Assembly (NCBI GenBank): GCA_012270385.1
Contig: JAAXIK010000188.1
Span: forward strand, 285-32,863
From: Rubripirellula sp.
GTDB lineage: Bacteria > Planctomycetota > Planctomycetia > Pirellulales > Pirellulaceae
Length of the DNA: 32,579 nucleotides
Reading direction: 5' to 3'
Shown one piece after another: positions 1 through 32,579 of the stretch (positions within the stretch are counted from its first letter, which is position 1; the number at the start of each line of letters is the position of its first letter). The notes beneath the pieces are model-generated. The model searched no databases. It saw nothing but the letters and a program-made list of their open reading frames with translations, and was not told where the DNA came from. A program made the translations under genes and the position numbers.

Positions 1-33
1 GAATTACGGAACTACCATGCCCCCTACCTGAAC

Positions 34-75
34 TACGAGACACCCCATCCACCAATACGCGACACCCCATCCACC
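34..75. repeat. Two-copy tandem repeat, 22-bp period
   Basis: A 20-base unit at 34-53 (TACGAGACACCCCATCCACC) recurs at 56-75 with one substitution (A to C at the fifth base). The copies are separated by two bases, which gives a 22-bp period. Only two copies are visible; more could lie upstream of the window. The second copy also forms the left arm of the hairpin at 62-86. Confidence 0.75.
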
Positions 76-86
76 GGGATGGGTGT
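62..86. other. Hairpin-forming inverted repeat
   Basis: ACACCC(C)ATCC at 62-72 pairs with GGATGGGTGT at 77-86 around the loop ACCG. This makes a 10-bp stem with one bulged C. No T-run follows, so it is not a classical intrinsic terminator. It could still end transcription of an upstream gene or be part of a small repeat element. Confidence 0.45.
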
Positions 87-254
87 TCGGCGATCACCGC
101 AACCCACCTAACCCAGCGATGGCTTCATGACCCGGCGGTTGCGTCGCCCCGGCTGGTTAAGGATGTTAGTTACCTGTAAGTCTAACGATCTGAATAAAGC
201 GTCTAGATCAAGCTCCCTACCTCACTGATCCACTCAAAGTTAAAAGGTGCTGTC

Positions 255-1337
255 GTGATTTTCGGTTTAGAGCGAAAACATTTTGTTGACCCTGCGACAT
301 GGGAAAAAGAGGTGGATCGAATCTTCTCCAAAAGCTGGAACTGCGTGGGAAGACGAGAATCCCTGTTCGACCACTGCGGAGCAAACGCATTTCGGCGGAT
401 TCAAATTGGTGATAATGACATCATCCTTTTACAACAGGAAAGTGGCCAGGTTGACGCGTTTCACAATGTGTGTCGACATCGCGGAACACGACTTGTTTCA
501 GAAGAAAGTGGGTCTCTCAAAAACGCTTGCGTCACCTGCCCCTACCATGCTTGGACGTATCGGTGTGACGGCAAATTGATTGGTGCGCCCAACATGAAAG
601 ATGTTGAATCTTTCGATCCTTCGGACTTCGGCCTCAAGCGTGTCGGTTGTCATGACTGGTGTGGCTTCATCATGATTAATCTCTGTGATGTCACCGCGGA
701 TTTTGTCACAGACTTTGCTCCGATCATCCAACAGATGCAAGCTTGGCAGATGGATCAGCTTGAACTGGTCACGACGGTGGAATATGAGGTCAATGCGAAC
801 TGGAAACTCATCTTTCAGAACTACAGCGAGTGCTATCACTGCCCCACCGTCCACCCTGCTTTGAATCGTCTTACACCGTATCGTGGAGCCACCAATGACC
901 TAGAAGAGGGAGCCTTTCTTGGCGGCCCTATGCAATTGTCTGATTCCTCTGAGACCATCAGCACCGACGGCAAACGGATCGGCGAAATACTACCCGGGCT
1001 CAACGAGAATCAAGCACGGTTGGTTTACTATTACACGTTATTCCCGACCATGTTCCTCAGCCCACATCCGGATTACGTGATGGCTCACGAGATCCACCCC
1101 AGAAGCCCGGGCAGAACCCAAGTCCTATGTCATTTCTTATCAAAGCCAAAGACGTCAACCGAACAGATCCAACGTGCTGTGACGCAATGGGATCAAGTCA
1201 ATCGAGAAGATTGGGAGGTCTGTGAACTGACACAACTTGGCGTACAATCCCCCTCCTACACGCCGGGCCCCTATTCTCATTTAGAGCCCATGCTGATCGC
1301 ATTTGACCAGCACTATCGGCGAGTGATGAGTGATTAA
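255..1337 (+). CDS. Rieske non-heme iron oxygenase, alpha subunit
   Basis: This is a cytoplasmic aromatic-ring-hydroxylating or demethylating oxygenase alpha subunit of 360 aa, a normal length for the single-alpha type. The Rieske [2Fe-2S] site is visible as C73-x-H75 and C95-x-x-H98. The catalytic domain has the mononuclear iron motif around E192-C-Y-H195 and H200 (ECYHCPTVHP). The start is GTG; the N-terminal text (DPATWEKEVDRIFSKSWNCV) matches the usual beginning of this family, and no better start lies nearby. The general pattern resembles the choline/betaine/carnitine-type oxygenases more than naphthalene dioxygenases, but the substrate cannot be told. No ferredoxin or reductase partner is adjacent. 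The next gene is 138 bp downstream and unrelated. Confidence 0.93.
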   Translation: MIFGLERKHFVDPATWEKEVDRIFSKSWNCVGRRESLFDHCGANAFRRIQIGDNDIILLQQESGQVDAFHNVCRHRGTRLVSEESGSLKNACVTCPYHAWTYRCDGKLIGAPNMKDVESFDPSDFGLKRVGCHDWCGFIMINLCDVTADFVTDFAPIIQQMQAWQMDQLELVTTVEYEVNANWKLIFQNYSECYHCPTVHPALNRLTPYRGATNDLEEGAFLGGPMQLSDSSETISTDGKRIGEILPGLNENQARLVYYYTLFPTMFLSPHPDYVMAHEIHPRSPGRTQVLCHFLSKPKTSTEQIQRAVTQWDQVNREDWEVCELTQLGVQSPSYTPGPYSHLEPMLIAFDQHYRRVMSD

Positions 1338-1475
1338 ACGAATGGACCGAAATGCAGCGACTGCTCAATTGTCGTTGTCATGAGCAGGAAACCGATTCAA
1401 TCGCATTAGAACTCGTGCTTACAAACAAACCATGAATCGTTACTTCACCTATGCGAAGAACACTGAGGTATAGAA

Positions 1476-2543
1476 ATGAATTCTCAATGCTGGTCACTCA
1501 TCCTGCTGTCCTTCCTATTTCCGAACTTTGCAGGAAGGTTCTCTCGTGCAGATGAGCCTGCCGCTACCTCCGGTCATCCCGTCATATCGAAGGACGCGTT
1601 CACGATCGCGGTGTTACCTGATACACAGTTCTACTGCGACACTCGACTGAAATTGTCGGCCAAGTGGGGCAATGGGGATTTACGAGATTACTTCTTTGCT
1701 CAAACACGATGGGTCCGGGATCATCAGAGCCGTCTCAACATCGCCTTTCTGGTCCATGAAGGTGACATTGTCCAAGCCGATGCGCCAGAGGAGTGGGCTA
1801 TCGCCAAAGAGGCAATGTGTATCCTCGATGGCAAAGTCCCCTATTGCATGTGCCTCGGAAACCATGACATGGGTTTCGAGAAATCAGACAATCAATACGG
1901 CGGTAACATCGGTGTGAATCGGTCGACCCATTTCAACAGCTTCTTTCCAAGAGAAGAGTTCGCAAAACGGCGCGAGTTCGGAGGGACATTTGATGCAAAC
2001 CGGCATGACAACTCGTGGTATCACTTCGAAGCCTCCGGCATGAATTTCCTAATCCTCTCGCTGGAATGCAAGCCTCGCAATGAGGTGCTTGACTGGGCCA
2101 ACGAGGTTGTATCGAAGCACCCTGAACACAGGATAATTGTGCTCACCCATGCTTACATGAATGCCAAGAAATAAAGGAAGACCGGGGGCATGAAGGCAGA
2201 GGGTAATACCGGTGAACAGACATGGCAAAAATTTGTGAAGCGCCACCCCAACATTTTCATGGTTCTTTGTGGCCATCACGCGGGTGAGGCTCTACGCACC
2301 GACAACGGGGATCATGGGAATCCAGTGCATCAAATTCTCAGCGACTACCAGCATCTACACAACGGTGGGGAATCGTGGTTGAGGTACATGGTTTTCAAAC
2401 CATCCGAGAATCAAATCAGCGTCTACACCTACAACCCTGCACTCGATGTTTTCAAAGAAGGGACTTCGAGTCGATTCGATATTCCCTACACCATGTCGGA
2501 GGACGATTCGACTCCTAGCCCTTCTCAACGCTTGCCGAGGTAA
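1476..2543 (+). pseudogene. Calcineurin-like metallophosphoesterase interrupted by one in-frame TAA
   Basis: This reads as one exported phosphoesterase whose frame is cut by a TAA at 2172-2174. The part before the stop (232 aa) has a signal-peptide-like start and the metallophosphoesterase motifs D49-T-Q, G-D97, G-N129-H-D131 and the late THAY. The same frame continues after the stop with ...TGEQTWQKFVKRHPNIFMVL, then the GHHAGE motif and a normal end at 2543 without further stops. The family needs the GH motif for metal binding, so the first part alone should be inactive. A lone G-to-T change (GAA to TAA) would explain the stop. Pseudogenisation, a sequencing error and readthrough are all possible; there is no sign of a frameshift. 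The 3' end overlaps the convergent DUF3592 gene by 29 bp. Confidence 0.8.
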
Positions 2544-3012
2544 AGGACCAAAACTTACAGATTGCCGTGCAGCTTCGGACCAACGCAACCAACGCTAACA
2601 CAACCAAGAAAGCTTGCATGGCAAAATTCCCTCCGGGCTTGAGCACACTGTAAGCTCCCGGGTCACGCGGATTAAAAAACACATTGTGTTGAGTCCCGAC
2701 CGCATACTTACTTCTTAACGCTTTGATTTGATCGGGGGTCACCACCGTCTCGGTTGTCCTGCCTTGCGCTGTATAGTTGACTCCATCCACCTCAAATTCA
2801 TATGTGTAGCTGATCGCACGATTTGAAGACTGATCGACTGCAGTGATGACCATCTCTGTACCGGGCCAATCTCGGCTCGACCATTGCGTCATGGCGTGAC
2901 CCGAACCATAAACCACGGCAACCGCAAGTAGAGGAACCAAAGCGATTAAGCCCAGCATTTTAAACCAGATGAGGTTGCGACTATCGTTCGGATTCACTTG
3001 AAAGACTGACAT
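2515..3012 (-). CDS. DUF3592 domain membrane protein
   Basis: A 165-aa protein with two predicted membrane helices (about residues 15-37 and 131-150) flanks an extracytoplasmic beta-rich segment. That segment contains ...SYTYEFEVDGVNYTAQGRT..., then a lone NVFFNPRDPGAYSVL-type strand. This layout and the F-x-V-D-G-x-x-Y text are typical of DUF3592, whose function is unknown. The start ATG at 3012 precedes a short hydrophilic stretch and then helix 1. It lies 58 bp downstream of the truncated hemoglobin gene on the same strand, so co-transcription is possible. Its 3' end overlaps the phosphoesterase gene on the other strand. Confidence 0.8.
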   Translation of the reverse strand: MSVFQVNPNDSRNLIWFKMLGLIALVPLLAVAVVYGSGHAMTQWSSRDWPGTEMVITAVDQSSNRAISYTYEFEVDGVNYTAQGRTTETVVTPDQIKALRSKYAVGTQHNVFFNPRDPGAYSVLKPGGNFAMQAFLVVLALVALVRSCTAICKFWSFTSASVEKG

Positions 3013-3070
3013 CGCTTTTCCCCTAACTCATGAATCCCGCTTGCGAGGTGATCTGAAAGCAAAAACAACT

Positions 3071-3457
3071 CTACCCCTCGCGGTTGCGCATATGATCTGC
3101 CGTACGAAAAAAATTCATCTTCAGCTGCGATCTCAGTTGCTCATCGCTAACCAACTCATCCACAGCTCGGTTCATGCACAATAACCACTGATCCCGCTCG
3201 TCCTCACCAATCGGAAACGGTAAATGCCTAGCTCTCAGCATTGGATGACCGTACTCCTGAATGTAGAGCGAAGGACCTCCGTACAAGCCTGACAGAAACT
3301 TGAAGAGCTTATCTCTGGATTCGGTTAGATCCTCAGGGTGCAGAGAGAGAATTCCCTTCGCTTCAGGCAATTCAGCCATGAGATCATAGAAACGATCGAC
3401 GATCTCTCTCAACCCCTCAGAACCGCCCAGCTGCTCATATGTGCTCATGGTATTCAT
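3071..3457 (-). CDS. Group II truncated hemoglobin
   Basis: A small cytoplasmic 2-on-2 globin of about 125-128 aa. It begins (M)STYEQLGGSEGLREIVDRFYD, with the B-helix F-Y. It then has the group II signature Y-x-x-x-x-GHPMLRARHLPFPIGEDERDQWL, in which the H of RARH is the proximal (F8) heme ligand and the W of RDQWL the conserved G8 tryptophan. These mark the GlbO-like class. The frame is open further up to 3517, but that extension has no globin similarity. Starts at 3457 (MNTMST) or 3448 (MST) fit the family better; no clear ribosome-binding site separates them. The family binds oxygen or handles reactive nitrogen and oxygen species; the exact role here is unknown. Confidence 0.9.
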   Translation of the reverse strand: MNTMSTYEQLGGSEGLREIVDRFYDLMAELPEAKGILSLHPEDLTESRDKLFKFLSGLYGGPSLYIQEYGHPMLRARHLPFPIGEDERDQWLLCMNRAVDELVSDEQLRSQLKMNFFRTADHMRNREG

Positions 3458-3698
3458 GCTGTAATTGTTGATGAACTGAAACAAACCGGTCAACCTACGG
3501 ATCTCTCGAATCAGCATACCAAGCAGTTGCGGGGGCGGTTGGCATGTTCCGATAAAAACAACAAATCGCGATTAATGCTTGGATCGCATCACATCCAATC
3601 CGTGTGAGCTGTCTTTCAATCTATGGGGCGCCCATCCTAAATGCGTTACACTTTTCGTGTTAAACACTGTGAACGACCGATGGAAACAGATTGAACTT

Positions 3699-3702
3699 GA
3701 GG
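3699..3702 (+). promoter_or_regulatory. Ribosome binding site GAGG
   Basis: GAGG lies 6 nt before the ATG at 3709. It supports that start over the longer frames that overlap the region, and the following residues form a good signal peptide. Confidence 0.5.
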
Positions 3703-3708
3703 CATTGA

Positions 3709-6700
3709 ATGTCCACTGGCAGAAAAACCCTTTTTGCTTTGATCCTTTTCACACTCTCAGCCATCGCGCCGCCAGGTGCGCAGGTTGCGAAAGGTGAGAA
3801 TCGGTTTGCCTACCAAACTGATTACGTTCAGCCATATTATCCACACGGGGAATTCCCCAAACTCATTACCCCTCAGTGGGTTGGAGAAGATGGAGTCGAC
3901 ACGGTCATCACGCTAGGTATCGATGACATGAGAGATACGGCCGCGTATGAAGCTTATCTACGTCCGATTCTCAGGAAGCTCAAGGAAATCGATAACCGAG
4001 CGCCCGTGAGCATCATGACATGCAGCCTCGATCCTCAGGATCCGCAGTTACAACAGTGGCTTAATGAAGGCTTGTCGATTGAGGTGCATACCGCGGATCA
4101 CCCGTGCCCATGCTTGCAAGGTGATAATTTTGATGCCGCAAAATCTACCTACGACCGCTGCGTCGATCTGATGGCATCCATTCCCGGCAATCACCCGGTG
4201 GCATTCCGTACTCCCTGCTGTGACTCTCGAAATACACCGAGCCCGAGATTGTGGAGTGAGATTTTTACCCAGAGAACACCTCAAGGCAATTTTCTCCAAG
4301 CCGATAGCAGTGTGTTTAATGTCTTCACTAAGGAAGACAAAGAGCTACCACCGGAATGGACGACCGATGCCAACGGGCAGTCGCGTTTCAGGAAATACAT
4401 CCCCTTCCCGTCCTTCGTCAACACGATCGAAAACTACCCCTATCCGTACGTGATCGGAAAACGTTGTTGGCAGTTTCCTTGCATGGTTCCTAGTGACTGG
4501 GAGGCACAGAACCTGCATCAACCCAATAATCCAGTGACCGTAGAGGATATGAAAGTTGCATTGGACGCAACCGTTCTAAAAAAAGGAATGTTCAACCTCG
4601 TCTTCCATCCTCATGGTTGGATCAAGAATGAGCAAGTCGTTGAGTTAATCGAATACGCTGATAAAAAATACGGCAAGCGGATTAAGTTCCTGAATTTCAA
4701 AGAGTGCGTGGATCGAATCAACAAACACCTTCTGCTTGACCAACCCATCAGAGCTCCCGAAACTGGAAGCGACAACGGAGTTCGATTGGTCGATGTCAAT
4801 GAAGATGGCTTTCTCGACGTACTGATCGGCAACGAATCAAATCGCACTTTGCGTCTTTGGAAGCCCAATGCGATGAACTGGCAGGATACTGAACACGGTA
4901 TCCAATTCACATCATCAACATCAACGCACTCCACTCACTTTGCACCGCAAATCGGAAAGATCGACCCAGAGTCAAGCTTTTCGGTGCTCGTCAACCATGA
5001 ACATGATCAAGCAATCTACGATTTTTCTGTTGATTCCATCCGACGAACACCACTTCCCGTGGAATTGAAGCAGGTCAAGACATCCGTTGCGGGGTTAGAT
5101 CAAGGAATCCGCCTCCGTGATATGGACAGGGATGGTCACAGCGAACTGATCATCGCCAATCCAAAGCGTCAGGCCGTATTGAGGCGAAACGAAAAGGGAC
5201 AATGGAAAGAAGTGGGTTCATTCCCAGCGGCCATCGTCGATGCGAATGGAAAGGATAATGGAGTGCGTTTCATTGATGTTGACGAAGACGGCAATGAAGA
5301 TGTCATCTTCAATAACGGAAAGGATGCAGGCATCTATCTCTTCGATGCAAAAACAAAGCTATTCTCCCGAAAAGTAGAAACCCCGAGTGACCTACCCCTT
5401 ATTGTCCGCAATGGCACCAACAATGGGGTATGGTTTGCGAAGAAACATCTCTGGGTACAGAACGAAAACACTAATCGATTACCCGACGGTGTCGATCGTC
5501 GATCTTTTCAAGATCTACTCGGCAGCACAGAACCAGGTCCAAGAGACCCTCAGGAATCTCGGCCGTCGATTCAGGGGCCAGCAGGCTCTCGAGTGGAGCG
5601 GGTCGCCGCGGAACCGCTGGGGATGGAGCCGAGTGCGATGGACTGGGGAGCCGATGGGAAGCTCTGGGTGGTGGAAATGGCCGACTACCCGCTTGGCCTT
5701 GATGATCAGGGGAAACCCGGAGGTAGGGTGCGTTTCTTGGAGGACAGCGATGGAGACGGACTCTATGACAAGTCCACGCTATTCCTCGATGGCATCGCCT
5801 ATCCAACAGGCATCATGGCGTGGCAGGATGGTGTGCTCATCAGCGCAGCCCCGAGTATTTTCTTCGCCGCCGATCGTAATGGAGATGGCGTAGCGGAGAC
5901 GATTGAAGAAAGATTCAAAGGTTTTGCCGAGGGAAACCAACAACACCGAGTGAACGGCTTTGAAAGAGGGCTTGATAATTGGATCTATGTTGCCAACGGC
6001 GATAGCGGTGGTGAAATCGAGTCCATCAAAACCGGTCAGAGATTATCACTTGGAGGTCAGGATCTCAGAATCCTCCCAGAACGTGGCATCATGGAACTGC
6101 AAACAGGACGAACGCAGTTTGGGAGACATCGCGATGACCACGGCAATTGGTTCGGCTGCAGTAATCCGCTGCCTGTGAGGCACTTCGTTCTGGCAGATCA
6201 TTACACACGGCGTAATCCCTTCCTTACTTTTCCAAGTCCTCGTCTAGATATCGCGCGAGTGGATAACACTCAGCTATTCCCAATCTCTCGTATTCTCAGT
6301 CATTGGTCCGGTTACCGTCCTCCAGAATCAGGAGCTGGACATCAATTCACATCCGCTTGCAGCACAAGCATCTACCGCGACGATCTCTTTGGCAAAGATT
6401 TCAATGGCGATACGTTCACCTGTGCTCCTGTTCATAACTTGGTTCATCGCCGAAAGCTCATTCCAGACGGAATATCCTTCCAGAGCATTCGTCCGAAAGA
6501 ACTTGCTAATCAAGAGTTCCTTGCATCGACCGATAGCTGGTTTCGACCAGCAACTGTAACCACGGGGCCCGAAGGTGCATTGTGGGTTGTTGACATGTAT
6601 CGGTTGGTGATTGAGCATCCAGAGTGGATCGATGACCAAAGAGAGAAGGAACTTTTTCTTCGTGCGGGTTGCGATCAGGGCAGAATCTACCGTGTGCTCC

Positions 6701-8802
6701 CGGTCAATCACTCGGCACCGCAAACCCTTAATCTCGCTTCACTTTCCTCATCCGAAATAACTGGTCTCTTAGAGTCCTCCAATGGGCGGACGCGAGACCT
6801 TGCACAGCAAGAATTGATCTCTCGAGCGGATCCAAATGTTGAAAACCTGCTGGAAAAAATGGTTACCCAATCTTCTACCGAGATGGGTCGGCTCCACGCA
6901 ATGTGCACACTGGACGGACTGGGGCAAATCCATTTCTCTACGCTCCAATCCGCATTGAAAGACCCTTCACCAACGGTGAGACGACACGCGATTCGATTAT
7001 GTGAACCGCTACTGGCCTCCTCTGATCCAAATCTGGACCAATGCTTGGAAACGCTTGGTAGACTCGTTTCTGATCCAGATCCAATGGTGAGGATGCAACT
7101 CGCCTACACGCTCGGCGAAGCGGAAGGAGAAAACGCCGCGAGTATCCTCGTTTCGCTCGCTCAGCACAGCGTTGAATCCCCTTACCTCCGAGCATCCATC
7201 ACGAGTTCTTTGCACGAAGAGAACCTTATCGCTTTTCATCAAGGGATCACAGAGAAGACACAACTGTCAACGCTCTATCAACCTATCATTTTGCAAATGG
7301 CATCTCGCATGAAGCGAGCGGACTTTATCGCAGTGGTACTGAAGCATTTCCTTGACAACGGGGAGGAGAATGTATTCACGGCGGAAGGACTCAATTCCTT
7401 GAACCAGATGCTTGAAACCGTTCAACAAAATCTAGACGGGCTACCGGCTTCCACCCTAGACCGACTCGAAGCATGCATGCAAAAGGCAGTCGACATCGGC
7501 ACCGATGAAACCATGCCTACCGAACGACGCGTTGCAGCCATAGGCCTTTGCTCACGTTCCCAGAAGCATCGCCAACACATCGAAGAATTGCTCAACGCCC
7601 GACACCCGATCGACGTACAAATTGCATCTGCAGAGGCGGTCGCTGCGTTCAACCCTGAGGCAATCCTGAACCAAATTCAATCGTTCAGTCCCAACACTCG
7701 AACTGCCGCCATCGAGGCACTCTTGTCAAACCGATCAACAAGCCTGCTCTTGATTGAATCTCTCAAACAGGGAGAAACACCGACAAACTTGTTTAGTTTG
7801 GTTCACCAACAGCGACTCATTCGCCATGCGGACAAAGAGGTTGCCGAGCAAGCCGCTTCGCTATTTGAGTCACTGGAAAATCCTATCTCTCGAACCGAGC
7901 TGATCACCCATTATCAATCGGAAATGATGAAACCCGGCAACTTTGAAGCAGGAAAAAAAGTGTTCAAAACTCATTGCTCTTCGTGTCACCGAGTCATGGG
8001 CACGGGCAATGAAGTCGGACCGAATCTATCCGCAATCAAGAATCGATCCAGAGAGGCGATGCTCACTGCTATTCTCGTACCCGAAGCCGCTGTGGAAGAC
8101 AAATATCTAAGCTACAACCTCCTCACCATTGACGGAGCCATTCACACGGGAATCATTGAAGGTGAGACAAGCACGACAGTTGAACTGTTACTCGCTGACG
8201 GAAAAAAGAAATCGATTCTTCGAAGCGAGATCGAAACCATGCAAAACAGTGGACTTTCACTGATGCCACAAGGTTTAGAAAAATCCATCCCGCCAAGCGA
8301 CATGTGTGATCTGATCGAGTTCATTTCGAAGTTGGGATCGAATCATGACACAGCAATGAACTCTCAGGCAAAGCCGTCCTCGCAGACTATAAACGTTGAC
8401 AAAGAGGGAACAACACTGCTTACCGCAGCGGATTGTCAAATCCATGGCACAAACATGCGTTTCGAAAAGCAGTACGGGAACATTGGGTTCTGGAATGATG
8501 CAACAGAATTCATTTCATGGAACGTCGCAGTCACGGAGCCCAAGCGTTTTGAAATCACCATTGATTATGCAGTTCCCACGGAGTCAGAAGGAAATCTCTG
8601 TCAAATAACCGCGGGCACGCAAACCCTAAGCAAAGAAGTCAAAGGTACTGGGAATTGGGATACCTACCGAACCATGACATTGGGGACACTTTCCATCCCA
8701 AAGGGTGAAAGTACTATCAAGCTTGGCGCTTCAGGAACGATCCGACAGTGGCTGATGGATTTCCGTTCGTTGACCCTTACCCCCATCGGTGATGAACCGT
8801 GA
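3709..8802 (+). CDS. Secreted mega-protein: NodB-like deacetylase, FG-GAP, PVC dehydrogenase, HEAT, heme c, carbohydrate-binding-like end
   Basis: A 1697-aa exported protein. Residues 1-28 are a signal peptide. Residues about 55-345 form a NodB-like polysaccharide deacetylase domain, with the D72-D73 motif and the H127-x3-H131 metal pair. Residues about 355-590 hold three FG-GAP/VCBS-like repeats with calcium-loop aspartates starting near D362, D471 and D523. Residues about 628-1000 are the PVC-type dehydrogenase beta-propeller (MDWGADGKLWVVEMADYPLG near its start). Residues about 1024-1397 look like HEAT repeats. Residues about 1405-1550 are the PVC heme-binding domain with C1423-S-S-C1426-H1427. 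Residues about 1563-1694 resemble a carbohydrate-binding beta-sandwich. No stop or frameshift occurs. The natural reading is a cell-surface or periplasmic protein that binds glycan, removes acetyl groups and passes electrons through heme c. Substrate and redox partner are unknown. Confidence 0.88.
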   Translation: MSTGRKTLFALILFTLSAIAPPGAQVAKGENRFAYQTDYVQPYYPHGEFPKLITPQWVGEDGVDTVITLGIDDMRDTAAYEAYLRPILRKLKEIDNRAPVSIMTCSLDPQDPQLQQWLNEGLSIEVHTADHPCPCLQGDNFDAAKSTYDRCVDLMASIPGNHPVAFRTPCCDSRNTPSPRLWSEIFTQRTPQGNFLQADSSVFNVFTKEDKELPPEWTTDANGQSRFRKYIPFPSFVNTIENYPYPYVIGKRCWQFPCMVPSDWEAQNLHQPNNPVTVEDMKVALDATVLKKGMFNLVFHPHGWIKNEQVVELIEYADKKYGKRIKFLNFKECVDRINKHLLLDQPIRAPETGSDNGVRLVDVNEDGFLDVLIGNESNRTLRLWKPNAMNWQDTEHGIQFTSSTSTHSTHFAPQIGKIDPESSFSVLVNHEHDQAIYDFSVDSIRRTPLPVELKQVKTSVAGLDQGIRLRDMDRDGHSELIIANPKRQAVLRRNEKGQWKEVGSFPAAIVDANGKDNGVRFIDVDEDGNEDVIFNNGKDAGIYLFDAKTKLFSRKVETPSDLPLIVRNGTNNGVWFAKKHLWVQNENTNRLPDGVDRRSFQDLLGSTEPGPRDPQESRPSIQGPAGSRVERVAAEPLGMEPSAMDWGADGKLWVVEMADYPLGLDDQGKPGGRVRFLEDSDGDGLYDKSTLFLDGIAYPTGIMAWQDGVLISAAPSIFFAADRNGDGVAETIEERFKGFAEGNQQHRVNGFERGLDNWIYVANGDSGGEIESIKTGQRLSLGGQDLRILPERGIMELQTGRTQFGRHRDDHGNWFGCSNPLPVRHFVLADHYTRRNPFLTFPSPRLDIARVDNTQLFPISRILSHWSGYRPPESGAGHQFTSACSTSIYRDDLFGKDFNGDTFTCAPVHNLVHRRKLIPDGISFQSIRPKELANQEFLASTDSWFRPATVTTGPEGALWVVDMYRLVIEHPEWIDDQREKELFLRAGCDQGRIYRVLPVNHSAPQTLNLASLSSSEITGLLESSNGRTRDLAQQELISRADPNVENLLEKMVTQSSTEMGRLHAMCTLDGLGQIHFSTLQSALKDPSPTVRRHAIRLCEPLLASSDPNLDQCLETLGRLVSDPDPMVRMQLAYTLGEAEGENAASILVSLAQHSVESPYLRASITSSLHEENLIAFHQGITEKTQLSTLYQPIILQMASRMKRADFIAVVLKHFLDNGEENVFTAEGLNSLNQMLETVQQNLDGLPASTLDRLEACMQKAVDIGTDETMPTERRVAAIGLCSRSQKHRQHIEELLNARHPIDVQIASAEAVAAFNPEAILNQIQSFSPNTRTAAIEALLSNRSTSLLLIESLKQGETPTNLFSLVHQQRLIRHADKEVAEQAASLFESLENPISRTELITHYQSEMMKPGNFEAGKKVFKTHCSSCHRVMGTGNEVGPNLSAIKNRSREAMLTAILVPEAAVEDKYLSYNLLTIDGAIHTGIIEGETSTTVELLLADGKKKSILRSEIETMQNSGLSLMPQGLEKSIPPSDMCDLIEFISKLGSNHDTAMNSQAKPSSQTINVDKEGTTLLTAADCQIHGTNMRFEKQYGNIGFWNDATEFISWNVAVTEPKRFEITIDYAVPTESEGNLCQITAGTQTLSKEVKGTGNWDTYRTMTLGTLSIPKGESTIKLGASGTIRQWLMDFRSLTLTPIGDEP

Positions 8803-8910
8803 CAGCGACCAATGAAGCCGGTGAATTTTTAAGTTTGATTTAACCCGTGTGATGACCCTTAGCCCTTGTTCCGACGGGATTGAGTTTGTCGACTTTTAAT
8901 CAGGCTCCTC

Positions 8911-9483
8911 ATGAAATTCCATCCGACTATCTCCATCTACTGCCTTTACCTTTGTCTCTCCGGATGCGGCCCGATGCATGAAGGTTCGCAAACGCAGAAG
9001 AATACAGTTCCGAAACGGAGCTCGAAGCCAGAGGTGGATAACGTGATCCATCAGAAAATGGGTGCATCACAAGAAACTGGCCAAAACACGGCACGCTTAC
9101 TAACCGTCAATTTGTCTCCACGGGAAGAGCTGGAAAAATATATAGAACGCTTCAAGAATGAAACGAATTGGAAATTCAACGAGCGTCACCCCGGTGAACT
9201 GAAAGGCCAATGGCGTACCGTCGATAAAAATGATTCCATGGTTGAGTTCAATCTCAACGGTGTCGAGGGCACCTTTAGCAGCGACTTCAACGGAAACCGC
9301 TCTGTCGGTGTTTATGCGATCTCAGAAACAGGCAGGGTGGTCTGCTATTCGAGCTGGAATGAGATTGGCTTGCGAACGCACTTCAAATTAGAGATGGGGG
9401 TCCTGACTGGCTCCAGAGGACCCTCTCCAAGAGTTCAATGGAAGCGAACCCATCAGGACGAGAAGAAATCTGAATCTCGCTAG
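8911..9483 (+). CDS. Small lipoprotein of unknown function
   Basis: A 190-aa protein with a lipoprotein signal peptide; the lipobox L16-S-G-C19 predicts lipidation at C19. A polar linker of about 70 residues follows, then a compact domain of about 100 residues with ...LKGQWRTVDKNDSMVEFNL..., alternating strands and GRVVCYSSWNEIGLRTHFKL. The pattern (a residual-weight-like 'GxW' strand followed by beta hairpins) recalls small lipocalin-like planctomycete domains, but I cannot assign a family. It sits 108 bp after the mega-protein, same strand, so it may be expressed with it. It is probably anchored to a membrane facing the periplasm. Confidence 0.7.
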   Translation: MKFHPTISIYCLYLCLSGCGPMHEGSQTQKNTVPKRSSKPEVDNVIHQKMGASQETGQNTARLLTVNLSPREELEKYIERFKNETNWKFNERHPGELKGQWRTVDKNDSMVEFNLNGVEGTFSSDFNGNRSVGVYAISETGRVVCYSSWNEIGLRTHFKLEMGVLTGSRGPSPRVQWKRTHQDEKKSESR

Positions 9484-9601
9484 GTGATCTGCTATGGTGA
9501 TGCAGCATCGCGGGAACACTTTTTGCAATTCTTCCCCGCTATACTCTCGAGCCTGCAAACTGCACGACTACTTCCCAAAACATCAAACCTAATCGTGAGT
9601 C

Positions 9602-10162
9602 ATGACCATGTATGACAAAGAACGTATCGTTTACCAACTGGAGCGAACGCGGAAATTAAGTCTGCAAATGATCGACCGTGTCCCCCAAGATCAATGGTTG
9701 GAAATGCCAACGGGCATCACACACGTAGCTTGGAACGTCGGGCATCTTGCTGTCGCAGAATACTTCTTAGGATTGTTCTTGACGCGGGGGCCGCAAGAGC
9801 AGGACCAAAGCTTAATACCGGAAACCTACTTCGAACGCTACGGTTATGGCTCAGTAGCATCCAACGACCCATCCACGAATCCTAGACCGGAGGAAATTCT
9901 GGATGTATTGGCCGCCGTCCACACCCAAGTGTTGATGGAAACCAAAGAACGCTCAGCGGAGTCTTTCACAGAGTTATGTCAATTCCCGGAAGATGGCGAG
10001 TTTGATCATCATCCCATTTTTGAGGATGTTGGAGGAGCCTTGGAATGGCTCACCTATCACGAACATGTGCACATTGGCTCCATCGGTCTTCTACGTAGAG
10101 AACTCGGTTCCAAACCGATCGAGTATATGGAGGAATCGCGAAACGGTAAGAGATTCAGGTAG
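9602..10162 (+). CDS. DinB-like four-helix-bundle protein
   Basis: A 186-aa soluble protein of the DinB/YfiT superfamily. These are four-helix bundles that usually bind a divalent metal through three histidines and include thiol-dependent transferases and stress proteins. Visible support is the N-terminal helix with ...RTRKLSLQMIDRVPQDQWLEMP, then the W-N-V-G-H motif with the first metal histidine, and the late HEHVHIG motif with two more. The length is normal. No signal peptide. An alternative ATG is two codons downstream. No functional link to the neighbours is visible. Confidence 0.85.
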   Translation: MTMYDKERIVYQLERTRKLSLQMIDRVPQDQWLEMPTGITHVAWNVGHLAVAEYFLGLFLTRGPQEQDQSLIPETYFERYGYGSVASNDPSTNPRPEEILDVLAAVHTQVLMETKERSAESFTELCQFPEDGEFDHHPIFEDVGGALEWLTYHEHVHIGSIGLLRRELGSKPIEYMEESRNGKRFR

Positions 10163-10269
10163 CCATCCGTAACAAGACAGAATCCAATGATGGGACGGAA
10201 GCTATCGCCGTTCACCATCTCGTATCCGATGTGCTTTCACCATCACATTTCAACAAACACCGCACACGC

Positions 10270-11190
10270 ATGAAACCTATCTACCTTTTTGCTTTTTTCA
10301 CAAGTGTTATCGGTTTCGATCGCGCGATCGCGCAACAGACAGCAAAGTCGACTCCATTAACTTCAGGTGAGTACCACGTCACCCAATCGTGGTCACAGGA
10401 AGCGAATCTAAAACGACCCTACCTTGTTCGAGTTCCTACTGAACCCTCAACGAGTTCAGAAAAATTGCCAGTCCTTATTTTCCTACACGGTAACGGCGGT
10501 AATGCCAGGAATGCGATGAATGGCTTTGTGCGTGGCCATGCCCGGCTTGCCTCTCGGTTCATTACCGTCTTCCCAGAAGGCTATCTCAGGAGCTGGAATA
10601 TTGTTTCCGAACGTTCAAAAGCGGATGACCTTAATTTCATTGAAACCATCGTCAGAGAAATTTCACGCTTTAGCAACGTAAGATCGGATGACTTCACGAT
10701 CATGGGCTCATCCAATGGGGCGGCACTGACCAATCAGATCGCCATTGAGTCGGATCTTCCGAACATTCGCAATTACATCACGGGAGTAAGCCCTCTAAAT
10801 GTTTGGCAATACGATGGACGAGCTTTCAAAGCGAAAGGGCAAGACAACGCCTATCGCAAGGTGAGAAAACCAGCACCCAACAAAAGGCTCTTGAATATCT
10901 CTGGCACTCGTGATCGGTTAGTACCTTACGGCGGGGGCCCTTCACCTGCCATCCCTGCAAAGGGTGGGAAACTCGGATTCATCGCTGCAGAAACCTCGAC
11001 ATTTCTGTGGGCCAAGGAAATGGGATACAGAGGGCGGCAACTTGAGCGTCCCACAAGAAGGGTCGGAAATGTCGAGATCTTTGAGTACCTAAACGGTGAC
11101 GTGATCCACTGCAAAGTGGTCAATGCTGGCCACGGTGCAATCCACGAGATTCGGGAAGAGATCCTTCTCGATTTTTTGAACAAGCGTTAA
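10270..11190 (+). CDS. Secreted PHB-depolymerase/feruloyl-esterase-type hydrolase (LpqC family)
   Basis: An exported alpha/beta hydrolase of 306 aa from the ATG at 10270. This start gives a clean signal peptide (KPIYLFAFFTSVIG..AIAQQ); the frame is open 13 codons further up, but those residues are charged and unlike the family. Catalytic features in order: the oxyanion HGNGG motif, the nucleophile elbow G146-S-S148-N-G150, an aspartate in GTRDRLVPYGG and a histidine in NAGHGAIHE. The layout matches the COG3509 (LpqC) group of polyhydroxybutyrate depolymerases and feruloyl/acetyl xylan esterases. In this window full of polysaccharide enzymes, a role in removing ester decorations is more likely than PHB degradation; that is inference. 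Confidence 0.87.
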   Translation: MKPIYLFAFFTSVIGFDRAIAQQTAKSTPLTSGEYHVTQSWSQEANLKRPYLVRVPTEPSTSSEKLPVLIFLHGNGGNARNAMNGFVRGHARLASRFITVFPEGYLRSWNIVSERSKADDLNFIETIVREISRFSNVRSDDFTIMGSSNGAALTNQIAIESDLPNIRNYITGVSPLNVWQYDGRAFKAKGQDNAYRKVRKPAPNKRLLNISGTRDRLVPYGGGPSPAIPAKGGKLGFIAAETSTFLWAKEMGYRGRQLERPTRRVGNVEIFEYLNGDVIHCKVVNAGHGAIHEIREEILLDFLNKR

Positions 11191-11252
11191 GCAGATGAAC
11201 CGTCTCACTCACCTACTTATCTCGACCGAGATCCTCAAATTCTGGGAATAGA

Positions 11253-12860
11253 ATGAAACTAGAGAAGCGTTGTTGCCTGATAATTGCACCAGTTTTTTTT
11301 ACGCTGTTGATTCTGCTCGGCAATCGAACCTCTCTCGCTCAGTGGCCGCAAGCATCTGGACCTGCTGGTGACTTTGTTATCGAAGACCAAGAGGCACCGG
11401 ACAAATGGAGCGTCATTCTCGGCCAGAATATTGCTTGGAGAAAGTCACTCCCGGAGCTAGGACAAAGCTCAGTGATTGCATCAGGCGGCCGACTGTTCTT
11501 TACGTTTAATCAGCCCGCAACCAGTCCAACCACCTTAGGCAGTGATATCCTTGCCTATTGTTGTAATCTGGAAGATGGCAAAACGTTGTGGACCCGCAAA
11601 ATCTCTGGGCCACATCCCCTGAAAATTGCGAGCAGTTGGGGCGATAGCTCTGGACTTGCTCCAGTGACCGATGGAAAACGAGTTGCTTTCTTTAATGGGT
11701 CAGGGAAGATTTCTTGCTTTGATTTTCAGGGCGAACATTTATGGAGCCGCGAAGCAATTCCCTCTTACCGAGGCACTCCGTTTTTAGTTGACAAATGCCT
11801 GATCTATGTGCAAATGAATTGGGCGCCCACCAATGGTGGCTACCCGAGCCCAAAAGGTCCGCTACCTCGATCGAATTGGACTCAGGTTCAAGCGATAGAC
11901 ATACAGACCGGTCAACCGCTTTGGTCCACCCAATGCGGAGGTAATCTCGGGAGCCAACCCTTACCCATCCAACTCAAGGATGGACGCAATGCCTTCCTGA
12001 TAGGACGTGGTGGTGGTCATTCGCCTCCCGAAAAACCACTTGGCATCTCACTGATTGATTCCTCCACCGGACATGAAATCTGGAATCTTCCCATCGATAA
12101 TTACCATTGCAGGCAAACCAAACCTATCCATGACAATCAAGCCTTAGTCATTGTGAATGATCAACATTGGTGGGTCGATTTGGGATCAGGTGAAGTGGTG
12201 CGTCGAGTATCACTACTGGATGATGTGATGGTGACTCGAAAAGGTGCGGAGGGCTGGGTCAGGCAACGACAGTCCCTGGAAAAGCACAAGAAAGCTCAGG
12301 TGACGGATCAATCAAACTTGCTTGTCGATGACTTTCACTTCTTTCGCTCCTACCACTTTAATTATCTCGGACGTGTAAACGTCATTACGGGTGAGGTGGA
12401 ATACCTCCAACTTCCGACCAGCATGTTGCGCAGACAGGATGAGATGGATCGCCTGATCTGGAATAAGGAGGATCTACCGCGTCCTATTGAGAAAACATTC
12501 AGCGTCCCTACAGAGATTGCCTACTGGAATTTCAAGCAAAACAGAATGGTCAGCAATAGTGGGTTTGAATTGCTCGGTGACGCGAGATCTGCAGGCAATG
12601 GCTGGGGACACTACGCGGCCCCCATACCCACCGCGATCGGCAAACATCTGTACATTCCCATGATGAATGGAATCACTTTCACGATTGACTGGAAATCGTA
12701 TCCAATGGACGAGAATGCTCTCATCTCAATCAATGACTTTGGTACTCTAGGAGATGCATGGACGCGAAGCTCAATTACCTTTTCGCAGGGAAAGCTATTC
12801 GCCCAAACCATTCGTGAATTGATTTGCATCGAAGGGCAACCAAATACAGATCAAAACTGA
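11253..12860 (+). CDS. Secreted PQQ-like beta-propeller protein
   Basis: A 535-aa exported protein with a signal peptide (about residues 1-29) followed by WPQASGP, the usual opening of planctomycete PQQ-like propellers. Blade motifs of the type ...DGKTLWTRK, TGQPLWSTQ and TGHEIWN recur, each ending a strand with the tryptophan-containing repeat. Such proteins resemble BamB and quinoprotein dehydrogenases in fold, but most planctomycete members lack a proven cofactor; I see no heme motif here. Function is unknown beyond a likely binding or scaffolding role outside the cytoplasm. It follows the esterase by 62 bp on the same strand. Confidence 0.85.
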   Translation: MKLEKRCCLIIAPVFFTLLILLGNRTSLAQWPQASGPAGDFVIEDQEAPDKWSVILGQNIAWRKSLPELGQSSVIASGGRLFFTFNQPATSPTTLGSDILAYCCNLEDGKTLWTRKISGPHPLKIASSWGDSSGLAPVTDGKRVAFFNGSGKISCFDFQGEHLWSREAIPSYRGTPFLVDKCLIYVQMNWAPTNGGYPSPKGPLPRSNWTQVQAIDIQTGQPLWSTQCGGNLGSQPLPIQLKDGRNAFLIGRGGGHSPPEKPLGISLIDSSTGHEIWNLPIDNYHCRQTKPIHDNQALVIVNDQHWWVDLGSGEVVRRVSLLDDVMVTRKGAEGWVRQRQSLEKHKKAQVTDQSNLLVDDFHFFRSYHFNYLGRVNVITGEVEYLQLPTSMLRRQDEMDRLIWNKEDLPRPIEKTFSVPTEIAYWNFKQNRMVSNSGFELLGDARSAGNGWGHYAAPIPTAIGKHLYIPMMNGITFTIDWKSYPMDENALISINDFGTLGDAWTRSSITFSQGKLFAQTIRELICIEGQPNTDQN

Positions 12861-12995
12861 AGTGAAAGCAGTCTAAGAATGCCTCATGGCTGAAAAGCTA
12901 GAGCAGGGCAGCCACCTGCGTCACGGATATCTGCTAACATTCCGAGCAAGCGATCTGCGTTCTCTCGATTTTTTGAAACCAAGGTGAAGTATTCC

Positions 12996-14069
12996 ATGAT
13001 GAAATATTCTCTAACACGATTCGTCGGCCCTTTCGCACTTCTTATCACCAGTTTACTGACACTTGGAGTAGCAGCCGATCTTCCGCGACCTGATGAAAAA
13101 CCAGCAGACACCTCCAAGACAGTGAAGGTTTTCATCATTATGGGACAGTCCAACACACTCGAGATGGGCAAAGTAAAAGGAGATAACGAAGGGTCCCTCG
13201 AATTCGCAGTCAACAAAGAAAACCTTTATCCCTTCATGATCGATGGCGAAGGTAACTGGACAAAACGGCAAGATGTTCGCAACGTACATACCCAAGGAAG
13301 CGGTGGGCCGGATGGCCGAGGAGGCGTACGCCGCAATGACTGGCTTACTGTGTCCGGTGGGAAGATAGGTATTGAACAAGGCATCGGTCACCAACTCGGT
13401 AACTACTTCGATGAACCTGTGTTAATTCTTAAGAGTTCGATTGGTAATCGCTCACTAGGCTGGGACCTCCTGCCTCCTGGAAGTGATCGATATGAGTACA
13501 CCGAATCGAATGGAAAGACCTACTTTTACGCGGGTTCAGGAGACACCTTTGATCGATGGGAAAAAGGTACCGAACCAGGCTCAGTCAATTGGCACGCAGG
13601 GTTGCAATACGAGGGTGATGTTGCGAGAGCGAAAAAGGTCCTATCGAATCTCAACGAAGCCTACCCCAACGCAACCAAGTATGAAGTAGCGGGATTTTTG
13701 TGGTGGCAGGGTGATAAAGATCGTTACAAGGAAGGCCACGCCGCGATGTATGAGAAAAACCTTAATAATCTGATCGCCTCACTTCGTCGTGACTTTGAAG
13801 CGCCGAAAGCAAAGTTTGGCTGTGCAACGCTCGGCCAAACCAGCAAGGAAGATGCAAAAGGCAACGACAAAATCATTCTGGACGCGAGGTTTGCCATCAG
13901 TGATGCAGCGAAATACCCCTCTCTTAAAGGTGATGTCGCCACGGTCTACACCAACCCAATCAGCATGGGTGGAGCTTCGAACGGTCACTATGGTGGAAAC
14001 GCAAAAACCTATATGAATGTTGGTCTTGCAATGGGTGAAGCCATGGTCAATCTGTTCAAGCAAAGATAA
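12996..14069 (+). CDS. Sialate O-acetylesterase-type (SASA) carbohydrate esterase, short paralogue
   Basis: An exported SGNH-type carbohydrate esterase of about 357 aa. After the signal peptide comes VKVFIIMGQSN, with the nucleophile Ser52 in GQSN. Later come the WWQGDKDR block and a C-terminal GASNGHYGGNA segment whose histidine is the likely base. These are hallmarks of the SASA/DUF303 family, which removes O-acetyl groups from sugars. The frame also allows GTG at 12984, but AAGG at 12981-12984 sits properly for the ATG at 12996. It is the tandem paralogue of the next gene, 76 bp downstream, with near-identical motifs across the whole catalytic domain. Confidence 0.88.
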   Translation: MMKYSLTRFVGPFALLITSLLTLGVAADLPRPDEKPADTSKTVKVFIIMGQSNTLEMGKVKGDNEGSLEFAVNKENLYPFMIDGEGNWTKRQDVRNVHTQGSGGPDGRGGVRRNDWLTVSGGKIGIEQGIGHQLGNYFDEPVLILKSSIGNRSLGWDLLPPGSDRYEYTESNGKTYFYAGSGDTFDRWEKGTEPGSVNWHAGLQYEGDVARAKKVLSNLNEAYPNATKYEVAGFLWWQGDKDRYKEGHAAMYEKNLNNLIASLRRDFEAPKAKFGCATLGQTSKEDAKGNDKIILDARFAISDAAKYPSLKGDVATVYTNPISMGGASNGHYGGNAKTYMNVGLAMGEAMVNLFKQR

Positions 14070-14145
14070 ATCTTGAACATTGCCACCTTTAGCCAAATTG
14101 ATTTTGCAGCTTCCCGAATTTAACCTCATCCTGGTTCCCTAAACC

Positions 14146-15564
14146 ATGAAAAAGCCTACCTTACGTTGCACCGGCGAGAAACTTAGTCTGCTTCACTTGC
14201 AAGCCTTCATCCTTTGCTTTTTCCTCACGCAACCCGCGGTCTTTTCACAGGAACCAGTGAAAGTCTTTATCCTTTCCGGTCAGTCAAATATGGTCGGAGC
14301 CGGGAAAATCGATGGCGGCACTAGCCGCTGGAGCTCAGAGTTCATAGAGCCAGTCGTCTCCGTTTATGAAGGGAGTTACGACCCTGAAGTCGATTACGAT
14401 CAAATGGAGCCAATTGATACACTCAAGTTGGATGCTTTTGGCGGAGTGGAACCCACGCCTTATCCAGGTGGAGGCGTACAGATCACTCGCGGCTTTGTCC
14501 AAGTGAAAGAAACAGGACTCTATGAGTTTCGACCGGGCTATGGCGGCTCGATGGATAACGTCATGGAGGTGGGTGGCGTGGAGGTCCATCGCAAAGAAAT
14601 TGGGAAAGATGCAATCCGACACGAAATCAAATTGGAGGGAGGTCAGAAAGTACCCTTCAAAATTACATACTTCACACATCAAGCTAATGGCTTGGGTTGG
14701 ATTGTTCGCATGGATGTACCGGGTACACTCGCTACTCTTGTCAAACATCAAGGTTTATATCCGTTTCTCATGAATGAGAATCGACAATGGATCTCAAGGG
14801 ATGATGTTTGGTATCGAGGAGTGATCACAGCATCCGGAAATCGTGGGCTTGGAGTTACCGGAGGGCGAATCGGGCCCGAACTGGGCTTTGGACATGTTGT
14901 CGGCAATCACTTTGATGAACCGGTCCTGCTTCTAAAAACCTCACAGGGCAACCGCTCACTCTCCTGGGACTTCTTACCTCCAGGTAGCGAGCGATTCGAG
15001 TATGGAGGCCAGATTTTCGCAGGTTACAAAGAGTCACCTCTTTCATGGGAGAAGGGAACTCAACCGGTGCCAATCAACTGGTACGCTGGCAAACAATACG
15101 ACGACTGCTTTCAGGCGGCCCACGAGGTATTGGACCACTTCGATGAACAATTCCCACATTGGAAAGGACGTGGATACAAAATTGAGGGGTTTGCTTGGTG
15201 GCAGGGTGATAAGGATCGATACAACGAAGCTCATGCCATTCAATACGAAAAGAACCTCGTCCGCCTGATCAAAACTCTTCGGAAAGAATTCTCGGCACCC
15301 GATGCCAAATTTGTTGTCGCAACCTTAGGACAGAGCGAAAAAGGGAATGCCGAGGGTAATGAAAAGCGGATTCTCGATGCCCAACTTGCAGTTGATGGAA
15401 CATCAGGAAGCTACCCGGAGTTCAAAGGGAATGTCTCTACGGTTTATACCCACCCACTTAGCCAAGGCGGTGCCTCCAACAGCCACTATAACGGTAATGC
15501 TCAAACCTACATGGATGTCGGTATTGCCATGGGGCAGGCAATGGTGGATCTCCTGCTCAAGTAA
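14146..15564 (+). CDS. Sialate O-acetylesterase-type (SASA) esterase with an inserted PA14-like domain
   Basis: A 472-aa exported esterase. The signal peptide spans about residues 1-35, and the nucleophile is Ser47 in LSGQSNMVG. WWQGDKDR and GASNSHYNGNA are shared with the upstream paralogue. Residues about 59-194 have no counterpart there: after GKIDGG comes a stretch with ...GGVQITRGFVQVKETGLYEFRP..., ..HRKEIGKD.. and ..KVPFKITYF. It resembles PA14-type carbohydrate-binding beta-sandwiches. The paralogue passes directly from GKVKGDNEG to a segment matching the text after the insert. The extra domain sits just after the active-site serine loop and so could help position a polysaccharide. The substrate is unknown. 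Confidence 0.87.
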   Translation: MKKPTLRCTGEKLSLLHLQAFILCFFLTQPAVFSQEPVKVFILSGQSNMVGAGKIDGGTSRWSSEFIEPVVSVYEGSYDPEVDYDQMEPIDTLKLDAFGGVEPTPYPGGGVQITRGFVQVKETGLYEFRPGYGGSMDNVMEVGGVEVHRKEIGKDAIRHEIKLEGGQKVPFKITYFTHQANGLGWIVRMDVPGTLATLVKHQGLYPFLMNENRQWISRDDVWYRGVITASGNRGLGVTGGRIGPELGFGHVVGNHFDEPVLLLKTSQGNRSLSWDFLPPGSERFEYGGQIFAGYKESPLSWEKGTQPVPINWYAGKQYDDCFQAAHEVLDHFDEQFPHWKGRGYKIEGFAWWQGDKDRYNEAHAIQYEKNLVRLIKTLRKEFSAPDAKFVVATLGQSEKGNAEGNEKRILDAQLAVDGTSGSYPEFKGNVSTVYTHPLSQGGASNSHYNGNAQTYMDVGIAMGQAMVDLLLK

Positions 15565-15612
15565 TCGGAAATGTCACGGAAAGCCAAGGTTCGCGAGAGT
15601 TTCAAACCGGTC

Positions 15613-17118
15613 TCATGTACCACAGAAGGTTTGGTAATTCTCTGTGAAATCCTGCGGCGCAGGCGTGGCATAACGATCCCATTGCACGCGTCTCTCAAAC
15701 GGCTGCTGAACGGCTTCTAGCAACTGCTCAAACTCTGAAAGATCTCCCTCGTTATTTGCGGCATCCAGAGCCTGCTCAACCAGATGATTTCTTGGGATAT
15801 AAAGCGGGTTGATAGATCGCATCGACACAGCGACCTGCGAGGCATTCTTTCCCGCGAGCATCTCCCGCCATCGTCCCAACCACGATTCCCTCGCCTCTTG
15901 ATTACTAAATAGGGCATTGAATTTAGAATGCTCCTTATCCAAGACGTCTGCAAGGTGACACCAAGCGAGTGTATAGTCCACCTTTGCCGCTCTCATCATA
16001 TCGAACCAATCATCGATCAATTTCCGTGTCTTCTCGCAACCATAGGCGTCCTGCTTTGAACCCGACAAACCAAGCTTCGCGCTGACGCCCGAGTACCAGT
16101 GTCGTTCAAAATACGAAGTGAACTTTTCCAGCTCTGCCGTAGCAAGATCCACAGCCCGTCCCTCATCGCTGGAATCGATCAATGGCAAGAGCGTCTCGGC
16201 GAATCGGGCAAGGTTCCAGATGGCGATAGTAGGTTGATTGACGTAAGCGTACCTTCCTGCGTGATCGATAGAGCTAAAGACAGTCTTGGGATCATAGGAC
16301 TCCATGAAAGCGCAAGGGCCATAATCAATGGTTTCACCCGAGACCGTCATGTTATCCGTATTCATCACTCCATGAATGAAGCCAACCATCATCCACCTCG
16401 CGATCAGTTCGGCCTGACTCTGTACAACGCCGCGGATCAATAAGAGGTAGCGATCGCCATCATCTTTGATTTCCGGATAATGCCTAGCGCAGACGTAGTC
16501 TGCTAGTTTCCTCACCTGGTCTACGTGGTTTCGGAGAGCGAAAAACTGGAACGTGCCGACTCTCACATGGCTAGCCGCAACGCGTGTGAGTACAGCACCT
16601 TTCAGTAGGCGTTCCCGCATCACCGACTCGCCCGTCGCCACCGCAGCGAGTGAACGCGTGGTGGGAATACCCAAGGCATGCATCGCCTCGCTAATCAGAT
16701 ATTCTCGCAGCACGGGGCCCAAGGCTGCCTTTCCATCCCCACCCCGAGAGAAGGGCGTGACTCCAGATCCTTTCAATGCGACATCCCGCCGGATTCCGTT
16801 CCTATCTATCAACTCTCCCATCAGCAAGGCGCGCCCGTCACCCAGCTGTGGCACTAAATTTCCAAATTGGTGCCCTGCATAGGCCTGTGCAACCGGCCTT
16901 CCATCACGAGGCAGCTGATTGCCCGAAAAAATTTGCTCGACAGTCCCGGCGGGAAGCAGATCTGGGTCCAATCCTAACTCTTCAGCCAAAGCAGAATTGA
17001 ATTGCAATAACGATGGAAGAGGAGCGGGAGCGGGTTTGACCGAGATACAAAACTCGCCTAACTGATCTGCATAGCTATGCTCAAAACCCAGAGAAATTTC
17101 ACTCGGACTTGATTTCAT
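15613..17118 (-). CDS. selO: Protein adenylyltransferase SelO (YdiU/UPF0061)
   Basis: A 501-aa cytoplasmic pseudokinase-fold enzyme that transfers AMP to protein hydroxyl groups, in bacteria linked to redox stress. Recognisable blocks include AYAGHQFGNLVPQLGDGRA, the GSGVTPFSRGGDGKAALGPV segment, the nucleotide-binding text ending ..RVGTFQFFALR and the active-site region GFIHGVMNTDNMTVSGETIDYGPCAFM. The C-terminus YQTFCGT carries the conserved cysteine that replaces selenocysteine of the eukaryotic protein. Length matches E. coli YdiU (about 480 aa). It is transcribed against both neighbours and shares a 200-bp divergent region with the S46 peptidase gene. Confidence 0.96.
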   Translation of the reverse strand: MKSSPSEISLGFEHSYADQLGEFCISVKPAPAPLPSLLQFNSALAEELGLDPDLLPAGTVEQIFSGNQLPRDGRPVAQAYAGHQFGNLVPQLGDGRALLMGELIDRNGIRRDVALKGSGVTPFSRGGDGKAALGPVLREYLISEAMHALGIPTTRSLAAVATGESVMRERLLKGAVLTRVAASHVRVGTFQFFALRNHVDQVRKLADYVCARHYPEIKDDGDRYLLLIRGVVQSQAELIARWMMVGFIHGVMNTDNMTVSGETIDYGPCAFMESYDPKTVFSSIDHAGRYAYVNQPTIAIWNLARFAETLLPLIDSSDEGRAVDLATAELEKFTSYFERHWYSGVSAKLGLSGSKQDAYGCEKTRKLIDDWFDMMRAAKVDYTLAWCHLADVLDKEHSKFNALFSNQEARESWLGRWREMLAGKNASQVAVSMRSINPLYIPRNHLVEQALDAANNEGDLSEFEQLLEAVQQPFERRVQWDRYATPAPQDFTENYQTFCGT

Positions 17119-17318
17119 GACGTTGAAGTTCGGTTTGGCGATAGAGTGAGCCGTCTTACCTTGGAGGATTGTATTCCTCTTTATCGGTCGGACAGAATAT
17201 TTTTACCAGTGCTAGGAAAGTTTAGCGAATCTAATCGATGGGTATATGTAGTTTTCTCCCTTACCGTTTGAATGATAGAATCAGGGAAACATTCGAAAGC
17301 GAAATCTAGGAAGAGAAG
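17119..17318. promoter_or_regulatory. Divergent intergenic region between selO and the S46 peptidase gene
   Basis: Both genes start from this 200-bp AT-richer stretch, so it must hold their promoters, or at least their leaders. A small inverted repeat, GAGGA at 17164-17168 and TCCTC at 17175-17179, lies near the selO side. AGGA at 17308-17311 is a well-placed ribosome binding site for the peptidase. I could not identify convincing -10/-35 boxes. Confidence 0.45.
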
Positions 17319-19436
17319 ATGAGATTAATTGCTGCCTGCCTTACGGTCTTGATCCTGTTGGCCCATCCATCATGGGCTGAAGAGGGCATGTTTCCCATCA
17401 GTGACATCGGTGGATTGAACCTAAAGGGCAAGGGTTTATCGCTGACTGCCGAAGAAATCTTCAACCCAGACCAAACCTGCCTCGCTGACGGGATCTGCAA
17501 GGTGAACGGATGCACGGGTTCTTTTGTTTCACCCAAAGGGTTAATCATCACGAATCACCATTGCGCGTATCGAGCTATCCAGAGCTTGAGTACGACCTCC
17601 AATGATTATCTGAAGGACGGCTTCCAAGCCCAATCGCTTGAAAACGAGATTCCCGCTGCTGGATACACTGTCCGGATCACAGAATCATTTGAGGACATCT
17701 CTGAGCAAGTTCTTTCTGCGATAACGAGCGAGATGACTTTCACGGAGCGTACCAAAGCCATTGAGCAGCGTCAGAAAGAACTAGAGCAAGCCGCGGAGCA
17801 GCGGAATCCAGGACAACGAGCCGAGGTTGCCGAAATGTTTGCCGGCAAAACCTATGTGCTCTTTCTCTACACCTTCATCAAAGACGTGAGACTCGTTTTT
17901 GCTCCCCCGGCTTCCGTTGGAAACTACGGTGGAGAAATTGATAATTGGGAGTGGCCAAGACATACGGGTGACTTTTCGTTTCTGCGTGCTTACGTGGCCC
18001 CCGACGGAGCTACAGTGGATTACTGCGAAGAGAACGGCCCCTACCAACCCAAACGATTCATCCAAGTTGAGCCCAAGGGTGTGGACGAGAATGACTTCGT
18101 GATGCTGATTGGTTACCCGGGCCGTACATCAAGACACAAGACTGCGAGTTTCCTTGAGTACGAACAGAATGTCCGCCTGCCATACATCGTTCAACTGTAC
18201 CAATGGCAAATCGAACAGATGCAACAAAGCGGCAAAGAAGATCGCTCCGTGATGCTTAAGCATTCATCAAGAATGAAGAGTCTAGCGAATGTTGAAAAGC
18301 GATCCCGTGGACAACTCAAAGGGCTGGTTCGTAAGAAAATCGTCGCGACGAGAAAGGCAGCGGAAGCGGAACTGCAGTCGTTTATTCAAGCAGATCCGCA
18401 ACGCAATGATCAATACGGTCGATTGTTGAGTGAGATTGACGCCGTGTATGGGGAGATGGCTCGGAATCAATACAAGCTTGACATCGAAAACATTCCTTCG
18501 GCTAGCCGATTGATGTACTTTGCCTTCACACTTTACGACAGCGCCGTGGAACGACAAAAGGAAGATCTGCAACGTGAAGCTCCTTATATGGATCGCAACA
18601 TTGATCTCACACAACGGCGACTCCTTCTTGCGGTCAAAGATTTTCATGCTCCTACAGACCAGATCATTCTCAAGGAGATGCTCACTCGCGTTGGCATGGC
18701 AGGGCCAAAGATTGAAGAAATTTCGGATGATTTACCTGGGATCGATACGATAGCCTCCCTTTATGACAAGACATCTTTGGGGGATCCGGAATTCGTAGAA
18801 TCATGCTTCGGCAAGACACCGCAGGAATTAGAGGCGATCCAAGATCCAGCGCTGGATGCGATCATCAAACTTTATCCCGTCTACATGCAACTGCGGGAAG
18901 AAGCGAAATCACGAGAAGGCAAACTGGATCAACTTTACGGAGATTTAGTGACCGTTAAGCAAGCTTTTCAAAAACAAAATTTTGTTCCGGATGCGAACGC
19001 CACGTTGCGACTGACTTATGGATCGGTCAAAGGATACTCTCCAGAAGATGCCGTCTATAAATCGCCGATCACCACACTGGGTGGAGCGGTAGCGAAAGCG
19101 ACAGATTCAGCTCCCTTTATCCTCCCAGAATCCATCATCAAGAAGCACACTCAACAAAAATTTGGCCGGTTCAGCCATCCCACACTGAACGATGTCCCTA
19201 CCTGTATTCTCTATAACACCGACACAACCGGTGGAAATTCGGGGAGTCCAATTATCAACGGCTCGGGAAAGTTGGTCGGTGTCAACTTTGATCGTGCTTT
19301 TGAAGCGACCATCAACGATTTCGCTTGGAATGAATCTTATAGCAGGTCGATTGGTGTCGATATCCGTTACGCTCTTTGGATTACAGGTGAGGTTTTTGGG
19401 GCTCAACACCTGCTCCGAGAAATGGGAGTCGAGTGA
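17319..19436 (+). CDS. S46 family dipeptidyl-peptidase, DPP11-like
   Basis: An exported serine peptidase of 705 aa, a normal length for the S46 family, which cleaves dipeptides from the N-terminus of oligopeptides in the periplasm. The signal peptide is RLIAACLTVLILLAHPSWAE. The catalytic His is in N79-H-H-C82, the Asp is D218 in WPRHTGDFS, and the Ser is S641 in GGNSGSP. Eighteen residues after the catalytic serine is R659 (VNFDRAFE). In characterised S46 enzymes arginine at this place selects Asp/Glu at P1 (DPP11), whereas glycine gives the broad hydrophobic DPP7 type. An AGGA ribosome site supports the start. The stop overlaps no gene, but the DUF1080 gene follows closely. Confidence 0.93.
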   Translation: MRLIAACLTVLILLAHPSWAEEGMFPISDIGGLNLKGKGLSLTAEEIFNPDQTCLADGICKVNGCTGSFVSPKGLIITNHHCAYRAIQSLSTTSNDYLKDGFQAQSLENEIPAAGYTVRITESFEDISEQVLSAITSEMTFTERTKAIEQRQKELEQAAEQRNPGQRAEVAEMFAGKTYVLFLYTFIKDVRLVFAPPASVGNYGGEIDNWEWPRHTGDFSFLRAYVAPDGATVDYCEENGPYQPKRFIQVEPKGVDENDFVMLIGYPGRTSRHKTASFLEYEQNVRLPYIVQLYQWQIEQMQQSGKEDRSVMLKHSSRMKSLANVEKRSRGQLKGLVRKKIVATRKAAEAELQSFIQADPQRNDQYGRLLSEIDAVYGEMARNQYKLDIENIPSASRLMYFAFTLYDSAVERQKEDLQREAPYMDRNIDLTQRRLLLAVKDFHAPTDQIILKEMLTRVGMAGPKIEEISDDLPGIDTIASLYDKTSLGDPEFVESCFGKTPQELEAIQDPALDAIIKLYPVYMQLREEAKSREGKLDQLYGDLVTVKQAFQKQNFVPDANATLRLTYGSVKGYSPEDAVYKSPITTLGGAVAKATDSAPFILPESIIKKHTQQKFGRFSHPTLNDVPTCILYNTDTTGGNSGSPIINGSGKLVGVNFDRAFEATINDFAWNESYSRSIGVDIRYALWITGEVFGAQHLLREMGVE

Positions 19437-19528
19437 TTACCAATGCAGATTTCGCCATGAGTAACGCAATTGAGGTATTGAAAACATCCCTCGCTCACAA
19501 GCACCAAAGACCTTCGGTTAAATCAAAC

Positions 19529-20347
19529 ATGACAAAACACGTTTTATTTTTCTACTTCCTCGCTGCCCTTACTCTTCCCTGCGGTGCGGAAACCACTGCC
19601 ATTTCTTCAACGAAAGATTGGACAGAATTATTTAACGGTAAAAATCTTGATGGGTGGCACAAACAGAAGATACGTGGACAGCATGGAAGCGGTGGAAACT
19701 GGGGCGTGACATCGGATGGAACACTGTTTGGGGAACAGGATCCTCCCGGATCCGGAAACGGCGGTCTCTTACTTTCCGACGTCCAGTACTCTGAGTTTGA
19801 ATTGGAACTGTCACTGAAACCGGATTGGGGACCGGATAGCGGAGTATTCGTTCGCACCGATGAACGCGGAGGGGGATGGCAAATTTATGTCGATCACCAC
19901 GACAACGGCAATGTTGGGCATGTCCGGCTTGAAACCAAGCCCTACAGTGTCCCATTCCGTCCCTTTGCGTTCTCACGACTGGAAGGTTCGCAAAGTACCC
20001 TGAAAATGATTGATGATGCGAGGACACGGAACTGGCCCGAAGCGGTTTACGAGCAAACCTGCACTCGTGAGGACTGGCTCGCGCACTGGCAAGTTGATGA
20101 CTGGAATCAACTGCGAGTCAGAGTGACGGGCGGTGTACTGCCCGTCATCAATGTTTGGTTGAATCAATTACATGTTTGTAAATTCGATGCTTCAAAAACA
20201 ACCCATCCGCAATTCCAGAAAGAACGCGCAATGGAGGTTGTGAAGGAAAGTGGATCCATTGGTCTTCAAGTCCACGGAGGAAAAAATTGGCAGGCCGGGA
20301 AGCGAGTGCTGTGGAAAGATTTACGGATCAGAAATCTTTCCGAATGA
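19529..20347 (+). CDS. DUF1080 (3-keto-disaccharide hydrolase-type) secreted protein
   Basis: A 272-aa exported concanavalin-like protein. The start at 19529 gives a clean signal peptide (TKHVLFFYFLAALTLPCGAE); the frame is open up to 19433, but those residues are not signal-like. The domain opens with WTELFNGKNLDGWH, continues with W-G-V-T-S-D-G-T-L and G-G-L-L-L-S-D-V-Q-Y-S-E-F-E-L, and ends with the IGLQVHGG..VLWKDLRIRNL block. All are standard for DUF1080, now often called 3-keto-disaccharide hydrolase because some members cleave 3-keto-glycosides. It lies 92 bp after the peptidase gene on the same strand. Confidence 0.9.
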   Translation: MTKHVLFFYFLAALTLPCGAETTAISSTKDWTELFNGKNLDGWHKQKIRGQHGSGGNWGVTSDGTLFGEQDPPGSGNGGLLLSDVQYSEFELELSLKPDWGPDSGVFVRTDERGGGWQIYVDHHDNGNVGHVRLETKPYSVPFRPFAFSRLEGSQSTLKMIDDARTRNWPEAVYEQTCTREDWLAHWQVDDWNQLRVRVTGGVLPVINVWLNQLHVCKFDASKTTHPQFQKERAMEVVKESGSIGLQVHGGKNWQAGKRVLWKDLRIRNLSE

Positions 20348-20593
20348 AAGACATTAGGAGTCCTGACTACGTGGACAATTGGACGTGTAAAAATCATCTG
20401 ACGAAGGATCGTCCATGGTAGCTAGAACGCTATTCCTACCCGTGATTCGTCCGGCAGAATCGAGAAAGAATTTGCAGATGAATTAGAATACTTACTAAGC
20501 AATTGACTTGGTAATTCACACCAGTGGCTGGTGATTCAGTGAGTATGCGATCCAGGGAAACTGCCTGCCGCCCCCGTAAATCATGAATATCAT
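20348..20593. other. Intergenic stretch with a small hairpin
   Basis: No gene is visible. A perfect 6-bp inverted repeat, CACCAG at 20519-20524 and CTGGTG at 20528-20533, lies about 60 bp before the cytochrome gene. The sequence TTGACT just upstream could be a -35 box, but no matching -10 box follows at 17 bp. It may be a regulatory site for the following operon; evidence is weak. Confidence 0.3.
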
Positions 20594-23500
20594 GTGATGA
20601 AAAAAGCCTATTTCAAAATCAACATCGTCTTTGTGTCCTTCGGTTTACTGGCGATATTGCATACCCCCCAAGAATCACTTGGAAATGCAAGCCAGCCACT
20701 GGATTTCAACCGTGATGTGCGGCCGATTCTCTCTGCTAAATGCTTTGCCTGCCACGGACCCGATACCGAGGAAAATGAGTCAGGTTATCGATTAGACATC
20801 AAAGAAATGGCATTCGCAGACCTTGGAGGGTACCAGGGAATCACTGCAGGGAAGCCGGAAGATAGCGAGCTTTACCAACGCATCATAGCGGCTGAAGATT
20901 CGATACAGATGCCCCCTCCCGAACATAAGAACCCTCTGAGCCAAGTGGAGATATCGGTTTTAAAACGTTGGATTGAAGAGGGAGCTATTTACGATGAACA
21001 TTGGGCTTTTGAAGCCATTACGCGACCTTTGATTCCTGAAATCCAATCGAACGCGGAAAACGCAATCGATCACTTCATCGGTAAGGAACTGGAAGAGAAC
21101 AAGCTTGCATTTTCTGAGCAAGCGAAGCCGGAAACACTATTCAGACGGATCCACCTTGACCTGACCGGTCTACCGCCCAAGATGCAAGACCTTGATCGGT
21201 TTCTAAATAACGTGAGCAAGGAATCGTACTCGGCAGAAATCGACCGCCTTATGAATTCCCCTGCTTTCGCTGAGCGTCTGGCGATGGAATGGCTCGATGT
21301 AGCTCGATACGCCGACACCAATGGATACTCCATCGATGATCATCGAGAGATGTGGGGGTGGAGAGATTGGGTGATCAAGGCTTTTCTGAATAACATGCCC
21401 TACGATGAATTCATCCGACAACAGCTTGCCGGTGATCTCATGGAAAACTCAAGCGACTCCATGAAAATTGCGACAGGTTTTCTAAGAAATAGCATGAATA
21501 CTCATGAAGGAGGCACCATTGCAGAGGAATACCGGGTTGCCTCCATCGCCGACAAGATTGACACGGTTGCAACCGCCTTCTTGGGACTGACCATCAAGTG
21601 TGCCCAATGTCACACACATAAGTATGACCCGATATCACATCGCGATTACTATCGTTTCTTCGCCTTCTTCAACACCTCGGCAGAACCCGGTAAAGGCGCG
21701 GTCAACGGGAACACCCAACCCTTGTTAGAAGTTGCTCCAATTCTTCAAGATAGTGAAGCGTTTCGACAGTCCATCGAACAGAGGATCGCTTCGCTTGAGT
21801 TTCTAAAAACACACCCAGAAGAGTTCTTAGGAACTGCTAGGCAAGTTTGGGAACGCGAGACACTGGCCAATGCACCACCCCCAAGGAGTGAAAGCAGCAG
21901 CACACCGAAGCAATTTCCTATTCCAACCTCGGAAGAAGCGAAAGGATTATCTTGGATCTGGACGGATCAACTTGGTGCAAGGGAATATGCGTGGTTCCGC
22001 CATACCTTCTCACTGGATGCACTTCCAAAAGAAGCGTCACTGTTTATCTCCTGCGACAATGAAGCCGAAATCTGGATCAATGGGAAGAAATTGGGAAAAA
22101 ATCCAGATTGGAGAACACCCTCTGTCTTTGATTTAACCGAGTTGCTCCGCACAGGTAGCAACGTGATTGCTGTTGCAGGAAAGGATTGGACGAAGGGTGG
22201 AAGCAAAGCTGCACTCGTGGCCCTGATCGCTTTACCTGATGGTCGATACATCAAGACTGACGGCACTTGGCGAGTGGCGGATCAAGTCATACCTGGCTGG
22301 AATGATCTCTTGGAACCGCCAGGTTTCCGACAAGCGTCCATCGTGGCGAGCCATGGCGCTGCACCGTGGGGAGATACATTTGCAAAATTGAAGACGATCG
22401 CAAACGATCATGACCAAGAAGCTCTTCTGAAGGCCATTCGGAAAGCAGATGGAGAGCGAAGCTTGGATGAACAAAATCTTGTGGTTTCAGCCTTTGCAAA
22501 ATCCAATGGTGAGATGCAAAAGCTTCTGAACGCCATCAATGGCGAAATTGCGGTACTTCAAGAATCATTGAAAAATGGAAAAACGACTGTGATGGTCATG
22601 GATGATTCAGCAAGTAATCGGCAGACTCATATTTTGGTAAGAGGTCAGTACGATCAGCACGGCGAGGTAGTGGAAGCTGGCATACCAGAAATGCTTGGTG
22701 CTCTGGATGAAACCAAGCCTCCCAGTCGACTCACACTCGCCGAATGGCTAACGGCACCAGCTAATCCGTTGACAGCGCGTGTCACAGTCAATCGTTATTG
22801 GCAGATGATTTTTGGAACAGGTCTCGTGAAAACGACCGAGGATTTTGGTTCACAAGGTGACTACCCGTCACACCCCGAGCTTCTCGACTGGCTTGCCTCA
22901 GAATTTATTGAATCGAAATGGGATGTCCGATTCCTGATTAAAACGATACTTCTGTCTCGCACCTACCAGCAGACATCCAATGTTTCACAACACTCAATCC
23001 AACGCGACCCCTATAACCGATTACTTGGACGCGCTCCGCGTTTTCGCCTGTCCGCAGAAGCAATACGAGACAATGCCCTGCAACTCGGTGGACTACTGAA
23101 TACGAGCCTGGGGGGGCCGAGCGTTTACCCACCTCAACCTACGGGACTTTGGAAGGAAGTAAGCCATTTTGGACATCCGACTTTCTTCACTTCGCAACAT
23201 TTCTTTGGTGACAAAACAAACGAGCAACATTACCGTCGCAGTCTTTACACGTTTTGGAAACGAACCTCACCTCCACCTGTCATGCTTGCTTTCGATGCGC
23301 CGAATCGTGAAACCTGTGCGGTTCGAAGATCATCAACCAATACTCCACTCCAAGCACTGGTCCTTATGAATGAGCCCCAGTTTGTGGCATCTTCACTCGG
23401 TATGGCTAGGCAAATGTTGAAGACAAAGGGTGACCCAGAAGAAAAAATCCGACAAGCATTCCGGTGGGCAACCTGTCGGCTTCCATCCGCAAAGGAAATC

Positions 23501-23662
23501 GAAATCCTTCTCGCAGCCTATCAACGGCAGCTGAAATATTTCGGTGAACATCCAGACCGTGCAAACAGCTATGTCGGTGGCAAAAGTGATCCCGAGACGG
23601 CAGCACTGAGTTCAATTGGATCGTTGATCTTGAATTTGGACGAAACGATCACGCGAGAATGA
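20594..23662 (+). CDS. PVC-type cytochrome protein PSCyt1-DUF1549-DUF1553
   Basis: A 1022-aa exported protein. After the signal peptide, residues about 36-130 are the planctomycete cytochrome C domain, with C50-F-A-C53-H54 and the ..QMPPPEHKNPLS.. text. DUF1549 follows (FRRIHLDLTGLPP..MEWLDVARYADTNGYSIDDHREMWGWRDWVI), including a second C336-A-Q-C339-H340 motif (CAQCHTHKYDP). Residues about 449-551 look like a galactose-binding-type beta-sandwich (..IWINGKKLG..NVIAVAGK). DUF1553 ends the protein (LTLAEWLTAPANPLTARVTVNRYW...NTPLQALVLMNEPQFV). Start is GTG at 20594 or ATG at 20597. It is followed by its usual partner, DUF1501. The pair is widespread in PVC bacteria; its chemistry is unsettled but probably redox and tied to polysaccharide use. 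Confidence 0.93.
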   Translation: MMKKAYFKINIVFVSFGLLAILHTPQESLGNASQPLDFNRDVRPILSAKCFACHGPDTEENESGYRLDIKEMAFADLGGYQGITAGKPEDSELYQRIIAAEDSIQMPPPEHKNPLSQVEISVLKRWIEEGAIYDEHWAFEAITRPLIPEIQSNAENAIDHFIGKELEENKLAFSEQAKPETLFRRIHLDLTGLPPKMQDLDRFLNNVSKESYSAEIDRLMNSPAFAERLAMEWLDVARYADTNGYSIDDHREMWGWRDWVIKAFLNNMPYDEFIRQQLAGDLMENSSDSMKIATGFLRNSMNTHEGGTIAEEYRVASIADKIDTVATAFLGLTIKCAQCHTHKYDPISHRDYYRFFAFFNTSAEPGKGAVNGNTQPLLEVAPILQDSEAFRQSIEQRIASLEFLKTHPEEFLGTARQVWERETLANAPPPRSESSSTPKQFPIPTSEEAKGLSWIWTDQLGAREYAWFRHTFSLDALPKEASLFISCDNEAEIWINGKKLGKNPDWRTPSVFDLTELLRTGSNVIAVAGKDWTKGGSKAALVALIALPDGRYIKTDGTWRVADQVIPGWNDLLEPPGFRQASIVASHGAAPWGDTFAKLKTIANDHDQEALLKAIRKADGERSLDEQNLVVSAFAKSNGEMQKLLNAINGEIAVLQESLKNGKTTVMVMDDSASNRQTHILVRGQYDQHGEVVEAGIPEMLGALDETKPPSRLTLAEWLTAPANPLTARVTVNRYWQMIFGTGLVKTTEDFGSQGDYPSHPELLDWLASEFIESKWDVRFLIKTILLSRTYQQTSNVSQHSIQRDPYNRLLGRAPRFRLSAEAIRDNALQLGGLLNTSLGGPSVYPPQPTGLWKEVSHFGHPTFFTSQHFFGDKTNEQHYRRSLYTFWKRTSPPPVMLAFDAPNRETCAVRRSSTNTPLQALVLMNEPQFVASSLGMARQMLKTKGDPEEKIRQAFRWATCRLPSAKEIEILLAAYQRQLKYFGEHPDRANSYVGGKSDPETAALSSIGSLILNLDETITRE

Positions 23663-23748
23663 TTTTCAAAGCCACCGTTTCCCCGATGCGGTGAACCAGG
23701 CGAATCCAGACAAGCTCAAAACCCACCATTCGACCCACTGATCATTTC

Positions 23749-25167
23749 ATGATGAACCTAGACCACTCCACCTCGCGTCGCACGTTTCTTGGTGGATCAT
23801 CCAGCGCGCTTGGAGCACTCGCGTTGAGTACGATGCAGGGTACTGTAACTCAAGCTTCCGAACTTGGGTTACCTCATCACCCACCGAAAGCGCGACGGGT
23901 GATCTATCTGTTTATGTCAGGAGGCCCTTCCCACATTGACCTGTATGACTACAAACCGGTCATGGTTGCCCGACATGGAGAGGAACTCCCACCGAGTGTC
24001 CGAGGATCACAGCGTTTAACGGGGATGACCGCCGGGCAGAAGAACTTTCCCATCTGCGGGCCCATCGGTAATTTTGCTCAACATGGCAAGAGCGGAACAT
24101 GGGTCAGTGACTTCTTACCCTACACCTCTGGCATCACTGATGAAATTGCCGTCATCCGTTCCATGCACACGGAGGCAATCAACCATGATCCCGGGATCAC
24201 CTTTATCAACACCGGATCGCAGATTCCAGGACGGCCCAGTGCCGGAGCATGGGCAAGCTATGGGCTTGGAAGCGTTAACGAGAATATGCCAGCCTACGTT
24301 GTGATGATTTCACAGGGTAACGGAAAGAATCCAGGGCAACCGATTTTCTCACGCCTTTGGGGCAGCGGCTTCCTACCCTCCAATCATCAAGGAGTTTTAC
24401 TTCGAAGCAGCGGAGACCCGGTACTCTACCTTCAGGACCCTCCCGGAATTTCTCGGCAAAACAGGCGAGATCAGCTCGATGATCTCGCCTCTTTGAATCG
24501 ACTTAAATTTGAGGATAGTGGCGACCCAGAGATTGAAACACGTATCTCTCAATATGAAATGGCCTTTCGCATGCAGGCAGCTGCCCCGGAAATCGCTGAC
24601 CTGAGTACGGAGACAGAAGAAACATTTGAGCTCTATGGTGATCAAGCTCGCAAGCCCGGGACCTACGCTTACAACTGCCTGCTCGCCCGTAGGATGGCAG
24701 AGCGAGATGTACGCTTTATTCAACTGTTCCATCGAGGCTGGGATCAACACGGAAGCCTCAAAACACACCTCACATCACAGTGTCAAGACACGGATCAAGC
24801 AACTGCTGCCCTGATCATGGATCTGAAACAACGTGGACTACTCGAGGATACATTGGTGATATGGGGCGGCGAATTCGGCCGCACTGCATACAGCCAAGGG
24901 AAGTTGGGCAATGGTCGCGATCACCATGGACGCTGCTTTAGCATGTGGATGGCAGGTGGTGGAATCAAAGGTGGTGTGTCTCATGGTGAAACCGATGATT
25001 TTTCCTACAACATTGCAGAGGACCCCGTGCACATCCGGGATCTCAACGCCACGATGCTCCACTGTCTAGGTATTGATCATGAACGGTTCACCTTCCGCTT
25101 TCAGGGACTGGAGCAAAGACTTACCGGTGTTGAACCCGCAACTGTAATTGCGGACCTAATCACATAA
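23749..25167 (+). CDS. DUF1501 family secreted protein (Tat-type)
   Basis: A 472-aa protein with a twin-arginine signal ([19 protein letters not shown]). The body has the DUF1501 marks of the sulfatase/alkaline-phosphatase superfamily: [16 protein letters not shown] near the start, [14 protein letters not shown] in the middle and [34 protein letters not shown] near the end. In this branch the metal-site residues are only partly conserved, so enzymatic activity is uncertain. It lies 86 bp behind the DUF1549/DUF1553 protein, the standard arrangement in planctomycetes, and is expected to work with it outside the cytoplasm. Confidence 0.93.
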
Positions 25168-25423
25168 GAGCCGCGAATGATGCGGACTCCGATCATCCGA
25201 ATTCTGAATACGCCTTCGATGATGAGACCGATCCTGCATGCATCCGCTTACAAGCATTTGACGGATTCGCTAATGTGAGATGAGACTCTGGCACCAGAGA
25301 ACGGAGTAGGCCAGCTCCCCCCATATGATCAAAAAGCTGACACACGAAGCGATGGCGAGTGAAGTTTTCTAGCCTCTGGACGGATCCACGAGCTAAACTA
25401 TCGTCGAGGGACCAGGGTAAAAC
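25168..25423. other. Intergenic stretch of 256 bp
   Basis: No gene is visible; a short minus-strand open frame of 83 codons here has no family-like features. A small inverted repeat, CTCTGG/CCAGAG at 25286-25299, could end transcription of the DUF1501 gene, though it lacks a T-run. The last bases carry AGGG ahead of the next start. This gap separates the two PVC gene pairs and should hold the promoter for the second. Confidence 0.35.
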
Positions 25424-26674
25424 ATGGAGCCAAACATGGGACACATCAATCGCCGCCGAATTTTGCAGGGAACAGGAATCGCGTTGACGCTTCCGCGGCT
25501 AGAGAGTCTTTCTGCAAAAAACCATCCCACCCCTCAAGCACCTCGTCGATTAGTATGCGTCGGGAACCATTTGGGTTTTTACCCGGGGCATTTCTTCCCC
25601 GAAGCGTCGGGAAAGAACTTTGAATTAACATCGACTTTAAAGCCACTCCAAGCGCATCGAAATGAGTTAACGGTTTTTTCCAATCTGGATCATGGTCTAA
25701 ATGGTGGTCATAAGGCGGTCCAAGGATTCCTAACGGGGATCAAAAAAGAGGAAGCTGCTGGATTTGCTGAGAAAAATATCTCGCTTGATCAGGCCGCTGC
25801 CGAGTCCGTGGGAAGCTCCACACGTTTTCCCTCGATCAATACCGGCATCACGGAAGGAACCGATATGTGCTGGACTCGGTCAGGAGTCCATCTCCCACCG
25901 ATCAATAACCCGGCAACTCTCTTCCGTGGGCTCTTTATCGATTCAGCGCCCTCCGAACGTGCAGCAGAACGGGAACGATTGCAACATCGTGCCAGCGTGT
26001 TGGACTCACTCCGAGAATCTGCCACAACACTCAATAGCACGCTGGGTGCCGCGGACCAAAGAAAGCTAGACCAGTATCTGACCTCCATACGCGATGTGGA
26101 ACGGCGGCTTCAAATGTCCAGACAGTGGATCGATCGCCCAAAGCCACAATCACCTATCAAGGAAGTCGCTGACGAAGAGCGTCAACACATCGACCAAGTG
26201 GGGCTATTTTATGACCTCATTGCACTTGCTCTTCATACGGATTCCACGCGAGTGGCAACCTTGGAAACCGGACTAGGATTCCAAACCGCTGAGTTAAACC
26301 TCGATATCTACCACCATATCTCACACCAAGGGAAATCCGAAGGTCGAATCGAACAACTACAAGTCATCGAAGCTTTCCTAACCACAAAGCTTGCCAACTT
26401 CATGTCCAAGCTAAAAGAGATGGAAATCCTCAACGATACCCTGATTGTTTTCGGAAGTGGGATGAGTGATGCTTCAAGTCATAGCAATCGGAACCTACCC
26501 GTCCTTCTTGCTGGTGGAGCCCTAAGTCATCAGGGTCATCTCATCTGCCCGGTTGAACAACCGCGACGAATCCCTCTCTCCAATCTTTGGCTATCGGTGC
26601 TCAACTGGTTTGGTTCCGAAAGAGATCGCTTCGGCAGGAGCACAGGCACTTTCTCCGCAATGAAAATTGGTTAA
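25424..26674 (+). CDS. DUF1552 family secreted protein
   Basis: A 416-aa protein with a twin-arginine-like N-terminus (NRRRILQGTGIALTLPRLESL). The start at 25424 has an AGGG about 7 nt upstream; a second ATG four codons on is possible. Body motifs are typical of DUF1552: RRLVCVGNHLGFYPGHFFPE, SNLDHGLNGGHKAVQGFLTG, LDQAAAESVG..FPSI, LDQYLTSIRDVERRL, LIALALHTDSTRVATLE and LIVFGSGMSDASSHSNRNLPVLLAGG. The family is thought to be related to DUF1501 and has no proven activity. It is the usual partner of the DUF1592-type gene, whose start lies within a few bases of its stop. Confidence 0.92.
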   Translation: MEPNMGHINRRRILQGTGIALTLPRLESLSAKNHPTPQAPRRLVCVGNHLGFYPGHFFPEASGKNFELTSTLKPLQAHRNELTVFSNLDHGLNGGHKAVQGFLTGIKKEEAAGFAEKNISLDQAAAESVGSSTRFPSINTGITEGTDMCWTRSGVHLPPINNPATLFRGLFIDSAPSERAAERERLQHRASVLDSLRESATTLNSTLGAADQRKLDQYLTSIRDVERRLQMSRQWIDRPKPQSPIKEVADEERQHIDQVGLFYDLIALALHTDSTRVATLETGLGFQTAELNLDIYHHISHQGKSEGRIEQLQVIEAFLTTKLANFMSKLKEMEILNDTLIVFGSGMSDASSHSNRNLPVLLAGGALSHQGHLICPVEQPRRIPLSNLWLSVLNWFGSERDRFGRSTGTFSAMKIG

Positions 26675-26686
26675 TCGGTGGGCACC

Positions 26687-29188
26687 ATGAAACTCGCAAT
26701 CTTGTCGATCTGCATGGCTTCCGCCCTCCAATCAAGTGGACAAGCGAAAGAAGCCATCCATGCTTTTTTAGACAGGCACTGTATCGAGTGCCATCGCGTG
26801 AGTGAGTCGAACGGAGACCGCCGCTTTGACAACCTCCCCGTTCGCATTGAAAGCACTAATGATCTAGAACGCTACCAAGAAATTGTTGATCAGTTAAACC
26901 TTGGGGCGATGCCCCCAGAAGATTCCCCACAACCTACCGTTAAACAACGCAGAGCAGTGATTGCTCAATTAACGGAGATGATCGATAACGCCTACGGGGA
27001 GCTGAATCTTTCTGGGGGACATGCGGTCCTGAGAAGGCTGAACTCGTGGGAGTACCGTCAGACACTCGGTGATTTGCTTGGAATTAACGTCGAACTGTGG
27101 GATCCCACCGAGAAATTCCCTCGTGAAGTGACCGTCGGTGGCCTTGATAACAACGGTAACTCTCTCGTGACTTCTGGGACTTTGATGGAGCATTATTTTG
27201 CCTCAGCTGAAGAGGCAATTCATCGTGCAACTCAGTTTCAGGAAAAGCCGCAAACAAGATTCTATCAACAAAAATCCCCGTTCTACTTTGAAGGCGAAGA
27301 AGCGAAAGGACTACCAAAACTTTTCCAAACGGGTCGCTTCCGCTGGATACCCAAAACACCTTACACCGACCTGCTCGGCCGCCATTACCGTGGAGGTCAT
27401 CTGGGTTTCTTGCCCCTATTCCGTGAGGGAGGAGTTCCTCATAGCGGGATCTATCGCGTGCGTGTCAAAGCTGCAGCGTTAGGTCGAACGCATGACTATG
27501 GCAAAGCGATTAGTGACTTCCGTAATGGAGACCCGTTGGTTCTGGAACTTGCAGCAGTAGATCGCCGAGGCAGTGTCACGAGCAACGGCAATGTGTCGAA
27601 AATGAAATCGTTAGAGAGAATTGAGCTCACTAATGAAGAACCTCAATGGTTTCAATGGGATGTTCACCTTGATGAAGGTTACGAGCCTGAAATTCGTTTC
27701 CGAAATGGACCGATTGCCGCAAAGCGTATGGTACGTCTACTTACGTCGGTCACACCTGATAAACCCGAGTTCCAACCTTTTATTGATCTAGAAGATAAAC
27801 TCCAAAGAGCACGAGGTGTGCTCGCAGCCTATCAGGGCCCAAGGCTTCGCATTTGGGAAATCCAAGTCGAAGGGCCTTACCTTGAGCAATGGCCATCGCA
27901 GGGTCACCACACGCTTTACGGTGATTTACAGCCAAGCGATTTCAACGACCAGAATCTCCGAACTCAACTCACACAATTTGCACTCAAAGCTTTCCGACAA
28001 CCTCAAGTCAACGCGGCATCGACAAAGCCCGGCACACAAAAGCTTTTGGATGCCCTGGAACCCATCGTTCAACTTGCACTTCGTAAAATGGACCAGGGCA
28101 TGGATCCGCTGAAGGCCTATCAACTGGGTTGCCAAGCAATTCTTTGCTCACCAACCTTTCTCTACCTAGATCTAGGTGAAGGAGAATTAGCGGACATATC
28201 CTTGGCATCACGACTTTCCTATTTCCTTTGGTCGTCATCACCTGACGCAATTCTTTTGGAGCTCGCTGCAAAGGGTAAGCTGCGAGAGAATCTGAGTGAG
28301 CAGGTACACCGAATGCTTGAGTCCCCCAAAGCCGATCGGTTTGTTCAGCATTTCGTTCGACGATGGCTGGATTTAGATCACATCGGTGAGATGCCGCCAT
28401 CGGAGGATTTCATCCAGTACTACCGGGACAATCTGGGCTCAGCGATGCTTGGCGAAACCAGACGTTTCTTTAAGCATTTACTCGACACCAACCAACCTCC
28501 TGTAGAATTGATCAAAGCGAATTACTCCTTCCTCAACAGAGAATTAGCGATTCACTACGGTATCGATGGAATCGAGGGCAATCATCTCCGTTTAGTAGAA
28601 TTCACTGATGGGGAGGTAACTCGAGGCGGCTTACTGTGTCAATGTTCCTTTCTTAATGCTTCGTCAAATGGAGTGGACAACTAACCAGTGGTACGGTGAT
28701 TGTATGTATTAGAAAAGCTGCTGGGTTACACACCCCCACCGCCTCCACCTGATGTTCCAGCAATCGAACCGGATATCCGAGGAACGCTTACCTTAAGGGA
28801 TCAACTGGAAAAGCACAGGGAGATCCCCACCTGTAATGAATGTCATCGCAAAATCGATCCTTTGGGATTTGCATTCGAACACTTCGATGCGATTGGACAC
28901 TGGCGAGATCAGTACAGCTCTCGGACACCTATTGATGTATCAGGAAGACTACCGTCAGGAAAAAGCTTCTATGATTTCTCACAATTCAAACAACTACTGA
29001 TCGATCAAGAAGCACAAATCAATCGGTGTCTAGCAGAGAAACTGATGGCCTATGCTTTAGGGCGGGAAATAGAAATAGGTGATCGACCATCGATCGATGC
29101 AATTCTCCGTGAACTGCAGAAATCCGAAGGTGGGCTTCGGGACTTGATCACTCGAATCGTCATGAGCGATTCTTTTGGAACGAATTAA
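26687..29188 (+). pseudogene. DUF1587-DUF1592-DUF1588-DUF1585 PVC cytochrome protein, interrupted by two in-frame stops
   Basis: An exported heme protein that should be about 830 aa. After the signal peptide comes a heme motif C32-I-E-C35-H36. DUF1587 follows (LRRLNSWEYRQTLGDLLGINVE), then DUF1592 (LSYFLWSSSPDAILLELAAKGKL..FVRRWLDLDHIGEMPP), then DUF1588. Inside DUF1588 the frame meets TAA at 28682-28684 and TGA at 28697-28699. It then continues unchanged: YVLEKLLGYTPPPPPPDVP, CNECHRKIDPLGFAFEHFDAIG and a complete DUF1585 to 29188. The conserved text around the stops should read roughly DTSPVVRG; both stops are one base from Ser and Gly codons. GTG at 26678 is an alternative start. It is the partner of DUF1552. 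Recent inactivation or sequence error is likelier than recoding, because TGA ends several other genes here. Confidence 0.85.
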
Positions 29189-29227
29189 ACTCAAGGTAAA
29201 AAAACAGTTCTTTCTCACTCATCACGA

Positions 29228-30184
29228 TCATAGCTCGATTTTTTCTCCTTCGACTGCGAGCTGATACCCCTTTGCGACAACAGCTGCGGATGCCTCAGAC
29301 TCTGGATCTAGCAAAGGATTAGAATGGTTCAGGTGGATAAACCGCACTTTCTTTTTCTGGATGGGAGGCAGGACCTCAAATCGATTCATCGTTTCAACAA
29401 CGAAGGGATGAGGGATTTCTGACATGTCACGGCCGGGGAGTTCATTGACATCAAAAAAAGTAGCGTCAAGCAGTGCTGTGTCGCAATCAAGTAACAGATC
29501 TTCAATGGCGACATCCCAACGTTCCCATTTATCAATGTCTGGAATATAAATCATAGATTTGCTCGGCCCGGAGATTCTAAAACCAACCGTTTCCGAGTAT
29601 TCATCTCGATGTGGAACAGGGAAGGGCACAACCTTCAGGCGACGATTCAATTGAATCTCCTGCCCAGCGACCATCTTATTGACCACAATTTGCTGCAACG
29701 AAACCAGCTGATCCCACGGACCATTCGTCTCGAGAAACGCTCGCATTCTTGGCATGGCGTATACCGGTACCGACTTTGCACCCAACACCTCTCTTCCGAG
29801 ATGCATCAGTCCTGTGTAATGTCCCATGTGTGCGTGAGTCAAGAAAATCCCGTTGATGCCAAGCCCTGTCTTGCTTGGGCATATTTGCTCCAAAAGATGC
29901 AACTGCTCTCGAAAATCGGGTGTGCAGTCAATCAACCAACGCTCATTGGAAACCGGATCTACAATCGCAAGTGAAGCGACATGACGTCGTGAGCTGGGAT
30001 CTCCCCACGCACGCTGGCAACAGACTTTTTTGCAACCTATCTGCGGAAAGCCACCATCTTGAGCAACCCCAAGAACTGCGACGTATGGATCGGCTGCGAT
30101 CACATTGGATGGAACAAGATGGCAATCTCCGATGGATACCGCATAGGTCAAGATAAGTAATGTCGTTGTTCTGATCGATTGCAT
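29228..30184 (-). CDS. PqqB-like metallo-beta-lactamase-fold hydrolase
   Basis: A 318-aa protein with a hydrophobic, signal-like N-terminus. The fold is metallo-beta-lactamase: VAVLGVAQDGGFPQIGC opens the domain in the manner of PqqB, with C51, C55 and C56 as a possible zinc knuckle. LIDCTPDF follows, then H117-A-H119-M-G-H122, where the usual aspartate of HxHxDH is glycine, and later FPVPHRDEYSETVGFRI, IYIPDID and a closing FIHLNHSNPLL. PqqB acts in pyrroloquinoline quinone biosynthesis, but no pqqA, C, D or E is in the window and a signal peptide would be unusual, so a separate exported hydrolase is at least as likely. The start overlaps the stop of the upstream gene (TAATG), implying translational coupling. 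Confidence 0.82.
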   Translation of the reverse strand: MQSIRTTTLLILTYAVSIGDCHLVPSNVIAADPYVAVLGVAQDGGFPQIGCKKVCCQRAWGDPSSRRHVASLAIVDPVSNERWLIDCTPDFREQLHLLEQICPSKTGLGINGIFLTHAHMGHYTGLMHLGREVLGAKSVPVYAMPRMRAFLETNGPWDQLVSLQQIVVNKMVAGQEIQLNRRLKVVPFPVPHRDEYSETVGFRISGPSKSMIYIPDIDKWERWDVAIEDLLLDCDTALLDATFFDVNELPGRDMSEIPHPFVVETMNRFEVLPPIQKKKVRFIHLNHSNPLLDPESEASAAVVAKGYQLAVEGEKIEL

Positions 30185-31665
30185 TATTCGGAGTCCGTGA
30201 TACGAAACGCTGGATCGCCAATCATTACGTAAAGCAACGAGTTCTGCGGAGGCCTTTTGGATTTCTTGTCCGATTCACTCAAAGCAAAATCAGCTGGATT
30301 CATATCCCTGTATTCGATCAGTCCATTGAGTAATTCTTGATAAGCTTGGCCCGCTGTCTTGCCTTCTAATAAGGCTTCAAAAACGGGATAGAGATGAGGA
30401 AAACCTGAATTCAAGCGTTGATGCCCGAAAGCGAGAATTGCACCACGATCCACTGCTCGAATAACAAATGAATCGGCCTGTTTCATCTGATATCCACCGG
30501 GAGCTGTCCCCATACTGGGCAGGTCCGATTTCCAAGGGAAAGCAGAAAAGCAGGACCCTGAGAGTAAAATTTTGCCGTCCATCGCATCCGGTAATCCTTG
30601 GATATCCATGCTGCAAGACATTCCTGGGATACCATGCCCATGCATAATCCAAAGATTTGCCGCGTTCATTTCCTTTTCTACTGGCTCCGGAAATTGCGAA
30701 ACAAACTTTCCAGCTGCCGGCATCTTTAGATTCCATGTCTTCGGCCCTCGCAGTTGAGGGGCGCCCTCTGAGTCGTTGCCGTAAATGGAGATCACCGGCA
30801 AATCGATTCCTCTTTCCTCGAATACCTTTCGCAGCACACCAGCCTTCTGAAGTGACCGGGTCTCCTGTCGATTCCTGACCTGACTAATCGCCAATGGCCT
30901 GATTTCATCGCCAGCCAAATCCACTTGCTCAATGGACTGATCAATCAGCTTCTCAAAAGCCTGCGCATCCGAGGCGATCAAGAGTCCTGGCCAGACATCC
31001 ATAAGTGAATCTTCATCGATACCGCACAATAAAGCCCAAACATCGAGCAACATACCCTCTGTGAAAGATTCGATTCGAGGTGCGATCGCAACAAACTTAG
31101 CTCCACGCAATTGAGTTTGTAATTTTTCAGAAGTCTTATCTGGGCTTAGTTCACGAAGACTATTGATGCGAATGACTTCACCATGATGATGCTCAGCGAG
31201 CCGCTCTAAGGCTTTCAGATAATTCTTCTGACTGTGATCGGTGATAATCTTGTACTGTACACCCGATACTGAATGCTCGCGTGTTTTCAACCGGTAGGCT
31301 GACTCCCTTGCAGCGGCTCGAGATGGAGGATGAGAGCGATCCACCATGGGTAGATCCTCGGGATCTGGCACAATAAAAGTGGATTCTTTCTGAATCATGC
31401 TCCCGTCAGCTGCGATGCCGAATCGTTTTCGGAAACGAATAATATCTTCCGCGTTGACGCTATCATCACTGTCCGCGTCCCAGCGGACAAATTGCCTCGC
31501 GTAACGACTACTTTCCACCTCTTTCAGGTTCAGTACTCCATTCTGGTCCACATCGAACTGTAAAAAAATCGCGGAGACGGGCGGATGCGGCGTTCGATTT
31601 TGAGCTTCGGAAAAACTGAAAAGCAGAATAGAAGCTACCAGCGCTAAGTTGATTCTCAGAGACAT
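30184..31665 (-). CDS. EF-hand plus caspase-fold (gingipain C25-like) secreted protein
   Basis: A 493-aa exported protein. I chose the ATG at 31665 because it opens a clean signal peptide (SLRINLALVASILLFSFSEAQ); the frame extends 10 codons further to 31695. Residues about 35-80 hold two EF-hand loops: a canonical DVDQNGVLNLKE at D38 and a looser DADSDDSVNAED at D63. The rest resembles clan CD peptidases: a Rossmann-like middle, MHGHG with H342/H344, then LLSGSCFSA with C372, and a late LLYVMIGDPAFRI segment as in C25 (gingipain) domains. A His/Cys dyad is therefore plausible. It is coupled to the PqqB-like gene. No substrate can be named, and it may be non-catalytic. Confidence 0.78.
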   Translation of the reverse strand: MSLRINLALVASILLFSFSEAQNRTPHPPVSAIFLQFDVDQNGVLNLKEVESSRYARQFVRWDADSDDSVNAEDIIRFRKRFGIAADGSMIQKESTFIVPDPEDLPMVDRSHPPSRAAARESAYRLKTREHSVSGVQYKIITDHSQKNYLKALERLAEHHHGEVIRINSLRELSPDKTSEKLQTQLRGAKFVAIAPRIESFTEGMLLDVWALLCGIDEDSLMDVWPGLLIASDAQAFEKLIDQSIEQVDLAGDEIRPLAISQVRNRQETRSLQKAGVLRKVFEERGIDLPVISIYGNDSEGAPQLRGPKTWNLKMPAAGKFVSQFPEPVEKEMNAANLWIMHGHGIPGMSCSMDIQGLPDAMDGKILLSGSCFSAFPWKSDLPSMGTAPGGYQMKQADSFVIRAVDRGAILAFGHQRLNSGFPHLYPVFEALLEGKTAGQAYQELLNGLIEYRDMNPADFALSESDKKSKRPPQNSLLYVMIGDPAFRITDSE

Positions 31666-32049
31666 CTCTCGCCACCCACCGTAAAAAGTAAGCATAGAAC
31701 GTATCGGTAATCTTCAGCAGGTGATTTGCGTCACCCTTTAACGAACATCAGAATAACGTGAGCAACACGCCCCATGAATAGGTTGCAAGCTTGATTCTCA
31801 AGATCGAACCTCACTAATCCGTACAAAAGGTGATATTTCCTGCTACGTTCTTCCCTACTGCACTCTTTTTAGTGAATCACTTTTCCTCATTCCAACTCCC
31901 CGAGAAGACCTCAGCCTTGATTCATTTCGCAATTCCAAAGTTTCCTAACCCATCTGTGTTAGACTCTCACGACTCACAGCATGCCTCTCCTGTAACACTA
32001 CGGCCGCTGCCGTGAATCCAACCCATCCTCCGCCCCCATTCACATCAGC
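31666..32049. promoter_or_regulatory. Divergent intergenic region of 384 bp
   Basis: It separates the minus-strand EF-hand/caspase-like gene from the plus-strand beta-helix gene and should hold promoters for both. Two short hairpins are visible: GGTGA/TCACC at 31720-31735 and ACGGC/GCCGT at 32000-32013. A 61-codon plus-strand frame at 31830-32015 has no family-like features and is rejected as a gene. I see no convincing sigma-70 boxes. Confidence 0.35.
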
Positions 32050-32579
32050 ATGAGAACACTTAACCCAAGCCGACGTAATTTTCTTTCTTGCATGAGTTAC
32101 CTTGCCAGCGGCATGGTAATGAAAAGCAACGCAGATGAGTTTCCCGAGGTCACTTATCCTCGGGCAACAGATGGTGATGATCGTTATGAGCCGAACTGGG
32201 AAAAGAAACTGTCGATAACGGTCGGACAAAACCAGGGAGACCTCCAAGGTAAGACCGACCGTGTCATCCAAGCTGCGGTGGATTACCTCAATCGCATGAA
32301 TGGCGGCACGCTGAAAATACTTCCCGGCACCTATACGCTGCGAAACTCTGTGTTCTTACCATCGGGTATCAAGATCATGGGTAGCGGCGAGGAGACGATT
32401 CTCAAGAAGGAAGCCTCCAAGAGAATTGAGTTGGCACAAGACTCGGATTGGTATGATCAAGAGATCACCGTGAGGAATTCGGATGGCTTTGAGGTTGGCG
32501 ACGGAATAGCACTACAAGCCAAAAACCCCAGTCATGGTGGAAACACCGTAATCAAACGGACCATCGTCGCCACGTCGGG
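32050..32579 (+). CDS. Partial Tat-exported parallel beta-helix (pectate-lyase-like) protein
   Basis: The frame opens with an ATG at 32050 and is still open at the window edge, so only the first 176 codons are seen. The N-terminus has a twin-arginine motif (NPSRRNFLSCMSYLASG). Then come ...GDLQGKTDRVIQAAVDYLN, MNGGTLKILPGTYTLRNSVF and LPSGIKIMGSGEETIL. This is the classic start of right-handed beta-helix proteins (pectate lyase superfamily, GH28/PL-type), in which the 'GGTLKILPGTY' strand turn is conserved. The catalytic part lies beyond the window, so lyase or hydrolase class is unknown. It fits the polysaccharide theme of the neighbourhood. Confidence 0.83.
   Translation, partial: MRTLNPSRRNFLSCMSYLASGMVMKSNADEFPEVTYPRATDGDDRYEPNWEKKLSITVGQNQGDLQGKTDRVIQAAVDYLNRMNGGTLKILPGTYTLRNSVFLPSGIKIMGSGEETILKKEASKRIELAQDSDWYDQEITVRNSDGFEVGDGIALQAKNPSHGGNTVIKRTIVATS

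Follow-up and report, generated by a model that had tools for sequence, protein, structure and literature searches.

A patch of 66 bp that interrupts a PSD/PSCyt-family gene probably consists of uncorrected base-call errors in a thinly covered draft consensus rather than of the organism's own sequence, and an intact DUF1588 gene is most likely present in the organism itself. On the sequence evidence, the patch is most likely a draft-assembly artefact, though not one of oxidative damage in particular, rather than a real biological feature. The window, i.e., the whole stretch of DNA that was analysed, comprises 32.6 kb from a planctomycete-like draft genome (G000: 5.1 Mb, 553 contigs, 89.9% complete). 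This source genome is fragmented and contains gaps of 10 N, and a run of 26 N (G000:C458:259-284) stands directly before base 1 of the window.

The gene and the interruptions within it are as follows.

26678-29188, plus strand: PSD/PSCyt-family gene, read through two in-frame stops; the orthologues (L025-L029, L032-L038) are uninterrupted
28637-28702, plus strand: error-like patch; six departures from conserved columns, each a single G>T or C>A step
28682-28684, plus strand: in-frame TAA, where 10/10 orthologues have Ser
28697-28699, plus strand: in-frame TGA, where 9/10 orthologues have Gly

As written, the gene is split into two open reading frames (26678-28684 and 28700-29188). Pfam places PSCyt1, DUF1587, DUF1595 (below its cut-off) and DUF1592 on the 5' side of the stops, with DUF1588 (from profile position 28) and DUF1585 on the 3' side, and DUF1588 is matched as a whole domain once the stops are read through. 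By this domain order, which is as expected, the gene is a PSD/PSCyt multi-domain protein of the DUF1588 family. Planctomycete PSD/PSCyt proteins (PF07635, PF07626, PF07637, PF07631, PF07627, PF07624) share the same order, whereas the window gene differs from its orthologues in being interrupted by two stops. A DUF1501/DUF1552-like gene lies directly upstream (25424-26674), which is the usual arrangement for the family.

Public draft genomes (L025-L029) and same-genus genomes (L032-L038) supplied the orthologues, ten of which (60-64% identity) were aligned; none of the ten contains a stop. The frame at approximately 28601-28732 reads RGGLL-CQCSFLNASSNGVDN-stop-PVVR-stop-L-YVLEKLLG, and is open and conserved on either side of the patch. 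The orthologues read R-G-G-L-[LIM]-[GST]-[QH]-G-[SA]-[FL]-L-T-A-S-A-N-G-V-D-T-S-P-V-V-R-G-I-Y (the last G being S in one orthologue), against R-G-G-L-L-C-Q-C-S-F-L-N-A-S-S-N-G-V-D-N-stop-P-V-V-R-stop-L-Y in the window. Six departures, comprising four missense and two nonsense changes, are explained by single G>T or C>A steps, while 28 G or C positions in the 66 bp are unchanged.

28643: Gly>Cys, GGT>TGT
28656: Thr>Asn, ACT>AAT
28664: Ala>Ser, GCA>TCA
28680: Thr>Asn, ACC>AAC
28683: Ser>stop, TCA>TAA
28697: Gly>stop, GGA>TGA

An earlier note on this DNA had described a cluster of changes with two stops inside an intact and conserved frame, and the frame, the Pfam matches and the ten-orthologue alignment bear this out. 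It had also counted eight single G>T or C>A changes against an assumed family consensus. Five of these are well supported, as is a sixth at 28664, an Ala>Ser change which the note had missed by assuming S-S-N where 10/10 orthologues have S-A-N. The remaining three do not stand. At 28649 the supposed Val>Phe departure is no departure, given that F or L is the orthologue residue; the change at 28637 is compatible with the class, but its column is variable (G, S or T in the orthologues) and therefore uninformative; and at 28700 the gene does depart from the Ile of all ten orthologues, but TTG is two steps away from it, so that the pattern fits only if the ancestor had Val. On the note's own criterion, by which the same residues in close relatives would count against its reading, the outcome is split: those at 28643, 28656, 28664 and 28680 are not shared, whereas that at 28649 is.

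Near-invariant columns were defined as those conserved in at least 9/10 orthologues. The patch holds 19 such columns with 7 departures, 6 of them single-step, and all six are G>T or C>A. Over the rest of the gene there are 394 near-invariant columns and 42 departures, of which 32 are single-step and only six of the 32 could belong to this class (Fisher p = 3.3e-4 for patch against rest); the types there are mixed, with G>A the commonest. The earlier note's suggestion to count substitution types by alignment with homologues has thus returned a single class in the patch and mixed types over the rest of the gene. Six G>T/C>A departures within 57 bp were not reproduced in any of 20,000 permutations. 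The cluster in the given sequence is real and statistically solid. Close relatives lack the patch changes, which occupy no more than the length of a read and leave the frame intact on both sides.

These counts bear on whether the gene is a genuine young pseudogene, in which selection on the DUF1588 protein was lost and two nonsense and four missense changes became fixed. Neutral decay would spread over the 2.5 kb with mixed types and indels, whereas here the frame is intact, departures elsewhere are ordinary, and the six informative changes in 57 bp are all of one class; disablements and relaxed constraint of mixed types spread over the gene were not found. In addition, a RecQ-like helicase and sulfatases of the same genome also show patches or stops. 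Loss of one copy would be tolerable among dozens of paralogues (47 DUF1588 copies), and interrupted genes are frequent in G000, but on balance we consider a pseudogene unlikely.

The reading of the patch as consensus error draws on comparable patches that interrupt conserved genes elsewhere in G000, the clearest of which lies in the helicase.

Approximately 3565 in L118 (G000:C431), minus strand: RecQ-like helicase with a scrambled DEAH-box segment, six clustered substitutions plus TGA

Six aligned helicase orthologues (65-77% identity) are intact and read L-L-A-[VI]-D-E-A-H-C-V-S-E-W; the G000 gene reads stop-L-A-V-E-D-A-R-F-G-S-E-W, with the changes within approximately 40 bp and the flanks intact. 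The simplest steps are T>G (Leu>stop), T>G (Asp>Glu), G>T (Glu>Asp), A>G (His>Arg), G>T (Cys>Phe) and T>G (Val>Gly), so that up to five of the six fit an exchange of G and T, with alternatives existing for Asp>Glu and Glu>Asp. Two further patches were found on contig C92. In one gene (L217, approximately 3692), which is 84% identical to its G006 relative, Ile>Ser, Tyr>stop and Ile>Ser stand close together and are compatible with T>G, other changes also being present. A second gene (L217, approximately 8475; 61% identity to the G006 relative) carries clustered T>A, G>T and G>C changes and a stop. The patches in G000 are alike in that each is short and dense, preserves the frame and falls on conserved sites, but the G>T/C>A class is not common to all of them; the types in the other patches are mixed (T>G, T>A, G>C and some transitions).

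Two readings would place the changes in the living cell. One is a real recurrent process of the lineage that makes dense local transversion patches in otherwise intact genes and so breaks several conserved genes without indels; we regard it as very improbable. The other is a single localised event that left clustered G:C>T:A transversions in the population sampled, which would suit the tight, single-class clustering in the DUF1588 gene. Such a variant would need to prevail in that population although it ruins a conserved gene, and the other patches in G000 differ in type, so we give it a very slight chance. To our knowledge, no process produces G>T in alternation with C>A within 60 bp.

Interrupted genes were also surveyed across the genome and its relatives. 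The 46 remaining DUF1588 copies of G000 are all free of stops. Among sulfatases, an in-frame stop is present in 8/129 copies in G000 vs. 0/124 in the same-genus genome G015 (Fisher p = 0.007). DUF1501 copies with an in-frame stop number 3/65 in G000, and among the matches listed for G015, G017 and G006 there were none, which is a weaker control than the sulfatases. Stops crossed by alignments to at least two homologues numbered 13 in 855 kb of G000, a few of them on weak homology. In the same kind of scan, three relatives (655 kb in all) yielded a single clear crossed stop, isolated, in a G006 gene with intact neighbours; the ratio of 13 to one is only indicative, given that the genome's own paralogues in the comparison set ease detection in G000 relative to the controls. 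True pseudogenes may be among the interrupted genes surveyed. One of the 13 crossed stops lies in a second gene of this same window.

1476-2513 (3' end approximate), plus strand: metallophosphoesterase-like gene, interrupted by an in-frame TAA at 2172-2174 that alignments cross

Its frame is homologous on both sides of the TAA, and the loops flanking the stop are too variable for the ancestral codon to be inferred. Elsewhere, a stretch of another contig (G000:C368:20001-40000; L116) contains four interrupted genes within 15 kb, with stops at 4156, 9483, 15853 and 18164, one of them lying some 30 bases beyond a 10-N gap; the stretch resembles G006:C432 in part.

Similar patches thus occur elsewhere in the G000 assembly and are rarer in other assemblies. 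That dense short patches affect several conserved genes in a single fragmented draft, and hardly any in its relatives, argues for consensus errors rather than biology. A library or assembly artefact, one of the origins that the earlier note had offered, is the best-supported reading, with comparable patches interrupting other conserved genes of this genome and being rare in relatives.

Several other approaches were tried and set aside. Phasing errors, in which the called base equals a neighbouring base, did not explain the G>T changes when checked by eye. Copying of the patch from a paralogue was dismissed, there being no second near-identical copy in G000. A genome-wide search for departure clusters by paralogue consensus covered only 7,846 conserved columns and found divergent domains and no patches, and a scan for interrupted genes by codon usage could not separate coding from shadow frames, the bias being too weak. 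The helicase patch did appear in a trio test with two relatives; the geometry of the trio makes G000 the outlier, and the excess of clusters specific to G000 is not clean evidence.

If the patch is an error, the draft genome contains false pseudogenes: approximately 6% of its sulfatases would pass for broken genes, and any gene tally or inference of gene loss drawn from G000 would be wrong. Sulfatase gene counts from this draft are probably affected, and premature stops in G000 should not be read as gene loss. If the patch is real, an unusual process of clustered mutation would have to be invoked, and nothing in the data requires one.

Under the preferred reading of consensus error, the changes would have arisen in the reads and would then have survived into the consensus because the draft metagenome was thinly covered. 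The most economical route would be confusion between bases imaged in the same Illumina channel (G with T, A with C), since this would yield both G>T and C>A on one strand. On two-colour instruments, G (dark) would become T, and C (red) would become A, through a stray green signal. Because assemblers normally remove a single bad read, coverage must be assumed to have been locally thin or made up of duplicated reads. Changes of the G<>T/A<>C kind account for 6/6 in the DUF1588 patch and up to 5/6 in the helicase patch; with mixed types in the other patches, a single cause for all of them, chemical or optical, is not demonstrated. The sequence GGCGGC occurs directly upstream of the patch (28625-28630), GGC being a reported trigger of sequence-specific Illumina errors.

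The earlier note had named oxidative damage as a possible cause, and this is not favoured here. Such 8-oxoguanine damage would have arisen before or during library preparation, been copied by PCR and then assembled. The G>T artefact that it leaves in libraries belongs to the same transversion class, G:C to T:A, as each of the six informative changes in the patch. However, when one damaged strand is copied, either G>T or C>A appears but not both, whereas the patch alternates the two along one strand (GT, CA, GT, CA, CA, GT). Six lesions within 57 bp of one molecule would also be extreme, and the other patches, with T>G, T>A and G>C, are of other classes. According to PMC12390751, ex vivo 8-oxoG produces G>T without matching C>A at a locus, and this asymmetry identifies ex vivo oxidation. 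The patch, with three G>T and three C>A changes, lacks the expected strand asymmetry, and an oxidative origin is accordingly rated as distinctly unlikely.

Known sequencing errors offer another comparison. Four-colour Illumina chemistry reads A and C with one laser and G and T with a second, and the most frequent miscall of C in MiSeq data is A, that of G being T (Schirmer et al., 2015; PMC4381044). Published Illumina errors are read-level and mostly removed in the consensus, whereas the putative errors of the patch sit in an assembled contig, and the other G000 patches differ from the same-channel pattern in also containing cross-pair changes. The two changes of the DUF1588 patch, G>T and C>A, are both miscalls within a channel pair (PMC4381044), and both are possible on one read strand.
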